This document shows, piece by piece, positions 1 through 64,000 of a stretch of DNA of 64,000 bases. Numbering within the stretch: the stretch's first letter is position 1; each line of letters starts with the position of its first letter. The stretch covers positions 930,001-994,000 of the forward strand of contig NC_013522.1 in NCBI RefSeq assembly GCF_000024905.1. The letters are read 5' to 3'. The position numbers and the translations under genes were made by a program. The DNA comes from Thermanaerovibrio acidaminovorans DSM 6589 (lineage in GTDB: Bacteria > Synergistota > Synergistia > Synergistales > Synergistaceae). The notes under the pieces were generated by a model. It did no database searches. It had not been told where the DNA came from and saw nothing but the letters and a program-made list of their open reading frames with translations.

Positions 1-2
1 AG

Positions 3-1163
3 ACCAGCGCAGTTCGGGACCTTCTGATGGCCTCCTCCCACCTGGTGGAGGACCTGCCGGGGGAGGGGACCACGGTGTACAGCGGCTATCCGTCCATGAG
101 GGTGACCTCCCGGGAGACCTTCATATCCTTGCCGGGGCTCATGCTTTCCACCGGCAGGCACGATGGGGCAGTCAGGGTGCTGGACAGGTGGCTTAAGGTG
201 ACGGAGGAGAACGACTGGGTGGTGCCATCCGATATGGACGGCGCATCGCTTAGGTTCGATGGAGCCGACGGTGGACTCTGGCTGGCCTACGGGGCCCAGA
301 AGCTCTACGAGGCCATGGAGAACCCCGACTCGGTGGAGGGCCTGTGGGAGAGGGTCCTAAAGGTGATAGACCGCCACAGGTCTCCCATCGACGCGCTGGA
401 CCTAAGGATGGATGACCGGGGTCTGCTCTTCCTTGACTCCGATAGCCCTTTGAGGCACTGGATGAACGGCCAGACAGAAGGGGAGCCGGTGGTGAGACGT
501 CGGGGGTACCTGGTGGAGTTCAACTCCCTTTGGTACAACGCCATAAGGTTTGCGGAGCAACTGTGCGAGCTCCTGGGGGACCAGGAGAAGGCGTCTTCGT
601 ACGCCAAGTTGGGTGACAGCTGTGGGACCGCCTTCCGGGAGGTCTTCTGGAACAAGGACGGGGGATACCTCTACGACTGGGTTGATCCTTCCCTTCCGCT
701 GGATGCGGCGGTGAGGCCCAACCAGATATTGGCCATATCCCTGCCGTCGTCGCCCCTGGACCCGGTAATGGGACGGTCGGTACTTGACGTGTGCTGGAAC
801 GAGCTGTACACCACCTACGGCCTCAGGACGTTGGAGCCCAAGCACGACAAGTTCAAGGGGCGCCAGGAGGGCAGGATGGACCAGCGGATCAAGGCCAAGT
901 TCCGGGGCATGGCGTGGCCGTGGCTGCTTGGGCACTTCATCACCGCGTACCTCAAGTTCAACCCCAACAGGCTGGATATAGGGTGGATCTTCATGCGTCC
1001 CTTCAATGCCCACATGAGGCATGGGTGCCTCGGAGGGGTGGCGGAGTTCTTTGACGGGATAATGCCCTACAAGCCCCATGGGGACGTGCTCTACGCCCCA
1101 AGCCTTGGGGAGATACTGCGGGTCCTGCAGGAGGACCTCCTCAATCCCATGGGGGTTGCCTGA
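3..1163 (+). CDS. Glycogen-debranching enzyme, amylo-alpha-1,6-glucosidase domain (5' partial)
   Basis: The reading frame is open to the left edge of the window, so the N-terminus lies outside; 386 residues are visible. It looks like the (alpha/alpha)6-barrel of the GDE C-terminal family, which hydrolyses alpha-1,6 branch points after glucanotransferase action on glycogen. Family-like stretches are FDGADGGLWLAYG (substrate-side acidic loop) and RRGYLVEFNSLWYNA, typical of the VEINALWYNAL region of debranching enzymes. About 110 bases separate it from gap, so it need not be in the glycolytic operon. Function is from family resemblance; the catalytic acids were not assigned. Confidence 0.85.
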   Translation, partial: TSAVRDLLMASSHLVEDLPGEGTTVYSGYPSMRVTSRETFISLPGLMLSTGRHDGAVRVLDRWLKVTEENDWVVPSDMDGASLRFDGADGGLWLAYGAQKLYEAMENPDSVEGLWERVLKVIDRHRSPIDALDLRMDDRGLLFLDSDSPLRHWMNGQTEGEPVVRRRGYLVEFNSLWYNAIRFAEQLCELLGDQEKASSYAKLGDSCGTAFREVFWNKDGGYLYDWVDPSLPLDAAVRPNQILAISLPSSPLDPVMGRSVLDVCWNELYTTYGLRTLEPKHDKFKGRQEGRMDQRIKAKFRGMAWPWLLGHFITAYLKFNPNRLDIGWIFMRPFNAHMRHGCLGGVAEFFDGIMPYKPHGDVLYAPSLGEILRVLQEDLLNPMGVA

Positions 1164-1271
1164 ACGGCAGTTTAATGCAAAAATACTTAAGCGTTCCTGG
1201 GACAGACCGAGAGACACACGAGCTTAGGTTTGTTCCCCTTAGGAGACACCTAAAAGAGGGGGATTGCTACA

Positions 1272-2285
1272 ATGGGAAAGATCAAGGTTGCCATCAACGG
1301 TTTCGGTAGGATAGGACGCCTGTCCCTTCGGGCGTTCTTCCAGAAGCAGGACAACGAGTTCGAGGTGGTGGCGGTCAACGACCTCACCCCTCCTTCGTCC
1401 CTAGCCTACCTCTTCAAGTACGACTCGGTCTTCCGTCGGTTCCCCGGTCAGGTTGAGGTGGATGGGGACGTGCTGGTCATAAACGGCCACAGGATAAAGG
1501 CTCTGGCCGAGCCGGACCCCACCAAGCTCCCGTGGAAGGACATGGGGGTTGACCTGGTTATCGAGTCCACCGGACGGTTCACCGATGCCACCAAGGCCAA
1601 GGCTCACATGGAGGCGGGGGCCAAGAAGGTGGTCATAACCGCCCCTGCCACCGACGAGGACGTCACCATCGTCATGGGGGTCAACGAGGGGGACTACGAT
1701 CCGGCTAAGCACCACGTGGTGTCCAACGCCTCCTGCACCACCAACTGCCTTGCCCCAGTGGCAAAGGTCCTTCACGAGAGGTTCGGCATAGTGAAGGGGC
1801 TCATGACCACAGCCCACGCCTACACCAACGACCAGAAGACCCTGGACTTCCCCCACAAGAACCTCTCCAGGGGAAGGGCCGCGGCCCTCTCCATAATCCC
1901 CACCAGCACCGGCGCCGCCAAGGCAATAGGCAAGGTCATGCCGGAGCTCAAGGGTAAGCTCAACGGCTTCGCGTTGAGGGTTCCCACCCCGGACGTATCG
2001 GTGGTGGACCTGGTGGTGGAGCTCTCCAAGAACGCCACCGCGGAGGAGATAAACGCCGCCGTCAAGGAGTACGCGGAGGGGCCCCTTAAGGGGATCTTGG
2101 CCTACGAGCCGGAGGACCTGGTCTCCATGGACTTCGTGCAGGACAGCCATTCCTCCATATTCGCCCCCAAGCACACCATGGTTATAGACAACATGGCCAA
2201 GGTCCTCGCCTGGTACGACAACGAGTGGGGGTACAGCTGCCGGGTGGTGGATCTGGTCAACTACATGGTGAAGAAGGGGCTGTAG
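1272..2285 (+). CDS. gap: Glyceraldehyde-3-phosphate dehydrogenase (type I)
   Basis: 337 residues, the normal length for phosphorylating NAD-dependent GAPDH, which makes 1,3-bisphosphoglycerate in glycolysis. The Rossmann start [15 protein letters not shown], the active-site [12 protein letters not shown] with the nucleophilic cysteine, and the HAYTND histidine region are all present. The ATG is preceded by GAGGGGG nine bases upstream. pgk follows after 3 bases, giving the usual lower-glycolysis operon. No convincing promoter was found in the 108-base gap upstream; a weak 6-bp inverted repeat (TTAGGT 1224-1229 / ACCTAA 1248-1253) lies there. Confidence 0.98.
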
Positions 2286-2288
2286 GCC

Positions 2289-3476
2289 ATGTCCATAAGG
2301 ACCTTTTCCGCCCATCAGGTTCGGGGAAAGCGGGTCCTCCTTCGGGTGGACTTCAACGTCCCCATGAAGGATGGCAGGGTCTATGATGATACGAGGATAA
2401 GGGCTCATCTGCGCACCATAGAGGCCCTTAGGGACGCGGGGGCGGTGGTCTGCATGGCCTCCCACCTGGGCAGGCCAAAGGGCAAGCGCAACATGGAGTT
2501 CTCCCTGGGGCCGGTGCGGGATGAGCTGGTCAAGCTGACCGGCTGGAAGGTTCGCATGGCGGAGGACTGCGTGGGTGATCCGGTCAAGGATGCCCTGGCC
2601 TCGCTGGAGGAGGGGGAGATGCTCCTCCTGGAGAATCTTCGCTTCCATCCGGAGGAGGAGAAGAACGATCCGGAGTTCGCCCGGTTGCTGGCGGAGCCGT
2701 TCGATGTGTTCGTGATGGACGCCTTCAGCGCCGCCCACCGGGCTCACGCCTCCACCAGGGGAGTGGCGGACCATCTGGAGACCTACGCGGGATACCTGAT
2801 GGAGCAGGAGATTGCCGCCCTCAGCAAGGTGAGGGATAACCCGGACTCCCCCTTCGTGCTCATCCTGGGTGGTGCAAAGGTGTCCGACAAGATCGGCGTG
2901 ATCGATAACATGTTGGACAAGGTGCAGACCATCCTTGTAGGAGGGGGTATGGCCTTCACGTTCCTGAAGGCTCAAGGGCACGAGATAGGAAAGTCCCTCT
3001 GCGAGGAGGACAAGGTGGAGTTCGCCAGGTCCATGATGGAGAAGGCGTCCTCCAAGGGCATATCCATCGTCCTGCCCTCCGACGTTGTGGTGGCGGATCA
3101 GCTCTCCCCCGAGGCGCAGCCCGCGGTGGTTGAGGTGGGGGCGATCCCATCTGACAAGATGGGCTTGGATGTGGGCCCCGGGACCGCCGATGCGTTCGGG
3201 AAGGTGATAGCGGGGGCCAAGACCATCCTTTGGAACGGTCCCATGGGGGTCTTCGAGATACCCCAGTTCGCCCACGGCACCAAGAAAGTGGCGGAGGCCA
3301 TCGCGGTAGCGGTCCAGGGTGGGGCCGTGTCGGTGGTCGGCGGCGGGGACAGCGCCGCCGCGGTGGCGGCCTTCAACATGGAGGACAAGGTGGGGCACGT
3401 ATCCACCGGCGGGGGGGCTAGCCTCGAGTTCTTCGAGGGCAAGGGCCTGCCCGGTGTTGAGATCCTCCTTGATTAA
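2289..3476 (+). CDS. pgk: Phosphoglycerate kinase
   Basis: 395 residues, full length for bacterial PGK, which converts 1,3-bisphosphoglycerate and ADP to 3-phosphoglycerate and ATP. Visible hallmarks in order: RVDFNVP, SHLGRPKG, LLENLRFHPEEEKND, DAFSAAHRAHAST, GGAKVSDKIGVI, GPMGVFE, GGGDSAAAV and the C-terminal STGGGASLEF. It starts 3 bases after gap and is followed by a 10-bp hairpin before tpiA. Its product 3-phosphoglycerate is also the entry substrate for the serine operon at 20.5-24 kb. Confidence 0.98.
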   Translation: MSIRTFSAHQVRGKRVLLRVDFNVPMKDGRVYDDTRIRAHLRTIEALRDAGAVVCMASHLGRPKGKRNMEFSLGPVRDELVKLTGWKVRMAEDCVGDPVKDALASLEEGEMLLLENLRFHPEEEKNDPEFARLLAEPFDVFVMDAFSAAHRAHASTRGVADHLETYAGYLMEQEIAALSKVRDNPDSPFVLILGGAKVSDKIGVIDNMLDKVQTILVGGGMAFTFLKAQGHEIGKSLCEEDKVEFARSMMEKASSKGISIVLPSDVVVADQLSPEAQPAVVEVGAIPSDKMGLDVGPGTADAFGKVIAGAKTILWNGPMGVFEIPQFAHGTKKVAEAIAVAVQGGAVSVVGGGDSAAAVAAFNMEDKVGHVSTGGGASLEFFEGKGLPGVEILLD

Positions 3477-3496
3477 GGATTAAGTTTAGGTTCAAC

Positions 3497-3536
3497 CTGA
3501 TGGCCCGCCTCATCGCAGGGTGGGCCATCAGATTTT
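3497..3536 (+). terminator. Hairpin with short U tract between pgk and tpiA
   Basis: A perfect 10-bp inverted repeat, CTGATGGCCC (3497-3506) and GGGCCATCAG (3522-3531), with a 15-base loop, is followed by ATTTT. The SD of tpiA (GAGGGGG, 3537-3543) begins directly after. It resembles an intrinsic terminator, but because tpiA lies only 15 bases further on in the same direction it is more likely a partial terminator or RNA-processing site that sets the pgk:tpiA ratio. Confidence 0.65.
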
Positions 3537-3551
3537 GAGGGGGTGTTAAGG

Positions 3552-4376
3552 TTGTTCAGGCCTCACGTGGTGGCGGGCAACTGGAAGATGCATAAGGGAG
3601 TGGGGGAGGCGGAGTCCTTCGTAAGGCAACTGGAAGACCGGCTGGAGGAGCCCAGCAGGAGGGATCTCATAGAGGAGGACCTCCTGGAGGTGGTGATCTA
3701 TCCAACGGCCCTCTGTGTTCACAGCTGCCTCATAAGCAGGAGCTCGGATCTCATACAGGTGGGGGCCCAGAACGGCCACTGGGAGATCAAGGGGGCCTAC
3801 ACGGGGGAGGTCAGCATCGGTTCCTTCGCGGAGGAGGGGTGCGGTTACATTCTTATAGGACATAGCGAGAGGCGCTCCCTCTTCGGAGAGACCGATCAGG
3901 ACGTTCGCCGGAAGGTTGAAGCGGTGATGGGGACGGGAGCCAAAGCAATGGTGTGCGTTGGCGAGCTCCTGTCCGAGCGGGAGGAAGGAAGGACCTTCCA
4001 GGTGGTTGGATCCCAGGTGAGGTCCGCGGTGAACGGGTTACCTGAGGAGTTCGTATCCAAGAGGCTGACCATAGCCTACGAGCCAGTGTGGGCCATAGGA
4101 ACCGGCAGGACCGCCAGCGCCTCGGATGCCCAGGAGGTCTGCGCCCACATAAGGGGCATTCTGAAGGAGATCTTCGGTCCCCAAGTGGCCAACGGGGTCA
4201 GGATCCTCTACGGTGGTAGCGTCAAGCGGGACAATACCTTCGACATACTCAAGGAGCCAGATGTGGACGGTCTGCTAGTTGGGGGCGCCTCCCTCGAGGT
4301 GGATAGCTTCCTTGGGATCGTGGACGAGGCCATCCGGGCCATGGGAGCCAAGGGGCTCAAGGGCCCGATCAAGTAA
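3552..4376 (+). CDS. tpiA: Triosephosphate isomerase
   Basis: 274 residues from a TTG start chosen because GAGGGGG (3537-3543) lies 8 bases upstream; the in-frame GTG at 3543 overlaps that SD and is unlikely. Interconverts dihydroxyacetone phosphate and glyceraldehyde 3-phosphate. AGNWKMHKG carries the catalytic Lys, IGHSERRSLFGE the catalytic His, AYEPVWAIGTG the catalytic Glu, and LYGGSVK the phosphate loop. Slightly longer than the typical 250 residues because of an insertion near residues 25-40. Last gene of the gap-pgk-tpiA unit; a strong hairpin follows. Confidence 0.97.
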   Translation: MFRPHVVAGNWKMHKGVGEAESFVRQLEDRLEEPSRRDLIEEDLLEVVIYPTALCVHSCLISRSSDLIQVGAQNGHWEIKGAYTGEVSIGSFAEEGCGYILIGHSERRSLFGETDQDVRRKVEAVMGTGAKAMVCVGELLSEREEGRTFQVVGSQVRSAVNGLPEEFVSKRLTIAYEPVWAIGTGRTASASDAQEVCAHIRGILKEIFGPQVANGVRILYGGSVKRDNTFDILKEPDVDGLLVGGASLEVDSFLGIVDEAIRAMGAKGLKGPIK

Positions 4377-4415
4377 CATAAGATATATTATAGGACATAA
4401 AACGAGCCACGAAAT

Positions 4416-4440
4416 GGCCGGGAGGTCTCCCCTCCCGGCC
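4416..4440 (+). terminator. Strong hairpin between convergent tpiA and rsfS
   Basis: Perfect 10-bp stem GGCCGGGAGG (4416-4425) / CCTCCCGGCC (4431-4440) with a 5-base loop. It lies between the stops of convergent tpiA (+) and rsfS (-), so it probably works as a bidirectional terminator. The U tract is weak on either strand: TCACCTTTAACC on plus, ATTTCGTGGCTCGTTTT on minus. Confidence 0.7.
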
Positions 4441-4503
4441 TCACCTTTAACCTTCTTGCCTCGTTAACCCCCGGCGGCCAGCTTGCGCTAGAATGTATTG
4501 CCG

Positions 4504-4911
4504 TCAGGCGTCCGGATCCTCGAAGGTCATTACCTCCGAGTCGCCCCATATCTTCTCTATCCTGTAGAAATCCCGGGCGTCCCGGGAGAAGATGTGAACC
4601 ACCACGTCCCCCGCATCAAGAAGCCTCCAGCGCCTGCTGTCCTCTCCCTCCCGCCTTATGCTGTCGAAGTGGGACTCGAGGTACTCCTCAGCCTCCGCCT
4701 CCAGGGCGTCCATGTGAACGTCGTTCAAAGCGGTGACTATAACGAAGAGGTCCGCCACCCCGAGGGTATTCCTCACGTCGATGAAGGTTACGTCCTTGGC
4801 GTGCTTGTCCATAAGCCTTATGCCAAGGGCCCTGTACCTCTTGAAGAGCGACTCCGATGCCTCTCCATCCGGGACCCTGATCTGCGAACCCATGGGCTCC
4901 ACTGAACTCAA
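4504..4911 (-). CDS. rsfS: Ribosomal silencing factor RsfS (Iojap/YbeB family)
   Basis: 135 residues from a TTG start with AAAGGGGGA five bases upstream; an in-frame ATG at 4950 exists but has no SD. RsfS binds ribosomal protein L14 on the large subunit and blocks subunit joining during starvation. The family core is clear: HAKDVTFIDV, GVADLFVIVTALNDVHMDA, and DAGDVVVHIFSRDARDFYRIEKIWGD. It is the last gene of the rplU-to-rsfS unit, closely behind the LCP gene. The nadD-rsfS neighbourhood is common in bacteria. Confidence 0.92.
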   Translation of the reverse strand: MSSVEPMGSQIRVPDGEASESLFKRYRALGIRLMDKHAKDVTFIDVRNTLGVADLFVIVTALNDVHMDALEAEAEEYLESHFDSIRREGEDSRRWRLLDAGDVVVHIFSRDARDFYRIEKIWGDSEVMTFEDPDA

Positions 4912-4954
4912 AAGTAATCCCCCTTTATCTACATAAAGATCTACGGTCATCGGG

Positions 4955-6316
4955 TCATTGATTTATGGTGGCCATGGCCTGGTTCAGGTTGGAGAAGATC
5001 CTCTCGTAATCCCCTCCCAGAACCAGGCTGGCGAACATGGCCTGTTTGCCGGATCTTACCATGGACTCCCTTATCCCGCACAGCTTGGCCATGCTCTTGG
5101 CCGCCTGGATCATCTCCGGGGTGGCCCTCTCCGGGTATAAGACCAGGCTACCCCGGTAATCGAAATGCTTGGCGTTGCCCGTGTAGGTCACCTCTATCCC
5201 CATCCGCTGGAACATCTCCGAAGCCCTCTGGCCTAGACCCTTCTTACCCGTTCCGTTCAGTATTGCCACCGGCGTCCTTATGGACTTGGCCAGGGATGCC
5301 AAATCCACCTCCTCGGCCCCGCCGGACGATGCCTTGCCAGATGTGGCGGCCCCCTCCTCTACTTTAGCCACCTCCGCCGCGGTGGTCACCCTGGTCCCAT
5401 ACTTCATCTCCAGATCCGATGAGGCCAGGTTGGAGGCCATGTCCGCCACGCTCATGCCGTAGAGGTCCTTGAAGCCCTCAATGTCCGCCACCCAGTAGCT
5501 TATCCCCCGTATGTAGCTGGGCTTCCCCGGCAGGGTGGTAAACACCACCTTCCCCTTGTCGAGGTCCTTCACAAATCCTCCAAGCTGGAGGGCCAAGGAG
5601 GTGGGCATGTCCGTCTTGACCATCCCAAGCGCCTCCCGGACCAGCTGAGGTAACCCCTCCACGATGGCTGGGCTCTTTATCTTATCCAACACGGCCTTCA
5701 CGAACTCCTGCTGGCGCTGGACCCTGCCTATGTCCCCCAGCGCATCGTGCCTGAACCTGACGAAGTGCAACGCCTTCTCCCCATTGAGGTGCTGGAGCCC
5801 CTTGGGAAGGTCTATGTATAGCCCCCCGGCCCGGTCGGTGTACTTCATCCTCTTGGGAACGTAGACCTCCACCCCGCCAATGGCATCCACCATCCGGGCG
5901 AAGCCGCCGTAGTCCACCAGGACATAGTAGTGGATCGGCACGTTGAAGTTGGACATCACCGTGGATCGGAGAAGGTCCACCCCCCCGTAAGCGTAGGCGT
6001 GGTTGAGCTTCTGGAAGCCGTGTCCCGGGATGCTGACCCGGGTATCCCGGGGGAGGGATATCACCTTCACCGTTCCGCCGTCCAGGTCCACCACCGCCAG
6101 TGCGATGCTGTCGGTCCTGCTGGAGCCCTCCACGTTGTCCTCCCCTAGCAGGAGAACGTTTATGGTGCCGGTGAACCTGCGTCCCATGTCCACCGAGAGG
6201 GTCTCCTTTATCTTGGCTATGGGGGTGTTAACCGTGGAGTGGAAACGCACGTAGGCCCCGGCCCCAAAAGAGACAACCGCCAAAAGGAATCCCAATATAA
6301 CGTTCCTTATCCTCAT
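4955..6316 (-). CDS. LytR-CpsA-Psr (LCP) family protein with C-terminal LytR_C domain
   Basis: 453 residues. One N-terminal membrane anchor (about residues 4-25) is followed by an LCP domain with NVLLLGEDNVEG, SRTDSIALAVVD, VISLPRDTRV and KLNHAYAYGG, the arginine/aspartate-rich pyrophosphate-lipid site. A second domain near residues 345-450 resembles LytR_C. LCP enzymes transfer undecaprenyl-linked glycopolymers to peptidoglycan; in a diderm the acceptor is less certain. Start chosen at ATG 6316, with GGCAGGA upstream; a TTG at 6325 is almost on top of that SD. It lies between nadD and rsfS. Confidence 0.9.
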   Translation of the reverse strand: MRIRNVILGFLLAVVSFGAGAYVRFHSTVNTPIAKIKETLSVDMGRRFTGTINVLLLGEDNVEGSSRTDSIALAVVDLDGGTVKVISLPRDTRVSIPGHGFQKLNHAYAYGGVDLLRSTVMSNFNVPIHYYVLVDYGGFARMVDAIGGVEVYVPKRMKYTDRAGGLYIDLPKGLQHLNGEKALHFVRFRHDALGDIGRVQRQQEFVKAVLDKIKSPAIVEGLPQLVREALGMVKTDMPTSLALQLGGFVKDLDKGKVVFTTLPGKPSYIRGISYWVADIEGFKDLYGMSVADMASNLASSDLEMKYGTRVTTAAEVAKVEEGAATSGKASSGGAEEVDLASLAKSIRTPVAILNGTGKKGLGQRASEMFQRMGIEVTYTGNAKHFDYRGSLVLYPERATPEMIQAAKSMAKLCGIRESMVRSGKQAMFASLVLGGDYERIFSNLNQAMATINQ

Positions 6317-6350
6317 GCCAGCCAAGTCCTGCCTTCCGTCGATGGATGGA

Positions 6351-6986
6351 TTAACATCTGTAGAGGCCCCTCTCCAGCAAATAACGGTGAACCGGGTCGG
6401 GCACCAGGTACCTAACGCTCCTGCCCTCCCGGACCCTATTTCGTATGTCTGTGCTGGAGATGGCCATGAGGGGTATCTCTAACACCCTTACGGAGGCCCT
6501 TACCTCCTCCGGTAGATCCCGTATCCTATCCAAATTATATCCCGGCCGACTTACCGCCACCAACCTGCAGACCTCCGCCAGCCTAAGGGGGGACTTCCAG
6601 GACATGATCTGAAGCACCGAGTCAATTCCAGTTATAAAGTAAAAAGACACCCTCGGACCATATTGCTTTATCAAATTGCCTATGGTGTCAACCGTATGGT
6701 GAGGCCCCGGCGAGTCCATCTCTATCCGGGAGACCCGGAAGAACCGGTTCCCACCAACCGCCAAGGAGACCATGCGGAACCTGTCCTCAGGGGAGGAGAT
6801 CCTTCTGACGTCCTTATGGGGCGGATGTCCGGAGGGGACGAAGATGACCTCCCGGAGGTTGAAGTTGCACCGGGCCTCCTCCGCTGCCAAAAGGTGACCG
6901 TTGTGGATGGGGTCGAAGGTGCCCCCCATAACCCCTATCCTAACCTGGTCCACCGAGGGCTCCGTCACATGAACCTCACATATCAT
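6351..6986 (-). CDS. nadD: Nicotinate-nucleotide adenylyltransferase
   Basis: 211 residues, normal length. NadD adenylates nicotinate mononucleotide to deamido-NAD. GVMGGTFDPIHNGHLLAAEEA contains the GxFxPxHxGH nucleotidyl-transferase signature, and ISSTDIRNRVREG is the C-terminal ISSTxIR motif. Start ATG has AGGAGG 10 bases upstream, directly after a hairpin and T run. nadK (11180-12064) and nadE (36931-37686), two other NAD-synthesis steps, are also in this window but in other operons. Confidence 0.96.
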   Translation of the reverse strand: MICEVHVTEPSVDQVRIGVMGGTFDPIHNGHLLAAEEARCNFNLREVIFVPSGHPPHKDVRRISSPEDRFRMVSLAVGGNRFFRVSRIEMDSPGPHHTVDTIGNLIKQYGPRVSFYFITGIDSVLQIMSWKSPLRLAEVCRLVAVSRPGYNLDRIRDLPEEVRASVRVLEIPLMAISSTDIRNRVREGRSVRYLVPDPVHRYLLERGLYRC

Positions 6987-7003
6987 GACAGCGCAGCCTC
7001 CTA

Positions 7004-7035
7004 AAAAGCTGGCCGGGCGAGGGACATCACCGGCC
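7004..7035 (-). terminator. Hairpin with U tract between obgE and nadD
   Basis: On the minus strand GGCCGG and CCGGCC (plus positions 7030-7035 and 7011-7016) form a 6-bp stem with a 13-base loop, followed by AGC and TTTTT (7004-7008). AGGAGG, the SD of nadD, begins immediately after the T run. Probably a partial terminator inside the operon, like the pgk-tpiA hairpin. Confidence 0.5.
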
Positions 7036-7045
7036 CAAGCCCCAC

Positions 7046-8407
7046 CTAGGCCTCATCCTCCGCCTCCGGATCCGCCAAAGGGTCATCGGCGGGAACGTCC
7101 GGGGAGAAGTCGAACTCCATCTCTCCGATCAAGACCGTGTCCCCCTCCTGGGCACCGGCCTTGATCAGGAACTCGTCCACCATGTACGACCGAAGCAGTC
7201 GGGAGAACCTGACCAGGTTCTCATCGTGATCGAAGTTGTAACGAAGCACCGCATCCTCCAGGTGGGGGTGGATCACCCGGAATACCCCATCGGACTCCCT
7301 CAGCACCTCCACCCTATGGCGCCGCATGGCCTTAAGATCCCTGTCATCCCTGGATCTCCCGTCGTGTATAGCGGTCACCCGGGGAAGCACCCTGGGCCTC
7401 GGGTTCTCGTCCGCGAAGCGGATTAGCTCAACTATCAGCTCCTCCAGGTTCTCGCCGGTCATGGCGCTTATGGATGCAAAACGGAAGCCCTCGGCGGTGA
7501 AGCTCCCCCTAAGATGGTCAATGATGTCCCCCCGGACCTCAGGTGAAAGTAGATCTATCTTGTTCCCCACCACAAGGCAGGGCTTTTCGAGGATGGAAGG
7601 ATCGAAGCTGACCATCTCCTGTCGGATGGTGCGCCAGTCCGCCATCACGGCCTCCACGTCGCCGGAGGAGATGTCCAGCAGGTGGAGCAACATCCGGGTC
7701 CTCTGTATGTGCCTCAGGAACGACACCCCGAGCCCCCGGTTCTCGTGGGCCCCCTCTATCAAGCCCGGTATGTCGGCTATTATCAACCGGTGCCGGTGAT
7801 CTGCCATGACCCCCATGTTGGGGGTTATGGTGGTGAACGGATAAGGGGCTATCTTCGGATTGGCGTTGCTCAACGCCTTGAGCAGGCTGGACTTTCCCGC
7901 ATTAGGTAGCCCCACCAGACCCAGATCGGCTATGAGCCGCAGCTCCAGCATCAGCTCCCTGGCCTCCCCGGGATACCCGTTCTCCGCGAAGCGAGGCGCC
8001 TTCCTCACCGAGCTGGCGAAGGCCCTGTTCCCCCGGCCCCCCCGGCCTCCCCGGGCGGCCAGGAACATGTCCCCCTCCTCCATCAGGTCCGCGTAGACCT
8101 CCCGGGAGGACGCATCGTAGACAACGGTACCACAGGGAACCTGGATGAACAGGTCCTCCCCGGATTTGCCGTTTCTTCCCGCCCCGCTCCCGGGACACCC
8201 GTCCTCCGCCCTATATATTCGCTTGTACTCGAAGTCCGCCAGGGTCTGAATGTTGCGGTTGGCCACCAGCCATACGTTGCCTCCCCTTCCACCGTTGCCC
8301 CCGTCGGGACCCCCCTTGGGCACGAACTTCTCCCGCCTGAAGCTTACGCAGCCGCTACCGCCAGCCCCAGCCACGACCTTTATGGTGGCCACATCAACGA
8401 ACTTCAT
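7046..8407 (-). CDS. obgE: Obg GTPase
   Basis: 453 residues. The glycine-rich Obg fold is at residues 1-158 ([18 protein letters not shown], then [12 protein letters not shown]). The G domain has GLPNAGKSS (G1), DIPGLIEGA (G3), NKID (G4) and SAMTG (G5). A C-terminal OCT domain (about residues 350-430) ends in an acidic tail. Obg is an essential ribosome-assembly and stress GTPase. Its position after rplU-prp-rpmA matches the usual L21-L27-Obg order. A terminator-like hairpin separates it from rpmA. Confidence 0.97.
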
Positions 8408-8440
8408 TTGGTCACGACCTCACAGACCTATCAAAACACA

Positions 8441-8463
8441 AGAAAAGGGGCCAAGAGGCCCCT
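8441..8463 (-). terminator. Terminator between rpmA and obgE
   Basis: On the minus strand AGGGGCC, TCTT, GGCCCCT gives a 7-bp stem and 4-base loop (plus 8446-8463), followed by TTTCT (8441-8445). It has a proper intrinsic-terminator shape about 35 bases before the obgE start. It should reduce transcription of obgE relative to the ribosomal protein genes unless there is an unrecognised obgE promoter in the 100-base gap. Confidence 0.7.
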
Positions 8464-8507
8464 CATCAGGAAATCCAACCCCGCGAACGCCGGGCAACGA
8501 GACCAAA

Positions 8508-8786
8508 CTAGCAGGTAACCACGTTAACGAACTTGCGGTCCGCCTTGGTCTGGAACTTCACAACCCCATCCGCAAGAGCGAAGAGGGTGTCGTCCTTGCC
8601 ACGGCCAACGTTGAGACCTGGGCGATACTTGGTGCCCCGCTGACGAACTATGATGGTGCCCGCCTTGACGACTTCACCATCGGCCCTCTTGAGGCCCAGA
8701 TACTTGGGATTGCTGTCCCTGCCGTTGGAACTGCTGCCCTGCCCCTTCTTATGGGCGAAAAACTGAATATCAAAAACGAAGCTCAC
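8508..8786 (-). CDS. rpmA: 50S ribosomal protein L27 with cleavable N-terminal extension
   Basis: 92 residues from GTG 8786, chosen because GGAGGT lies eight bases upstream. The protein begins [16 protein letters not shown]. The [11 protein letters not shown] junction matches the site where Prp removes the extension of L27 in Firmicutes and relatives, exposing the tail that reaches the peptidyl-transferase centre. [21 protein letters not shown] is diagnostic of L27. The start lies inside the end of prp (17-base overlap), suggesting translational coupling between substrate and protease. Confidence 0.97.
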
Positions 8787-9126
8787 GTCGCTCCACCTCC
8801 GAAATGGCAATGTGACTAGGATGAGCCGAGGCCAGGCTCTGCAAGGAGATCCTCACCGTATCCAACAGGACCCGGGGCCCCTCCCCCTCCAGTCTACCCC
8901 ATATCATCATCCTCATGGGAACCCGGGGATCCACCTCATACTTGGGCCCATCGACCTTGAGGACCTCCAGCATCCCCAGCTCCAGGGCCTGAAGCAGCGT
9001 CGAAACTGCCGCACAGACCACATCGTTCCCCCTGGTGCCCGCCCCGGAGTGTCCCTCCGCCACGTAACCCACCGGCGAGCCGTCCTCCAGGATGAACTTA
9101 ACGTGCGTCATGTCTAAACCGGGCAC
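8770..9126 (-). CDS. prp: Ribosomal-processing cysteine protease Prp
   Basis: 118 residues from GTG 9126, or 113 from ATG 9111; neither start has a strong SD. It belongs to the YsxB/Prp family (~110 residues). [18 protein letters not shown] carries the catalytic His and Cys in the family arrangement GHA...G.DIVCAAxS. Prp removes the N-terminal extension of L27, and the neighbouring rpmA here indeed encodes such an extension. It is located between rplU and rpmA, the standard location. Confidence 0.93.
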
Positions 9127-9147
9127 ACCGCTCGGCTTGCGCCAAAA

Positions 9148-9459
9148 CTAAAGGGATATCCCCTCCACCAGGAGATCCGTGTAGTGCTGCCGGTGCCCCC
9201 TGAAACGGCGGTAGTTCTTCTTGCGGCGGTACTTGAAGACCACCACCTTGTCCTCCTTGCCATGGCCCAGCACCTTGGCGGTAACCTTGGCCCCCTCAAG
9301 CACAGGGGAACCTACCTTCACCGAGTCGTCGCTGGACACTAGCAGGACCCTATCAAGGGTCACGGTGCTACCCTCCTCCGCCTTCAGGAGCTCGACCCTT
9401 ATGCGGTCCCCCTCCTTGACCCGGTACTGCTTGCCTCCGGTCTCCACGATAGCGTACAT
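9148..9459 (-). CDS. rplU: 50S ribosomal protein L21
   Basis: 103 residues, the normal length. [18 protein letters not shown] is the classic L21 start, and [17 protein letters not shown] is the C-terminal rRNA-binding signature. L21 binds 23S rRNA and needs L20 for assembly. It is the first gene of the rplU-prp-rpmA-obgE-nadD-LCP-rsfS unit. AAGGAG precedes the ATG, and a strong promoter lies about 75-105 bases upstream. Confidence 0.98.
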
Positions 9460-9538
9460 TCACATCTCTCCTTCCGCTGCAGGTCGGGTGAGGTCCTCCC
9501 TCTTGGAAACCCGCCTCAGGCGATATTAGCGCCAAAGA

Positions 9539-9567
9539 ATTCTACCCCTTGGGCGGATGTTAGTCAA
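9539..9567 (-). promoter_or_regulatory. Sigma-70-type promoter of the rplU operon
   Basis: On the minus strand TTGACT (plus 9562-9567), a 17-base spacer and TAGAAT (plus 9539-9544) give a near-consensus promoter. The -35 overlaps the TGA stop of recN. The start point should be near 9532, leaving a leader of about 73 bases with short GC hairpins (GGCG...CGCC, CGCC TGA GGCG) before rplU. Confidence 0.75.
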
Positions 9568-11186
9568 TATTGCTTCGATCCATACCTCTCCAGAAGGGCC
9601 TCCGCATGCCTCAGCGCCTCCCCCTTGGACTCGCCGGAGAGCATCCGGGCAACCTCCTTAACCCGATGTTCTCCAGTGACATCCTCCACCACCGTAACGT
9701 CCCCGTCTCGGCGAACCCTCATGTGCTGGTCCGCCATGGCGGCCAGGGTGGCCTCGTGGGTTATCAGTATGACCTGGCATCCCCGGGAGAGCTCCCGTAG
9801 TTTGAGGCCCGCAAGCAGGGCAGACCTGCCCCCCAAACCGGCCTCCACCTCGTCGAAGACGATGCATCTGGTGGAGGATCGGCCCCACATGGCGCACTGG
9901 AGGGCCAGGAGTATCCGGCTAAGCTCCCCCCCGGAGGCCCGCTTGGACAACATGGTGGGGGGACCCCCGTCGGAGGACATTAAGAAGCTGACCTGATCGG
10001 CTCCATTTGGCCCTATCTTGCGCAACTCCCGGACCTCCACCTGGAACCTAACGTGATCCATACCAAGGTCTGCCAGGTGCCCACCCACCTTGGCCTCCAG
10101 CTCGGAGGCCATGCGGTGCCTCAGGCCCCTGATGGCCATAGCCACCTCCATGGCCTCCTTCTTGAGGGCGTTGGCCCTATCCCTAAGGCTCGCCACGATC
10201 CCCTCCGACTCAAGGAGCCAGCGACTATCGGAATCGAACTCCTCCAGGAAGCGGCTCAGCTCCAGGTCGCCCTTGAGGTGGAACTTCCTTACGGCTCCCC
10301 TGACCTCCCCAATCCGCCACTCCAGGTCCTCCATCCGTTGACGAAGGGCAGGGATCTCATCCATGCCATCCCACCGGCGGAGGAGGTCCACCAGCGATGA
10401 TAGCCTGTCCATCAGGTCATTCATCTCCTCCCGGAGAGCCCCCTTAACCTGGGAATCCGACAGCCGGGAGGAGAGCTTGGAGAAGGTGGCCTTTATCGTG
10501 TCCATCACGGACCCATCCCGGTCCCAAAGGTCGTCCACCGCGTCCGCCACCGCCAGCAGCTCCCGGATCTTCTGGTTCAAACGGGATAGCTCTCCCTCCC
10601 AAGTGGCCACACAACCTGGGAAGGGACCTATCCTCCTCAGCTCCTCCGCCACGGGCTCCCTCATGGCCAGATCCCTCTGGAGCTGCTCCCGCCTTCTAAG
10701 CGTCTGGTCCAATTGAAGGGAGGCGTCCCTGGCCTCCCCGTAGACCTGGCGCATCCGTCCCTTGAGGAGCTGCATCTCCTCTCCCCCGAACTGGTCCAGT
10801 AGCTGAACGAAGCTATCCTCATTGAGGAGGCACAGGTGGGAGAACTGGCTCTGAATCTGAACCCTGTCCCCCAGCCTCTCTTGGAGCTCCGCCAGGGTTG
10901 CGGGCTCATCGTCCAGGAAGATCCTGTTCCTGCCCTCGGATGAGACCACCCGCTTCACCGTCAAGGCCCCCTGGGGGAAATCGAAGACGCCCCATACGGA
11001 GCCGGCGTTCTCCGATGACCTTATAACCGAGCTGGTGGACCTCTTGCCCGCCATGAGCTCTAAGGATCTCACGAGGCTACTCTTGCCGGAGCCGCTCTCT
11101 CCGGTGATGGCCACCAGGCTCCCCCTGAACTCCAGGTCCGCGGCGGAGATCCCGCATATGTTCCTCACCGACAGCTCCCTCAGCAA
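9564..11186 (-). CDS. recN: DNA repair protein RecN
   Basis: 540 residues, an SMC-like ATPase that binds double-strand-break ends and supports RecA repair. It has Walker A GESGSGKSS near residue 32, a central coiled-coil region, the ABC signature SGGELSRILLALQ and Walker B IVFDEVEAGLGG. It starts at TTG 11186, with GGAGGTGATG upstream and a 7-base overlap with nadK. The tlyA-nadK-recN order is widely conserved. It is the last gene of the xseB-ispA-dxs-tlyA-nadK-recN unit. Confidence 0.96.
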   Translation of the reverse strand: MLRELSVRNICGISAADLEFRGSLVAITGESGSGKSSLVRSLELMAGKRSTSSVIRSSENAGSVWGVFDFPQGALTVKRVVSSEGRNRIFLDDEPATLAELQERLGDRVQIQSQFSHLCLLNEDSFVQLLDQFGGEEMQLLKGRMRQVYGEARDASLQLDQTLRRREQLQRDLAMREPVAEELRRIGPFPGCVATWEGELSRLNQKIRELLAVADAVDDLWDRDGSVMDTIKATFSKLSSRLSDSQVKGALREEMNDLMDRLSSLVDLLRRWDGMDEIPALRQRMEDLEWRIGEVRGAVRKFHLKGDLELSRFLEEFDSDSRWLLESEGIVASLRDRANALKKEAMEVAMAIRGLRHRMASELEAKVGGHLADLGMDHVRFQVEVRELRKIGPNGADQVSFLMSSDGGPPTMLSKRASGGELSRILLALQCAMWGRSSTRCIVFDEVEAGLGGRSALLAGLKLRELSRGCQVILITHEATLAAMADQHMRVRRDGDVTVVEDVTGEHRVKEVARMLSGESKGEALRHAEALLERYGSKQY

Positions 11187-12064
11187 GCTTCATCACCTCC
11201 CCCTTCCAGGGAACACCTGCCCCATCGAAGCTTATCCCGCAAGAGATCGTAGTAGGTCCTTCCCGGAAGCGATATGGTGTGAACCTGGTGGTCCCGATCC
11301 AGTGCGACCTTTAGGGCATCCCCCGCCATCAGCCTGTACCCCAACTGGCCGTCCTGGGTCAGCAGGATCTCCCTATCCTCGTAGCGGGGACATATCAAGG
11401 CCTCGTCATCCGGGCCCAGCACCATGGGACGGGAGTAGAGGGTGTGGGGGCATATGGGAGCCAGTATCATGCATGGCACGTGGGGTGGCACTATGGGTCC
11501 CCCCGCCGACAGGGAGTAGGCGGTGGATCCAGTGGGGGTCGAAACTATGAACCCGTCCGACGGAAACAGCCCCACGAACTGCCCCCCGATGAACAGCTCC
11601 AGCTCGATGGACCTGGCGAAGGACCCCTTGGTCACCACCAAGTCGTTCAGGGCGAACAGCCGGTGGGCCACCTGGCCGTCCCGGATTACCTCCCCCCGTA
11701 GGCAATCCCTCCTCTGAATCTCGTAATCCCCCTTCAGTATGGACTCCAGATCCCTCTCGGCGCTGCCGGGGCTCCCTATGGCCAGGAACCCCAGCCTCCC
11801 AACGTTTACCCCATACAAGGGGATGTTCCTCCCCAGCGTGTACCTGGCGGCCCTAAGAAAGGTTCCGTCACCCCCTATGACCACCGCAAATTGGCTACAG
11901 CCAAGGAACTCCTCGTCCGATGCGGCCTCCTCCCCCAGGGACTTGGCCTCATCGGAGGGCATAAGGACCCTGATTCCCCTGTTGGCGCACCAGGGCAACA
12001 TCCGCCGGGCTATCTTGACCGCCTTGGGCTTACTGGTGTTGAAAAGGATGCCTATACAGCTCAT
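11180..12064 (-). CDS. nadK: NAD kinase
   Basis: 294 residues from ATG 12064, which overlaps the tlyA stop as ATGA and has GGGGAGGT just upstream; the frame is open further upstream but that part lies within tlyA. NadK phosphorylates NAD to NADP using ATP or polyphosphate. The GGDGTFLRAAR motif, NDLVV and STPTGSTAYSLSAGGP define the family. Its placement supports NADPH supply to Dxs/Dxr-type isoprenoid synthesis, although the tlyA-nadK-recN order is simply conserved widely. Confidence 0.95.
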   Translation of the reverse strand: MSCIGILFNTSKPKAVKIARRMLPWCANRGIRVLMPSDEAKSLGEEAASDEEFLGCSQFAVVIGGDGTFLRAARYTLGRNIPLYGVNVGRLGFLAIGSPGSAERDLESILKGDYEIQRRDCLRGEVIRDGQVAHRLFALNDLVVTKGSFARSIELELFIGGQFVGLFPSDGFIVSTPTGSTAYSLSAGGPIVPPHVPCMILAPICPHTLYSRPMVLGPDDEALICPRYEDREILLTQDGQLGYRLMAGDALKVALDRDHQVHTISLPGRTYYDLLRDKLRWGRCSLEGGGDEAC

Positions 12065-12882
12065 GTTACCTCCCCATGGGCCCTCTGAACCAACTCCTCC
12101 ACCTGTGCCTCTGACAGCTCCCATCCATCCGGGGCAGAGCCGGGCCTTACGTGCATCAGGAACTCTATGTTCCCCTCGGGCCCCCTTATGGGAGAGTAGG
12201 TCAAGTTGGCCACCCACCAACCGGGTAATTTCTCCACGAAGCGGATCATGTCAACCAGCACCTCCATGTGGAGGGCGGGGTCCCTCACCACCCCTTTCTT
12301 GCCAACCCTCTCTCGCCCCACTTCGAATTGGGGCTTCACCAGGGTAACCACGTCACACCAGGAGTCCATCACCGATAGCATAGGGGGCATGATCAGCTTC
12401 AGGGATATGAAAGACGCATCACAGACCCCCATCTGACAGGGCTCAGGTATGAGCGACGGGGAGAGGTGCCTGGCGTTGGTCCTCTCCATCACCACCACCC
12501 TCGGGTCGTTCCTGACCTCCCAAGCCATCTGGCCGTACCCCACGTCCACCGAGTAGACCCGGGACGCCCCCCGGCGCAGAAGCACCTGGGTGAAACCTCC
12601 GGTGGAGGCCCCCACGTCAACGCAGATCCTGCCGAAGGGGTCCAACTGGAACACCTCCAGGGCCCTCAAGAGCTTGTAAGCCCCACGGCTCACCCATCGC
12701 TCCTCCGTTCCCCTTTGGACCGATACGTTCACCTCAGTCCCCACCATGGTACTCCCCTTGGAGGCCACCAGGCCGTCGATCCTTACCAAGCCAGTCTCGA
12801 TGAGCTCCCTCGCCTCGTCCCGGGACCTGGCAAGGCCCCTCTTTACCAGCAGGGCGTCCAGCCTAACCAAGTTGGATCTCAT
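12061..12882 (-). CDS. tlyA: TlyA-family rRNA 2'-O-methyltransferase (S4 + FtsJ-like domains)
   Basis: 273 residues. An N-terminal S4 RNA-binding domain (RLDALLVKRGLARSRDEA) is followed by a Rossmann methyltransferase with the SAM loop VDVGASTGGFTQVLLRRGA and LVKPQFEVGR. Family members methylate 16S and/or 23S rRNA cytidine 2'-OH (C1409/C1920 in mycobacteria); older names call them hemolysin A. It overlaps dxs by 20 bases and nadK by 4. The substrate in this organism is not shown by sequence. Confidence 0.92.
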   Translation of the reverse strand: MRSNLVRLDALLVKRGLARSRDEARELIETGLVRIDGLVASKGSTMVGTEVNVSVQRGTEERWVSRGAYKLLRALEVFQLDPFGRICVDVGASTGGFTQVLLRRGASRVYSVDVGYGQMAWEVRNDPRVVVMERTNARHLSPSLIPEPCQMGVCDASFISLKLIMPPMLSVMDSWCDVVTLVKPQFEVGRERVGKKGVVRDPALHMEVLVDMIRFVEKLPGWWVANLTYSPIRGPEGNIEFLMHVRPGSAPDGWELSEAQVEELVQRAHGEVT

Positions 12883-14737
12883 GGATCATCCGGACCACCC
12901 CTTCCGGGGTCAGTCCCTCCTCCTGAAGCTGTTCGCCCCTCTTGCCGTGGGGCACGAACCGGTCGGATACCCCCAGATTCAGCACCCTACAGGGGGAACC
13001 GATCGAATTGGCCAGGGATCCTATGTGCTCCCCCACACCCCCGAACCGATACCCCTCCTCAGCCACCACCATGAGCCTGTGGCCCCCGAGAAGCTTCCTC
13101 ACCGCCTCCTCGTCCAGGGGCTTCACGAACCTCAAATCCACCAGGGTAGGGGCCATCCCCTCCCGGGATAAGAGCTGTCCCGCCTCCTCCATCAGCTGAA
13201 CGGTGCTCCCCACCCCCACTAGGCACAGATCCCTCCCCTCCTGTAGGACCTCCAACCGGCCCCAAGGGGCGGTCTTGCGCTTGGAATCTGGCGCTGTCCC
13301 CTTGGGAAACCGAAGCAGGGCAGGACGGGGATCGCTCAGCCATTCGAACATCATGAACCTCAGATCCGCCACATCCCTGGGGGACATGACGGTCAGGTTG
13401 GGTATCGCCCTCCCCCAACATAGGTCCAGCAATCCCTGGTGGGTCTCCCCATCCTCGCCAACCAGGCCGGCCCTGTCCACGCACAGGAGGACCGGGAGGT
13501 TTGGCAGGCATATGTCGTGAACCAGCTGGTCCATGGCCCTCTGGAGGAAGGTGGAGTAGATGGATATCACCGGCTTTAGCCCCGTGGCGGCCATGCCGGC
13601 GGCGAAGGCCAACAGATGTGACTCCGCTATCCCCACGTCGAAGAAGCGGTGAGGAAACTCGTCGGAGAAGATCCCAAGCTTGCTGCCCTCCTTCATGGCG
13701 GCGGTGGCGCACACCACGGCCCCGTCCTCCCGGCCCATGTCCCGGATGGTGGACGCCACGGCGGAGCTCCAGTCCGGGACATGACGGGCAGGCAAGGACC
13801 CCGATGAGGACCCCTTGGGGGATACGCCGTGAAACCTGGTGGGGCTTGACTCCACGTTCCCGTACCCCTTACCTTTCTTGGTCACCACGTGGATCAAGAG
13901 CGACTCCGGGTAGGCCTTGGCTAGGTGGAATATCCGGTCCATCTCCTCCACGTTGTGCCCATCGAAGGGGCCCCAATAGGTTATGTCCATCTCCTCGAAA
14001 ATGTTGGGGGGCAACAGGAGGGACTTGAGCTTGGACTTCCACCTGCCCAGGGCCTCCTCCACCATCTTCCCACCCGGGGTCTCAGAGAGGATCCCCTTCA
14101 TCCTTCTCTTGATGTCCTGATAGGCATCGTTGGCGGATATCCTGGCCAGGTGCTCCGCCATACCACCCACCCGGTGATTTATGGACATGGCGTTATCGTT
14201 CAAAACTATGATCACCTTATCCTTCAGGGGCGTTACGTTGTTAAGCCCCTCGAAGGCAAGGCCGTTAAGAAGCGCCCCGTCCCCTATTACTGCCACCACG
14301 TGCCCCCGCTGGCGCCCATATCTCTTGGCCTTGGCCATCCCAAGGGCCACGGATATGGAGGTGCTGCTGTGCCCCACGTCGAAGGCGTCGTAGGGACTCT
14401 CATTCCTCCGGGGGAATCCGGCGATGCCACCCTTCCTCCTCAGGGTGTGGAACACGTCCCTTCTATCGGTCAGTATCTTGTAAGCGTAGGCCTGGTGCCC
14501 CACGTCGAAGACGATCCTGTCCTCCGGGGGGGAGAATGACCTCAAAAGGGAGACCACCAGCTCCACCGCCCCCAGGGATGAGGCCAGATGCCCCCCGTTC
14601 TGGGTGGTGACCTGATATATGAGCTCCCTCACCTGGAGACAAAGTTCCTCCACCTGCGGGTAGGTAAGCCTCTTTAGGTCCCCCGGCCCCTTCAGGCTCC
14701 AAAGCAGGCCACTCTTCCTCAATTCGTCGGATGGCAT
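12863..14737 (-). CDS. dxs: 1-deoxy-D-xylulose-5-phosphate synthase
   Basis: 624 residues, full length. First enzyme of the MEP isoprenoid pathway, condensing pyruvate and glyceraldehyde 3-phosphate with thiamine diphosphate. HLASSLGAVEL, FDVGHQAYAYKILT and GDGALLNGLAFEGLNN (ThDP-binding) are present, followed by the pyrimidine and C-terminal transketolase domains. It lies 3 bases after ispA. Other MEP genes in the window are dxr and ispG, about 30 kb away; thiN for ThDP lies about 1.5 kb beyond the divergent rpmB. Confidence 0.97.
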   Translation of the reverse strand: MPSDELRKSGLLWSLKGPGDLKRLTYPQVEELCLQVRELIYQVTTQNGGHLASSLGAVELVVSLLRSFSPPEDRIVFDVGHQAYAYKILTDRRDVFHTLRRKGGIAGFPRRNESPYDAFDVGHSSTSISVALGMAKAKRYGRQRGHVVAVIGDGALLNGLAFEGLNNVTPLKDKVIIVLNDNAMSINHRVGGMAEHLARISANDAYQDIKRRMKGILSETPGGKMVEEALGRWKSKLKSLLLPPNIFEEMDITYWGPFDGHNVEEMDRIFHLAKAYPESLLIHVVTKKGKGYGNVESSPTRFHGVSPKGSSSGSLPARHVPDWSSAVASTIRDMGREDGAVVCATAAMKEGSKLGIFSDEFPHRFFDVGIAESHLLAFAAGMAATGLKPVISIYSTFLQRAMDQLVHDICLPNLPVLLCVDRAGLVGEDGETHQGLLDLCWGRAIPNLTVMSPRDVADLRFMMFEWLSDPRPALLRFPKGTAPDSKRKTAPWGRLEVLQEGRDLCLVGVGSTVQLMEEAGQLLSREGMAPTLVDLRFVKPLDEEAVRKLLGGHRLMVVAEEGYRFGGVGEHIGSLANSIGSPCRVLNLGVSDRFVPHGKRGEQLQEEGLTPEGVVRMIHEIQLG

Positions 14738-14740
14738 GGG

Positions 14741-15658
14741 TCAGCTGGTCCTCCTCATCAGCTTGTCCACCATGGCGCAGAACATATCCGGACGGGGCAG
14801 CTTGGCGGCCCATTCCTTGGCCTCCCCGGAGGTCTCCTCCAGGATCTCCCGGGCCCCCTGGAGTCCATGCACCGCCACGAAGGTCACCTTCCCCTGGGCC
14901 TGATCCTTGCCCACCGACTTGCCAATCTCCTCCACCTTGCCAGTCACATCCAGGATGTCGTCCGCCACCTGGAAGGCCTTCCCCAACGCCATGCCGTATC
15001 CTCTCACATTAGAGAGGGCGTCCTCGTCAGCCCCGGCCATGATGGCTCCCCCCTCCAGCGATGAGGCGATGAGCACCCCGGTCTTGCTCCGGGCCACCTC
15101 CATCACCCGTCTATCGGGCCCCAGCTGGCCCATGTCCTCGAAGCCCATGTCCATGGATTGGCCCCCACATATGCCACTTGGGCCGGTTGCCTTGGCCAGG
15201 GACATGACCGCCAGGGAGATCAGCTCACCGCTGAAATGGTTGGCCATAAGACCTTCTATGGCGGATTCGAAGGCCAGGGCCAGGAGGGCGTCCCCCGCCA
15301 GCAGGGCCATGGCCTCCCCAAAGACCACGTGGTTCGTGGGCTTGCCCCTGCGGAGATCATCGTCGTCCATACAGGGCAGGTCGTCGTGGATCAGCGAGGC
15401 GGTGTGGATCATCTCGAAGGCCAGCGCCAGGGGCATCACCCGCTGGCCCTCCAATCCGAAAGCCTCGGCGGCCATGAGGCACAACACCGGCCTCAGCCTC
15501 TTGCCCCCCGCGGTGAGGGAGTAGACCATGGCGGACCATAGCCTCGAAGGGACCCTTTTGGGGCGGGACGAGCAGAGGCGCTCCAGGGCCTCCTCCACCC
15601 AGGATCTCCTGCTCGCCAGGTAACCATCGAAGTCGAAGCCTTCAACTCTAGCAGACAA
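14741..15658 (-). CDS. ispA: Polyprenyl synthetase (farnesyl/geranylgeranyl diphosphate synthase type)
   Basis: 305 residues from TTG 15658, chosen because AGGGGGAGGA ends six bases upstream; it begins just after the xseB stop. It elongates dimethylallyl diphosphate with isopentenyl diphosphate. The first aspartate-rich motif is in HDDLPCMDDDDLRRG, the second is DDILDVTG. The xseB-ispA-dxs order is typical and suggests a farnesyl diphosphate synthase feeding UppS (47199-47915). Chain length cannot be fixed from sequence alone. Confidence 0.93.
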   Translation of the reverse strand: MSARVEGFDFDGYLASRRSWVEEALERLCSSRPKRVPSRLWSAMVYSLTAGGKRLRPVLCLMAAEAFGLEGQRVMPLALAFEMIHTASLIHDDLPCMDDDDLRRGKPTNHVVFGEAMALLAGDALLALAFESAIEGLMANHFSGELISLAVMSLAKATGPSGICGGQSMDMGFEDMGQLGPDRRVMEVARSKTGVLIASSLEGGAIMAGADEDALSNVRGYGMALGKAFQVADDILDVTGKVEEIGKSVGKDQAQGKVTFVAVHGLQGAREILEETSGEAKEWAAKLPRPDMFCAMVDKLMRRTS

Positions 15659-15660
15659 AC

Positions 15661-15873
15661 TCAATCCTCCCCCTGGGTCGCCTCTCCTTTCGATGCGGAG
15701 AGGTCCGATAGGATCTCTATCCTCCTCCTGGCGTCCTCCAGGAAGCTGAAACACTTCCGAGCTATTATAACCCCCTCCTCGTAGATGCCTAAGGCCTCCT
15801 CGAGTGGGAGCTGATCCCCCTCGAGACGTCTTACTATCTCCTCAAGCCTCTCCAGGTCCTCTGCAAAGGACAT
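15661..15873 (-). CDS. xseB: Exodeoxyribonuclease VII small subunit
   Basis: 70 residues, normal for XseB. SFAEDLERLEEIVRRLEGD and LPLEEALGIYEEG are the family signature; the protein is a short helical hairpin that binds XseA. AAGGAGG precedes the ATG by nine bases. It is the first gene of its operon, directly downstream of a divergent promoter. xseA, usually adjacent, is not in this window. Confidence 0.95.
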   Translation of the reverse strand: MSFAEDLERLEEIVRRLEGDQLPLEEALGIYEEGVIIARKCFSFLEDARRRIEILSDLSASKGEATQGED

Positions 15874-15909
15874 GTGGGAAAACCTCCTTCGTCGAAGTTA
15901 AACAAAACC

Positions 15910-15939
15910 TTGCTTCCCCAGCCCAACCCATGATACAAT
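15910..15939 (+). promoter_or_regulatory. Extended -10 promoter of rpmB
   Basis: TTGCTT (15910-15915), 18-base spacer, TGATACAAT where TG at 15931-15932 makes an extended -10 and TACAAT is 15934-15939. The predicted start is near 15946, giving a leader of about 36 bases that contains the SD GGAGGGGGG. Confidence 0.7.
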
Positions 15940-15958
15940 GCTCAAGCTTAATTGTCGC
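15930..15958 (-). promoter_or_regulatory. Promoter of the xseB-ispA-dxs operon, overlapping the rpmB promoter
   Basis: Minus strand: GCGACA (plus 15953-15958), 17-base spacer, TATCAT (plus 15930-15935). The -10 shares bases with the -10 of the opposite rpmB promoter (15934-15939), so the two cannot be occupied by RNA polymerase at once. The predicted start is near 15923. Confidence 0.6.
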
Positions 15959-15981
15959 CGCAAGCGGAGGGGGGGAAATAG

Positions 15982-16176
15982 ATGTCCAGAGTTTGCGATT
16001 GCTGCGGAAGGGGTCCTCAGACCGGGAACGCGGTCAGCCACTCTAATCGCCACACCCGCCGCCGTTGGCTCATCAACCTAAGGAGCGTGCGGGTGGACCT
16101 TGGCTGTGGTGAGACCCGTAAGCTCAAGGTTTGCACCAAGTGTCTCCGTTCCGGTGTGGTTCGCAGGGCCGTCTAG
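15982..16176 (+). CDS. rpmB: 50S ribosomal protein L28 (zinc-ribbon form)
   Basis: 64 residues, normal length. [20 protein letters not shown] is the L28 start and [11 protein letters not shown] the second cysteine pair; the four cysteines (CxxC...CxxC) mark the zinc-binding C+ form. The gene is monocistronic, with its own promoter and a terminator whose hairpin begins inside the coding sequence. Confidence 0.98.
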
Positions 16177-16190
16177 GACGGCCCTTTTTT
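16166..16190 (+). terminator. Intrinsic terminator of rpmB with the stop codon in the loop
   Basis: GGGCCGTC (16166-16173) pairs with GACGGCCC (16177-16184); the 3-base loop is the TAG stop codon of rpmB. Six T residues follow (16185-16190). The last codons of rpmB therefore form the left arm of its own terminator. Confidence 0.92.
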
Positions 16191-16228
16191 CTTCACCTCC
16201 GCTCTCCCCGAAAGAAAACCATCACCCA

Positions 16229-16933
16229 TCATCCCCTGGTCACGTAGACCAGTAAGATACCCTTCTCCAACCCCACGTGGATGCGATCCGACCTGGCCTC
16301 GTTGCTGACCGAGAAGGGGAAACTGGGTTCCAGCTCCGCCCCGGATAGCTCCCACTTGAGCCCCTGGGTCGTAACCCCCCTTGACCGGGTGACCGGCAGG
16401 AGCGATATGGCCTTCGGAGCTCCCCGATGAAAGAGCATCTCCAACCGCTCGTCGCCTCTGAGAACGAAGATGGCCTCCCGGTGATCCACCATGCCCATGG
16501 CGTTCAAATCGCTGTGCGCAAAGGTCATGACGGAGCTCATCAGGTGATCGAACCGGCCACCGAAGCATCCGGTGACCAGGATGGGGCTATGGGGGTGGTA
16601 GGATCCCGCCAGGAGCTTGAGAGCCAGCTGGAAGTCCGTGAGGTCCTTGTCCCGACTGTGCAGATCCATCGCTATCCCCAAGTCCGATGCCCACTTTAGG
16701 TCCGAAGGGGATGCGCTGTCCATGTCCCCGATGGCCACCCGGGGAATTATCCCGGACCGCCTGCAGTAGCCTAGCCCCCGGTCCACCGCCCAGAGGTCCC
16801 ACCCAAGGGACGCTAGATCCCCCATCAGGGGCGACGAGGGCCGTCTGCCCCCCAGGATCATGATCACCCCATTGACGTCGTTATCCATCCACTTGCGAAG
16901 GGAGAAGCCCAGGGAGGGTAGGTGGATCTCCAT
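16229..16933 (-). CDS. thiN: Thiamine pyrophosphokinase
   Basis: 234 residues. Transfers pyrophosphate from ATP to thiamine to give thiamine diphosphate, the cofactor of Dxs encoded nearby. Motifs: ILGGRRP, DMDS in AIGDMDSAS, SRDKDLTDFQLAL and GCFGGRFDHLMSS, typical of TPK/YloS. The C-terminal beta-rich thiamin-binding domain follows. It starts one base after ftsK. No thiamine riboswitch is visible in front of this operon. Confidence 0.92.
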   Translation of the reverse strand: MEIHLPSLGFSLRKWMDNDVNGVIMILGGRRPSSPLMGDLASLGWDLWAVDRGLGYCRRSGIIPRVAIGDMDSASPSDLKWASDLGIAMDLHSRDKDLTDFQLALKLLAGSYHPHSPILVTGCFGGRFDHLMSSVMTFAHSDLNAMGMVDHREAIFVLRGDERLEMLFHRGAPKAISLLPVTRSRGVTTQGLKWELSGAELEPSFPFSVSNEARSDRIHVGLEKGILLVYVTRG

Positions 16934-16934
16934 C

Positions 16935-19169
16935 CTAGCCCCCCCTAGCCTCTCGAAGTATCTCCATGGCGGTCTCCTCGTCCACCAGGATCTCCCTTGG
17001 CTTGGCCCCGTCGGGGGGGCCCACTATGCCCAGCTTCTCCAACGTGTCGATGAGCCTGGCTCCCCTGGTGAAGCCCACCCTAAGACGCCTCTGGAGGCTA
17101 CTGGCGGATGCCACCCCGGAGGAGAGGACGATCCGGGCCGCCTCCTCCAGGAGGGGGTCATCCGCGTTGGCCTCCCCGGTGGAGGAGCCGTTCTCCTGGT
17201 CCTCAATGTCTATCACCTCCGGCTCCCCGAAGGTGGCGATGAGGTGATCGAGCCAGCGGGATATGTACCCCTCGTCTATCCAAGGGGATTGAAGCCGGAT
17301 GGGCTTGGGGAAGCGGGAGGATAGGAAGAGCATGTCCCCTTTGCCCAGGAGCCTTTCGGCCCCAGCGCAATCCAGGATGGTCCTGGAGTCCGCCTGGCTG
17401 GGTAGCGAGAAGGCCACCCGGGCGGGCACGTTCGCCTTGATGAGGCCGGTTATGACGTTGACCGAAGGCCTCTGGGTGGCCAGGACCAGGTGTATCCCCG
17501 TTGCCCGGGCCATCTGGGCCAGGCGGCATATGTAGTCCTCCACCTCCCTGGGGGCGGTCATCATCAGGTCCGCTAGCTCGTCAACCACCAGAACCACGCT
17601 GGGCAACCTATCCCCGGGGAGCACCTTCCGGTTGTACGACGCCAGGTTCCTCACCTTGCTCTGGGCGAAGAGGTCATAACGTCTCTCCATCTCCCTTATG
17701 GCCCAGGCCAGGGCCTGAACCGCCTTCTTGGGGTCCACCACCGGCCTGGTGAGTATGTGGGGTAGTTTGTCGTATATGGCCATCTCCACCCGCTTGGGAT
17801 CGATGAGGATGAGCTTAAGCTCCCTGGGCGTCCTGGAGGAACAGAGCCCTATTATGCAGGAATTTATGAACACGCTCTTGCCAGAGCCGGTGGTACCCGC
17901 TACCAGCAGATGGGGCAGGTCCTCCAGGAAGGTCACCATGGGGGATCCGTCTATGCCGACCCCCATGGGCAGTGGCAACTCCCCCTTGGGATTTACGAAA
18001 TGATCCGCCTCCATGACCCGCCTCAGGGGCACCGGCCGCCGCTTGGGGTTGGGGATCTCGATGCCCACGTAGGGCTTGCCGGGTATGGGGGCCTCGATCC
18101 GAAGGCTCGGCACCGCCAGGGCCAGGGCCAGGTCGTTTGCCAGAGACGCCACCTTGCTAACCTTGGTGCCGGGGGCCAGCTGTAGCCTGAACTGGATCAC
18201 CGTCGGTCCCACCTGGGTCTCCCCCAACTCTGCCTCCACCCCGAAGTCCCCGAGGGATGAGATTATCCTCTCCGCCATGGACCGAAGTTGAGCCTCATCG
18301 ACCCCATCCCCCCCCGGGTCGTCGGGGCCCAAGAGCTCCGAAGGAGGGGGAAACGTCCCAGGCTTCACAGACGGCTCCTCGACCGGATCCAAGGGATCCG
18401 GATCCCCCACCTCCTGGTCCTCAACGAAGGGGTTGTCCCTAGGCCCCAGGAGCTCACTCGGATCGCAGAGCTCGTCCTCCTCACATCCCAGGTCCTCATG
18501 GGGTAGCGAGTCCTCTCGCCGCAACGTCTCCGCCGCGGGATCCACCGGTCCAGTCCTTCGCCCCCACCTCCCAAGCCATCCCCCAATCCCACCCATGGAT
18601 GGACGATGAGCGGATTCGAGCCAATTGGAGGATACTATCTGCCGTAACTCCCCCAGTATCTCCCCCGGGTTGGCACCGCTGAAGGCCCCGATGGTCACCA
18701 CGCAGGCCAGGAGTCCCAGTAGCACGGAGCCGAAGGGGCCCAGGAGGTTGAAGGCCCCCCCCCCCAGGTTGGTCCCCAAAGCCCCCGCCAGATCCAGGAC
18801 CCGCATAGAACCGAAGGCCCTGCCCCACATGGCTACGAAGAGGGAGACGCTCACCGTCAGGGAAAGGGTCCCAAGCAGGTATCTGCCAATGGGGGGCATT
18901 TCCCTCCCGGTGAGCCGCAGGAAGGACAGGTGCCCCATGAATGCCAGGGGGACCAGGACCGATATGCCCAGGTACCGCAACATCTCCTCTCGGATCACCC
19001 GTCCCACCTGTCCGGTCCATCCGGTGAACAGGGACGCCACCGCGAAGGTGGACAGCAGGATCCCAACCAGGGCCAGCCAATCGTAGACCCCTTCGTTGAG
19101 CTGGAGGAGCGTCTTGAGCCTCTGGGCCAGTTGCCCCATCCTCGTCTTGGCGGCCGGTCTGTCCCTCAT
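16935..19169 (-). CDS. ftsK: DNA translocase FtsK/SpoIIIE
   Basis: 744 residues. Four predicted membrane helices lie within about residues 22-175 and are followed by an acidic, proline-rich linker (about 215-290). The RecA-like motor has VAGTTGSGKS (Walker A) and VVLVVDELADL (Walker B). The C-terminal winged-helix gamma domain (about residues 675-735) recognises polar chromosome sequences. The protein pumps DNA at the septum and promotes dif recombination. The start overlaps the mltG stop as ATGA. Confidence 0.95.
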   Translation of the reverse strand: MRDRPAAKTRMGQLAQRLKTLLQLNEGVYDWLALVGILLSTFAVASLFTGWTGQVGRVIREEMLRYLGISVLVPLAFMGHLSFLRLTGREMPPIGRYLLGTLSLTVSVSLFVAMWGRAFGSMRVLDLAGALGTNLGGGAFNLLGPFGSVLLGLLACVVTIGAFSGANPGEILGELRQIVSSNWLESAHRPSMGGIGGWLGRWGRRTGPVDPAAETLRREDSLPHEDLGCEEDELCDPSELLGPRDNPFVEDQEVGDPDPLDPVEEPSVKPGTFPPPSELLGPDDPGGDGVDEAQLRSMAERIISSLGDFGVEAELGETQVGPTVIQFRLQLAPGTKVSKVASLANDLALALAVPSLRIEAPIPGKPYVGIEIPNPKRRPVPLRRVMEADHFVNPKGELPLPMGVGIDGSPMVTFLEDLPHLLVAGTTGSGKSVFINSCIIGLCSSRTPRELKLILIDPKRVEMAIYDKLPHILTRPVVDPKKAVQALAWAIREMERRYDLFAQSKVRNLASYNRKVLPGDRLPSVVLVVDELADLMMTAPREVEDYICRLAQMARATGIHLVLATQRPSVNVITGLIKANVPARVAFSLPSQADSRTILDCAGAERLLGKGDMLFLSSRFPKPIRLQSPWIDEGYISRWLDHLIATFGEPEVIDIEDQENGSSTGEANADDPLLEEAARIVLSSGVASASSLQRRLRVGFTRGARLIDTLEKLGIVGPPDGAKPREILVDEETAMEILREARGG

Positions 19170-20155
19170 CTTCCATTCCTCACGTGATCCTCAAAGGTCT
19201 CGGAGAAGACGTGCCGCCCGTCACCCCGGAGGCGGAAGTACAGGAACTTGGAGCTGGCGGGGCTCAGCGCCGCGTTCCAAGATGACACGCTTGGGACGCA
19301 TATGGGTCCCGGGGGCAACCCCTGATTAAGGTAGGTATTGTAGGGGGATCGGATCTTAAGGTCCTCGTAGGTGAGCTGGGTCCTCCTCTCTCCCCTCTCC
19401 CGCCAGGCATAGACCACCGTGGCACAAGACTGAAGGGGCATCCCCCGCTCCAGCCTGTTGAAGAACACCGAGGCCACCAAGGGTCTCTCGTCATCCCGGT
19501 TGGACTCCCTCTCCACCACCGAGGCCATCACCGCCCTCCGGAAGACCTCTGGGGCCGACATGCCGGAGGGGATCCGGCTACCAACCCTCTCCCACCAAAG
19601 CTTGGACCCCATGTAGACCAGGCTCCTGGCGTCCTCATTCCCGCCGCTGAGCAGGTAGGTTTCGGGAACTATGTATGCCAGCCGGTCCCAGGTCCCCCTG
19701 GGCAGCAGGGGCCTCACCTCCGGGAAGAAGGCCTGGTCATCCCCCAGGGCCCTCTCCAGTGCCTGGGGATCCAAGATCCTCTTGAGGTCCATCCGGTCGT
19801 AGCCGGGTATCACGGTGACCCTCCTCCCGGAGGGCACCGAATCCTTGAGACGCATGGCCACCTCCCATGGGGAACCGGGGACTATCGTGTAGGTGCCGGG
19901 CCTGGTGGACCTGTCTATCTTCAACTTCACCATCCAGTTGAGGAGCTCCCTCTCGTCATTCACTACCCCCGCGTCTGCCAATGCCTTGGCCACATCCCTG
20001 GCGGAGCTACCGGATCTCACCTGTACCGTAACCCCCTCCTGTCCCGCCGGGGGCATGAACCACCGCTCGGAGGGGATCGATATGTAAAGCCCCAGAAGGA
20101 ACCCCACGAACAGAAGGGTCCCGAACGCCACAATCAACCAATCCTTGCCCTTCAA
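19166..20155 (-). CDS. mltG: Endolytic murein transglycosylase MltG (YceG family)
   Basis: 329 residues from TTG 20155, supported by GGAGAGGAG upstream; an in-frame ATG at 20173 has no SD. One N-terminal membrane helix (WLIVAFGTLLFVGFLLGLYI) is followed by a LysM-like region and the YceG fold. SVVERESNRDDERPLVASVF contains the catalytic Glu region (VEKE in E. coli). MltG cleaves nascent glycan strands at the inner membrane and sets their length. Operon with ftsK and thiN. Confidence 0.93.
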   Translation of the reverse strand: MKGKDWLIVAFGTLLFVGFLLGLYISIPSERWFMPPAGQEGVTVQVRSGSSARDVAKALADAGVVNDERELLNWMVKLKIDRSTRPGTYTIVPGSPWEVAMRLKDSVPSGRRVTVIPGYDRMDLKRILDPQALERALGDDQAFFPEVRPLLPRGTWDRLAYIVPETYLLSGGNEDARSLVYMGSKLWWERVGSRIPSGMSAPEVFRRAVMASVVERESNRDDERPLVASVFFNRLERGMPLQSCATVVYAWRERGERRTQLTYEDLKIRSPYNTYLNQGLPPGPICVPSVSSWNAALSPASSKFLYFRLRGDGRHVFSETFEDHVRNGR

Positions 20156-20192
20156 ACGCCCTCTCCTCTCCATCTAGGGAAATCAGTTTGTA

Positions 20193-20198
20193 ATTATA
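20193..20198 (-). promoter_or_regulatory. Probable -10 element of the mltG operon
   Basis: A consensus TATAAT on the minus strand 20-25 bases before the ATG at 20173. No convincing -35 was found 16-18 bases further upstream, so the promoter is weak or activator-dependent. It diverges from the serine-operon promoter at 20245-20274. Confidence 0.4.
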
Positions 20199-20244
20199 CA
20201 CCAGGTTCCGGGCATACAGGCCGATATCCAAGGATCACTACCCC

Positions 20245-20274
20245 TTGACGCATCCGAAGTGGCCGTGTTATAAG
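20245..20274 (+). promoter_or_regulatory. Promoter of the serine-biosynthesis leader
   Basis: TTGACG (20245-20250), 18-base spacer and TATAAG (20269-20274) with TG at 20266-20267 (extended -10). The predicted start is near 20281, giving a leader of about 238 bases before the first enzyme gene, within which a leader peptide and terminator are found. This accounts for most of the 363 bases between mltG and the aminotransferase. Confidence 0.75.
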
Positions 20275-20305
20275 CAACGAAATTTTACGAACAGGGGGTG
20301 CCACG

Positions 20306-20434
20306 GTGGTCCCATTCCAACGCGACTTCGGTTCCTCTCCCTCTGGTTGCTCCAGTTGCTGGTCCTCTTCTTCCCTCGGAGAGGACGGGACCTTCGCATA
20401 CGCATCCCCCAGAGGACGGTTGAGCCGAGCCTAG
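20306..20434 (+). CDS. Serine-rich leader peptide (42 codons), candidate attenuator
   Basis: GTG start with SD AGGGGG (20293-20298) seven bases upstream and TAG stop at 20432-20434. Of 42 residues 11 are Ser, nine of them within residues 10-23, the core reading SSPSGCSSCWSSSS. Both TCN and AGT codons are used. The same stretch holds two Cys, one Trp and one Gly, amino acids made from serine. The peptide lies just upstream of a terminator and of aminotransferase and serA genes. This is the architecture of his/trp-type leader peptides, where stalling at scarce aminoacyl-tRNA prevents termination. No homologue is claimed. Confidence 0.7.
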   Translation: MVPFQRDFGSSPSGCSSCWSSSSLGEDGTFAYASPRGRLSRA

Positions 20435-20497
20435 AGATTCAGAGACCAGGATATCTTCGGAGAGGGGGATGGCGGACGCCTCCCCCTCTCTAAATTT
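20362..20497 (+). promoter_or_regulatory. Attenuator: mutually exclusive leader hairpins and intrinsic terminator
   Basis: Terminator: GAGAGGGGGA (20460-20469) with TCCCCCTCTC (20481-20490), then TAAATTTT. Antiterminator: CATCCCCC (20403-20410) can pair with GGGGGATG (20464-20471), using the left arm of the terminator. GTCCTCT (20362-20368), inside the Ser codon run, can pair with AGAGGAC at 20380-20386 or with the second AGAGGAC at 20411-20417, which adjoins the antiterminator arm. A ribosome stalled on the Ser codons would hide GTCCTCT, free the 20403-20417 segment and prevent termination. AGGAGG of the next gene (20505-20510) follows the T-rich tail. Confidence 0.7.
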
Positions 20498-20518
20498 TAA
20501 TCCTAGGAGGTAGTTAAC

Positions 20519-21652
20519 TTGACCAGGATGCTTCTGACCCCGGGACCGGTTGAAGTGCCCCACCATGTGGCCCTCGAGGGGGCCACCAGGATGATATCCC
20601 ACCGAAGCGGCCAGTTCTCCGCCCTATACCGGGAGCTATTGGCGGATCTGTGTCGCCTGCTGGAGGTGGAGGAGCCACCGGTCCTCTTCCCCGGATCGGG
20701 TACCGGGGCATTGGACGCTCTGTGCCAGAACCTGCTCTCCCCGGGGGACCGGGTTATCTCCCTATCGTGCGGGGCCTTCGGCCATAGGTTCAGGGAGATA
20801 GCCTTGAGGAGGGGCGTTGATGTGATCCCCCTGGACGTGCCATGGGGGGAGGGGATCGGACCTGATCTGGTAGCCCAGGCGATAAGGGCCAACCGGGACA
20901 CAAGGGCGGTGCTCATTACCCACAACGAGACGTCCACCGGGGTCCTCAACCCCATAGAGCTGGTGACGGAGGTTATCCCCGATGACGTCCTGGTCCTGGT
21001 AGACGCGGTCAGCTCCGTTGGGGCCGTCCCCTGCCTCCCGTCCAAGTGGAGGGTAGATGGGCTGGCCACGTCATCTCAGAAGGGGCTCATGTGTCCCCCC
21101 GGGTTGGGGATGGTGTGGCTATCCCCCAGGGGGTGGGAGAGGGCCGCCCAGGTCTCGTGCCCCACCTACTCGCTGGACCTAAAGCTCTACAGGCTTCACC
21201 GGGAGAGGGCCATGGAGACCCCCTACACTCCCCCGGTGTCACTCTACTTCCAGCTGGCCAGGGCCCTAAAGGACATCCTGTCGCATCCTAAGGAAACCTG
21301 GTGGAGGGATCGGCGCAGGTTCTCCCGAGGCCTGTGTGCCGCTCTGGAGGCCCTGGGGCTCTCCCCGCTAGTCAAGGATCCATCTCTAAGGTCGCCGGGG
21401 GTGACCGCCATAGTGGGAGAGGAGGGGCTCTGCAAGGGGATTCGCAAGTCCCTGGCCCAGATGGGGCTCCAGGTGGCATCCGGCCAGGGGGATGTGAAGG
21501 ACCGCCTAGTCAGGATAGCCCACTACACCCCCATGGGCTGGCCAGAGCTATCCATGATCTGCGGGACGGTTTGGAAGGCCATGGTGGAAATGGGTATGAG
21601 GCCTGAGATGGACCGGGTCATGGAGGCGGCTCTTGTGGAAATGGAGGGATGA
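20519..21652 (+). CDS. Class V aminotransferase, probable phosphoserine aminotransferase
   Basis: 377 residues from TTG 20519 with AGGAGG eight bases upstream. PLP-dependent fold type I; TPGPVEVP at the N-terminus, FPGSGTGALDA, and TSSQKGLMCPPGLGMV with the Schiff-base lysine resemble the alanine-glyoxylate/serine-pyruvate subgroup. Because it directly precedes serA and a phosphoserine-phosphatase candidate, it probably converts 3-phosphohydroxypyruvate to phosphoserine. Serine-glyoxylate or alanine-glyoxylate transamination is the alternative. Expression is presumably controlled by the upstream serine leader. Confidence 0.85.
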   Translation: MTRMLLTPGPVEVPHHVALEGATRMISHRSGQFSALYRELLADLCRLLEVEEPPVLFPGSGTGALDALCQNLLSPGDRVISLSCGAFGHRFREIALRRGVDVIPLDVPWGEGIGPDLVAQAIRANRDTRAVLITHNETSTGVLNPIELVTEVIPDDVLVLVDAVSSVGAVPCLPSKWRVDGLATSSQKGLMCPPGLGMVWLSPRGWERAAQVSCPTYSLDLKLYRLHRERAMETPYTPPVSLYFQLARALKDILSHPKETWWRDRRRFSRGLCAALEALGLSPLVKDPSLRSPGVTAIVGEEGLCKGIRKSLAQMGLQVASGQGDVKDRLVRIAHYTPMGWPELSMICGTVWKAMVEMGMRPEMDRVMEAALVEMEG

Positions 21653-21655
21653 TCC

Positions 21656-23316
21656 ATGTGGAAAGTGCTTGTAACCGAGTCGATTCACGAGGAGGGGCTA
21701 AGGATCCTGAGCGAGGCGCCGGATGTCAATCTTGTGATCAAGGTGGGCATCAAGCGAGACCAGCTCATGGAGGAGCTCAAGGACACGGATGCGCTACTCA
21801 CCCGGAGCGGCACCGCCATAGACGTGGCGGTCCTCAACGGGGCGCCACGGTTGAAGGTGGTGGCCCGGGCGGGGGTTGGGGTGGATAACGTGGACCTCAC
21901 CGAGGCCAGCAAGAGGGGCATAGTGGTGATAAACGCACCAACGGGGAACACCCTTTCGGCGGCGGACCACACCCTTGGGCTCATGCTGTCCCTCGTCCGC
22001 AAGATACCCCAGGCCCACGGGTCCGTGCTCTCGGGACAGTGGGACAGGAAGAGCTTCATGGGACATCAGCTCCAGGGGAAGAGGCTTCTGAGAGGCTTCT
22101 GATAATAGGTCTCGGCAAGATAGGCAGCCAGGTGGCCATCAGGGGCAGGGCCTTCGGGATGGAGGTCTGGGCCTTCGACCCCTACGTGTCCAAGTCAAAG
22201 ATGGACAACCTGGGGGTTAACCAGGTGGAGAACCTGGAGGACGGGCTGGCGACCGCGGACGTGGTCACCATCCACGTGCCCCTCACCGACGAGACAAAGG
22301 GAATGCTGGACGACCGGCGCATAAGGACCATAAAGCGGGGGGCGTACTTAATCAACTGCGCAAGAGGGGGCCTGCTGGACGAGGAGGCCTGCTATGAGGC
22401 CCTTCGGGACGGGAGGCTTCAAGGAGTGGCCATGGACGTGTACGGGGAGGAGCCCATCCGGAGAGATCATCCCATGCTCCGGGAGGATGTGAGGAACAGG
22501 GTTGTGCTAACCCCCCATATAGGGGCCAACACCTTCGAGGCCCAATCGGCGGTGGCCAAGATCGCCGCCCAGAACCTGCTCTTGGCCCTCCGAGGGGAGC
22601 CATACGAACATGCGGTGAACCTGCCTTTCATGAAACATCGGTTGTCGGACCAGAAGAAGCTCTTCCTGGCCCTGGCCAGGAACCTGGGCATACTGGGGAC
22701 CCACCTGGCGGACCTCACCAGGGGGGCCATCAGGTCCTGTAGCGTGGTGCTCCGGGGCCCCCTGTTCCAGGAGGAGGACGAGCCCATCCGCTTCGAGGTG
22801 CCCTTCAGGCTCAAGCCCTACACGGTGGCCTTCCTCAAGGGACTGTTGGAGGTGCGGCACGGGGCGGAGGTTAACTATATGATTGCCCCCCTCATGGCCC
22901 GAGAGAGGGGGATAGAGATAGAGGAGGGGACCGGAGAGTCCAACACCTACCGGAACGTGATAGACGCCACGGTGGTTACCGAGAAGGGCTCCGCCAGGAT
23001 CGTGGGCACCGTAACCGAGGAGGGGCGCCAGCGGGTGGTCAGGATAAACGACTACTGGCTTGACCTCATCCCCTCCGGCAAGATCCTCCTCTTCCAGAAT
23101 CACGACAGGCCCGGCGTCATAGGCAAGGTGGGTACCATGCTTGGTAGCGCCAACGTCAACATAGCCAACTTCGCCCTGGGCAGGAAGAACGGCAGTGGCC
23201 TGGCGTTGGCGGCCCTTCAGATAGACCAGGACCTGAGCGAGGACCTGCTCAAGACCCTTAGGGAGGACGTGGACCTCATCTGGGCCACGTCGGTGTCACT
23301 GAAGGAGGACCTTTAG
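21656..23316 (+). pseudogene. serA: D-3-phosphoglycerate dehydrogenase, frameshifted by an 11-bp tandem duplication
   Basis: Two frames together encode one long-form SerA: the first (21656-22102) ends after GHQLQGKRLL with an out-of-frame RGF and stop; the second (open from 22039) continues LLIIGLGKIGSQV to 23316. Removing one copy of the 11-base repeat at 22080-22101 restores GKRLLIIGLGKIG and a 549-residue protein. The restored protein has the NAD-binding and substrate domains (INCARGGLLDEE, LTPHIGANTFEAQ), an intervening ASB-like domain and a C-terminal ACT domain (RPGVIGKVGTMLG) for serine feedback. No other lesion was seen, so the event is recent, reversible or strain-specific. A GTG at 22039 might allow a C-terminal fragment. 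Confidence 0.9.
22080..22101 (+). repeat. 11-bp perfect tandem duplication inside serA
   Basis: AGAGGCTTCTG occurs twice head to tail (22080-22090 and 22091-22101). The second copy adds 11 bases and shifts the frame. It lies at the start of the glycine-rich NAD-binding loop, exactly where the two parts of serA meet. Confidence 0.97.
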
Positions 23317-23317
23317 G

Positions 23318-23962
23318 ATGAGGCTCCTGCTGGTAAGGCACGGTCAGACCGACTGGAACAGGGAGGGCAGGTTCCAGGGAAGGATGGACGTGCCCCTCAA
23401 CGAGACCGGGAGGCGGGAGGCACGGGCTGTGGCATCCAGGCTGGCCCAGATCAGATTGGACCGGGTGATATCGAGCCCCTTGACCCGGGCCCTGGAGACC
23501 GCCAAGGCCATAGCGGAAGCCAACCTCTCTGGACCCCAGGTTAACATGCTGGACCCGCTCACGGAAATAAGCCACGGTGAATGGGAGGGGCTCCTGTGCG
23601 ACCAGGTGATGGAACTGTGGCCCAAGATGCTGAAGCTCTGGCGGGAAGAGCCCACGAAGGTCAGGATGCCGAACGGGGAGGACCTGTTCGACGTGGCCTC
23701 CAGGGTTAGGATGGCGTTGGACAGGATAATGGAGGACTTCAAAGGGGATCAGACCGTATGCGTGGTATCCCACGATGCGGTAATAAAGGTCATCCTCTGC
23801 TCCCTCACGGAGGCCCCGCTGGACTCGTTCTGGCGGTTCATAGTTCCCAACGCCAGCCTGAGCGCCGCCATCCTTGGGGGCCCGGTCCCCAAGGTGGTCT
23901 TGGTGGGAGACCGATGCCACCTTGGGGCGGACATCTCCTTCTCCGAGCAACGGGGACTTTGA
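23318..23962 (+). CDS. Histidine phosphatase superfamily protein, candidate phosphoserine phosphatase
   Basis: 214 residues of the cofactor-dependent phosphoglycerate-mutase/phosphatase fold. LLVRHGQTDWNREGRFQG carries the RHG nucleophilic histidine and VVSHDAVIKV the second histidine. It starts one base after the serA stop. Metal-independent phosphoserine phosphatases (PspA of Hydrogenobacter) belong to this family, and the operon would otherwise lack the last step of serine synthesis, so phosphoserine is the favoured substrate. Phosphoglycerate mutase or alpha-ribazole phosphatase are alternatives. Convergent with the nudix gene, 11 bases apart. Confidence 0.85.
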   Translation: MRLLLVRHGQTDWNREGRFQGRMDVPLNETGRREARAVASRLAQIRLDRVISSPLTRALETAKAIAEANLSGPQVNMLDPLTEISHGEWEGLLCDQVMELWPKMLKLWREEPTKVRMPNGEDLFDVASRVRMALDRIMEDFKGDQTVCVVSHDAVIKVILCSLTEAPLDSFWRFIVPNASLSAAILGGPVPKVVLVGDRCHLGADISFSEQRGL

Positions 23963-23973
23963 TAGATACCCGG

Positions 23974-24414
23974 TCACAGCCACCCCCGGCCGGGGATCCT
24001 CACGGGCCTGACGCCCACCCGGGAGGATATGGCCTCCATCAGGTAGGGTCTAACGTCTGGGTATAGGATCAGATCCCCCTCCGCCAGCTCCTCCACGGGC
24101 ACCCACCGGATGGAGTTGGCGGAGGTCTCCAGGGGGTTTAGGGCCGGGTCACCATCTATATCACACAGGAAGATCAGGTGAAGGGTGGCCTCCTTTGCCC
24201 CGAAGGGGGCCGCCTGGGCCACCAACACCAGGGGGCCAACCTGGGCCCTCACCCCGAGCTCCTCCTGAAGCTCCCTCGAGAGGGCTAAATCGAGCCCCTC
24301 GTCCCCGTCCACCCCGCCACCGGGGAGGCTGAGGAGGCTTCCCCCCTGATGCAGGTACTCCATGGTGAGTAGTCGATCCCCCTTGAGGATCATAGCTCCG
24401 ACCCTTACCTTCAA
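23974..24414 (-). CDS. Nudix hydrolase
   Basis: 146 residues from TTG 24414, with AGGGGGT seven bases upstream. The Nudix box is complete: GGGVDGDEGLDLALSRELQE followed by ELGV, giving GX5EX7REUXEEXGU. The substrate, some nucleoside diphosphate linked to another group, cannot be read from sequence. It follows the histidine-degradation genes in the same direction, separated from fchA by a strong hairpin, so it may be only loosely co-expressed. Confidence 0.9.
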   Translation of the reverse strand: MKVRVGAMILKGDRLLTMEYLHQGGSLLSLPGGGVDGDEGLDLALSRELQEELGVRAQVGPLVLVAQAAPFGAKEATLHLIFLCDIDGDPALNPLETSANSIRWVPVEELAEGDLILYPDVRPYLMEAISSRVGVRPVRIPGRGWL

Positions 24415-24432
24415 AGTCCCACCCCCTATGAG

Positions 24433-24462
24433 CAAGGGGATCGACCTAGGCCGATCCCCTTG
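24433..24462 (-). other. 11-bp stem-loop between fchA and the nudix gene
   Basis: CAAGGGGATCG (24433-24443) and CGATCCCCTTG (24452-24462) form a perfect 11-bp stem with an 8-base loop. Neither side has a clear T run, so it is more likely an mRNA stability or processing element than a terminator. It sits just before the nudix SD. Confidence 0.5.
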
Positions 24463-24476
24463 GAACGTTCAGAAGC

Positions 24477-25109
24477 TTATAGCCCCAGTCGCTGGGAGAG
24501 GAGGTCCTCGACCTCTTTAGCTCCCCGCTCCACCTTGTCCAGGATCTCCCTAACCTCCCGCTTACAGGACTCCACAAACTCCTGGTCGTCCATGCCGGGC
24601 AGGTTTATGAACACGTTGTAGGCCGCCGCCTTGGCGGCCCCCCGGGCCAGCAGGGCCGCGGTCCCCGCATCGGTCACCGCATTGGGGTTCCCGAATTTGG
24701 CCGCCTCCGCCGCCACCTGGACCAACTGAGAACATAGGCGAAGGGTGTTAAGGGGGACCAGGGCGGTCCGCCTGGATGCCTCGTCCATGGCCTTGGCCCT
24801 CAAGGCCTTCTCCTCCGGGGTCTCCTTGGGCATCCTCCTGGCAGCCATGAAGGCGTTGAAGGCCTCGGTATCCTCCTCCATCAGGTCCAAGAACCGACCG
24901 TAGAGCCCCCTGGCATCCTCCGCCACCCTCTCCATGACCTCCCAGGAGTCCTTGTACTTCTCCTTGCCCACCGTAAGGGTGGCCACCATAGCGGACAGGG
25001 CCCCGCCCAGGGCCCCGCAGAGGGCCGCAACGCTCCCGCCCCCCGGGGCCGGGGAGTCCGACGCGAGCTCCGCCACGAAGGAAGCCACCGTCATGTCCTG
25101 AAGCTTCAT
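24477..25109 (-). CDS. fchA: Formimidoyltetrahydrofolate cyclodeaminase
   Basis: 210 residues from ATG 25109 with GGAGGTG upstream. It matches the cyclodeaminase family, which releases ammonia from 5-formimino-THF to give 5,10-methenyl-THF, the last step after histidine-derived formimino transfer. SPAPGGGSVAALCGALGGAL is the hallmark glycine-rich segment. In mammals this domain is fused to FtcD; here it is a separate gene in the same cluster as hutH, ftcD and hutI. Confidence 0.93.
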   Translation of the reverse strand: MKLQDMTVASFVAELASDSPAPGGGSVAALCGALGGALSAMVATLTVGKEKYKDSWEVMERVAEDARGLYGRFLDLMEEDTEAFNAFMAARRMPKETPEEKALRAKAMDEASRRTALVPLNTLRLCSQLVQVAAEAAKFGNPNAVTDAGTAALLARGAAKAAAYNVFINLPGMDDQEFVESCKREVREILDKVERGAKEVEDLLSQRLGL

Positions 25110-25152
25110 GTAAAGCACCTCCGTATTCAGATCAACACCCGGGGGAGGGGCA

Positions 25153-26397
25153 TCAAGCTACCCTCTCGCCCCTCTTGTAGACCGCCACGGCAGAGTTGAC
25201 CCCCGCGTGGTACGCCAGCGTGGCGGGGGTCTTGCCGTCCAGGACCACCAGGTCCGCCAGCTTGCCCTCCTCCAGGGATCCCACCAGGTGCCCCATTCCT
25301 ATGGCGTGGGCGGCGTTCAACGTACAACCCACCAGGGCCTCCGAAACCGACAGGCCCATCTTCATCACCGCCAGCCCGAAGACGAACTGCATTGACTCGC
25401 AGAAGCAGGATCCGGGGTTGCAGTCCGTGGCCAACGCCACCGGCACTCCCAGCTCTATCATCTTGCGGGCCCTGGCATAGGGCTTCTTTAGGCTGTAGGC
25501 AGTGGCGGGCAGGAGTACCGCTATAACACCCGCCTCCGCCATCTTGGCTAACCCCTCGTCCGAGGCGGCCAGGAGGTGTTCCGCCGAAAGGGTTCCCAGC
25601 TCCGCCGCCAATCCGGCGCCTCCCAGATCATGGACCTCGTCCGCATGGATCTTAAGTTCAAACCCGTTAGACCTGGCACAGGCGAGGATCCGCCGGGACT
25701 GCTCCACCGAGAAGACCCCCTCCTCACAGAACACGTCGCAGAATCGGGCGATCCCTTGCTCCGCCGCCTGGGGTATCATCTCATGACACAGCAGATCCAC
25801 GAACCCCTCAGGTTGGCCCCTGAACTCCTCGGGGATCGCGTGGGCTCCCATGAAGGTTGCCATCACGTCCAGAGGGGCGTCCCTGCGGACCCGGTCGATG
25901 ACGGACAACATTCTTAGCTCCGAGGATGCGTCAAGGCCGTATCCGCTCTTGATCTCCACCGTGGTGGTGCCGTGCCTCATGGCGCTGGCCACATTGGCCA
26001 TGGTGGTCTGGTACAGGTCCTGGTCGGAGGCGGACCGGACGGACCGGACGGAGGACAGGATGCCCCCGCCAGATCGGAGGATCTCCAGGTAGGGGACCCC
26101 GTCGAGCCGCTTGGCGAACTCCTCCTCCCGCCGGGCGGCGAAGCACATGTGGGTGTGGGGATCCACCAGGCCTGGAATCACGCACCGCCCCCCCAGGTCC
26201 ACGTACTGATCCACCCTCATGTTCTTGGCTTCCGCCAAGAGCTCCTCCTCCGGGCCGACCCGCTCTATTACCCCCCCACGGGAGATGATGGCCCCCTGGG
26301 GGATCTCCAGAACGTTGCCCTGCTGGGCTCCCTTTAGGGGTGACGATCCCCCTTGGGGGGTGTATATCCGGGCGTTGTGGAATACCTTAAGGGTCAT
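25153..26397 (-). CDS. hutI: Imidazolonepropionase
   Basis: 414 residues from ATG 26397, with GGGGGAG upstream and a 1-base overlap with the ftcD stop. Amidohydrolase fold; the metal-binding DPHTHMCFAARREEE, HADEVHDLGGAGLAAELG and ATDCNPGS are in family order. It hydrolyses 4-imidazolone-5-propanoate to N-formimino-L-glutamate, the substrate of FtcD. Third enzyme of the histidine-degradation route. Confidence 0.97.
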   Translation of the reverse strand: MTLKVFHNARIYTPQGGSSPLKGAQQGNVLEIPQGAIISRGGVIERVGPEEELLAEAKNMRVDQYVDLGGRCVIPGLVDPHTHMCFAARREEEFAKRLDGVPYLEILRSGGGILSSVRSVRSASDQDLYQTTMANVASAMRHGTTTVEIKSGYGLDASSELRMLSVIDRVRRDAPLDVMATFMGAHAIPEEFRGQPEGFVDLLCHEMIPQAAEQGIARFCDVFCEEGVFSVEQSRRILACARSNGFELKIHADEVHDLGGAGLAAELGTLSAEHLLAASDEGLAKMAEAGVIAVLLPATAYSLKKPYARARKMIELGVPVALATDCNPGSCFCESMQFVFGLAVMKMGLSVSEALVGCTLNAAHAIGMGHLVGSLEEGKLADLVVLDGKTPATLAYHAGVNSAVAVYKRGERVA

Positions 26398-27317
26398 CAA
26401 CCCTGCTCCCCCATCATCTTGAGCAGCCGCATCTCTATGACCTGGTCCGGGTCGAACCCGGCCACCTGGAGGTAGTAGGCTGCGCTCTCCAGGATGGCCC
26501 CGGCGGGCACCATCCCGTATATCTCGGTCTCCACCACCGACACCCCGTACCTCTTGGCCTCCATCCTTATGGTCTCCAGGACCCGGTAGAGGCTGTTCTT
26601 CTCGTAATCGACCAGGTTCATGCTGACCTGCACCATGCCCCGCTCCTCCAGAGCCAGCCCTATCCCCTTGACGTGGCAGAAGCCGCCGCTGGAAGCCCTC
26701 ACGTAGGAGGCTATCTTCTTGGCCACCTCCACATCGGTGGTGCCCAGGTTGACGTTAAAGGCCACCAGGAACTTCCTGGCACCTATGACGGTGGCGCCAG
26801 CGGTTGGATGGAGCTCCGAGGGCCCCACATCGGGCTTCCTGTCCGGGTTGGTCCGAACCTCCTCCTTGAGGACCTCGTACTGTCCCTTCCGGATTACCTC
26901 CAGCTTCTTCCTCTCGGGAATCAGGGCCGCATCCTCGTAGTAGTAGACCGGTATCTTGGTCTCCTGGTGGTAGCGCTCCCCGAAGCTCCTGGCCAGCTGG
27001 ACGCACTCCTCCATGGTTATGCCCGATATGGGGGTGAAGGGGATCACGTCCACCGCCCCTATCCTGGGGTGGGCCCCCTGGTGGGAGTTCATGTCTATGT
27101 GGGATTGGGCGATCTTGGCGGAATCTATCAAGGCATCCTGCAACGCATCCGGGTTGCCCACCAGGCTCACCACCAATCGGTTGTGGTCCTCGTCGGCCCG
27201 GTAGTCGAAAAGGTATACCCCCGGACGATCCTTGAAAGGGGCCACTATGGCCTCTATGACGTCCTTCCTGCGGCCTTCACTGTAGTTGGGAACGCACTCA
27301 ACAAGGGCCTTGCTCAC
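26397..27317 (-). CDS. ftcD: Glutamate formimidoyltransferase
   Basis: 306 residues, the single-domain bacterial form. ALVECVPNYSEGRRKDVIEA is the N-terminal signature, and MNSHQGAHPRIGAVDVIPF lines the folate/formimino-glutamate site. It moves the formimino group from formiminoglutamate to tetrahydrofolate, producing glutamate. FchA, two genes downstream, completes the conversion. It lies between hutH and hutI. Confidence 0.96.
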   Translation of the reverse strand: MSKALVECVPNYSEGRRKDVIEAIVAPFKDRPGVYLFDYRADEDHNRLVVSLVGNPDALQDALIDSAKIAQSHIDMNSHQGAHPRIGAVDVIPFTPISGITMEECVQLARSFGERYHQETKIPVYYYEDAALIPERKKLEVIRKGQYEVLKEEVRTNPDRKPDVGPSELHPTAGATVIGARKFLVAFNVNLGTTDVEVAKKIASYVRASSGGFCHVKGIGLALEERGMVQVSMNLVDYEKNSLYRVLETIRMEAKRYGVSVVETEIYGMVPAGAILESAAYYLQVAGFDPDQVIEMRLLKMMGEQG

Positions 27318-27376
27318 TTCGAATACCTCCCTTTCTCAAACCTGGGGTCAACGGATCGTGACTAGATCCACCAGGT

Positions 27377-28912
27377 CTAGTCCAGCGGGCCCACCTGGGA
27401 CTCCACTGCTCTTAAGATTGTACCACTGGAAACCAGGGATAGTGATTCACATATCATTGGATGGATGTACTCGTCCTTCTCCATGAAGGGTACCCTCTCC
27501 CGGATGGACGAGTAGGCCGCGTAGGTCCCCTTGCCGGGCCTCAAGGGCATAGAGAACTCAAGCCCCTGGGCGGCGGTGAGGAGCTCGATGGAGACCACCT
27601 TGGCGGCGTTATCCAGGATCTGCCTCCCCTTCCGGGCCGCGTAGGTCCCCATGGAGACGTGGTCCTCCTGGTTGGCAGAGGTGGGGATGGAGTCCACCGA
27701 CGAAGGGTGGGCAAGGACCTTGTTCTCCGACACGATGGAGGCGGCGGTGTACTGGGGGATCATGAAGCCACTGTTCACCCCGCTGTCCTTGGCGAGGAAG
27801 GGGGGAAGGCCGGACAGCTTGTGATCCACGAGCCGGGCTATGCGCCGCTCCGATATGTTGGCGATCTCCGCGGCGGCGATGCCGAAGAAGTCCATGGCTA
27901 TGGCAATGGGCTGGCCATGGAAGTTGCCGCCGCTTATGGCCTCCCCGTCGGCGGGGAATATGAGCGGGTTGTCGGTGACGGAGTTTATCTCGATCTCCAC
28001 CTTCTGGCGGACGTACTCCAGCGCGTCCCGGCTGGCCCCGTGGACCTGGGGTATGCAACGGAGCGAGTAGGCGTCCTGGACCCGGTTCCCCTTGTACTTC
28101 TCCACTATCTCGCTGCCCTCGATCAGCCTCCTCATGTTGGACGCCACGGACCGCTGACCGTTGTGGGGCCTAAGGTCGTGGGTCCTCCGGTCGAAGGCGT
28201 AGGGAACCCCGTGCAGGGCCTCCAGGGATACCGCCGCAACCGCGTCCGCGGTCTTGAAAAGCATCTGGGCGTCCACCACGCATAGGGCCGCTATGGCGGT
28301 CATCACCGTGGTGCCGTTATTGAGCGCCAGGCCCTCCTTGGGACCCAGGTCAACCGGCGTCAGGGATACCTCCCTAAGAGCCTCCATGGTGGGCATCCTA
28401 CGCCCCTTGAAGAACACCTCCCCCTCTCCAATGAGGGTTATGGCCAGGTGAGACAATGGACACAGGTCCCCGCTGGCCCCCACGGATCCCTGAGAGGGGA
28501 TAACCGGATGTATCCCCAGGTTCAGGTAGTTGACCAGCTGGGTCAAGGTGGGGAGGCTTATCCCTGAGAAGCCCCTGGTGAGGGTGTTTATCCGGAGCAA
28601 CATTATGGCTCTCACCAGGTCCTCCGGGAACGGCTCTCCTACCCCGCAGGCGTGGCTTATGAGGAGGTTGCGCTGAAGGGCCCTGCTCCTCTCCGGCGGG
28701 ATGGTCACGTTAGCCAGGTCGCCGAAGCCGGTGGTTATGCCGTAGACCACCCTCCCCTGGTCGACCCAGGAGCTAACCGCCTGGGATCCCCTCTCCACGA
28801 AGGCCGCCGCAGAGGGATCCAACGTAACCTGCCAACCATCCCGGGCTACCCCTACCACTTCCTCCAGGGTCAAACTGTGACCGTCCAGTTTCACTACCCG
28901 CTGAACCACCAC
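27377..28912 (-). CDS. hutH: Histidine ammonia-lyase
   Basis: 511 residues, full length. GSVGASGDLCPLSHLA contains the Ala-Ser-Gly triad that cyclises to the MIO electrophile. ISGGNFHGQP and the region around FLAKDSGVNSGFMIPQYTAA are further family marks. It deaminates histidine to urocanate. GTG start with AGGGGG six bases upstream. First of the hutH-ftcD-hutI-fchA set. Urocanase (hutU), required for the next step, is absent from this cluster and window. Confidence 0.97.
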   Translation of the reverse strand: MVVQRVVKLDGHSLTLEEVVGVARDGWQVTLDPSAAAFVERGSQAVSSWVDQGRVVYGITTGFGDLANVTIPPERSRALQRNLLISHACGVGEPFPEDLVRAIMLLRINTLTRGFSGISLPTLTQLVNYLNLGIHPVIPSQGSVGASGDLCPLSHLAITLIGEGEVFFKGRRMPTMEALREVSLTPVDLGPKEGLALNNGTTVMTAIAALCVVDAQMLFKTADAVAAVSLEALHGVPYAFDRRTHDLRPHNGQRSVASNMRRLIEGSEIVEKYKGNRVQDAYSLRCIPQVHGASRDALEYVRQKVEIEINSVTDNPLIFPADGEAISGGNFHGQPIAIAMDFFGIAAAEIANISERRIARLVDHKLSGLPPFLAKDSGVNSGFMIPQYTAASIVSENKVLAHPSSVDSIPTSANQEDHVSMGTYAARKGRQILDNAAKVVSIELLTAAQGLEFSMPLRPGKGTYAAYSSIRERVPFMEKDEYIHPMICESLSLVSSGTILRAVESQVGPLD

Positions 28913-28973
28913 GAAACACCCCCTAAAAGACCTTTGACCTTTAGGCCCAATTAGTGTAGATTCCGAATGGTCT

Positions 28974-30026
28974 CTACAGCTTCACCCCCATGGGAAACCC
29001 ACAGGAACCGCAATTTCCAGATACGTCTAGATAGCTAGCTACCATATTATAGCCTAAACGTACGATCATGTCTTCCCCACAATTTGGACATTTCGTGATG
29101 TTTCTCCCCCGCCACGGGACGTTGCCCACGTAGACGTAGGCAAGCATCTCCCGGGCGAGCTCCATCAGCCGATCTAGGTGCTCCACCGGAAAGGGAGGTT
29201 CCTTGGCCTTGAAGGCGGGATGGTAGGCGGATATGTGGAGGGGTATGAGGGGGGAGAGGTCCCTTAGCCAGCGGACCATCTGGACAAACTCCTCCTCCAC
29301 GCTCAAGTTGGGTACCACCAGGTGGGTCACTTCCACGTGGACGCCACCGTGGAAGAGGGACTCCACGGTCCTCAAGACCGACTGCAGGTCCCCACCGATG
29401 GATTGATAACCCCGCTGGGAGAAGGCCTTTACGTCCACGTTGGCGGCGTCAACCAGCCCCATCAGCTCCGCCAGGGGATCCGGGGAGACGGTCCCGTTGG
29501 TCACCAGGACCACCCCAAGTCCCCGGGCCTTCAAAACCCGGGAGGCCTCCAGCAGGTACTCCATGTGAATCAGGGGCTCGTTGTAGGTGAAGGCCACCGC
29601 CCTAAGGCCATTGGACTCCGCCAGATCCGCCACCTGCTCTGGGGAGAGGAGGGTCAGCTCCCCGGGGAAGCATCCCCCTTGGACCTGGGATATGGGGTGA
29701 TTCTGGCAGAAGGGACATCGGAGGTTGCATCCCACCCCTCCAAGCGAGAGGATCCCGCTTCCGGGCCTCCAATGGTAGAGGGGCTTCTTCTCCACCGGAT
29801 CCACCGCCACGGCGGAGAAGAGACCAGAAAAGGGGGACCTTAAGGTCCCCCCACTGAAGACACGAACTCCACATATCCCCCACTGACCCTCGGAAAGAAG
29901 ACAGCGATGGAAACAGAGCAGGCAGCGTCCAAGCCGCCCCTCTCTCACCCAATATCGGGCCTCACCGGACCCATTAAGGCTCCTTGTACCTCTCCACGGT
30001 GAACCTGAAGATCTGAACGTCCTCAT
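28974..30026 (-). CDS. amrS: AmmeMemoRadiSam system radical SAM enzyme
   Basis: 350 residues to the first ATG, which overlaps amrA by 53 bases; a GTG at 29952-region (WVREGRLGRC) may be the true start, since homologues begin near that point. The N-terminal CLLCFHRCLLSEGQWGICGV is the double-cysteine motif of this PflA-like family, and GCNLRCPFCQNH is the radical SAM cluster motif. A C-terminal zinc-ribbon-like CPNCGED...CGSCGFP is also present. It pairs with amrA in a widespread system whose product is still poorly defined. Confidence 0.88.
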   Translation of the reverse strand: MRTFRSSGSPWRGTRSLNGSGEARYWVREGRLGRCLLCFHRCLLSEGQWGICGVRVFSGGTLRSPFSGLFSAVAVDPVEKKPLYHWRPGSGILSLGGVGCNLRCPFCQNHPISQVQGGCFPGELTLLSPEQVADLAESNGLRAVAFTYNEPLIHMEYLLEASRVLKARGLGVVLVTNGTVSPDPLAELMGLVDAANVDVKAFSQRGYQSIGGDLQSVLRTVESLFHGGVHVEVTHLVVPNLSVEEEFVQMVRWLRDLSPLIPLHISAYHPAFKAKEPPFPVEHLDRLMELAREMLAYVYVGNVPWRGRNITKCPNCGEDMIVRLGYNMVASYLDVSGNCGSCGFPMGVKL

Positions 30027-31293
30027 CCTGATCGATCCCAGCCTTCCTCTTGGCTATGGCGAGCTGCTCCTCCACGGAGTTGACCCCCGGAAGGTCCGGC
30101 AGGAGGACCCCCCTCTTGTTACCCGATCGGACCAGCACCCCGAACCTCTTGGGATCCAGGTCCTGTACCAGAGCCTCCTCCAGGGGGGACAGGACGTCCA
30201 CCGATATCTTGAGATCCGGTAGCTCATCCAGCTTGACCGGCATGAACCTTGGGTCCTCCAGGGCCGCCGCCGAGGCGTTCTTGGCCATCTCAAAGGCCAG
30301 GGAGAGGCTGGAGGGCTCCACGGTTCCGATGCAACCCCGGAGATCACCCTTGGAATCGTACAGGGACACGAAACACCCGCTCCTCCGGTCCCAGATCTCC
30401 CTGCTGCCCCCCGCCAAGCGGCTGAGGGCGCTCACGTCCGGCAGTGCCCCCCTCACTGCATCCATCAGGACGAACCGGACGAACTCCACGTAGGGATGAA
30501 CCTGGGGTCTGGAAACCGCCACCGCGTACCCCACCCCGAAGGGGCCCTCGTAGGATAGGACCCGGATAGGACCCCGGGAGGCACCGATCAGCACCAGGAC
30601 GCTGTTGAGGCCGCACTGCCCCGCCTCAGCGATCCTCTCCTCCTCCAAGGCCAACAGCTCCCGGGGATCACCGGACGAGAGGGCCGCCACCACCAGGTCA
30701 TCGAAGGTCCTGCCGAAGGTGGAGAAGCCATCGGGGGCCCCGGGGCTCAGCCTATGCGACAGGTCCCCGCTGCAGAGAAGGCCGAACTCTCCGTCCATCT
30801 GATCCAGCACCTCGGCCAAACGCCTGCCCAGGTCGTAGGCGCACTGCCTCGATAGGCCAACCGGGTTGGCGGGGATGAGCCCCCCGGGCCTCCTGCCCCC
30901 CCGCTGCAACAAGAGGAGGGGGACGAAGGTGCTGTGGTCCAAGACCCGGGTCCTGCTCTCCAGCTCAACCGTAACGGAATCCCCCAGTGCCTCCTTGAGC
31001 TCGGACGCCAGGGACGGAACCCCGTTGTAATCCCCGCAAACGTTGGGGGCTCCGAACCTGGACATGTCACCGAAGTACCTCTCCCCAGCCCCCACCACCA
31101 GCCTGCCCGGAAGGTAGGGAAAATGGGGGGACATGGAGACCACCACGTCCTTATTGAACTTGGGAAGCAGAAGGTTCAGCTTCTCTATGCCATCCAGGGT
31201 CCTCCTGGCGTCAACCTCCCTTCCCATCCCCACCTGAGGTATGAGCACCGGAGGATGGGGCATCAAGCAGGCCCACTTCAACAAAAGGATCAC
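29974..31293 (-). CDS. amrA: AmmeMemoRadiSam component: LigB/MEMO-like domain fused to AMMECR1
   Basis: 439 residues. The N-terminal half (about 1-260) resembles class III extradiol dioxygenase LigB/MEMO folds: MPHPPVLIPQVG, SPHFPYLPG, LLCSGDLSHRLS. The C-terminal half (about 265-439) is an AMMECR1 domain, recognised by LRGCIGT and LEDPRFMPVKLDELPDLKISVDVLSP. The two non-radical-SAM parts of the system are thus one polypeptide. Start uncertain: GTG 31293 is given; TTGs four and five codons later fit GGGGTG better. Confidence 0.85.
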   Translation of the reverse strand: MILLLKWACLMPHPPVLIPQVGMGREVDARRTLDGIEKLNLLLPKFNKDVVVSMSPHFPYLPGRLVVGAGERYFGDMSRFGAPNVCGDYNGVPSLASELKEALGDSVTVELESRTRVLDHSTFVPLLLLQRGGRRPGGLIPANPVGLSRQCAYDLGRRLAEVLDQMDGEFGLLCSGDLSHRLSPGAPDGFSTFGRTFDDLVVAALSSGDPRELLALEEERIAEAGQCGLNSVLVLIGASRGPIRVLSYEGPFGVGYAVAVSRPQVHPYVEFVRFVLMDAVRGALPDVSALSRLAGGSREIWDRRSGCFVSLYDSKGDLRGCIGTVEPSSLSLAFEMAKNASAAALEDPRFMPVKLDELPDLKISVDVLSPLEEALVQDLDPKRFGVLVRSGNKRGVLLPDLPGVNSVEEQLAIAKRKAGIDQDEDVQIFRFTVERYKEP

Positions 31294-31318
31294 CCCACAT
31301 AGATGATTGGTGTAAAGT

Positions 31319-32365
31319 TCAGATCAAGAGCATTGCGTCCCCGAAGGAGAAGAACCGATAACCCCTGGCCACCGCCTCCCGATAGGCCCCCATGACGGTA
31401 TCGTACCCTCCGAAGGCGGCCACCAGCATGAGAAGGGTGCTACGGGGGAGGTGAAAGTTGGTTATCATGGCGTCCACCACCCTGAACCGGAAGCCGGGCC
31501 TTATGAAAAGGTCCGTCTCGAAGGGCTCCCCCTCCAAGGGGTTGATCGCGTAGGACTCCAGAGTCCTGACCACCGTGGTCCCCACCGCAACCACCCGGTT
31601 TCCCCGGGCCTTCACCTCCCGGATCATCCTGGCCGAATCAGCGGACACCAAGCAGGTCTCAAGGTGCATCACGTGGTCCGACGCCCTCTGGGCCTTAACG
31701 GGCCTGAAGGTGCCAAGCCCAACGTTTAGGGTGACGAAGGTCCGTCCTACTCCCCTGGACTCCAGCTCCGAAAGGAGCTCCCGGGTGAAGTGAAGCCCCG
31801 CCGTGGGGGAGGCCACGGACAGCTCCTTGCTCGGGTCGGAGTATACGGTCTGATACCTCTCCCCATCCACCTGGCGGTTCTCTATGTACGGTGGAAGCGG
31901 CACCTCCCCCAGGGTCCGGGCGATCTCCCATCCGCTCTCCCCTGGAAAGTGAACCAGCCGGAGCCCGTCCGGGAGCCGCTCCTGGATCACCGCCAGATGC
32001 CCCGGGTCCTCGGAGAACCTCACCACCGTTCCGGGACGGACCTTACGACCGGGTCTCACCATGCCGGTCCATGCGGACCTGGACTCATCCAAGGGGCTAA
32101 GGAGGAAGACCTCCACCGACCCTCCGCTTTCCTTCCTGCCCAGGAGGCGGGCCCTCATGACCCTGGTGTCGTTCATCACCAGTAGGTCCCCAGGGCGCAG
32201 AAAGTCCACCAGGTCCCTGAAGATCCTGTGGCACACGCTCCCATCGGACCTGCGGATGACCATGAGACGGGAGGAATCCCTGGGCTCCACCGGACTCTGG
32301 GCTATGCTCTCCTCCGGCAGGTGGTAATCGTACGAGTCCACCAGGTCCAGATCCAAGTCCACCAT
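31319..32365 (-). CDS. queA: S-adenosylmethionine:tRNA ribosyltransferase-isomerase
   Basis: 348 residues from ATG 32365, with GGGAGGCG upstream. QueA transfers and isomerises ribose from SAM onto 7-aminomethyl-7-deazaguanine in tRNA to form epoxyqueuosine. YDYHLPEESIAQSP, DLLVMNDTRVMRARLLGRK, SPTAGLHFT and TNFHLPRSTLLMLVAAF are family motifs. It starts 4 bases after the SpoIID-domain gene. Linkage of queA to ruvAB is common. Confidence 0.97.
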   Translation of the reverse strand: MVDLDLDLVDSYDYHLPEESIAQSPVEPRDSSRLMVIRRSDGSVCHRIFRDLVDFLRPGDLLVMNDTRVMRARLLGRKESGGSVEVFLLSPLDESRSAWTGMVRPGRKVRPGTVVRFSEDPGHLAVIQERLPDGLRLVHFPGESGWEIARTLGEVPLPPYIENRQVDGERYQTVYSDPSKELSVASPTAGLHFTRELLSELESRGVGRTFVTLNVGLGTFRPVKAQRASDHVMHLETCLVSADSARMIREVKARGNRVVAVGTTVVRTLESYAINPLEGEPFETDLFIRPGFRFRVVDAMITNFHLPRSTLLMLVAAFGGYDTVMGAYREAVARGYRFFSFGDAMLLI

Positions 32366-32369
32366 CCTA

Positions 32370-33716
32370 TCAGCGCCTCCCAATGTTGGTTCCGGGGTAA
32401 TAATACATTAAGATTTGCTCAAAAGTCCAGCCCGCCTCGGCCAGGGCCTTGGCCCCCCATTGGGACATCCCAACCCCATGTCCCCATCCTCGTCCCTCAA
32501 ACGTCCAGGTTAAGCCGCCCCCCCTGGGGGTGGCTCCGCTGGTGGGCATCGGAGCCTGCTGGGTCGGGCGCGAAGCCCTCTCCTGGCCGACTCGCCTGTA
32601 CACCTCCCTCTTCGAGGGGTTCATTATCATGTCGAAGATCTCGTCCCGGTTGAATATTCCCTGCTCTGCCATCTCCAGAAGGTCATCTCCCTTAGACAAA
32701 GCGACGTTTCCGCCCCCATCTGCAACCGTCGTGGGAGGGCTGGCGGAACCGGAGCCGGTGCCGGCCACCATGAAGTTGGTGCTGCGAACCACCTTGCTCC
32801 CCACCGCCATCCGGAACTCATGGCCGGAAAGCCTCGTCCTTCCGTTGGATCCCTGTATCTCCATGGAGGTTATCCGACCTCCACCATCCCGGCTGAGCAC
32901 CCTTATGTCCAGGATCCGCCCAACCCAACGGTTTATGTTTCTAAGGGCCCTCTCTATCTGGTCCGACGACAAGGAGACCCTCCAGAATGAGTAGGGGCTG
33001 GAGTAGCTTACCGGCTCAGGCCTGGATACCAGATAGGGCAACGTGCCGCCCCACACGTTGGAGGCAGCGGCGGTCTGACCGCCGCTGTCCGCGTGGAAGG
33101 GGGTAACCGCCAGGGCTCCACCGTAGGTCAGGACCATTCCCCTGGTGGATTCCACCGCCTGATCGGTCCTTGAATCCTCCGCGTTCCTTCCCCTGTAGAG
33201 CTGGCAGTGAGACACGGCACATAGATCGAAGCCCTGGGATCGGTGACGTCCCAGGTTCCTCAACGCATAGGTTCTTGACACCACCGCCTGGGCCTTCAGG
33301 AACTCCATGGGCCAGGCGGGGTTGGCCTCCATCTTTATTATCCCCCTCAGGTAATCCTCCAGGTCCAGAACGTTGACCACCGTGAAGGAGCCCCCGGAGC
33401 CAAGGATCTCCAAGCTCCCCCGATACCCCACTCGGTTGAAGGACAGCTCGGAGCCCACCACCCGGACCGGAAACCTTAGAAACCGCCCTTGGAACAACAG
33501 ACCATCTGCCCCGCAGGATACCTCCACCGGACCGCTGAACTGAACCGATGAGCCCCAGGGATCCGATGCGGTACCGCTTCCGCCCAACACCCCCCTAGAG
33601 ACTCCAACCGCCACCCCGACCCTTATGGGGTTTGAGTATCCCCACGATGAACCAGGCGCAAGGGGCATTGCCAGAAGGGCCATGACGGCCACCCAAACAA
33701 ATAAACTCCGCCTCAA
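32370..33716 (-). CDS. Secreted SpoIID/LytB-domain protein
   Basis: 448 residues with a signal peptide (RRSLFVWVAVMALLAMPLAPGSSWG). The SpoIID domain shows YLRGIIKMEANPAWPMEFLKAQAVVSRTYAL and C-terminal WGHGVGMSQWGAKALAEAGW. SpoIID proteins are lytic transglycosylases acting on denuded glycan; LytB relatives enhance amidases. Near residues 290-390 is a Gly/Ser-rich insert, probably flexible. No sporulation genes are nearby, so a division or wall-remodelling role is more likely than sporulation. Confidence 0.88.
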   Translation of the reverse strand: MRRSLFVWVAVMALLAMPLAPGSSWGYSNPIRVGVAVGVSRGVLGGSGTASDPWGSSVQFSGPVEVSCGADGLLFQGRFLRFPVRVVGSELSFNRVGYRGSLEILGSGGSFTVVNVLDLEDYLRGIIKMEANPAWPMEFLKAQAVVSRTYALRNLGRHRSQGFDLCAVSHCQLYRGRNAEDSRTDQAVESTRGMVLTYGGALAVTPFHADSGGQTAAASNVWGGTLPYLVSRPEPVSYSSPYSFWRVSLSSDQIERALRNINRWVGRILDIRVLSRDGGGRITSMEIQGSNGRTRLSGHEFRMAVGSKVVRSTNFMVAGTGSGSASPPTTVADGGGNVALSKGDDLLEMAEQGIFNRDEIFDMIMNPSKREVYRRVGQERASRPTQQAPMPTSGATPRGGGLTWTFEGRGWGHGVGMSQWGAKALAEAGWTFEQILMYYYPGTNIGRR

Positions 33717-33769
33717 CGTGTCGACTCACCCCATTCCAGCCCTAACCAGCCCACTTGCGGGCCTTCACA

Positions 33770-34003
33770 TCACCGTCCCGAGATCCTGGATATGAGGTTA
33801 AGCACCAGGGTCAGCACCAGGCTAACCACCAGCATGGTGCCAAAGGGAGCGAAGACGGTTACGTTCTTCCGGGAGAAGACCAGATCCCCCGGCAACCTGC
33901 CGAGAGGCAGGTTCAGCTTCGACGCCAACATCACCGCCAGCCCGCACAGGGCCAGGACACACCCCATCGCGAAGATCAACCTGCCAAGGTGCCACATGTC
34001 CAT
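33770..34003 (-). CDS. DUF2905 family small membrane protein
   Basis: 77 residues with two hydrophobic helices (about 8-28 and 50-70) separated by LNLPLGRLPGDLVFSRKNVT, the conserved loop of DUF2905. No function is established for the family. Its start overlaps the ruvB stop by one base (TAATG). DUF2905 next to ruvB and queA is a recurrent arrangement. Confidence 0.85.
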   Translation of the reverse strand: MDMWHLGRLIFAMGCVLALCGLAVMLASKLNLPLGRLPGDLVFSRKNVTVFAPFGTMLVVSLVLTLVLNLISRISGR

Positions 34004-35046
34004 TACTCCTCCTCCAAAAGGATCAGTTGCTGAAACCTCCCGGAGGGCTGAACGCCCAGGTAGGAGTAGGTTCCCCGGGTGGCCTTCCTGCCCCTTGGGG
34101 TCCTCTCCAACAGGCCCTTCTGTATGAGGAAGGGTTCGTAAATGTCCTCTATTGTCTGGGGGTCCTCGTTGAGAGCCGCCGCCAGGGTGGACAGGCCAAC
34201 CGGGCCTCCGTCGAACAGCTCCACCAGGGCCCTCAGGAACTTACGGTCCCCGTCGTCCAGCCCCTCCTTGTCGACCCCAAGCATGTCCAAAGCCCCCTTG
34301 GCGGTCTTGATGTCGATAACCGCCACACCGCTCACGGAGGCCACGTCCCTCACGCGCCTCAGAAGACGCAGGGCCACCCTTGGGGTCCCCCGGGACCTTC
34401 GGCCTATCTCGTAGGACGCCTCGTCCTCGATGGACATCCCGAGTATCTCCGCCCCCCGCCTAACTATGGCGGTCAGCTCCTCTGGAGTGTACAGCTCCAT
34501 CTGCTCCACGATGCCGAACCGGGCCCTAAGTGGAGAGGTGAGAAGCCCCAGCCTGGTGGTGGCCCCCACCAGGGTGAAGGGAGGAAGCTGGAGTTTTATG
34601 CTCCGCGCCATGGGCCCCTTGCCTATAACTATGTTAAGGCAGAAGTCCTCCATGGCGGAGTAGAGGACCTCCTCCACCACCGATGGCAACCGATGGATCT
34701 CGTCTATGAAAAGAACGTCCTTGGGACGAAGGTTCGACAGGATGGCTGCCAGGTCACCCGCCCTCTCAATCGCCGGGCCGGTGGTTACCCTGAGATCTCC
34801 CCCCATCTCCCGGGCTATTATGTTGGCCATGGTGGTCTTCCCAAGGCCGGGGGGCCCGTAGAAGAGACAGTGATCCAGGGGCTCCCCCCGGCCCTTGGAG
34901 GCGGCTATGAATATCCTAAGCTTCTCCTTCAGGGCCTCCTGCCCCACGAAGGAGTCCAGGCTTTCGGGCCTCAACGCTCGGCCCGCCACCACATCACCAT
35001 CGTCCTCCTCCCGAAGCCTGTGCATAAGCTTTTCGTCGGATCCCAC
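34003..35046 (-). CDS. ruvB: Holliday junction branch-migration ATPase RuvB
   Basis: 347 residues, normal length. [15 protein letters not shown] (Walker A), LFIDEIHRL (Walker B), [18 protein letters not shown] (sensor 1/arginine finger region) and the C-terminal winged helix [13 protein letters not shown] are all present. RuvB hexamers drive branch migration with RuvA, and RuvC cuts the junction. Genes for all three are consecutive here. Confidence 0.98.
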
Positions 35047-35057
35047 GATCTAAAAGG

Positions 35058-35642
35058 TCACCTCCTCTGGAGGACCCTAAGGGCCCTCAGGAGAAGCTGG
35101 TCCTCCGGCAGATCCTCCCCCTTGGATCGCACCTCCCCCAGCGCCATGGCGGCCTCCCCCCTGGAGAAGCCAAGCCCCATGAGGGCCTCCAATATGGAGC
35201 CGGTGGAAACCAACGCCCCCGAATTCCCCCTGGGGATCCCTAGGGATGTCACCTTGTCCTTGAGCTCAAAGCATATCCTCTCCGCCCTCTTGGGACCAAC
35301 CCCCTGGGCCCTGGAGATCCTGGCCACGTCACCGGAGGCTATGGCATCCAGCACTTCGCCCTTGTCCATGGAGTTCAGTATTCCCATGGCCATCTTGCAG
35401 CCCACCCCACTGGCCTGCAACAATAGCAGGAACACCCTCCTCTCGTGGTCATCCCCAAATCCGTAAAGGGATATCCCGCTGTCGCTTACGGAAAGGTAGA
35501 CCGGGAGCCTTATGGACTCCCCTGGAGAGGCCATCTCCAGGGCCGCGCGGGTGCCGGTCACCTCGACACCGACGCCCCCCACCTGGACGACCATCAGATC
35601 CCCCACCAGCTCCTCAACCACCCCAACCAGGTATCTTATCAA
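35058..35642 (-). CDS. ruvA: Holliday junction DNA helicase subunit RuvA
   Basis: 194 residues from TTG 35642, overlapping the ruvC stop as TTGA with GGGGGGT seven bases upstream. MIRYLVGVVEELVGDLMVVQ is the OB-fold domain; paired helix-hairpin-helix motifs occur near residues 70-125 (SGVGCKMAMGIL, QGVGPKRAERICFELKD); the C-terminal domain binds RuvB. The frame continues upstream of the TTG within ruvC, but that part is unlikely to be translated. Confidence 0.95.
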   Translation of the reverse strand: MIRYLVGVVEELVGDLMVVQVGGVGVEVTGTRAALEMASPGESIRLPVYLSVSDSGISLYGFGDDHERRVFLLLLQASGVGCKMAMGILNSMDKGEVLDAIASGDVARISRAQGVGPKRAERICFELKDKVTSLGIPRGNSGALVSTGSILEALMGLGFSRGEAAMALGEVRSKGEDLPEDQLLLRALRVLQRR

Positions 35643-36136
35643 CCCCAATACCCCCCGATGCACATGGAGAGTCCAGCTATGGCCACCGCCAGGGCGTCCG
35701 CCACGTCGTCCGGGGACGGGCACCTCTTCAGCCCCAGAAGGCCGGTCACCATGAGCTGAACCTGCCTCTTATCCGCCCCACCGTACCCACAGACCGCCAT
35801 CTTGACCTCCGAAGGCTTAGGCTCCAAGACCGGGACCCCGAGGCGGGAGGCGAAGAGGAGGACCACTCCCCTGGCCTGCCAAACCATCTCCGCGGTGGTG
35901 GTGTTCCTGCCGAAGTATAGCCTCTCCACCGCCACCAGGTCAGGCCTAACCCCTCCAAGCTCCCCCTCAAGGGATCCGAAGAGGCACGATAACCTTTCCG
36001 GCAGAGAAAGGCCCGGAGGGGTATGGATGGCCCCATACCCCTCCGCCGAAAGGTCACCACCACGCTGTCGGACCAGACCGTAACCCAGGGTGCCTATGCC
36101 GGGATCTATGCCGAGGCATAAGAGGTCCCTAGGCAT
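35639..36136 (-). CDS. ruvC: Crossover junction endodeoxyribonuclease RuvC
   Basis: 165 residues. The RNase H-like fold begins LCLGIDPGIGTLGYGLV with the first catalytic Asp. VAVERLYFGRNTTTA carries the second acidic residue, and the last acid pair lies in CPSPDDVADALAVAIA. It cleaves Holliday junctions symmetrically. It overlaps yebC by 8 bases and ruvA by 4. Confidence 0.97.
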   Translation of the reverse strand: MPRDLLCLGIDPGIGTLGYGLVRQRGGDLSAEGYGAIHTPPGLSLPERLSCLFGSLEGELGGVRPDLVAVERLYFGRNTTTAEMVWQARGVVLLFASRLGVPVLEPKPSEVKMAVCGYGGADKRQVQLMVTGLLGLKRCPSPDDVADALAVAIAGLSMCIGGYWG

Positions 36137-36881
36137 CTATCTGTTCCAACACCTCGTCGGGGATCTCCACGTTGGAGTAAACGTTCTGAACGTCGTCGTG
36201 GTCCTCGAACTTGTCTATCAGGGCAAGGATCTTGGACGCCTCCTGCTTGTCGGAGACCACCACGGTGTTCTTGGGTATCATGGCCAGCTCCATGTTGGAG
36301 ACCACGTAGCCCGCCTCCCTTATGGCCTGACCCACCTGGCTCATCAGGGACGGCTCGCAGTAGACCTCGAACACTTCTCCCTCCAGCTGCATGTCCTCCG
36401 CCCCAGCCTCGGCGGCCACGTCGAGCAGAGAAGCCTCGTCCACCCCCGCGGCCTCCACCTTTATGACCCCCTTGCGATCGAAGTTCCAGGCCACGCAACC
36501 CGCCTCGCCAATGGATCCCCCGCCCTTGGAGAATATGGACCGGATCTCCGCCGCGGTCCTGTTCCGGTTGTCGGTCATGGTCTCCACCAGTATGGCCACC
36601 CCAGCGGGGCCGTAACCCTCATAGGTGACCTCTTCGTAGATGGCCCCCTCTATCTCACCGGTGCCCCTCTTTATGGCCCTCTCTATGTTGTCCATGGGGA
36701 CATTGCCCGCCCTGGCCCTCTCGATGGCCACCTTCAGCCTGAAGTTGGCGTTGGGATCCCCGCCCCCCGCCTTGGCGGCGGCTATTATGGCCCTGGTAAG
36801 CCGCTGATAAACCGCCCCCTTCTTTGCGTCCTGAGCGGCCTTGCGATGTTTTATGTTAGCCCACTTTGAATGTCCTGCCAC
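36129..36881 (-). CDS. yebC: YebC/PmpR family protein
   Basis: 250 residues. AGHSKWANIKHRKAAQDAKKG is the invariant YebC start, with GTG preceded by GAGGTGA. Family members were first described as DNA-binding regulators; recent work links them and TACO1 to relief of ribosome stalling at proline stretches. The yebC-ruvC-ruvA-ruvB order is highly conserved. First gene of this long unit. Confidence 0.96.
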   Translation of the reverse strand: MAGHSKWANIKHRKAAQDAKKGAVYQRLTRAIIAAAKAGGGDPNANFRLKVAIERARAGNVPMDNIERAIKRGTGEIEGAIYEEVTYEGYGPAGVAILVETMTDNRNRTAAEIRSIFSKGGGSIGEAGCVAWNFDRKGVIKVEAAGVDEASLLDVAAEAGAEDMQLEGEVFEVYCEPSLMSQVGQAIREAGYVVSNMELAMIPKNTVVVSDKQEASKILALIDKFEDHDDVQNVYSNVEIPDEVLEQIDA

Positions 36882-36929
36882 TAAATATCACCTCGTAAAA
36901 TTAATTTAAAAGGGATCGACCAACTGGTT

Positions 36930-36938
36930 ATTATAACA
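36930..36938 (-). promoter_or_regulatory. Extended -10 element upstream of yebC, overlapping the nadE stop
   Basis: Minus strand TGTTATAAT: a consensus TATAAT (plus 36930-36935) with TG one base upstream. It includes the TAA stop of nadE. No good -35 hexamer is seen at 16-18 bases. It would start yebC-ruv transcripts with a leader of about 40 bases. Confidence 0.45.
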
Positions 36939-37686
36939 TCTCCGGACCGGGGGGCATCATCCTCTTGTGAGCGGATCGTCTGAATGCCGCCTCGATCCTC
37001 TCCTGAGCCTCCTCAGACACCGGGAGCCCCGCAGCGAAGAGGTCCAGGTGAAGGTACGTTACCCCCATCTCCTCCTCGTCGGTCTGCCCCTCCCACAACC
37101 CAGCGGTGGGGGGCTTCTTGATGACCCGCTCGGGCACCCCCAGGAACTCCGCTAGGGCCCAGACCTCGTGCTTGAGGAGCCGGGAGAGGGGAAGGATGTC
37201 GACCCCCGAGTCACCGTACTTGGTGAAGTATCCGTAGGTGAGCTCCGCCCGGTTCCCGGTGCCGCAAACCAGAAAGTTTCTCCCCTGGGCTATGGCGTAC
37301 AGGGTGGTCATCCTGAGGCGGGGCTTTATATTGGCCCTGGACATCTGCGACATCTCCACCCCGCCAAGGCTAAGGGCCTCCAACATCGAATCGAACGGGG
37401 AGCTCAGGTCCACCTTGAGGGCTGGTATCCCCAGGGCGGAGGCCACAAGCCAGGCATCCTCCTCGTCCGAACTCATGCTGTGGCAGGGCATCAACACCCC
37501 CAGAGATCCACCTCGTCCGAAGGCCCGCATGAGCAGCGCCGCCACCACCGCGGAGTCAACTCCGCCGCTAAGGCCCACTACCCCACCCAGGGCCCCCGCC
37601 TCGGACACCTTCCTCCTGATCCAACCCACCAACGCCCTCTCCAGATACTCGGGGGAACGAACTGGCACCGACTCCAAGATCAACAC
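36931..37686 (-). CDS. nadE: NH3-dependent NAD+ synthetase
   Basis: 251 residues, the short form lacking the glutaminase domain, so it probably uses free ammonia. GLSGGVDSAVVAALL is the ATP-pyrophosphatase P loop, and GTGNRAELTYGYFTKYGDSGVDI and PTAGLWEGQTDEEEMG are diagnostic. It amidates deamido-NAD to NAD, following NadD. GTG start with AGGA upstream. Divergent from the radical SAM gene across 70 bases. Confidence 0.96.
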   Translation of the reverse strand: MLILESVPVRSPEYLERALVGWIRRKVSEAGALGGVVGLSGGVDSAVVAALLMRAFGRGGSLGVLMPCHSMSSDEEDAWLVASALGIPALKVDLSSPFDSMLEALSLGGVEMSQMSRANIKPRLRMTTLYAIAQGRNFLVCGTGNRAELTYGYFTKYGDSGVDILPLSRLLKHEVWALAEFLGVPERVIKKPPTAGLWEGQTDEEEMGVTYLHLDLFAAGLPVSEEAQERIEAAFRRSAHKRMMPPGPEML

Positions 37687-37756
37687 CTTCTTCCTGGCCT
37701 AATTAGACTTTTTATCTTAACATGTGTATCCCGACCAAGCGCAAGGGGTGAGAAGA

Positions 37757-39427
37757 TTGTCAGTGGGCTTGATAATAGACGGCTATGTGGACGAACCCGC
37801 ATGCTTCGGGGTTCCTCCCTACATCTCCCCGTACGTGAGATACTGCGCCGGGGTAATGTACTCCAAGGGACTGGACGTAAAGTACTTCACCATCGATCAG
37901 ATCAGGCGACTCCCCATAGACCACCAGGTCAGGAGCGCCCAGGTGATCGTGGTGATAACCGGGCTCACCGTCCCTGGGCGCTACAGGGGGGGATCCCCCA
38001 TGACCCTTAAGGAGCTGGCGGAGCTCTCCCAAATGCCCAGGAGGGGCTTCATGATCGTGGGGGGGGCCATACGATCCGGCTACGCCCTAAAGGGGGGGAC
38101 CAGGGCCCTGGACCCATCCGGGGTGCTGGCGGCGGACTGCATCGCCACCGGGGACCCGGAGGCGGTGCTGGCATCGTGGCTTGACGGAGGCCTCGTGGAT
38201 GGGACCCTCCAGAGGGATTACGGTCAGCTGGACCTCTGGGCGGAAATGGGGGCCCAGGTGGTAAGGATGCACCCCAACTACCCGTTGGTGATGGCGGAGC
38301 TGGAGCTCTCCCGGGGCTGCGACCGAACCGACGGCCGATGTAGCTTCTGCGTGGAGGGGGTGGCGGGCCTGAGGGAGGAACGGCCAGTGGAGTCCATAGC
38401 CAGGGAGGTGCGGGCTTTGAGCCGGATGGGCGTCAAGGCCTTCCGGCTTGGTCGTTGCGCCAACGTGCTGGGCTACGGAGGGCAGGTTACCCCCCGGGGG
38501 GTGAGGCCCTCCCCGTCCCGCATCGGGGAGCTCTACCAGGCCATAAGGGATTCCGCCCCGGACCTCAAGGTCCTCCACATGGACAACGGCAACCCCAAGA
38601 CCATAGCCACCTTCCCGGAGGAAAGCTCCCAGGTCCTGGATGTGATATCCAAGATGAACACCCCGGGGGACACGGTCTCCATGGGGCTTGAGTCCCTGCA
38701 CCCGGAGGTGGTGCGGAAGAACAACCTAAAGGTGACCCTTGAGCAGGCCCTGGTGGCGGTCAGGGTGGTGAACCAGGTGGGGGGAGGAAGGCCCGGGGGT
38801 AACGGGCTTCCCTCCCTGCTTCCGGGACTCAACTTCATAGTTGGCCTGCCGGGGGAGACGTCCAAGACCCTGGAGGAGAACCGACGCTTCCTTACCCAGA
38901 TCCTGGAGGAGGGGCTCATGGTGAGACGGATAAACATAAGGCGCCCCATGGAGTTTCCCGGCACCCCCATGGGAGATATGGGTGGATCCAAGATAGACCA
39001 GCGGACCTACCGTAGGTTCAAGGAGTGGGTTAGGCAGGAGGTGGATCCCATCATGTTCTCCCGGGTGGCCCCGCCGGGCACGGTAATAGAGGACGTCATC
39101 TGCGAGGAGAGGAGCGGCAACCTGATCTTCGGCCGCCCCCTGGGCAGCTATCCACCGCTCATCGGCATATGGTCAAGGGATCTCAACGAAGGGGAGGTGG
39201 TCAACGTGATGGTCACCGGGGCGGGCCCCAGGTCGATATCCGCGGTCCAGTGGCCCATGGACCCTAACCGATGCTCCCTGAGCGACCTTCAGGGCATACC
39301 GGGCATAGGCCGGGCTAGGGCGGAGAGGATCATCTCCCGAAGGCCCATAGATTCCATGGACCAGCTGATCTCCGCCCTGGACGACCCCTCGCTGGCGGTG
39401 AAAGTGGCCCGATACTTCGCCCTGTGA
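37757..39427 (+). CDS. Uncharacterised radical SAM protein with C-terminal helix-hairpin-helix
   Basis: 556 residues from TTG 37757, with AAGGGG eight bases upstream. Residues 1-140 form an alpha/beta domain resembling the B12-binding fold without a clear DxHxxG motif. The radical SAM core begins with SRGCDRTDGRCSFC, a CX6CX2C spacing rather than CX3CX2C, and later has MGLESLHPEVVRKNN and FIVGLPGET. The C-terminus (about 505-556) has the HhH motif LQGIPGIGRARAERII. This architecture resembles proteins annotated mainly in archaea; the substrate is unknown. It is a single plus-strand gene between two minus-strand operons. Confidence 0.85.
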   Translation: MSVGLIIDGYVDEPACFGVPPYISPYVRYCAGVMYSKGLDVKYFTIDQIRRLPIDHQVRSAQVIVVITGLTVPGRYRGGSPMTLKELAELSQMPRRGFMIVGGAIRSGYALKGGTRALDPSGVLAADCIATGDPEAVLASWLDGGLVDGTLQRDYGQLDLWAEMGAQVVRMHPNYPLVMAELELSRGCDRTDGRCSFCVEGVAGLREERPVESIAREVRALSRMGVKAFRLGRCANVLGYGGQVTPRGVRPSPSRIGELYQAIRDSAPDLKVLHMDNGNPKTIATFPEESSQVLDVISKMNTPGDTVSMGLESLHPEVVRKNNLKVTLEQALVAVRVVNQVGGGRPGGNGLPSLLPGLNFIVGLPGETSKTLEENRRFLTQILEEGLMVRRINIRRPMEFPGTPMGDMGGSKIDQRTYRRFKEWVRQEVDPIMFSRVAPPGTVIEDVICEERSGNLIFGRPLGSYPPLIGIWSRDLNEGEVVNVMVTGAGPRSISAVQWPMDPNRCSLSDLQGIPGIGRARAERIISRRPIDSMDQLISALDDPSLAVKVARYFAL

Positions 39428-39437
39428 CCTCCGCCCA

Positions 39438-40235
39438 CTACACCTCACCGGGGAAGCCGTAAAGGTCCACCCGCCGGGATTCGAAGACCCGGATGGCCTT
39501 CCTGGTCCGGTGCAGGATCGCCATGTCCAGCTCCACCGTGGCGGTCCCCTCATCCTCCCCCAGCTCCAGGAGAACGCCACCGTCGGGGGCCACCACCATG
39601 GAGTGGCCCCCGTATAGGTCCCCTCCCCCCTCCCCGCAACGGTTCACCGCCACCACGTAAAGCTGGTTCTCGATCGCCCTGGCCCTCAAAAGGGTCCTCC
39701 AGGCGTCCACCCTGGAGGCGGGCCACTGGGCGCATATGAATACGACCCAAGGTCCCTCCAAAGCGATCCTCCTGAAGTACTCGGGGAACCTGAGGTCGTA
39801 GCAGATGACCACCCCGTAGGGAATCTCTCCCATGTTCCCCACCAAGGGTACCCCTCCAGGATGGAAGTTTAGTGGCTCGTCCAGGAGGGGGAACAGGTGC
39901 ACCTTATCGTAATGGGCCTCTATGGATCCCGAGGGATCGATCACGAAAGACCGGTTGTATAGAAGCCCCCCCTCTTCCCAGGGCAGGGACCCCGCCACAC
40001 ACCAGGCGGTCCTGGAGGAGCACCAATCCGCCACCTGGTGTATACACTCCTCGCTACTGCGGGCATAAAGCCCCAGGTTGGGGTTGTCATAGGAACAGCT
40101 CCAAAGCTCGGGCAACAACGCCACCTGACAGGCCCCCAACGAGTCCAGCATCCTCCGGCACTTGGACAGGTTGCCCTCCGGATCACCCCATAGGACGTCC
40201 ATCTGAACCAGTCCCACCGTAACCTTAGCCGCCAC
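39438..40235 (-). CDS. Carbon-nitrogen hydrolase (nitrilase superfamily)
   Basis: 265 residues from GTG 40235, with GGGGGGA five bases upstream. The catalytic triad is visible as Glu in LLPELWSCSYD, Lys in YDKVHLFPLLDE, and Cys in VVICYDLRFPEYFRR. The sequence is closest in style to omega-amidase/Nit2-type amidases, which hydrolyse small amides such as 2-oxoglutaramate. It follows the RocB-like peptidase, suggesting a role in nitrogen release from amino acids. The substrate is inference. Confidence 0.87.
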   Translation of the reverse strand: MAAKVTVGLVQMDVLWGDPEGNLSKCRRMLDSLGACQVALLPELWSCSYDNPNLGLYARSSEECIHQVADWCSSRTAWCVAGSLPWEEGGLLYNRSFVIDPSGSIEAHYDKVHLFPLLDEPLNFHPGGVPLVGNMGEIPYGVVICYDLRFPEYFRRIALEGPWVVFICAQWPASRVDAWRTLLRARAIENQLYVVAVNRCGEGGGDLYGGHSMVVAPDGGVLLELGEDEGTATVELDMAILHRTRKAIRVFESRRVDLYGFPGEV

Positions 40236-40252
40236 ACAAATCCCCCCTGCCG

Positions 40253-41908
40253 TCAACTCAAGTCAGCGGATCCTCCCAGGGCTCTCAACGTCTGGATCAT
40301 CAGATCCGGCAGGACCCCGAAGGAGTAGGCCAGATCAAGCCGCTCGGTCCACTTGTGAGCGTCTCTCCCCTTGACGCCCAGGTTGACCACCGGCACGTCC
40401 AGGCAGGCCATGGCCTGGTAATCCATGGGGTAGAGGTGCGACCCTCCGGGCATGTTGTCCATGACCGCCGCGAAGTCCTCCTCTCCCACGAAGCCGCCAA
40501 GGAAGCTGAGGTCCGTTATTCCCCCAAAGACCTCCTCGACCCTGTATCTTATAGCCTCCTCCCTGGACCAGAGGGAGGCCAGCCTCTCCATCTCCTTGCG
40601 AAGGCGGGCGTCCTTCTCCACGCACCCCCGGTTCAGCTTGGGGGGATAGTAGGGAGGCAGGAATCCCACCACCGCCAGGGGTGGCTCAAGACGAAGGACC
40701 CTTAGGGCCTCCAGGAGAACCCTCACGGACTGGCCACGGGTGTCCTCCCTTGGATCCAACCGGGATGCGGCCCCATTGGGATCGAAGCCCATGGACTGGG
40801 CGAGCCGGATCACCTCCCGGACCTCAAACACCCGGGATCCCTTCGCCACATGAATCTCAGGAAGGCCCAGGAGGCGGAATTCATGGGCAATGTGGCCCAC
40901 CGCTTCCTTCAGGGATATCATTACCTCCGCCTTGAACCTGTCCAGAAGGGATCGGTGATCGGAGGAGACCGTCAGCTTGTTGAAGTAGGCCATGGCCATG
41001 TCTGGGAGTGTAACCGAGTAGCTGTCCCTCAGGATTTCAAGCCCTATGCAGGTCATGGGTGGCAGCTTCTGATCCCCCAGGGACTCGGCGCTCCAGCTTA
41101 CCCCCTCCAGGGATGATACCACCCGGGAGGCCAGGTAGGCGGCGTTCAGCCCCTGCCATGGCTCCCCCACATGGGCCCCCTTGCCCACCAGCAGGGCGAA
41201 GGGCATCAGCTTGCCCACCGAACCTATGAATATGGGCAGGTCCTCTCCGCTAGATCCCAGCTCGGACGGCTCGGTGTTCACACATGCCACGTAGTCCAGC
41301 CCCTCCGCCTCGGCCAGGTCCCTCATGAACCCCACAGCTCCCCTCATCCCCACCGAGTCCCTTTCCTCGTCCACCACCGGCAGGAAGAGAACGTTAACCC
41401 CCACGTCCACCGTCCCCATGGCCAGCTCCTCCATCAGGACCATCTCGATGGCCAAGCCCGCCTTCACGTCCAACGTTCCACGGCCGAACAGATACCCTCG
41501 TTCGAGGTCCCGCCGGGCCTCCTTTGGGAGATGCTCACACCCCTTCAGGGCCTCGGTCAACCCCACCGGATCGAAGGCCAGGTGCGATAGGGAACCGTAG
41601 TCCCTCTCGTCCACCACATCCACATGGGCCACCAGGACCACCGTGGCCCTGCCTCCTCCAGGGTGCCTCCACAGGGCCGCCACGTGATGCCTTCCGAATG
41701 GGTCAAGTGGCAACGGGTACCTGAAGACCTTGAGCCCCCTGGATGATCCGCATAACCCATCCAGGGTTCGTCCTATAAAATCCATAACTTGCGACTCCCC
41801 TTCCCCCCATGCGGACCTGCTGGGAATGGAACACAGGGATAAGAGGCGGGATCTCAGCCTCCCGATCCTGGTTGAGGACTCCACATCTAGCTCCGACAAA
41901 CCGTTCAC
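40253..41908 (-). CDS. M20-family metallopeptidase, RocB type
   Basis: 551 residues. The M20 metal site is seen in VVLVAHVDVVDERDYG, GRGTLDVKAGLAIEM and LPVVDEERDSVGMRG. The long form resembles Bacillus RocB, found in arginine-utilisation operons but of unproven activity. Lying just downstream of an ornithine carbamoyltransferase supports a link with arginine catabolism. Start at the first in-frame codon is uncertain. A hairpin terminator stands between it and the transferase gene. Confidence 0.85.
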   Translation of the reverse strand: MNGLSELDVESSTRIGRLRSRLLSLCSIPSRSAWGEGESQVMDFIGRTLDGLCGSSRGLKVFRYPLPLDPFGRHHVAALWRHPGGGRATVVLVAHVDVVDERDYGSLSHLAFDPVGLTEALKGCEHLPKEARRDLERGYLFGRGTLDVKAGLAIEMVLMEELAMGTVDVGVNVLFLPVVDEERDSVGMRGAVGFMRDLAEAEGLDYVACVNTEPSELGSSGEDLPIFIGSVGKLMPFALLVGKGAHVGEPWQGLNAAYLASRVVSSLEGVSWSAESLGDQKLPPMTCIGLEILRDSYSVTLPDMAMAYFNKLTVSSDHRSLLDRFKAEVMISLKEAVGHIAHEFRLLGLPEIHVAKGSRVFEVREVIRLAQSMGFDPNGAASRLDPREDTRGQSVRVLLEALRVLRLEPPLAVVGFLPPYYPPKLNRGCVEKDARLRKEMERLASLWSREEAIRYRVEEVFGGITDLSFLGGFVGEEDFAAVMDNMPGGSHLYPMDYQAMACLDVPVVNLGVKGRDAHKWTERLDLAYSFGVLPDLMIQTLRALGGSADLS

Positions 41909-41921
41909 CCCCGATCCTCAG

Positions 41922-41971
41922 AATATAGAAAGAGGGAGGCGGCCACGGCCCAAAAGCCGCGACCACCTCCC
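41922..41971 (-). terminator. Terminator downstream of ornithine carbamoyltransferase
   Basis: On the minus strand an approximately 16-bp stem with three G-U pairs forms from plus 41956-41971 and 41934-41949, with a short T-rich loop, followed by TCTTTCTATATT (41922-41933). It would uncouple the transferase gene from the RocB-like gene. Confidence 0.65.
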
Positions 41972-41987
41972 CCCAGTTTGACCTCCG

Positions 41988-42941
41988 TTAGAGGTTGCCT
42001 ATGCTGGACACCATAACCGCCTTTATGGTGTGCATCCGGTTCTCCGCCTCATCGAACACCCGGGAGCGACGGGACTCGAAGACCTCCTCGGTGACCTCGT
42101 AGCCCTTGACCGCCGGCAGGCAGTGGAGGAATATGGCCTCATCCCGACCGGTGGCCTCCATGAGCTCCGCGTTCACCTGATAGGGCTGGAGGATCTTCTT
42201 CCTCTCCGCCAGCTTGTCCTCCTCACCCATGGAAGCCCAGACATCGGTATAGACCGCATGGGCCCCCTTCACCGCCGCCTTGGGGTCCTCCATTATCTCG
42301 ATGACAGCCCCGGAACCGCACTCCTCGGCGATCTTCTTGCACTCCGCCACCAGCTCCTCCGCGGGGAAGAGGGACTTGGGAGAGGCTATCACGAAGTGCA
42401 TGCCCATCTTGGCGGCACCGATCATGAGGGAGTTGGCCATGTTGTTGCGCCCATCGCCCACGTAGACCAGCTTGATACCCTTCAGGTAGCCGAACTCCTC
42501 CTGGATGGTGAGGAAGTCCGCCAGAACCTGGGTGGGGTGGAACTCATCGGTGAGACCGTTCCACACCGGCACGCCCGCGTACTTGGCCAGCTCCTCCACC
42601 ACGGACTGCTTGAAGCCCCGGAACTCGATGCCGTCGAACATGCGGCCCAGCACCCTAGCGGTGTCCGCCACGTCCTCCTTATGACCCAGCTGGATGTCGT
42701 TCTTGCCCAGGTACTCCGGATGACCGCCCTCGTCAATGCAGGCCACGGTGAAGGCGCAACGGGTACGGGTGGAGGGCTTCTCGAAGATGAGAGCCACGTT
42801 CTTGCCCGCCAGCAGGTTGCCCCTTATGCCGGCCCGCTTCTTGTTCTTAAGGTCCCTGGAGAGATCCAGAAGGAACTTGATCTCCTCCGGCGTGTGATGC
42901 CTCAAGCTGAGAAGGTGACGACCCCTTAGATTGACCGCCAT
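41988..42941 (-). CDS. argF: Ornithine carbamoyltransferase
   Basis: 317 residues. [15 protein letters not shown] binds carbamoyl phosphate, [15 protein letters not shown] and [18 protein letters not shown] are the remaining family motifs. It can work anabolically (citrulline synthesis) or catabolically in the arginine deiminase route (arcB). Neighbouring RocB-like and amidase genes and the absence of other arg genes favour a catabolic role, but sequence alone does not decide. AAGGAGG lies nine bases before the ATG. Confidence 0.95.
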
Positions 42942-43065
42942 TTTCTTACTCCTCCTTATTGATTTAAATACTGGATCCCATGGAGTTCACACCCCTAGCG
43001 TAGCCCCGCTGTAAAGTCCACCTTCAGAGCCGCAAAATAAACCCCAAGGTCCAGTTGGTTTACTG

Positions 43066-43097
43066 GGTAATATTACCACAAAGGGGTGTTTTTTCAA
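43066..43097 (-). promoter_or_regulatory. Promoter of the ornithine carbamoyltransferase gene with a palindrome over the -10
   Basis: Minus strand TTGAAA (plus 43092-43097), 16-base spacer, TGGTAATAT where TAATAT is plus 43070-43075. A perfect 12-bp palindrome GGTAATATTACC (43066-43077) covers the -10 and may be an operator. The start should be near 43063, leaving a 5' leader of about 120 bases. Confidence 0.55.
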
Positions 43098-43115
43098 TAG
43101 CCCCGGGGGAAACCG

Positions 43116-44189
43116 TCACCTTTCCTCCGCCCCGGGCACCAGGTCCTTAGCCACCTTTGACAGGACCTCCTCCAGCTTATCCAGTGGCCAGTTGCCTATG
43201 GGCCTTCCCTCCACGAAGACGACGAAACCCGAGGTGGATCCCGCCACTCCAAGCTTGGCGGAGGCGGCCTCCCTGGGGCCGTTGACCTCGCACCCCATGA
43301 CCGCCACGGTGAACCCGTCGGGGATGCCCTTGAATCGGTCCATAACGGCCCGCACCCTGTCCACGTAGACCTTGACGTCCAATCGGCACCTGCCACAGGT
43401 GGGGCAGCTTATCCACTCTATCCCCCGGTGTCTCAACCCCAGGGCCCCCAATATCCGGTAGGCGGCCCTCACCTCGTGGACCCCCTCAGACGATAGGCTA
43501 ACCCTAACGGTGTCCCCTATCCCGGCGGACAGCATGATCCCTATGCCAACCGCGCTCTTGATAGCCCCCTCCTCCAGGGGCCCCGCCTCGGTTATCCCTA
43601 CGTGAAAGGGGAGCTGATACATGGAGGCCAGGATCTGGTTGGCCCTAACCGTCTCGGGTACGCTGGAGGATTTAGCGGAGACCACCACCCTGTCAAACCC
43701 CATCTCAAGGCACAGATCCACCTGCTCCCTAACCGCCGCCACCAGGGCCGCTACCCTGTCGCCCCCGCTCTGGGCCAGCTGGTGGTTGTTCAGGGAGCCC
43801 CCGTTGGCCCCTACCCGGATCACCACCCCCAAATCCATGGCCCGGCGGAGCACCGTCAGGAGGTTGTCCCTCCCCCCAAGGTTGCCCGGGTTGACCCGAA
43901 TGGCCTGACAACCCGCATCCATGGCGCTAAGGGCCAACCGATGATCGAAGTGTATATCCGCCATGATTGGGATCGATGATCCTGACACCAGCTCCCTCAA
44001 GCACCCCTCCAAGCCAGCGTCCCGATAGGAGGTCCTGACCAGCTCACAACCCTCCGCAACCAGTCCCTCGAGCTCCCGAAGACAGCCCTCCAGGTCCTCC
44101 AGGGGGGTCTTGAGCATGCTCTCCACCCTCACGGGAGCACCGCCTCCAACCGATAGCCCCCCTATGCTAACCCCATTGAGGCTAGCCAA
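43116..44189 (-). CDS. ispG: 4-hydroxy-3-methylbut-2-enyl diphosphate synthase
   Basis: 357 residues, the short bacterial GcpE form. TIM-barrel region with MADIHFDHRLAL and AIRVNPGNLG, then the [4Fe-4S] cysteines in ISCPTCGRCRLDV and MGCEVNGPREAASAKLG. It converts methylerythritol cyclodiphosphate to HMBPP. It is the last gene of the uppS-cdsA-dxr-rseP-ispG run, the classic order. Confidence 0.96.
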   Translation of the reverse strand: MASLNGVSIGGLSVGGGAPVRVESMLKTPLEDLEGCLRELEGLVAEGCELVRTSYRDAGLEGCLRELVSGSSIPIMADIHFDHRLALSAMDAGCQAIRVNPGNLGGRDNLLTVLRRAMDLGVVIRVGANGGSLNNHQLAQSGGDRVAALVAAVREQVDLCLEMGFDRVVVSAKSSSVPETVRANQILASMYQLPFHVGITEAGPLEEGAIKSAVGIGIMLSAGIGDTVRVSLSSEGVHEVRAAYRILGALGLRHRGIEWISCPTCGRCRLDVKVYVDRVRAVMDRFKGIPDGFTVAVMGCEVNGPREAASAKLGVAGSTSGFVVFVEGRPIGNWPLDKLEEVLSKVAKDLVPGAEER

Positions 44190-44201
44190 GCGAACACCCC
44201 C

Positions 44202-45230
44202 TCACCTAAGGCCAAACACTATCCGCTGCACATCCCGCCAGGTTATCCAAACCATCAGGGCCATCAAAAAGGCGAAACCCAGGTAGTGGATCATTCCCTC
44301 GTAGCGCTCCGGGATCCTCCTCCTGAAGACCAGCTCGAAGGCCACGAAGATCAGCCGGCCCCCATCAAGGGCCGGGAAGGGCAGCAGGTTCACCAGCCCC
44401 AGATGCAAGTTCAAAGCCGACAGGAAGGCCAGAAACTCCCAGAGACCCCTTCTGGCCACGTCCCCAGCCGCCACCGCTATCCCCACCGGCCCCGACACCT
44501 CCACTGGGTTTCGCCCCAAGGCCCAGTCCAGGATGCCCTTAACGATCCCAAACGCCAGGTTCACCGAGTACCGGTAGGCCCCTCTAAGGGCCTCCAAGGG
44601 GGTGTAGCGCCTCAACGAGGGTCTAACACCCAACAGATAAGCCCCCGAATCGTCCTTTCTAATCATCACGGTCTTGTATATCACCGTGCCCTCCCGTTCG
44701 ATCCCAAGGTACAGGGGACCCAAGGGGGCGTGACGGCGGATGGTCTTGGCCATGGAGCCCCAGTCCCCCACCCTAACGCCGTTCACCTCCACTATCCTAT
44801 CCCCAGGGGAGATCCCCACCTCCCTAGCCGGATATCCCTCCATGGTCTCCCCTATGACCGTGGAGCTGGTGTCCATAACCCCGTGAAAGTGAAGCACCAT
44901 GGCGGCCAGGGCGAAGGCTAACAGAACGTTGCAGAGGGCGCCGCTGACGAGGATGAAGGCCCGGGCAAGGGGCCCCTTGCCCTCGAAGGTATCCTCCCCT
45001 TGGGTCTGATCCCCCTCCATCCCGGCCAGCTTCACGAAGCCCCCTATGGGCACCACCCTCAGGGACCACTGGGTGCCAAGCCGCTCGACCGATAAGACCT
45101 TGGGGCCCATGCCCAGGGAGAACTCGTTGACCCTCACCCCCGAGAGCCTGGCGGCCCAGAAGTGCCCCAGCTCATGGATGAGCACGCTTATGGATATCAC
45201 CAAGAGGAACGAAAGAAGTGTGAAAACCAA
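44202..45230 (-). CDS. rseP: Site-2 zinc metalloprotease RseP
   Basis: 342 residues from TTG 45230, with GGAGGT seven bases upstream and one base after the dxr stop; an upstream in-frame GTG at 45254 lies within dxr. HELGHFWAARL is the membrane-embedded zinc site, a PDZ domain spans about residues 115-185, and NLLPFPALDGGRL carries the third ligand Asp. Members cut membrane-bound anti-sigma factors and signal-peptide remnants. No sigma-E/RseA genes are in the window. Confidence 0.94.
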   Translation of the reverse strand: MVFTLLSFLLVISISVLIHELGHFWAARLSGVRVNEFSLGMGPKVLSVERLGTQWSLRVVPIGGFVKLAGMEGDQTQGEDTFEGKGPLARAFILVSGALCNVLLAFALAAMVLHFHGVMDTSSTVIGETMEGYPAREVGISPGDRIVEVNGVRVGDWGSMAKTIRRHAPLGPLYLGIEREGTVIYKTVMIRKDDSGAYLLGVRPSLRRYTPLEALRGAYRYSVNLAFGIVKGILDWALGRNPVEVSGPVGIAVAAGDVARRGLWEFLAFLSALNLHLGLVNLLPFPALDGGRLIFVAFELVFRRRIPERYEGMIHYLGFAFLMALMVWITWRDVQRIVFGLR

Positions 45231-45231
45231 A

Positions 45232-46380
45232 TCAAAGACCTCCAAGCCTGGCACAAGCCCGGGATGCCATCTCCTTAGCCTCCTGAACCAGGGAGATGGA
45301 GTCCCCCACCGACGAGGGGGCGGACCCGCGGTAGGAACCCATTACCTCCTCTATCACGTCGGGGATCCTGTTAAACGGTATCCTGCCCAACAGGAAGCTC
45401 TCCACCGCCACCTCATCGGCCCCCACGAACAGGGCGGGATATGGACCGTCTTTTGTCCCCGCCTCCTTGGCCAGATAGAAGGCCCTAAACCTCTGGGGGT
45501 CCACCGGGGAGAAGGACAGATCCAGCTGTCCCAGCTCCAGGGGGGGTATCTCCTCTGCTATGGGCAACCTGTCTGGGTACGATAGGGCCATGGCGGCGGG
45601 AAGCCGCATGTCCGCCTGGGACACCAGCATCTTCCACGTTCCATCGGGGAAGAGCACCATCCCGTGAACCTGGGAGGTGGGGTGGATCACCGCATCCACC
45701 CTGTCCATGGGAAGCCCAAACAGCCTCATGGCCTCTATGCACTCTATGCCCTTGTTGGCCATGGTGGCGCTATCCACGGTTATCTTAGCCCCCATGGACC
45801 AGACCGGGTGCGCCAGGGCCTCCGCGGGGGTCACGTGCCTCAGCCTCTCCACCGGCATATCCCGGAAGGGACCGCCGGACGCGGTGAGCACGATCCTCTC
45901 GGGGCAAGCCTCCCCCATGAGGCACTGCCATATGGCGCTGTGCTCGCTGTCAACGGGCCTTATCTGATCCCTCTCCTTGGCCAGGGGGAGTATCCAGGGA
46001 CCCGCCACCACCAGGCTCTCCTTGTTGGCTATGGATACCGGGATGCCCATCCTGACCGCCAGCTCGAAATGGGGTATGCAGTCCGTGCCGGAGGCCAGGA
46101 ACGCCCAGTGGTCCACCTCCTCGTTGCGGATCATGTCCAGCAGGCCCCCTATCCCCCAGTAGGTGCGTCCCTGAAATGCACCGCCGGATCCGATCCCCTT
46201 CACCAGGCACGCGGCTGAGCAGCCAAGCTCCGCCGCCAGGGACGAGAGCTTGCCCCAGTTGCTACCCGACGCCACCGCCACCACCTTGAACCTGTCTGGG
46301 AAGAGGGAGCATACGCTGACGAAGGAGCTGCCCACGCTCCCGGTGGCCCCCACTATCCCGATCCTCAAAGGCCCGCTCAC
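45232..46380 (-). CDS. dxr: 1-deoxy-D-xylulose-5-phosphate reductoisomerase
   Basis: 382 residues from GTG 46380, with GGGGAG eight bases upstream. NADPH-binding GIVGATGSVGSS, NKESLVVAGPW, DSEHSAIWQCL, ASGGPFRD and GAKITVDSATMANKGIECI are the family motifs, including the metal-binding acidic residues and the flexible loop. It makes methylerythritol 4-phosphate from Dxs product. Overlapped or abutted by cdsA and rseP genes. Confidence 0.97.
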   Translation of the reverse strand: MSGPLRIGIVGATGSVGSSFVSVCSLFPDRFKVVAVASGSNWGKLSSLAAELGCSAACLVKGIGSGGAFQGRTYWGIGGLLDMIRNEEVDHWAFLASGTDCIPHFELAVRMGIPVSIANKESLVVAGPWILPLAKERDQIRPVDSEHSAIWQCLMGEACPERIVLTASGGPFRDMPVERLRHVTPAEALAHPVWSMGAKITVDSATMANKGIECIEAMRLFGLPMDRVDAVIHPTSQVHGMVLFPDGTWKMLVSQADMRLPAAMALSYPDRLPIAEEIPPLELGQLDLSFSPVDPQRFRAFYLAKEAGTKDGPYPALFVGADEVAVESFLLGRIPFNRIPDVIEEVMGSYRGSAPSSVGDSISLVQEAKEMASRACARLGGL

Positions 46381-46384
46381 TGGA

Positions 46385-47218
46385 CTATCTCCCCAGAACC
46401 TCAAAGATTATGAACGCCAGGGAGGAGTTGACCAGAATGCTGTCGAACCGGTCCAGGAAACCCCCGTGCCCGGGGATCAGGGATCCGCTGTCCTTGACCC
46501 CCGCCTCTCGCTTGAGCACCGACTCACCCAGATCCCCCAACTGCCCCGCGAAGCCGCACAGAAGGCCCAAGAGAAGTAGCGGCAAGGGGGGGAACTCGAA
46601 GATAAGCGCCACCAGGGACGAGGCGAAGACGCTGCCCAATACGCCGCCCCCGAAGCCCTCCCAGGTCTTCTTGGCGCTCACCTTGTCGCAAAGGCTGTAC
46701 CTTCCCCATATGCTGCCCACGAAATAGGCGGTAACGTCGCAGAACCAGGTGCAGAGGAAGATGGTGAGCACGAAGAGGCGCCCCCAGGTGTGCTCCCTCA
46801 GCAATATCAGGAAACACCAGGGCAGCACCACGTACGCCACCCCCGCCAGGGTGCCACCTATGTTGGCCAGGGCATCGCTCTGCCCCGTGTTCTGCCGCCT
46901 CAGCACCTCGACGAAAAGGACCATGAAGGCAAGAAGGGATATGACCGCCAGGATGGAGGAGAGGCTGAGCCCCACCGAGGCGGCCCACAACATGGTTAGC
47001 CCCGCCAGCAACCCCATCCCCCTGGACATGGAGTACCTGGAGGAGAGCAACACGTAAAACTCCCACAGGGAGACCATGGCCACCGCGGAGGCCACCAGGC
47101 GCCAATACCAGCCCCCCACGTAGAGGGATGACAGAACCACGGACACCAGGACCACGCTGCTTACGCTCCTGAGCGCCAGGTTGCCAGTGAAGTTACCCTT
47201 AAACCTTGACACCTCCAT
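46385..47218 (-). CDS. cdsA: Phosphatidate cytidylyltransferase
   Basis: 277 residues, integral membrane with about seven or eight hydrophobic segments. The CdsA signature is in SAKKTWEGFGGGVLGS and KDSGSLIPGHGGFLDRFDS. It makes CDP-diacylglycerol for phospholipid synthesis. It overlaps uppS by 20 bases; the uppS-cdsA-dxr-rseP order is conserved in many bacteria. Confidence 0.96.
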   Translation of the reverse strand: MEVSRFKGNFTGNLALRSVSSVVLVSVVLSSLYVGGWYWRLVASAVAMVSLWEFYVLLSSRYSMSRGMGLLAGLTMLWAASVGLSLSSILAVISLLAFMVLFVEVLRRQNTGQSDALANIGGTLAGVAYVVLPWCFLILLREHTWGRLFVLTIFLCTWFCDVTAYFVGSIWGRYSLCDKVSAKKTWEGFGGGVLGSVFASSLVALIFEFPPLPLLLLGLLCGFAGQLGDLGESVLKREAGVKDSGSLIPGHGGFLDRFDSILVNSSLAFIIFEVLGR

Positions 47219-47915
47219 AACGCCTATCCCTCCTGACGTAGTCCATCACCGCTTCCACCAGGTCATCCCGATCGAAGTCGGGCCAGTACTTGGGGGAGAA
47301 GTACAGCTCACTGTAAGCACACTGGAAGAGCCAGAAGTTGCTTATCCTCATCTCACCACCGGTCCTGATGATCAGGTCCGGATCCGGCAGGTCCGGAAGG
47401 TAGAGGAACCGTCGGAAGGTCTCCTCGTCCAGATCCTGCACCCCATCTCTCACGGCTTTGCCCACCGCATCCAGGATCTCCCTCCTGCCCCCGTAGTTGA
47501 GGCACACCACCAGGGTTATGTCCGAGCAGTGACGGGTCTCCTGCTCCCCGTAGGCCATTATCTCCCTCACGTCATCGGGTAGCCCATCGGCACTGCCGGC
47601 GAAGAGAAGACGCCCTCCCTCCTCCCTTAACTGCCGAACCTTCATCTTGATGTAGTAGCGGAAGAGGCCCATGAGCCCCCCCACCTCTCCCCTGCCCCTC
47701 TTCCAGTTCTCGGAGGAGAAGGCGTACAGGGAAAGGTACCTTATGCCCAGATCCTTTGCGGCCCTCACCGCCACCTCCACCTTCTTGACCCCCGCATGGT
47801 GACCCATTATCCTGGGAAGTCCCCTCTCCTGGGCCCACCGGCCGTTGCCGTCCATTATGATCCCCACGTGGGAGGGGACCCGGTCCATCATATCCTCCGA
47901 AAGCGAGAGACCCAA
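47199..47915 (-). CDS. uppS: Undecaprenyl diphosphate synthase (cis-prenyltransferase)
   Basis: 238 residues from TTG 47915; an ATG at 47888 with GGAGG close by is a possible alternative. IIMDGNGRWAQERGLPRIMGH carries the catalytic Asp and phosphate-binding residues; AFSSENWKR and RTGGEMRISNFWLFQCAYSE are further signatures. It extends farnesyl diphosphate to the C55 lipid used by MurA-dependent peptidoglycan synthesis and the wecA-like enzyme encoded upstream. Confidence 0.96.
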   Translation of the reverse strand: MGLSLSEDMMDRVPSHVGIIMDGNGRWAQERGLPRIMGHHAGVKKVEVAVRAAKDLGIRYLSLYAFSSENWKRGRGEVGGLMGLFRYYIKMKVRQLREEGGRLLFAGSADGLPDDVREIMAYGEQETRHCSDITLVVCLNYGGRREILDAVGKAVRDGVQDLDEETFRRFLYLPDLPDPDLIIRTGGEMRISNFWLFQCAYSELYFSPKYWPDFDRDDLVEAVMDYVRRDRRYGGVKV

Positions 47916-47919
47916 CCCA

Positions 47920-48543
47920 TCACCCCCTTACGGAATCCCAGCGACGCTTTACCTCCTGGATGTCCTCCCAGGTGAGATGCTTGGGACTGCCCACCTTGTT
48001 GGAGGGGTTCCTCAGGAGGTAGCTGGGGTGGAACATGGGCATAACCTCCATTCCCCTCCACTGAAACCACTGCCCCCTCAGCTTCGATATGGCCTCCTGG
48101 GTTTTGAGTATCCACTTCGTTGGGGTGCTACCCAGCAGGACCAGTAGCCTGGGGCGGACCAGGAGGATCTGGGCCTGAAGGAACTGATCGCAGGCCATCA
48201 TCTCCTCGTATGTGGGGACCCTATTCCCCGGGGGCCTGCACTTGACCACGTTGGTTATGTAGACCTGATCCCTCGATATGCCCGCAGCGGACAGGATCTG
48301 GGTCAAAAGCTGACCAGCCCTGCCCACGAAGGGGACCCCCTGCTGATCCTCATCCGCCCCTGGCCCCTCACCTACAAACATAAGGCCCCCCTCCAGCACC
48401 CCCTCGCCAAAAACTACGTTGGTCCTGGAGGAACACAGACCACACCGTTCACAGGATAGGGCTCTGTTGCGGATCTGTTCCAACATTAGGGACCGATCCT
48501 CAAGACTCAACGGTTCCCCCAACGACGGTATATCCATTTTCAA
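47920..48543 (-). CDS. Family 4 uracil-DNA glycosylase (4Fe-4S)
   Basis: 207 residues, beginning at TTG 48543 or ATG 48537 and overlapping the upstream gene by 4 bases. CERCGLCSSRTNVVFGEG provides two cluster cysteines and FVGEGPGADEDQQGVPFVG the catalytic loop. NVVKCRPPGNR and a later HPS motif (MFHPSYLLR) complete the family pattern. It excises uracil from DNA and is often found in thermophiles. Confidence 0.93.
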   Translation of the reverse strand: MKMDIPSLGEPLSLEDRSLMLEQIRNRALSCERCGLCSSRTNVVFGEGVLEGGLMFVGEGPGADEDQQGVPFVGRAGQLLTQILSAAGISRDQVYITNVVKCRPPGNRVPTYEEMMACDQFLQAQILLVRPRLLVLLGSTPTKWILKTQEAISKLRGQWFQWRGMEVMPMFHPSYLLRNPSNKVGSPKHLTWEDIQEVKRRWDSVRG

Positions 48544-49376
48544 AAAAACACCTCGCTGACGTTGATATCGAACTGGGATATCTCTATTCCGGTGAAGTAG
48601 CGAACGCCCAGTATTACTCTGCGCTTCACCTGGGAGATGACCTCAAGGAAAGTCCTCCCACCTGGAGTCAACCCAAGATCCAGGACAACCGATATGCGGT
48701 CATCGTCGCCGGGCTTGACCCGAACCTGACATACCTTGGATACCTGGGGGGTGAGAAGGGCTATGTGGGTTATCATCTGACCCACAGCCTGGGGCTCTAT
48801 GTGTAGGGCGCCGATGAAGTTAAAGGGAGGACGAACTATGGTCTTTTCCCCCTCGTAGGACTCCCCCTGGGACCGCCAAAGAACCTTCAGCCGCCCAACC
48901 AGCTTGCCGGCGAAGTCCCGCCTCACCTGAACGTGAGACACGGGGATAACGTGCTGCCCCTTGCCTCGGCGTTCCCTCTTGGCCTTGGCTATCTCCTCCG
49001 GGGTGGAAACCTCCTCGATCCTAACGATCCTTTGAGGACGGCTCAACCCAAGCCTGGAGGCTATCTTCATGGCCATCCCATCGGAGGTGGCGATTATCAT
49101 TATCCCCGTGGGGGGGATCTGGGCAAAGAAGGATGCCACCGCGAGCCGATGATCCTCGAACTCGAACATGGCCCGTCTTATGGCCTTGACCTGGTTCCTC
49201 TCCGTCTTGGCGCTCCTGCCACAGACTATCTGACCTCGTCTCACCACCAGGCCATCGTCTATGATGTACTCCGCCCCCAGGTTGGCCGCCACCATCTGGG
49301 CCCGCTGGCTCTTGCCCGTGCCAGCGGGGCCCACGAAGGCGAAGACCGCATGAAGGGGCCTGTTGTCCTCTGCCAC
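48540..49376 (-). CDS. P-loop ATPase fused to an Asp23-like C-terminal domain (uncharacterised)
   Basis: 278 residues from GTG 49376, with GGGAGG upstream. VGPAGTGKSQRAQMVA is a Walker A loop, and IMIIATSDGMAMKIASRLGL sits where a Walker B strand would be. The C-terminal 75 residues resemble Asp23/Gls24 folds: a beta-beta-alpha-beta pattern ending VKRRVILGVRYFTGIEIS then VNV-like VSEVFF. No transmembrane segment is visible. It lies between hisC and a DNA glycosylase gene. Neither substrate nor partner is known; the Asp23 resemblance is by eye. Confidence 0.65.
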   Translation of the reverse strand: MAEDNRPLHAVFAFVGPAGTGKSQRAQMVAANLGAEYIIDDGLVVRRGQIVCGRSAKTERNQVKAIRRAMFEFEDHRLAVASFFAQIPPTGIMIIATSDGMAMKIASRLGLSRPQRIVRIEEVSTPEEIAKAKRERRGKGQHVIPVSHVQVRRDFAGKLVGRLKVLWRSQGESYEGEKTIVRPPFNFIGALHIEPQAVGQMITHIALLTPQVSKVCQVRVKPGDDDRISVVLDLGLTPGGRTFLEVISQVKRRVILGVRYFTGIEISQFDINVSEVFF

Positions 49377-49382
49377 CCTAAG

Positions 49383-50495
49383 TTACCTCCCAATCCGCCT
49401 GAGCACCCGGTCCAGCTCGGATAGAAACCTGTCGTTCTCCTCCGGAAGCCCTATGGTGACCCGGAGGGTGCCTTTAAGCCCTAGATCCTCCCCTAGGCGA
49501 ACGATGACCCCGTTAAGCAGAAGCCCCTCGTAGGTCTCCTCCGCCCTTGGAACCTCAAGCAACAGGAAGTTGGCGTGGGTGTCGTGAACCCTGATCCCAA
49601 GGCCTGAGAGGGCCTTGTGAACCCTCCGCCTCTCCGCTATGGTCATGTCCCTCACCTTGGCTACGTGGTCTCCACACCCCAATGCGGCCAGTGCTGCCCT
49701 CTGACCAACTGAGTTGACCGAGAAAACCCTCCGAACCTTACCGAAGGCCTCGATTATCACCTTGGGCCCTATGGCATACCCAATCCGGAGGCCCGCAAGG
49801 CCGTATATCTTGGAGAAGGTCCTCAATATCACCACGTTGCTGGCCTGCCTGAACAGGTCCGCCCCGCACACGTAGCGGGGGTCCGTCACGTACTCCGCGT
49901 AGGCCTCATCCACTATCAGGAGGACGTGTCTCTCCTCCAGGCGGACCGCCAGGTTCAGGAGGTCCTTGCCTGGCACTATGTTGCCCGTGGGGTTGTTGGG
50001 GTTGCACAGCACCACTGCCTTGGTCCTGGGACCGCACATCTGGAGCACCCCATCCACCGGCAGGGAGAAGTCCTCCAAAAGCGGCACCGGATCGCACACC
50101 CCACCGGCGGCGGATGCGGTCAGCTTGTAGACCGGGTAGGTGGGGCTGGGGACAATGATGTGATCCCCCTCCTCCAGGATCGACTGGAAAAGGGTGCATA
50201 GGACCCCCTCGGTGCCCCCTCCCACCGCCACCTCGAGGGGGGATACCCCCAAATGCCTGGCTATGGCCCTCTTGAGGTTGTAAGCCTCCGGATCCGGGTA
50301 CCTGTTGATCCCATCCTTGGCGGCCGCTATGGCCTCCATCACCGCCTGCGGAAGGGGCCAGGGGTTCTCGTTGGAACACAACCTTACAACCTCCGTAAGC
50401 CCGTAGGTTCTGGTTATCTCCTCCATGGGCTTACCGGGCCTATAGGGTTCTACGGAGCTCAGGTATCTCCTCGGCACCTCGTCCATCCAAGACAT
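49383..50495 (-). CDS. hisC: Histidinol-phosphate aminotransferase family protein
   Basis: 370 residues, fold type I PLP enzyme. LCSNENPWPLPQAV, CNPNNPTGNIVPG, DEAYAEYV and RTFSKIYGLAGLRIGY (Schiff-base Lys in SK) match HisC. No other histidine-biosynthesis genes are in the window and the organism appears to degrade histidine, so a general aromatic or phenylalanine aminotransferase activity is possible. ATG with GGGAGGG upstream. Confidence 0.88.
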   Translation of the reverse strand: MSWMDEVPRRYLSSVEPYRPGKPMEEITRTYGLTEVVRLCSNENPWPLPQAVMEAIAAAKDGINRYPDPEAYNLKRAIARHLGVSPLEVAVGGGTEGVLCTLFQSILEEGDHIIVPSPTYPVYKLTASAAGGVCDPVPLLEDFSLPVDGVLQMCGPRTKAVVLCNPNNPTGNIVPGKDLLNLAVRLEERHVLLIVDEAYAEYVTDPRYVCGADLFRQASNVVILRTFSKIYGLAGLRIGYAIGPKVIIEAFGKVRRVFSVNSVGQRAALAALGCGDHVAKVRDMTIAERRRVHKALSGLGIRVHDTHANFLLLEVPRAEETYEGLLLNGVIVRLGEDLGLKGTLRVTIGLPEENDRFLSELDRVLRRIGR

Positions 50496-50545
50496 TCAGG
50501 TCATCCCTCCCCCACAAAGCCAGCTAACCCAAAACCACCGGGGCG

Positions 50546-51838
50546 TCACTCCCCCCGGGTCACTATCACCTTGCCACCCAGGGCCCTCAGCTTCTCCACT
50601 ATTCCCTCGTAACCCCGCCAGATGTGCTCCAGATCGCACACCACCGTCTCATCCTCCGCCGCCAGTCCCATCAGAACTAGGGCAGCCCCCGCCCGTAGGT
50701 CCGACGCATGAACCTCCGCACCAACCAGCTTGGATACCCCGGTAACGATGGCGGTGTTGCCCTGCAGATCCACCTGAGCTCCCATTCGCTTGAACTCGCT
50801 CACATGTAGGAAACGGGACTCGAACACGCTCTCATGAATGACGCTGGTTCCCTCCGCCAAGCACATGGCGGCCATTATCTGGGGCTGAAGGTCCGTTGGG
50901 AAGCCGGGATAGGGAAGGGTCTTCAGCGACACCCCCCGATACCTCCCACTGGGATACACGGTGACGTCATCTCCCTTTATCTCCACCGATATGCCCGCCT
51001 CCTCCAACTTGGAACACAGGGCCTCTATGTGTTCCGGAACGATCTGGCGGACGGTCACCTTCCCCCCGGTTATCACCCCCGCCAGGAGATAGGTGCTGGC
51101 CTCTATCCTGTCGGGGATCACGCTCACGTGGGCGTCCTTGAGCTCCTTTGCCCCCCTTATCTTTATGGTGCCGGAACCCTCGCCCTCTATCTCCACCCCC
51201 ATGGCCCTCAAGGTTTCCGCCAGGTTTACCACCTCGGGCTCCCGGGCGGCGTTCTCCAGGATGGTCTCCCCCTCAACCAGGGAGGCGGCCATCATAAGGT
51301 TCTCGGTGGCCCCCACGGATGGGAAGTCCAGGTATATCCTGGCGGGCTTGAGACCCGACGTGCGGCCGTGAAAGGCCCCCTGAACGAGCTCGAAGGAGGT
51401 GCCCATCTTGGCGAGCCCCTTAACATGAAAGTCTATGGGACGGCTGCCTATGGCACATCCCCCCGGCAGGGGCAACACCGCCCTGCCGCATCGGGCCACC
51501 AAGGGTCCCAAGACCAGGGAGGAGGCCCTCATCTTCCTGACCAGCGAGGCGGGGGTCTCCCATGAGATCTCCTCCGGAACGTCCAATGTCATCCGGTGAT
51601 CCTTCATCTCCACCTTTACACCCAGGTGATCCAGGAGATCCATCATGGTGTGGATGTCCTGAAGATCGGGTACACGCTCTATGGTGAGCCTACCGCCCCT
51701 CAAGAGGAGGGCGGAGGCCATTATCGGCAACGCCGCGTTCTTGGCACCCTGAGCGGTGAGGACCCCTTTAAGAGGCTCCCCTCCCCTTATTACAAGCCTC
51801 TCCTTCTTACCCTCCGAAACCAAATCCACGCTACTCAT
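50546..51838 (-). CDS. murA: UDP-N-acetylglucosamine 1-carboxyvinyltransferase
   Basis: 430 residues from ATG 51838, with GGAGG upstream. It catalyses the first committed step of peptidoglycan synthesis. GAKNAALPIMASALL and PLPGGCAIGSRPIDFHVKGL are diagnostic, the latter with the catalytic Cys that fosfomycin alkylates, so this enzyme should be fosfomycin-sensitive. Followed by wecB and the wecA-like gene upstream in the operon. Confidence 0.97.
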   Translation of the reverse strand: MSSVDLVSEGKKERLVIRGGEPLKGVLTAQGAKNAALPIMASALLLRGGRLTIERVPDLQDIHTMMDLLDHLGVKVEMKDHRMTLDVPEEISWETPASLVRKMRASSLVLGPLVARCGRAVLPLPGGCAIGSRPIDFHVKGLAKMGTSFELVQGAFHGRTSGLKPARIYLDFPSVGATENLMMAASLVEGETILENAAREPEVVNLAETLRAMGVEIEGEGSGTIKIRGAKELKDAHVSVIPDRIEASTYLLAGVITGGKVTVRQIVPEHIEALCSKLEEAGISVEIKGDDVTVYPSGRYRGVSLKTLPYPGFPTDLQPQIMAAMCLAEGTSVIHESVFESRFLHVSEFKRMGAQVDLQGNTAIVTGVSKLVGAEVHASDLRAGAALVLMGLAAEDETVVCDLEHIWRGYEGIVEKLRALGGKVIVTRGE

Positions 51839-51858
51839 CAAAAAACCTCCAAACCGAT

Positions 51859-52974
51859 CTAGTTCTTACGCCTATCGATCAAATACGACTCAAGGGCTTC
51901 CGCTATCCGGGCCGAGGCCCGTCCGTCACCGAACGGCGAGGCCACTGCTGGGGCGGGAAGCTCCCCGTTGAGGACCCTCATAGCGGTGGACACGATCCTA
52001 TCCCTGGAGGTGCCCACCAGGAAACCGTAACCGCTGTCCAAAACCTCGGGCCTCTCGGTCACGTCCCTCAATATGAGCACCCGCTTGCGAAGCCCCGAGG
52101 CCTCCTCCTGAACCCCTCCGCTGTCGCTAAGGATGAAGAGGCACCGGTCCATGGCCCACACGAAGTCCGGGTAGTCCAAGGGATCACACAGAACCGCCCG
52201 GTCCTCCCCTCCCAATATCTCCATCCAGACAGACCTAACGTCCGGGTTGCGGTGCATGGGGATAAGGGCCTTCAGATCCCTCCTGACGCCCAACAGGTCC
52301 CTCACCGACAGGGCTATCTCCCTCAAGGGGGCCCCCCAGGACTCCCTCCGATGGGCGGTAACCAGTATGAAGGGACCGTCCCCTACAGCCCCTATGGCCT
52401 TTGAGGGGGAGGACACGTGATCCCTCATCCAAAGGAGAGCATCTATGACCGTGTTGCCCGTCACCAAGATGCTCCCCTCCCGGATGCCGTCCGCTACAAG
52501 GTTCCGCCGGGCACCTTCGGTGGGTGCGAAGTGAAGGGACGATATCCGATCGGTGAAAACCCGGTTCATCTCCTCCGGGAATGGTCGCCTCATATCGCCG
52601 CTCCGGAGCCCCGCCTCCACATGACCAACCGGCACGTCCCGATAGAAGGCCGCCAGGGCGGACGCCATGGTGGTGGTGGTGTCCCCGTGGACCAGCACCG
52701 CGGCGGGGCGGCAATCGTCCAGGAAGTCCCCCACCCCCTGAAGGACCGCGGAGGTGACGTAATCCAGGGACTGCCTCTCCCGCATTATGCCCAGGTCCGC
52801 GTGAGGGGTGAGCTGGAAGGGGGCCAGGGCCTGGTACAGCATCTGGGAGTGCTGTCCCGTGGCCAGGAGCACCACGTCGAAGCTCCCCCTCTCCCTCAAT
52901 GCGATCACCACCGGGGCCATCTTTATGGCCTCGGGCCTGGTGCCTACAACGCAAACCACCTTCAGCCTATCCAA
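51859..52974 (-). CDS. wecB: UDP-N-acetylglucosamine 2-epimerase (non-hydrolysing)
   Basis: 371 residues from TTG 52974 with AGGAG about six bases upstream. VVGTRPEAIKMAPVV, VHGDTTTTMASALAAF, GHVEAGLRSGD and FPEEMNRVFTDRIS are family signatures. It interconverts UDP-GlcNAc and UDP-ManNAc for surface polysaccharides. The adjoining wecA-like gene suggests a shared glycan pathway. Confidence 0.96.
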   Translation of the reverse strand: MDRLKVVCVVGTRPEAIKMAPVVIALRERGSFDVVLLATGQHSQMLYQALAPFQLTPHADLGIMRERQSLDYVTSAVLQGVGDFLDDCRPAAVLVHGDTTTTMASALAAFYRDVPVGHVEAGLRSGDMRRPFPEEMNRVFTDRISSLHFAPTEGARRNLVADGIREGSILVTGNTVIDALLWMRDHVSSPSKAIGAVGDGPFILVTAHRRESWGAPLREIALSVRDLLGVRRDLKALIPMHRNPDVRSVWMEILGGEDRAVLCDPLDYPDFVWAMDRCLFILSDSGGVQEEASGLRKRVLILRDVTERPEVLDSGYGFLVGTSRDRIVSTAMRVLNGELPAPAVASPFGDGRASARIAEALESYLIDRRKN

Positions 52975-53011
52975 TAATATCTCCTCCAGACAATGGCCCT
53001 AATCAATCAAA

Positions 53012-53905
53012 TCAACCTCCCCAGGAACCAAGAGCCTTGACCCCTGCCAAGAGCAGCAGACAGTGGAAAGCAGCCAGAATCGCCAGCACCTTCTCCTTTC
53101 TAATTCCCCTATCGAGAAGCCTGTGATGCCCATGGGTCCTATCGGGAAGAAACGGTGACCTCCTCTTAATGATCCTGCCGGTCATGACAACCAGGGTGTC
53201 CAGGACAGGGAGCCCCCCTAGTAGGAAAAGCACCAACATGAGTCTCAATATGCCCATGGATGCCATGGGTTCCCACGCGTTCCATAGGATGAGCGCCCCG
53301 CAAAGATACCCCAGGAGAGTGCTTCCTCCATCCCCCAGGAATGTCTTGGCTTTGGGGAAGTTCCAGAGCATGACACCCAGCACCAGCCCAGCGGTGAGGG
53401 CCCACGGGAAGGGACCGAAGGTCACCGCACAGAAGCCCATGGTGATAAGCGCCATGGAGAGGCACAGGCCGTCCATCCCATCCACCAGGTTGAACGCGTT
53501 GGTCAGCCCGGTTATCCAGATCACCGAGGCAATCCGGTGCAGTAGGGGCAAGTCCAAGGGATATATGGCCCCGTACGAGGCGGCCAGATGAACCAGGAAC
53601 CTCACCGATGGGGACAGGGAGCTCATGTCGTCCAGGTAGCCCACAAGGAAGACCACCGTGGCACCGGTGGCAACGAAGGGGACAAAGCGCCCCTCATCCC
53701 CGAAGAGCAGGAAGATCAACAAAAGCCCCATCCACAACACTATCCCAGCCCCCCGGGGGGTCACCGAGCTGTGCTGCTTCCTGCCCCCGGGAACGTCCAG
53801 AAGGCGGAATCGCCTGGCCAGTGCCATGGAGAGGGGAACCGCCACGAAGGCCCCCAACATGGCCCCCAGGGCCCTCAGCAGGTGGCTCCAAATGTCACCT
53901 CCCAT
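53012..53905 (-). CDS. WecA/MraY-family undecaprenyl-phosphate GlcNAc-1-phosphate transferase
   Basis: 297 residues, with roughly nine hydrophobic segments. GYLDDMSSLSP (Mg-binding DD), NAFNLVDGMDGLC, FLGDGGSTLLGY and DRTHGHHRLLD define the prenyl-sugar transferase family. DGHHxHH-like C-terminal motif favours the WecA/TagO branch over MraY. It starts glycan assembly on undecaprenyl phosphate, acting with WecB. It is shorter than E. coli WecA. Confidence 0.9.
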   Translation of the reverse strand: MGGDIWSHLLRALGAMLGAFVAVPLSMALARRFRLLDVPGGRKQHSSVTPRGAGIVLWMGLLLIFLLFGDEGRFVPFVATGATVVFLVGYLDDMSSLSPSVRFLVHLAASYGAIYPLDLPLLHRIASVIWITGLTNAFNLVDGMDGLCLSMALITMGFCAVTFGPFPWALTAGLVLGVMLWNFPKAKTFLGDGGSTLLGYLCGALILWNAWEPMASMGILRLMLVLFLLGGLPVLDTLVVMTGRIIKRRSPFLPDRTHGHHRLLDRGIRKEKVLAILAAFHCLLLLAGVKALGSWGG

Positions 53906-53914
53906 GGGTTGTAA

Positions 53915-55057
<1,143 letters not shown>

Positions 55058-55097
55058 CTATCTAAGCTTCAAGACCACATCATGGGGATTATGCCAT

Positions 55098-55123
55098 AAA
55101 AAATGGGCAGCCAAAAGCCGCCC
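55098..55123 (-). terminator. Intrinsic terminator downstream of meaB
   Basis: Minus strand GGGCGGC, TTTTG, GCTGCCC (plus 55105-55123; one G-U pair) followed by A and six T (55098-55104). The next gene on this strand, rpiB-upp, then needs its own promoter; TGGCATAAT about 60-70 bases before it could be an extended -10. Confidence 0.82.
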
Positions 55124-55151
55124 CTTCGCACAACGTTAAGTGATCTGACGC

Positions 55152-56096
55152 TCAACGGGAGGGAGAAAGGACCTGATCGAGGATCTCCTCCGCGAGGCTG
55201 TAGGGGTCCGTCCGCCTCTCCAGGAGTTCCTCCAGCACCCCATGATCTTTCCTGTCCTCCCACACCCGGTTGACCATGGCGGCGATCTCCCTTCTAAGGA
55301 TTCCCTCCACCTGAGACTCTATCCGGGATATGCGCCGCTGGCGCCCCTCTTGACTGCTCATCAGGTGATACCAGTGGGAATCGATGGCCTTCACCGCATC
55401 CCCTACGCCCTCCCCCCGCTCCGCACAGGTCTTCACCACCGGCGGCCGCCAATCCACCCGGGGGGAGATGTCCAACATCATCCTGACGTCCGCCACCACC
55501 TTGTCGGCCCCATCCCTATCCGCCTTGTTGACTATGAACACGTCGGCGATCTCCATTATCCCCGCCTTCATTATCTGAACGTCATCCCCCATGCCGGGGA
55601 CCAGGACCAGACAGACCGTGTCCGCCAGCTTGACGATGTCCACCTCTGACTGGCCAACCCCTACGGTCTCTATGATCACCACGTCCTTGCCGCACGCGTC
55701 CAATATGAGCGCCGCCTCACCGGTGGCACCGCTGACCCCCCCAAGGGATCCACGGCTGCCCATGCTCCTTATGAAAACCTTATCGCTGACCGCATGCCCC
55801 TGCATCCTGAGCCTATCCCCCAGGATGGCCCCCCCGGAGAAGGGGCTGGAGGGGTCCACCGCTATGACCCCCACGCTCTTGCCCGCGTCTAGGAACTGCC
55901 CTATCAGCTTGTCCACCAGCGTGCTCTTCCCCGCCCCGGGGCTACCGGTGATCCCTATGACGTGTGCCCTGCCGGTCTTGGGGTATATGGCCCTCATTAC
56001 CCCATCGGCCAGAGGAGCACCACTCTCCACCAAGCTTATCAACCTGGCTATGGCCCTGTGATCCCCCGACAAAGCCGCATCCACGAGCCTGTTCAA
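55152..56096 (-). CDS. meaB: MeaB/ArgK-family G3E GTPase
   Basis: 314 residues from TTG 56096 with GGAGG eight bases upstream. GITGSPGAGKSTLVDKLIG (Walker A), AVDPSSPFSGGAILGDRLRM (switch I region), ETVGVGQSE and VNKAD are MeaB hallmarks. It protects and loads adenosylcobalamin-dependent mutases such as methylmalonyl-CoA mutase; the mutase is not encoded in this window. A 102-base gap separates it from the upstream propeller gene. Confidence 0.92.
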   Translation of the reverse strand: MNRLVDAALSGDHRAIARLISLVESGAPLADGVMRAIYPKTGRAHVIGITGSPGAGKSTLVDKLIGQFLDAGKSVGVIAVDPSSPFSGGAILGDRLRMQGHAVSDKVFIRSMGSRGSLGGVSGATGEAALILDACGKDVVIIETVGVGQSEVDIVKLADTVCLVLVPGMGDDVQIMKAGIMEIADVFIVNKADRDGADKVVADVRMMLDISPRVDWRPPVVKTCAERGEGVGDAVKAIDSHWYHLMSSQEGRQRRISRIESQVEGILRREIAAMVNRVWEDRKDHGVLEELLERRTDPYSLAEEILDQVLSPSR

Positions 56097-56198
56097 AGCA
56101 AACGCCTCCCCGGACAGTTTAATTCCGCATCTCCCATGATATACCCTAAAACCCCGGATTAGCCCCGGGAAGCACGACTGAATCTTTCAAAAACGGCC

Positions 56199-58019
56199 CT
56201 AGCGGAAGGCGGCGGGGAAGAAGGGCATCCACTCCCTGAAGCTATAGTCCTCCGCGTCCACGAAGAGGGATACCAGGGAGTCCGACACGTTGCCCAGCGG
56301 CACGTCCACCTTGGGCAATGGCATCCGGAAGGTCCACTCCACCCCGTCCAGGGGAGTCAGTGCGGGCTTTGCCCGGAAATACAAGCTTCCTCCGGTAAGG
56401 CGCCTCACCGCGTCCAGCTCCGGCGACGATGGGACACCTATGGCAGCCACATCCAGCCTGAGGCCGTTCATCAGACAGTAGGCCAGCAACCTCTCCTGGT
56501 CCCTTCGCCCCAACCGGACGTTCGAGTTGAGGAGAAGGACCTGAGGCAAGGACATCCCCTTCTCCTCCCTGGCGCGTATATCCCGCCACAGACGGGATGG
56601 ATCCCCGTCGGGGCTCTCCAAGGCCACCACCTGGGGCTCCGGGATCAGCCTCCTGCTGCCGCTCACCGACACCAGCGCCAGCTTGTTCTGCCAAACCCCC
56701 CTGACCACCGGGAACCTGTCCCCTATGGAGGCGAAAAAGGGGGAGAGCCGGGACGTCATGGTGAGGCTGTAAACATCCCCCTCATCTATGGCCATGTCCA
56801 TAACCCCGAAAAGGCCGTTGACCGCCCCATCGTTGTAGATCAGGCCGCCCCAGAGGGGCTGACGCCCTCCCTGGTCTAGCAGCATGATGCCCCCCTGGTA
56901 GGTGCATACGGTCCACGGATCCTTGAGCCCCCTGGCCACCGTATCCAGCGTAACGGTCCCATCCCAGAGGGGACCCACCTTGAACAGGGCCCCGCCCTCG
57001 GCCACCACGAAGAGCCCCCCCTCGTGGTTCCAAGTTAGGTCCCTGACGCCATTGACCCGGACGTTGGCCACCTCCTTGAAGGAGGATCCCCCCGTCCAGT
57101 CCAGCACGTAGACCATCCCGCGCCCCCGGTCCGCCACCGCCAGGCGGCTCCCCAGGGAGTCCACCGCCACCAGCTCGGGCAACCTCCCGGATCCCTTGGG
57201 CCGCCATTGCCCCATTACCCGGCCCCCGGATGATAGGATCAGCAGGCTCCCGGATATCCGGTCCGTGACTGCGAAGGCCCCATCGGAGAGAGCCACCCCA
57301 TCTGAGATGTGCCCATCGTGTTTGAAGTACGGCCATTGGGATATGGCGCCGCTGTACTGGTTCTCCTCCACCCTAAAGGCCCCACCATCGGAGGAGAGGA
57401 CCACCCAATTGAGGTAGTCCAGCGGCACCACCGCCACCGGAGACTTGATGGCCAGGGACGCCAGCCTCTTGCCTCCCCGGTAGATCACTACCCGGTCCCC
57501 CAGGCTGTCCACCAGGAAGAGCTTGTCCCCCAGGGAGCTCACCTTCCCAGCCCCCCCCATGCCCAGGATAAAGGTCCTGTCCAATTTGGGAAGAACGCTG
57601 CCATCCCGGGCGTCCACGAACGTGGCGGACAGCATGGACGCCTTGGGTCGAAGGGCCAGTCTCAAAGACCTGATCTCGTCCTCCAGGGATCGGAGGATCG
57701 ACTTGCCCCGGTAGTCGTTCCTCCTAACCTCCAGGTAGCTCCTTAAGGATGCGGCGGCGTCGTCCAGGTTGCCCATCCTCCTCTGGACCACAGACCGGAG
57801 GAAGTAGAGGTCCACGAAGTACGTGTCCTTCTTCAGCGCACCGGATATGTTGGCCAGGGAGCTCCAATACCTGCGGCCCAGCAGGTCCCGGTAAGCCATC
57901 ATGAAAATGACTTCCGATGCCCGCCGATCCGCCTTGGGCATCTCCTGGGCACCCACCCCCAAACATAGCAAGAGGACCCATATGATGACCCCCGCCGCTA
58001 CCGCCACCCACCTCCTCAT
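56199..58019 (-). CDS. Secreted protein with TPR-like and beta-propeller regions (uncharacterised)
   Basis: 606 residues from ATG 58019, overlapping the upstream stop as ATGA. A signal peptide (WVAVAAGVIIWVLLLCLGVGA) leads into a helical TPR-like part (about 30-115), then a region of repeated strands such as LVDSLGDRVVIYRGGK, AVDSLGSRLAVADRGRG and GGLFVVAEGGALFKV typical of NHL/beta-propeller proteins (about 130-430). The final 150 residues have a Rossmann-like pattern (PQVLLLNSN, LRLDVAAIGVP) resembling part of a VWA domain. No function is assigned. It forms a unit with the two small membrane proteins upstream. Confidence 0.75.
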   Translation of the reverse strand: MRRWVAVAAGVIIWVLLLCLGVGAQEMPKADRRASEVIFMMAYRDLLGRRYWSSLANISGALKKDTYFVDLYFLRSVVQRRMGNLDDAAASLRSYLEVRRNDYRGKSILRSLEDEIRSLRLALRPKASMLSATFVDARDGSVLPKLDRTFILGMGGAGKVSSLGDKLFLVDSLGDRVVIYRGGKRLASLAIKSPVAVVPLDYLNWVVLSSDGGAFRVEENQYSGAISQWPYFKHDGHISDGVALSDGAFAVTDRISGSLLILSSGGRVMGQWRPKGSGRLPELVAVDSLGSRLAVADRGRGMVYVLDWTGGSSFKEVANVRVNGVRDLTWNHEGGLFVVAEGGALFKVGPLWDGTVTLDTVARGLKDPWTVCTYQGGIMLLDQGGRQPLWGGLIYNDGAVNGLFGVMDMAIDEGDVYSLTMTSRLSPFFASIGDRFPVVRGVWQNKLALVSVSGSRRLIPEPQVVALESPDGDPSRLWRDIRAREEKGMSLPQVLLLNSNVRLGRRDQERLLAYCLMNGLRLDVAAIGVPSSPELDAVRRLTGGSLYFRAKPALTPLDGVEWTFRMPLPKVDVPLGNVSDSLVSLFVDAEDYSFREWMPFFPAAFR

Positions 58020-58252
58020 GGCAGGATCTCTTTCCCCACGAAGGAGTAGAAGGTGAGGGTGATCGCCCCCGCCAGGAGGAAACCCAGCAACATCCTGAGG
58101 TAGAAGAGGACCGCCGGCCCCCCGGGCCACCTTCCCCGGTATATGTTGACCACCGCCCTGGCCACCGGGAGGGCCAGCAGGAAGAAGACCAGCCCCAGGA
58201 GGGCCTGACGGTTCAAAACGCTAACATCCCTCAAGAACGACAAAGACAGCAC
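58016..58252 (-). CDS. Small two-helix membrane protein (uncharacterised)
   Basis: 78 residues from GTG 58252. Two hydrophobic helices (about 16-36 and 52-70) with a short basic loop YRGRWPGG between them. No family recognised. It starts 1 base after the previous gene's stop and its own stop overlaps the ATG of the secreted propeller gene, so the three are almost certainly co-translated. Confidence 0.7.
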   Translation of the reverse strand: MLSLSFLRDVSVLNRQALLGLVFFLLALPVARAVVNIYRGRWPGGPAVLFYLRMLLGFLLAGAITLTFYSFVGKEILP

Positions 58253-58253
58253 C

Positions 58254-58451
58254 TCATTTCCTGAACCAGTGCACCGCCTTGGTGTGTTTCTCGTATATGA
58301 GCCTCAGTATCACGTTGTCCCGGAAGGCCTTGGGAGGCAACGTGAAGATCACCGCGGACATCACCGCTATGAGGGCGGCCAATGCCACGATGATCACCAG
58401 GAGGACATTCTTAAGCGTGACGGACTTCCTCCGGGGCATCCTGATCAACAT
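58254..58451 (-). CDS. Small single-pass membrane protein (uncharacterised)
   Basis: 65 residues from ATG 58451 with AAGGGGGTG six bases upstream. A basic N-terminus (RMPRRKSVTLKN) precedes one membrane helix (VLLVIIVALAALIAVMSAVIF), then a short, positively charged C-terminal tail. No family recognised. First gene of a three-gene membrane/secreted unit lying after a pair of hairpins. Confidence 0.65.
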   Translation of the reverse strand: MLIRMPRRKSVTLKNVLLVIIVALAALIAVMSAVIFTLPPKAFRDNVILRLIYEKHTKAVHWFRK

Positions 58452-58505
58452 GGTTAACACCCCCTTCTCGGCCTCTATCCTATCATAACGGTTCGGCATC
58501 AAGCA

Positions 58506-58578
58506 GGAAGAGCTGGAGGGGGCCCCAGCTCTTCCGTGTGGATTAAAATATGAGTACCCAAGATATCCAGGGGATATC
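58506..58578 (-). terminator. Two successive hairpins after the Gfo/Idh/MocA gene
   Basis: The first, GATATCC/GGATATC (58562-58568 and 58572-58578), is a 7-bp stem with a 3-base loop that includes part of the dehydrogenase stop. The second, GGAAGAGCTGG/CCAGCTCTTCC (58506-58516 and 58525-58535), is a perfect 11-bp stem. Neither has a strong T run on the minus strand (TTGGG and TGCTTG follow), so factor-independent termination is doubtful. Confidence 0.45.
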
Positions 58579-59536
58579 AAGCGGTATGGGCCTTGATCCC
58601 CACCGCATCCTGCTCTATCTGCCTAAGGACCTTGACGCACACCTCGAGAGCCCTCTTGCCGTCCCGGATGCCCACCAGGGGCTCCTTGCCCTCCTTCACA
58701 CAGTCCACGAAGTGCTGGAGCTCCATCTTGAGGGGCTCCTTCTTGGGGTAGACCGGGTGCTCCACCACCTCGACGAGGCCGGAGCCGCCCTTGATGCACC
58801 GGTTTATAGACACGTCCTGGGACTCGAAGTCCACCACGATGTACCTCTCCCTCTCCATGATGTCCATCTGCCGGATCCTCTTCTCCGACACCCGGCTGAC
58901 CACCACGTGGGCGATGGTCCCGTTCTTGAAGGTTATCTGAGCACAGGCGATATCCTCGTGATCGGACCTGACCACCGAGCCGGTGGCGGATATGCGGTCT
59001 ATGTCGGAGTTCACCATGGAGAGGATGATATCTATGTCGTGGATCATGAGGTCCAACACTACCCCAACGTCGCTGATCCTGGGGGAGAAGGGCCCCATCC
59101 GCCTGGACTGGATGAGAAGCGGGGAGTCAATCATGCTCCTAACGTACTGCACCGCGCTGTTGAACCGCTCAACGTGTCCCACCTGCAAGACCAGGTCCCT
59201 CTCCGCCGCAATCTTGAGCAGCGTCTCCGCCTCCTCCACCTTGGTGGTCACCGGCTTCTCCACCAGCACATGGATCCCCCTCTTGAGGGCCTCGCTGGCC
59301 ACCTGATAGTGAAGACTGGTGGGCACCGCCACGCTCACCGCATGGGGCCTCACGGTATCCAGAAACTGAACGAAATCCGAGAAGTGGGGAACCCCCATGG
59401 TGTCACCCACATACTGGGCCCTGTCCTCGTTGGAGTCCACCACCCCCACCAGGGTGGCCCCCAGGATCTCGGAATATATCCGGGCATGATGGTACCCCAG
59501 GTGACCAACCCCTATTACCCCTACCCTAACAGACAA
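58577..59536 (-). CDS. Gfo/Idh/MocA-family dehydrogenase
   Basis: 319 residues from TTG 59536 with GGGGAG eight bases upstream. The Rossmann start VGVIGVGHLGYHHARIY, the HVLVEKPVTTKVEEAE motif with the catalytic Lys, and the second alpha/beta domain are typical. Members oxidise or reduce nucleotide sugars or inositols. UDP-GlcNAc 3-dehydrogenase (GnnA), which feeds 3-amino lipid A, is one possibility in a diderm, but the family is too broad to assign. Confidence 0.85.
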   Translation of the reverse strand: MSVRVGVIGVGHLGYHHARIYSEILGATLVGVVDSNEDRAQYVGDTMGVPHFSDFVQFLDTVRPHAVSVAVPTSLHYQVASEALKRGIHVLVEKPVTTKVEEAETLLKIAAERDLVLQVGHVERFNSAVQYVRSMIDSPLLIQSRRMGPFSPRISDVGVVLDLMIHDIDIILSMVNSDIDRISATGSVVRSDHEDIACAQITFKNGTIAHVVVSRVSEKRIRQMDIMERERYIVVDFESQDVSINRCIKGGSGLVEVVEHPVYPKKEPLKMELQHFVDCVKEGKEPLVGIRDGKRALEVCVKVLRQIEQDAVGIKAHTA

Positions 59537-59619
59537 CTGGATCACTCCCCATCAAGCAGATATCTAAAGCTCCTCCATCTGCTCTAATTCTCCCGTAAAT
59601 GAAGCCCAAAGTGGCCTCC

Positions 59620-60354
59620 CTAAACCTTAGGCAAACCGAAAAGGAGGGCCATCCGCCTAGCTGTCCGGTCCCTCCGAAAGGATGGGAGGCTCGGATCCTC
59701 GAAGGTGCATAGGGGGCTGACCATCACGTTGGGAGCGGGGATCCTTGACCTGAGCTGGTCCACCACGGCTCCCTTTATGTCGAAGTAGACCAGGTCCCCC
59801 TCCACCCTCCAGCGGGACGAATGGAGCTCCCTCATGCCTCGCGCCGTGGCGGGGTCATGGACCCTCCGGCTGTAGCAGCCACCACACACGGAAGGACCCA
59901 CCCACGCCCAGACGGAGCCCCAATCCGTAACCGTCCCCTCCATGGCATCCAACGCCCTCTCGCAAATCCCCAACACCGTGCCGGAGTAGCCCGAGTGGAG
60001 CCCCACGATCAAGGGCTCGCTCCTTACTCCCAGGAGCACCGGGACGCAGTCCGCGTACCTCATCGCCCCCACCGCTCCCCGACAGGAGATCATAACCCCA
60101 TCCGCCTCCGGAGCGGGATCCATCGGAAGATCATGATGGAAGGCAAGGATCCGATCCCCGTGAACCTGCCGAGGGGATGCGATGGAGCTCCATCCATCTC
60201 CTATCAACCCCTCCAACGCTCCAAGGTCCAGTGAGATCCCGGATCCCCCGTCGACCAGTGGGCCATCCAGCAGAAGACAGCCCCGGAAGGAGCCGTCCTC
60301 CTCTATCCTCATCACCCGATGCCCCGCCACCAGATCTTCCCTTTGGGTGATCAA
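59620..60354 (-). CDS. YfiH/LACC1-family purine nucleoside phosphorylase-like protein
   Basis: 244 residues. Zinc-site motifs are in SPRQVHGDRIL, MRYADCVPVLLG and VGLHSGYSGTVLG (usually HAGWRG here), with GPSVCGGCYSRR and FRRDRTARRMALL further on. Family members were called multicopper polyphenol oxidases and are now known to phosphorolyse or deaminate purine nucleosides; E. coli YfiH is also linked to peptidoglycan fidelity. It overlaps folC by 4 bases. Confidence 0.88.
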   Translation of the reverse strand: MITQREDLVAGHRVMRIEEDGSFRGCLLLDGPLVDGGSGISLDLGALEGLIGDGWSSIASPRQVHGDRILAFHHDLPMDPAPEADGVMISCRGAVGAMRYADCVPVLLGVRSEPLIVGLHSGYSGTVLGICERALDAMEGTVTDWGSVWAWVGPSVCGGCYSRRVHDPATARGMRELHSSRWRVEGDLVYFDIKGAVVDQLRSRIPAPNVMVSPLCTFEDPSLPSFRRDRTARRMALLFGLPKV

Positions 60355-61652
60355 CTTCCCCTAATCCTCCCTCTCACGTGCCCCACCAGGAAGAGGCTGC
60401 CACAAACCACCACCGTGGGGCCGACATCCAGCGCCATCTTCACCGCCTCCATGGGGTCCGGATTGGAACCCGCCAAGGGGATTCCCAGTTTGGACGCCAG
60501 GGAAGATAGGACCTCCACCGTGGCGGACCGGGCAAGGCCGGGGACGGTGGTGACGAAAAGGGGCGATTTAAGCTCCCCCAGTATCCCCAAAGTGCCCTCT
60601 AGATCCTTGTCCCCCATGGCGGCGAAGACCACCGCGGTTCCCTCCGGGTTCTGGATCCTCTTGAGGCTATCCACCAGGACCCTCATGCCGTGGGGGTTGT
60701 GGGCCCCGTCCAGGATCACTCCCCGGGAACCATCCAAGGGGATCCACTCCATCCGACCGGGCCAGGTAACCTTCGATAGCCCCTCCACCATGGCGGACCT
60801 GGACAGGGGGAACCGGTCCGATATCTCCTCCAGGGCGGTAAGGGCCAGGGATCCGTTGTAAGGCTGGTGAAGCCCCGCTAAGGGGATGAACAGCTCCTCC
60901 TCTACTGAGCCCCTGGTGCGGCGGAAACGGCAACCACCGAGGGACATCTGGAGTAGCTCTACCCGACATTCCCTTGAGTGGATCACCGGCTTGGCACCTA
61001 CCTTGGCGCATCTCTCGAGGAACATCTCCTCCAGACCATCGCCCCCCGGGTCCCCGGCGAAGACCGCCGGCTTCCCGGGCCTTATGACCGCCATCTTCTC
61101 TGCCGCCACGTGGCGAACCGTGGACCCCAGGTATTCCCGATGGTCCAAACCTATGGGGGCACAGACCACACACTCCACCATGCCCAGGGTGTTGGTGGCA
61201 TCCAACCGCCCCCCCATCCCGGCCTCAATCACCGCCAAGTGGATGGAGGCGTCCGCCAGGTAGGAGAAGGCCACGGCGGTAAGGATCTCAAAGTAGGACG
61301 GACGATCCGAAGAAAGCCTCGGATCCCCCTGGATCACATGGGCCACCCTCTCGAGCCTGGGCCAGAGTTCATGGCAGGAGATCTGCTCCCCCCCTATCCT
61401 CAGCCTCTCTCCGGGACTCTCAAGGTGCGGGCTGGTGTACAACCCAACCCGGTAGCCCCCGGCGGACAGGCAGGAGGACAGGGCAGAGCAGGTTGATCCC
61501 TTGCCGTTGGTACCCACCACCAGTATAGAGGGGAACCTCCGCTGGGGGTTCCCCAGTAGGTCCAGCAACCTGGCCAGTCTGGAAAGGCCGGGCCTTATTC
61601 CCGGACTGGCCAGGCTGGAGAGCTCCTCCTCGAACCGGTCCCAGGGGATCAT
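60351..61652 (-). CDS. folC: Folylpolyglutamate/dihydrofolate synthase
   Basis: 433 residues. Mur-ligase fold; ILVVGTNGKGSTCSALSSCL is the P loop and ILDGAHNPHGM is in the C-terminal domain. It adds glutamates to folates and may also make dihydrofolate. It follows valS with an ATGA overlap, a frequent valS-folC pairing. It also supplies the tetrahydrofolate used by FtcD and FchA. Confidence 0.95.
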   Translation of the reverse strand: MIPWDRFEEELSSLASPGIRPGLSRLARLLDLLGNPQRRFPSILVVGTNGKGSTCSALSSCLSAGGYRVGLYTSPHLESPGERLRIGGEQISCHELWPRLERVAHVIQGDPRLSSDRPSYFEILTAVAFSYLADASIHLAVIEAGMGGRLDATNTLGMVECVVCAPIGLDHREYLGSTVRHVAAEKMAVIRPGKPAVFAGDPGGDGLEEMFLERCAKVGAKPVIHSRECRVELLQMSLGGCRFRRTRGSVEEELFIPLAGLHQPYNGSLALTALEEISDRFPLSRSAMVEGLSKVTWPGRMEWIPLDGSRGVILDGAHNPHGMRVLVDSLKRIQNPEGTAVVFAAMGDKDLEGTLGILGELKSPLFVTTVPGLARSATVEVLSSLASKLGIPLAGSNPDPMEAVKMALDVGPTVVVCGSLFLVGHVRGRIRGS

Positions 61653-64000
61653 CGGCTCAGGCTCTCTATGTTCTCCCTTATCCTCTCGAGTCGGGCTCTC
61701 TTCTCCTCCACCGAGGCCCTCTCCTTCTCCACCACCTCGGCGGGGGCCCGCTCCACGAAGGATCGGTTGCCCAGCTTGGCCAGGGATCTCTCCAGCTCTG
61801 CCTCCACCTTCTTCTTCTCCTCAGACAGTCGCCGTATCTCCGCCTCGATGTCCCATAGGCCCTCCACCGGCAGGAAAACGTCCACGTCCCTCAAGACGCT
61901 GGCAAGACTCTTGGCGGGGGATTGGGCATCCGCAGGGATCATCTCCAGCTTCCCGCATCGGGTAAGAAGCCGCACCAGGTCCTGGTTATCCGCCAGCGAC
62001 GCCTCGATCTCCGGGCTCCGGACCCTCAGGATGAACCGCTCGATCTCCTTCTGGGGCGGCACCGAGGCCTCGGCCCTCAGGTTCCTCATGCTCCGGATGA
62101 TCTCCTGGATGGACTCCATGGCCTCCGCGTCCTTTTGGTCAAATCGGGGAGAGGTCCCATCGGGCCATCCGGCGTTCACTATGAACCCGCCACCGAAGGG
62201 GAAGTGATGCCACAGCTCCTCGGTTACGAAGGGGATGAAGGGATGCATCATCCTGAGAAGGTCCCGGAAGACCTCCAGGAGGACCCTCTGGGTGGCCGAT
62301 CGCCTAGGCTCCCCTTCGTCCCCCCGGAGGGCCGGCTTCGCCATCTCCAGGTACCAGTCGCACAGCTCGGACCAGGTGAAATCGTAGAGTAGCCTGGCGG
62401 ACTCGCCGAAGAAGTACCCGTCCAGCAGGTCCGCCAACTGGGCCTTCACCTGGTCAAGCCTCCGCAGAATCCACCGGTCGTGGATGCGCAGGTTCTTGAG
62501 GTCAATCGGCGAGCCCGGATCCACTCCATCCAGGTTCATGAGGGCGAAGCGGCTGGCGTTCCACAGCTTGTTGAGGAAGAAGCGGTAGGTCTCAACCCTG
62601 GAGGCGGACAGGCATATGTCCCTCCCCTGAACGGTCAAGGCCGCCAAGGTCATCCTCAACGCATCCGCCCCGTACTTCTCTATCAGGTCCAGGGGATCGA
62701 TCACGTTCCCCTTGGACTTGCTCATCTTCTGTCCCCTCTCATCCCTGACCAGGGCGTGGATGTACACGTGATGGAACGGCACATCCCCCATGAACTCCAG
62801 CCCCATCATTATCATCCTGGCAACCCAGAAGAATATGATGTCGAAACCGGTTACCAGAAGCCCCGTGGGGTAGAAGCTCCTTAGCTCCTTGGTGTCCTCG
62901 GGCCAGCCCATGGTGGAGAAGGGCCAGAGGGCGCTGGAGAACCAGGTGTCCAAAACGTCCTCATCCTGCACCAGGTTGGAGGAGCCGCACTCGGGGCAGT
63001 GGGTGGGGTCCACCTCGTCAACGATCACATGTCCACAGGAACAGTACCAGGCGGGTATCCGGTGTCCCCACCAGAGCTGCCGGGATATGCACCAGTCCCG
63101 GATGTTCTCCATCCACTGGTAGTAGACGTTAACCCAGCTCTCGGGGATCCACTTTATCTTCCCCTCCCGGACCGCCCTCACCCCCACCTCCGCCAGAGGC
63201 TTGGCCCGGACGAACCACTGCTCCGACAGGTAGGGTTCAACCACGGTCTGACACCGGTAGCAGTGTCCCACCGAGTGGCTGTGCTCCACCACCTCCACCA
63301 GGTTACCCCGCTCCCGAAGGGCCTCCACCGCCCTCTTGCGGGCCTCGAACCTGTCGAGCCCGGCGAACTCCAGGGCCTCCTGGGTCATGAGCCCCTGGTC
63401 GTCTATGACCTGTATGGCCTCAAGACCGTGTCTCTGTCCCACCAGGAAGTCGTTGTGGTCATGAGCGGGGGTTATCTTGACGCAACCGGTGCCGAAGTCC
63501 GGGTCCACCATGTTGTCCTCTATGACCGGGATGACCCGCCCAACCAGGGGAACCACCACCTTGCGGCCTATCAGGTGCCTGTTCCTCTCGTCCCTCGGGT
63601 GGACCGCTATGGCCACGTCCCCCAGGATGGTCTCCGGCCGGGTGGTCATCACGTGGAGCTCCCCGTCCCCATCGGCGAAGCGATAGGCCACCTTGTAGAG
63701 GTTGCCGTCCCTCTCCTGGTGCTCCACCTCCAGATCCGACAAGGCAGTCCTGCACCGGGGGCACCAGTTTATGAGGTACTTGCCCCGGTAGATGAGGTCC
63801 TTCTTGTACAGTTCCACGAAGACCTTCCTGACCGCCCGGGATAGCCCCTCGTCCATGGTGAACCTCTCCCTGGACCAGTCACAGGAGGCCCCCAGCTTCT
63901 TCAGCTGTCCTATTATCCGGCTACCGTACTGCTCCTTCCACTCCCAGACCTTCTCCACGAAGGCCTCCCTACCCAGGTCATGGCGGGATATGCCCTGGGA
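61649..64000 (-). CDS. valS: Valyl-tRNA synthetase (N-terminal part outside the window)
   Basis: 783 residues are visible; the frame is open to the right edge, and about 120 residues with the HIGH motif are missing. Visible order: GISRHDLGRE, the editing domain (about residues 70-230 of this part), WGHRIPAWYC, QKMSKSKGNVIDP (KMSKS loop), the helical anticodon-binding domain, and a C-terminal coiled coil (about 715-783). It charges tRNA-Val and hydrolyses mischarged threonine. First gene seen of the valS-folC-yfiH run. Confidence 0.97.
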   Translation of the reverse strand, partial: SQGISRHDLGREAFVEKVWEWKEQYGSRIIGQLKKLGASCDWSRERFTMDEGLSRAVRKVFVELYKKDLIYRGKYLINWCPRCRTALSDLEVEHQERDGNLYKVAYRFADGDGELHVMTTRPETILGDVAIAVHPRDERNRHLIGRKVVVPLVGRVIPVIEDNMVDPDFGTGCVKITPAHDHNDFLVGQRHGLEAIQVIDDQGLMTQEALEFAGLDRFEARKRAVEALRERGNLVEVVEHSHSVGHCYRCQTVVEPYLSEQWFVRAKPLAEVGVRAVREGKIKWIPESWVNVYYQWMENIRDWCISRQLWWGHRIPAWYCSCGHVIVDEVDPTHCPECGSSNLVQDEDVLDTWFSSALWPFSTMGWPEDTKELRSFYPTGLLVTGFDIIFFWVARMIMMGLEFMGDVPFHHVYIHALVRDERGQKMSKSKGNVIDPLDLIEKYGADALRMTLAALTVQGRDICLSASRVETYRFFLNKLWNASRFALMNLDGVDPGSPIDLKNLRIHDRWILRRLDQVKAQLADLLDGYFFGESARLLYDFTWSELCDWYLEMAKPALRGDEGEPRRSATQRVLLEVFRDLLRMMHPFIPFVTEELWHHFPFGGGFIVNAGWPDGTSPRFDQKDAEAMESIQEIIRSMRNLRAEASVPPQKEIERFILRVRSPEIEASLADNQDLVRLLTRCGKLEMIPADAQSPAKSLASVLRDVDVFLPVEGLWDIEAEIRRLSEEKKKVEAELERSLAKLGNRSFVERAPAEVVEKERASVEEKRARLERIRENIESLSR

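Follow-up and report, generated by a model that had tools for sequence, protein, structure and literature searches.

Ribosome-mediated attenuation is classically known from the tryptophan and histidine operons. Attenuators of the trp, his, leu, ilv, thr and phe operons combine a promoter, a short open reading frame rich in codons for the product, an alternative antiterminator and an intrinsic terminator, and the locus described here resembles them in this arrangement; it differs from them in having serine as the cognate amino acid and in belonging to the phylum Synergistota. Up to a 2010 survey leader peptides were known from the Proteobacteria and Actinobacteria only, and that survey added the Firmicutes (PMC2965389). 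The initial annotation of this DNA remarked that serine-sensing leaders are not commonly described, and we likewise found no serine-specific leader-peptide attenuator in the open-access literature; paywalled reports may exist. The serine specificity and the occurrence in Synergistota appear to be new, the mechanism being the classical one of trp and his.

Three described systems come close in other respects. Serine T-boxes of the Firmicutes, for example those of Paenibacillus serine genes, sense the charging of tRNA-Ser and regulate serine synthesis (PMC8002221), whereas the leader described here is proposed to sense by translating a Ser-rich frame and has no T-box match. The serC RNA motif of alphaproteobacteria (RF00517) is a pair of short conserved stems that presumably act at the ribosome-binding site (PMC1273637); it too lies upstream of serC-serA, but without a leader peptide. 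In serine-starved B. subtilis, ribosomes pile up at UCN codons more than at AGC or AGU, and sinR provides a parallel in that its Ser codons, UCN most strongly, delay translating ribosomes under serine shortage (PMC3862929). There, however, the effect is on how fast a repressor gene is translated, and no attenuator is involved.

The window analyzed here is a stretch of 64,000 nucleotides from Thermanaerovibrio acidaminovorans Su883T, and the promoter, leader, terminator and genes described below all lie on its + strand. A sigma-70-type promoter (20245..20274) can be read directly, with a −35 hexamer TTGACG at 20245-20250, an 18-nt spacer and a −10 hexamer TATAAG at 20269-20274, each matching the consensus at five of six positions. 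A simple scan of the window for promoter and terminator consensus picked up neither element, because the consensus used was too strict (for the −10 it demanded the final T). Downstream of the promoter, a Shine-Dalgarno (SD) sequence AGGGGG (20293..20298) precedes a leader ORF of 42 codons (20306..20434), starting with GTG at 20306, ending with TAG at 20432-20434 and reading VVPFQRDFGSSPSGCSSCWSSSSLGEDGTFAYASPRGRLSRA. Serine is specified at codons 10, 11, 13, 16, 17, 20, 21, 22 and 23, giving a run of nine Ser codons in 14 (20333..20374; eight UCN and one AGU, together with two Cys and one Trp), which are the putative regulatory codons. Direct reading and translation bear out both the GTG frame with its SD and the Ser run as first reported. 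In dinucleotide shuffling of the 320 nt upstream, such a density was reached only once in 5000 trials, and in all six frames of the window there is a single other place with nine Ser in 14 codons, antisense to serA at about 21757. Because of this second place the Ser run is not decisive by itself, and a frame that is Ser-rich by chance has to be weighed against the evidence from orthologous loci given below.

Beyond the leader frame lies a strong hairpin (20460..20490), with an outer stem of 10–11 bp and an inner GGC/GCC, followed by the tail TAAATTTTA (20491..20499). The tail is a poor U-tract, so that 'intrinsic terminator', the term first applied to this element, is only a fair label in T. 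acidaminovorans: the hairpin holds up, but the U-tract is weak in the window and clean T-runs are seen in relatives. For the same reason relatives are a better place than the window to test the attenuator. The left arm of the hairpin contains GGGGGATG (20464-20471), which is complementary to CATCCCCC at 20403-20410 just as originally claimed. We consider this latter segment the putative region 2, or antiterminator arm, and position-equivalent arms in relatives pair with the left arms of their own terminators. In free RNA it can also pair with AGGGGGTG at 20293-20300, which overlaps the leader SD. A putative region 1 (20340..20368) lies within the Ser run, where direct reading shows CCTCTGG (20340-20346) to be complementary to CCAGAGG (20409-20415), and GTCCTCT (20362-20368) to AGAGGAC at either 20380-20386 or 20411-20417; these segments may contribute to the switch. 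The two AGAGGAC copies are present as the initial annotation stated, but the GTCCTCT/AGAGGAC competition that it proposed is not supported by conservation.

The operon begins with a class-V aminotransferase gene (20519..21652), which has a TTG start and the SD AGGAGG at 20505-20510; its SerC2-like identity rests on the operon context, as the models give no such name. It is followed by serA, encoding phosphoglycerate dehydrogenase (21656..23316), and by a gene for a histidine-phosphatase-family, PspA-like phosphoserine phosphatase (23318..23962), whose best NCBIfam match, to PspA, reaches 160 bits where the curated cut-off is 350. The serA gene is interrupted: an exact 11-bp tandem duplication, with AGAGGCTTCTG occurring twice at 22080-22101, shifts the frame, leaving frames of 21656-22102 and 22039-23316 on either side, and relatives read through that point. 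This frameshift was absent from the initial annotation. The type strain may lack SerA, the duplication may be a reversible tract, or it may be a sequence error.

Orthologues of the aminotransferase were searched for in 188 Synergistota genomes, and at 70 loci we inspected the DNA upstream. A Ser-rich upstream ORF (uORF) is present at the same position, about 160–310 nt upstream, in about 60 of 65 orthologous Synergistales operons, a count that takes in five loci with just four Ser in 12 codons, accepted by position and architecture. It is missing at five Synergistales loci (L024, L025, L033, L062 and L068) and at three loci outside the order. At least seven Ser in 12 codons are found at 52% of loci and in 0.3% of shuffles, and 50 loci with homologous aminotransferases from other phyla, serving as an outgroup control, all remain at or below shuffle level. 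Since it is conserved in orthologous loci the leader is more than chance; the one antisense place with an equal Ser density speaks for a chance frame, but that explanation is already refuted by the order-wide conservation and by outgroups without the leader. Nearly all orthologous leaders have the near-consensus promoter at the equivalent place, as TTGACN N17-18 TATAA. The Ser run shares its frame with a start codon, usually accompanied by an SD, and most relatives have a clean canonical terminator with a T-run between the uORF and the gene. When leaders upstream of the same operon are aligned, a comparison suggested with the original observation, the promoter, the Ser-rich frame, the terminator and the terminator/antiterminator complementarity are all kept across the order.

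Two variants of this arrangement were observed. In genus g11 (L036, L038, L039, L045, L049, L054, L059, L060 and L061) the leader ATG lies only 6–9 nt past the −10 hexamer, and translation of the leader peptide from an almost leaderless mRNA would follow. L033 (genus g9) has a clean terminator 60–20 nt upstream of the aminotransferase gene without a Ser-rich frame, and is possibly a decayed attenuator.

The pattern of substitutions and codon use is consistent with a translated frame. Third codon positions change most in all four clades compared, by about 2:1 in two of them, albeit in an alignment built on residues, which favors a third-position excess. Outside the Ser run the leader is not conserved between genera. 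Relative to the first gene, Ser is enriched 5.1-fold in the leader, a figure inflated by the choice of windows for Ser, and Pro is depleted to a ratio of 0.09. Leader Ser codons are UCN in 89% of cases, compared with 77% in the first gene, the UCN share being higher in 21 of 26 genera; this bias may in part serve pairing. It also makes the RNA pyrimidine-rich, as expected if the UCC/UCU run acted as C-rich RNA in Rho-dependent or other pyrimidine-tract control rather than as Ser codons. Against this, the remaining 11% of leader Ser codons are AGC or AGU, Pro is depleted even though CCN codons would be equally suitable, the run keeps one frame with an SD and a start codon, and intrinsic terminators are conserved between the uORF and the gene; we regard control of this kind as very unlikely.

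Cysteine and glycine are made from serine, and their codons are enriched 4.2- and 1.8-fold in the leader over the first gene. Sensing of Cys and Gly was set aside, as most of this enrichment is gone once corrected for base composition. A broader version of the attenuator, in which an order-wide leader would read the whole serine family by keeping the starvation-sensitive UCN codons and adding Cys and Gly codons, in g11 by way of the near-leaderless start a few nt beyond the point where transcription is expected to begin, is doubtful, and it is not established because the corrected excess is just 1.35-fold for Cys and 1.18-fold for Gly.

What is conserved also bears on whether the leader RNA might bind serine or uncharged tRNA-Ser directly, as a riboswitch or T-box, without translation of a peptide. 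There are precedents, in that T-boxes control serine genes in Firmicutes (PMC8002221) and the serC motif occurs ahead of serC or serA in alphaproteobacteria (PMC1273637). However, Rfam models gave no match in the window or in 20 relatives, including the covariance models for the T-box and for RF00517, and it is the frame with its SD, start and Ser codons and its third-position variation that is conserved, with no shared RNA fold. This explanation is already weakened and seems extremely improbable.

We have compared the antiterminator pairing in 26 genera. Pairing was scored on ungapped stems, because gapped duplex energies were so noisy that own and swapped pairs could not be told apart. The leader arm scores 20.2 with the left arm of its own terminator versus 17.8±0.7 after swapping terminators among genera, and only one of 2000 genus permutations of the terminators was as good as the own pairing. 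Arms equivalent to CATCCCCC in relatives are GCCGGTCCCGAAACG, TCTCAAAGCG or CGGCTTCTCGCCTCGG. Compensatory stem changes, which the initial annotation proposed seeking in related leaders, occur in one clade of seven genera, within the family of the window sequence, where the 14-bp antiterminator helix shows two double changes (C-G/U-A and G-C/A-U) besides two one-sided wobble changes. Families f5, f6 and part of f10 show no clear antiterminator pairing in either the pairing or the folding tests.

Folding of the nascent RNA, computed at equilibrium and not as kinetics, predicts that the terminator left arm is sequestered to 0.70 with a ribosome stalled at the Ser codons, to 0.32 with the ribosome at the stop codon and to 0.59 in shuffles (Wilcoxon p 4e-7 and 1e-4; 26 genera). 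The contrast between Ser stall and stop is partly trivial because a ribosome that has advanced further leaves less RNA exposed, and the comparison with shuffles is the fairer one. With no ribosome the predicted value is 0.66, not different from the Ser stall (p 0.08); as the left arm is sequestered without a ribosome too, the expected default termination is not seen in equilibrium folding. For the window sequence alone the values are 0.72 at the Ser stall, 0.57 at the stop and 0.77 when shuffled, a switch no better than in shuffles. The stop codon follows the arm at a distance of 24–35 nt in the window and in some relatives, too far for a ribosome at the stop to cover it.

The leader also follows the serine pathway. 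We picked 30 genomes, mainly from those that lack a close orthologue of the aminotransferase. A close SerA is likewise missing from 22 of them, and seven of the remaining eight have enough sequence upstream of a first-placed serA. In five of these seven (L161–L165) a Ser-rich leader is present directly before serA, with terminators in the equivalent place, and the antiterminator arm of L165 is identical to that of its family; L166 and L167 have no Ser-rich leader before serA. Besides the Ser run, the leader peptide of L161 and L162 has a conserved Cys-Cys-Phe-Trp. No Ser-rich uORF was found before serS in the genomes examined, nor before glyA with the exception of one candidate, L208, whose frame with CCSSSSSHLTHSS has seven Ser in 12 codons and could be coding on the opposite strand. 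Since it stands before serA when serA comes first, and not before serS or glyA (L208 excepted), the leader is tied to the serine pathway rather than to one gene. Leaders sought before ilvB and trpE in these genomes gave none that was convincing. About 300 nt upstream of trpE in L228 (genus g2), LGWWWRTCGLPPGA is a short frame containing three Trp codons, which might be a trp leader peptide.

These placements are relevant to the idea that the uORF serves to make a functional small protein rich in Ser, Gly and Cys, with the terminator being incidental. The frame does look translated and its composition is conserved, but the sequence beyond the Ser run is not shared between genera, the terminator and pairing are conserved as well, and the position is linked with the serine operon in both of its layouts, so that we find a small protein of this kind highly improbable.

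The favored explanation, and very probably the correct one as far as can be judged from sequence, is that the leader is a ribosome-mediated transcription attenuator that senses the charging of seryl-tRNA and controls de novo serine synthesis. The order-wide conservation, together with the leader before serA where serA comes first, supports this reading, which was already that of the initial annotation. We infer that a ribosome would begin on the leader ORF and, with seryl-tRNA in short supply, stall at the Ser codons. The segment behind the Ser run (CATCCCCC in the window) would then be free to pair with the terminator left arm, and RNA polymerase would read through into serC2-serA-pspA. With ample serine, the ribosome would reach the stop codon, the segment would be covered or drawn back into upstream pairing, and the terminator would form.

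Leader-peptide attenuation would in this way reach a further amino acid, serine, and a further phylum, the Synergistota. The approximately 60 natural leaders, with two operon layouts and near-leaderless starts, allow the choice between UCN and AGY, the length of the Ser run and the antiterminator pairing to be compared, and the claim that UCN are the starvation-sensitive Ser codons becomes testable on regulatory codons.

Follow-up and report, generated by a model that had tools for sequence, protein, structure and literature searches.

Genomic context and gene organization

The window considered here, namely the whole stretch of 64,000 nucleotides that was analysed, comprises bases 930001-994000 of the single-contig genome (1,848,474 bases) of Thermanaerovibrio acidaminovorans DSM 6589, a member of the phylum Synergistota. 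An open reading frame on its minus strand (48540-49376), with exactly the bounds given in the initial annotation, begins with GTG and encodes a protein of 278 amino acids, which, as judged from its sequence, consists of a P-loop domain and a complete Asp23 domain that meet at approximately residue 186. The joining of two such domains, proposed in that annotation, is supported by a conserved Walker A motif and by profile homology to Asp23. The start of this fusion gene lies six bases from the end of a hisC-like gene, and its stop codon shares bases with the TTG listed as the beginning of the downstream uracil-DNA glycosylase gene (which we take to be of family 4), an overlap that disappears if an ATG two codons further in is used. 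The short 5' gap and the overlapping stop place the fusion gene within an operon-like run (Table 1), for which the names murA, cdsA, rseP, and TagO/WecA are assumed by us for the PF00275, PF01148, PF02163/PDZ, and PF00953 neighbours, respectively.

Table 1. Features of the fusion gene and of its neighbours, in window coordinates
Feature	Position	Strand	Basis
P-loop/Asp23 fusion gene	48540..49376	-	ORF, GTG start; found in 175/185 phylum genomes
N-terminal P-loop domain and conserved C-terminal extension, about residues 10-185	48822..49349	-	Alignment, conservation, models
Walker A GPAGTGKS, residues 16-23	49308..49331	-	G16, G19-S23 invariant, 124/124
D40-D41-G42, end of strand 2; candidate Mg/catalytic acids (putative role)	49251..49259	-	124/124
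R136...H142..P145, lid-like segment after helix 126-139 (putative lid)	48942..48971	-	122/122 with a letter there
Asp23 domain, residues 186-278	48543..48821	-	Pfam and profile-profile matches; confident part of model
Uracil-DNA glycosylase (UDG superfamily)	47920..48543	-	PF03167, 136.7 bits; next downstream in 119/124 genomes
uppS, undecaprenyl diphosphate synthase	47199..47915	-	PF01255
cdsA-like CTP transferase	46385..47218	-	PF01148
dxr, DXP reductoisomerase	45232..46404	-	PF08436, PF13288, PF02670
RseP-like M50 protease with PDZ	44202..45254	-	PF02163 and PDZ
ispG (GcpE)	43116..44189	-	PF04551
hisC-like aminotransferase, separating murA from the fusion gene in some genomes only	49383..50495	-	PF00155; 17/124 genomes
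murA-like enzyme, EPSP-synthase family	50546..51841	-	PF00275; upstream in 122/124
wecB, UDP-GlcNAc 2-epimerase	51859..52974	-	PF02350
TagO/WecA-like glycosyl transferase family 4	53012..53905	-	PF00953

The C-terminal Asp23 domain

Asp23 is a cell-envelope stress module that is usually found alone. Searched singly against Pfam, the window protein reaches only 18 bits with the Asp23 model PF03780 (cut-off 28; E 0.0039; residues 204-276), so that a single-sequence search by itself leaves the assignment open. At the level of the family, the Pfam search by which the initial annotation had proposed to check the domain gave a clear result: all 28 members of alignment A1, the window protein among them, match PF03780 at E ≤ 1 (best 5.7e-12), and the cut-off is exceeded by a member of family f12 (46.4 bits), a member of family f11 (37.1 bits), and a relative from Bacillota (29.8 bits). 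Furthermore, when the profile of the C-terminal 93 residues was compared by hhalign with that of stand-alone Asp23 from Synergistota, 90 of its 92 columns aligned to positions 2-109 of the latter (E 2.8e-12, probability 97.6). As controls, the profile of the N-terminal half reached E 0.4, and 50 profiles with shuffled columns did no better than E 0.015. Such a full-length alignment, with weakly scoring controls, indicates a whole Asp23 domain rather than a fragment. The Asp23-like C-terminus first seen in the sequence is therefore real by family profile and profile-profile comparison, its length being 93 residues instead of the approximately 75 initially estimated.

Pairwise identity within the Asp23 part averages 30% among the 28 members, with a minimum of 11%. 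In an AlphaFold2 model based on five sequences, residues 201-278 have pLDDT values of 78-93 (by tens of residues), and a fold search with the model of this part found the C-terminal domain of the CDF transporter family, represented by MamM (Z 12.9, rmsd 2.0, 78 residues aligned). The CDF-like arrangement covers residues 193-278 (48543-48800) as a predicted domain. In the model, this likeness appears to be that of a shared small alpha/beta arrangement, and no function is drawn from it. A sequence search for a solved Asp23 structure gave no convincing match (best E 0.062).

The N-terminal P-loop domain

The Walker A consensus GxxxxGK[ST] is present in 124 of 124 Synergistota genomes, with G16, G19, T20, G21, K22, and S23 constant in all of them, an invariance of six positions that is not due to chance and bears out the unambiguous motif reported initially. 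Besides Walker A, 22 listed positions from D40 to G189 show no variation: D40-G42, G53, S55, K57, and E59 (124/124 genomes); I66, R68, H76, T97, S98, and M101 (all 123 genomes with a letter there); and I129, R136, H142, P145, G157, V181, P183, F185, and G189 (all 122 with a letter there). Together with Walker A, these positions indicate an active site under strong constraint. Pairwise identity in the P-loop part averages 57% (minimum 41%) among the 28 members, and the acids conserved in at least 90% of them are D40, D41, E59, D75, E128, E135, and E177. A Walker B motif (hhhhDE) was sought on strand 3 (residues 91-96), where no conserved acid occurs and invariant T97-S98 follow.

Assignment of this domain to a family is less straightforward. 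The window protein matches AAA_33, presumably a P-loop kinase-like family, with 19.6 bits over residues 11-138 (cut-off 27). Among the 28 members, the P-loop half matches AAA in 23, AAA_33 in 20, ABC_tran in 18, AAA_22 in 16, cytidylate kinase in nine, the gluconokinase and MiaA models in eight each, and IPT in five, all of these matches being mixed and below curated cut-offs; the P-loop clan search suggested at the outset thus found AAA, AAA_33, and ABC_tran, none of them above its threshold. In the window protein the AAA match (PF00004) is confined to residues 14-46, and the ABC_tran match also reaches residue 113. When solved structures were searched by sequence, AAA+ proteins (Cdc48, ClpX) ranked at the top, aligned over the P-loop only (approximately residues 15-45), followed by cytidylate kinases. 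Neither the conserved motif SAKxE (55-59) nor the segment that runs between HVIPV (142) and RPPFSF (187) was matched to a known family in these searches.

The five-sequence AlphaFold2 model of the whole protein gives pLDDT 66-86 at residues 11-50 and 71-120, and 27-58 at 51-70 and 121-190; modelled alone, also from five sequences, the N-terminal part reaches 76-93 at 11-50 and 81-130, with a mean of 67 and poor values after 140. Foldseek searches with this N-terminal model gave weak matches, headed by shikimate kinase (E 7.4e-3), with gluconate kinase at E 0.017, a designed P-loop protein ranking between the two, and AAA+ proteins (CbbX and a subunit of a clamp loader among them) close behind the kinases (E 0.045). 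The similarly weak matches of VIA were to Clp1, polynucleotide kinases, and adenylate kinases (Z at most 6.5, rmsd 4.0, 126 residues aligned). Of the initial term "ATPase", the conserved P-loop stands, whereas there is no conserved Walker B acid and the nearest folds are mostly small kinases, if weakly so; the term is best kept as a putative label. An AAA+ identity was set aside, since there is no Walker B acid and the window protein matches such proteins only over the P-loop. The models point weakly to a kinase-like domain, which we do not call a kinase.

Distribution in Synergistota and beyond

The fusion gene was found in 175 of 185 Synergistota genomes, including all 115 good ones (completeness of 90% or more, contamination of 5% or less), and in a family-level survey it occurred in 50 of 52 genomes, 28 of 28 good ones among them. 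All ten genomes that lack it are less than 90% complete. In six genomes in which the fusion gene is missing or truncated (G045, G069, G074, G106, G128, and G155) the glycosylase gene is absent too, as would be expected had the assembly missed the locus. Eight genomes list two matches, and of the two inspected, one has a second match to the P-loop only (G062) and the other a gene split by unread bases (G088). The fusion gene is therefore a core gene of Synergistota.

Whole-genome searches were centred on Synergistota, and a contig scan, which reaches close relatives, returned four loci, all from this phylum. One relative was found outside it, WP_158648977.1 of Monoglobus pectinilyticus (Bacillota), which shares 31.6% identity over 95% with the window protein (E 2e-37) and is annotated as "Asp23/Gls24 family envelope stress response protein"; there is thus at least one public record in which the two-domain protein already bears the Asp23 family name. 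In a protein tree the Monoglobus protein groups with family f12 (support 92/84), but its branch is very long, so that no direction of transfer is drawn. The idea of a Clostridium thermocellum copy beside rex, at Cthe_0421, was dropped, since Cthe_0420 is called dipicolinate synthase in the one paper found.

Mobile elements and defence systems were also searched. Among 72,556 plasmid records the window protein matches one and the Monoglobus protein finds only itself; phage records gave two matches at E 8, for the Monoglobus protein and not for the window protein. Viral contigs, searched with the window protein and with alignment A3, contained no relative, and a viral origin was rejected on this ground. 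Members of alignment A1 match PHROGs only above E 1e-5 (best 2e-5, to a family of unknown function), and those matches of the window protein lie over the P-loop. An anti-phage system was likewise rejected, as PADLOC matches reach only E 0.033-0.044 and again fall over the P-loop.

Conserved gene neighbourhood

The usual gene order, in stretches of up to 16 kb, is (TagO/WecA-like)-wecB-murA-(hisC)-fusion-udg-uppS-cdsA-dxr-rseP-ispG, with the fusion gene co-oriented with murA, uppS, cdsA, dxr, rseP, and ispG, and the same order holds in the distant family f11. Across 124 distinct genomes, murA lies upstream in 122 (105 directly and 17 behind hisC, with one other gene and one contig end), and the uracil-DNA glycosylase gene lies immediately downstream in 119 (with four other genes and one contig end), counts that do not represent independent events because the cluster is inherited as a block. 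The initial remark that the neighbours give no function is thus contradicted by a conserved envelope-precursor cluster, in which hisC is an occasional guest.

In all four genomes where another gene follows, the fusion gene is still accompanied by murA and the glycosylase gene is found elsewhere, in two of them still before uppS or cdsA. One of these genomes (G150) carries a convergent HhH-GPD base-excision gene (L102, 7520-8206, plus strand) that ends five bases from the fusion gene, perhaps by chance; it was rejected as a glycosylase partner, given that the other three exceptions carry pgm, a malate/lactate dehydrogenase-like gene, and pth (named by eye). Family f12 is represented by a single genome (G056; 82% complete, 290 contigs), which keeps the fusion-glycosylase pair behind an operon resembling acyl-CoA dehydratase activase, with wecB-murA on another contig; here the fusion gene is preceded not by murA but by a gene for a BadF/BcrA-type ATPase and a pair of DUF2229-like genes, the match of one being just under cut-off (L087, 1434-4509, minus strand). 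In Monoglobus the order is rex-fusion-glycosylase, where the glycosylase is of the OGG type (OGG_N and HhH-GPD) and its gene overlaps the fusion gene. A fair reading is that the envelope cluster is the strong signal at the level of the phylum and that one example from another phylum repeats the link to a glycosylase.

Two further genes of the window lie near the cluster. A 370-residue reading frame (53915-55027, minus strand) joins an RpiB-type ribose/galactose isomerase (PF02502, residues 5-143) to a uracil phosphoribosyltransferase (PF14681, residues 167-369); this rpiB-upp fusion has a match in many of the compared loci, with a stop-to-stop frame of approximately 1.1-1.2 kb, and may be phylum-wide. 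A 643-residue frame (56199-58130, minus strand) has no Pfam match at 1e-5, and its relatives (23-51% identity) in certain other genomes are located upstream of rpiB-upp or of a meaB-like gene.

Stand-alone Asp23 proteins and membrane attachment

Asp23 proteins are widespread and abundant. PF03780 exceeds its cut-off in 172 of 183 genomes, a few of which may owe this to the fusion itself, and in 44 of 60 genomes the whole-protein profile also hits an Asp23 gene distinct from the fusion (E ≤ 0.001; one contig-end fragment left out). The present genome has such a stand-alone gene besides the fusion.

The model of the membrane anchor AmaP (NF033218) is matched over its C-terminal half (positions 84-166 of 166) by 20 of 28 members at E ≤ 0.1, with scores of 16.5-29 bits when members are scanned singly, under the cut-off of 55. 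AmaP probably holds Asp23 through an Asp23-like domain of its own. Hydropathy revealed no transmembrane stretch in the four of 28 members inspected (highest 19-residue value 1.13-1.69), from which it follows that membrane association would need a partner.

A gene between the stand-alone asp23 and a nusB-like gene (L001, 867-1346, minus strand) encodes a 159-residue protein that has no Pfam match, is hydrophobic from approximately residue 122, and has a relative in 24 of 30 loci. Its N-terminal part compares to the fused Asp23 domain with E 4.8e-4 (probability 32%) and to stand-alone Asp23 with E 0.053, a weak hint that this membrane protein may possibly be an AmaP equivalent.

In the literature on S. 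aureus, Asp23 is described as attached to the membrane via AmaP and as forming filaments, and loss of either protein as inducing the cell-wall stress response (PMC6954212). The Asp23 protein YqhY is proposed to be an inhibitor of acetyl-CoA carboxylase (PMC5437119) and is reported to be essential in C. difficile (PMC12548448).

Proposed function and alternative explanations

A membrane-associated regulator, as suggested in the initial annotation, remains our best guess. Specifically, the fusion protein may be a cytosolic nucleotide-dependent switch that uses its Asp23 domain to dock on the membrane scaffold of Asp23 and tunes the supply of envelope precursors, a tentative reading to which we give a probability of roughly one in three. 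The P-loop domain would bind ATP through K22, S23, and D40/D41, and the R136-H142-P145 segment would close over the bound ATP as a lid; closure in the ATP-bound state would change the faster-evolving Asp23 domain, which would dock on stand-alone Asp23 and its membrane partner. The nucleotide state could then report the cellular energy or nucleotide-sugar level to MurA, UppS, and CdsA, in which case the fusion would not be a structural stress protein but would control envelope supply as a nucleotide switch. This proposal draws on retention of the gene in 115 of 115 good genomes together with the invariant residues of the nucleotide site; on Asp23 homology, the AmaP-model match, and the co-occurrence of Asp23 in the same genomes; on a neighbourhood devoted to envelope precursor synthesis; and on the published membrane attachment of Asp23/AmaP and the YqhY proposal (PMC6954212, PMC5437119). 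Counting against it, the low identity of the Asp23 part (30%, minimum 11%) makes a precise docking surface not evident.

The same P-loop could instead belong to a small-molecule kinase acting on a nucleotide sugar, a lipid precursor, or a nucleotide, with the Asp23 domain serving only for oligomerization or localization. This reading is doubtful: AAA_33 is matched by 20 of the 28 members, along with the cytidylate kinase, IPT, gluconokinase, and MiaA models, shikimate and gluconate kinases head the fold search, and the flanking enzymes handle UDP-GlcNAc and undecaprenyl phosphate, yet the matches are mixed, all under curated cut-offs, and shared with AAA, ABC_tran, and AAA_22. The acids D40-D41 at the end of strand 2, with no Walker B acid on strand 3, may suit a kinase. 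AAA+ chains (Cdc48, ClpX), however, top the solved structures by sequence, with CbbX and the clamp loader subunit near in the fold search, the VIA Z score is at most 6.5, and no particular site can be proposed for a substrate. That the fusion remodels Asp23 assemblies, as a true ATPase motor or in the manner of AAA+ proteins, is a long shot. Asp23 is reported to form filaments (PMC6954212), which the fused domain could enter, and AAA is the P-loop family matched most widely (23/28), with AAA+ chains leading the structure search; these similarities, however, cover just residues 14-46 and approximately 15-45, respectively, there is no conserved Walker B acid, and the protein would seem small for an AAA+ module plus lid.

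The envelope idea leaves the DNA glycosylase neighbour unexplained, which in both the f12 genome and the Bacillota relative accompanies the fusion gene away from murA. A role in base-excision DNA repair, with the fusion as a polynucleotide- or nucleotide-kinase-like P-loop partner of the adjoining glycosylase, would account for this pairing, for the direct downstream position of the glycosylase in 119 of 124 genomes (with an overlap in the present genome, provided that the TTG is the correct start), and for the overlapping gene of a different glycosylase type in Monoglobus, and polynucleotide kinases are among the fold look-alikes (VIA Z at most 6.5). We nevertheless regard it as unlikely: four of 124 genomes keep murA with no glycosylase gene next in the operon and the glycosylase elsewhere, the pairing away from murA comes from one Bacillota example and one incomplete f12 genome, the G150 gene may be there by chance while the other three exceptions have unrelated neighbours, and no type of kinase can be named from fold scores this low. 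Asp23 domains are also not known to have a role with DNA. The probability left after the switch, kinase, repair, and remodeller readings falls to none of these.

A more elaborate idea, which we consider improbable, is that the fusion enters membrane-held Asp23 assemblies and that its P-loop cycle builds, caps, or releases them, coupling energy or UDP-GlcNAc status to wall and lipid precursor synthesis. Were this so, a nucleotide-controlled Asp23 scaffold would exist throughout the phylum Synergistota, as well as in one or more lineages of Bacillota. A natural P-loop fusion would also offer a handle on the job of Asp23, predicting that its function can be tied to a nucleotide cycle. The fusion gene marks a core gene of an entire phylum without prior characterization, and a search of open-licence literature found no paper that describes Asp23 joined to a P-loop or ATPase domain.

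Comparison with known systems

Small P-loop kinases (shikimate, gluconate, cytidylate, and polynucleotide kinases) have in common with the fusion the P-loop and the acids after strand 2, but the fusion has no match to them above a curated cut-off. The Monoglobus protein WP_158648977.1 has the same two-domain architecture, whereas its gene neighbours, rex and the OGG-type glycosylase, differ from those in Synergistota. With the Asp23/Gls24 family (PF03780; S. aureus Asp23, B. subtilis YqhY, and YloU) the fusion shares the entire Asp23 domain, with G.h.I at its start and TG..V..V.V at its end, while differing in the attached P-loop domain; within the domain alignment, the sole clear difference is that the fusion does without an insert of approximately 15 residues found in stand-alone Asp23. 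The stand-alone gene of this genome sits between efp and nusB (named by eye), and the fusion gene is located elsewhere. The AmaP anchor (NF033218) has an Asp23-like C-terminal domain in common with the fusion, which carries a P-loop domain where AmaP has its membrane segment.
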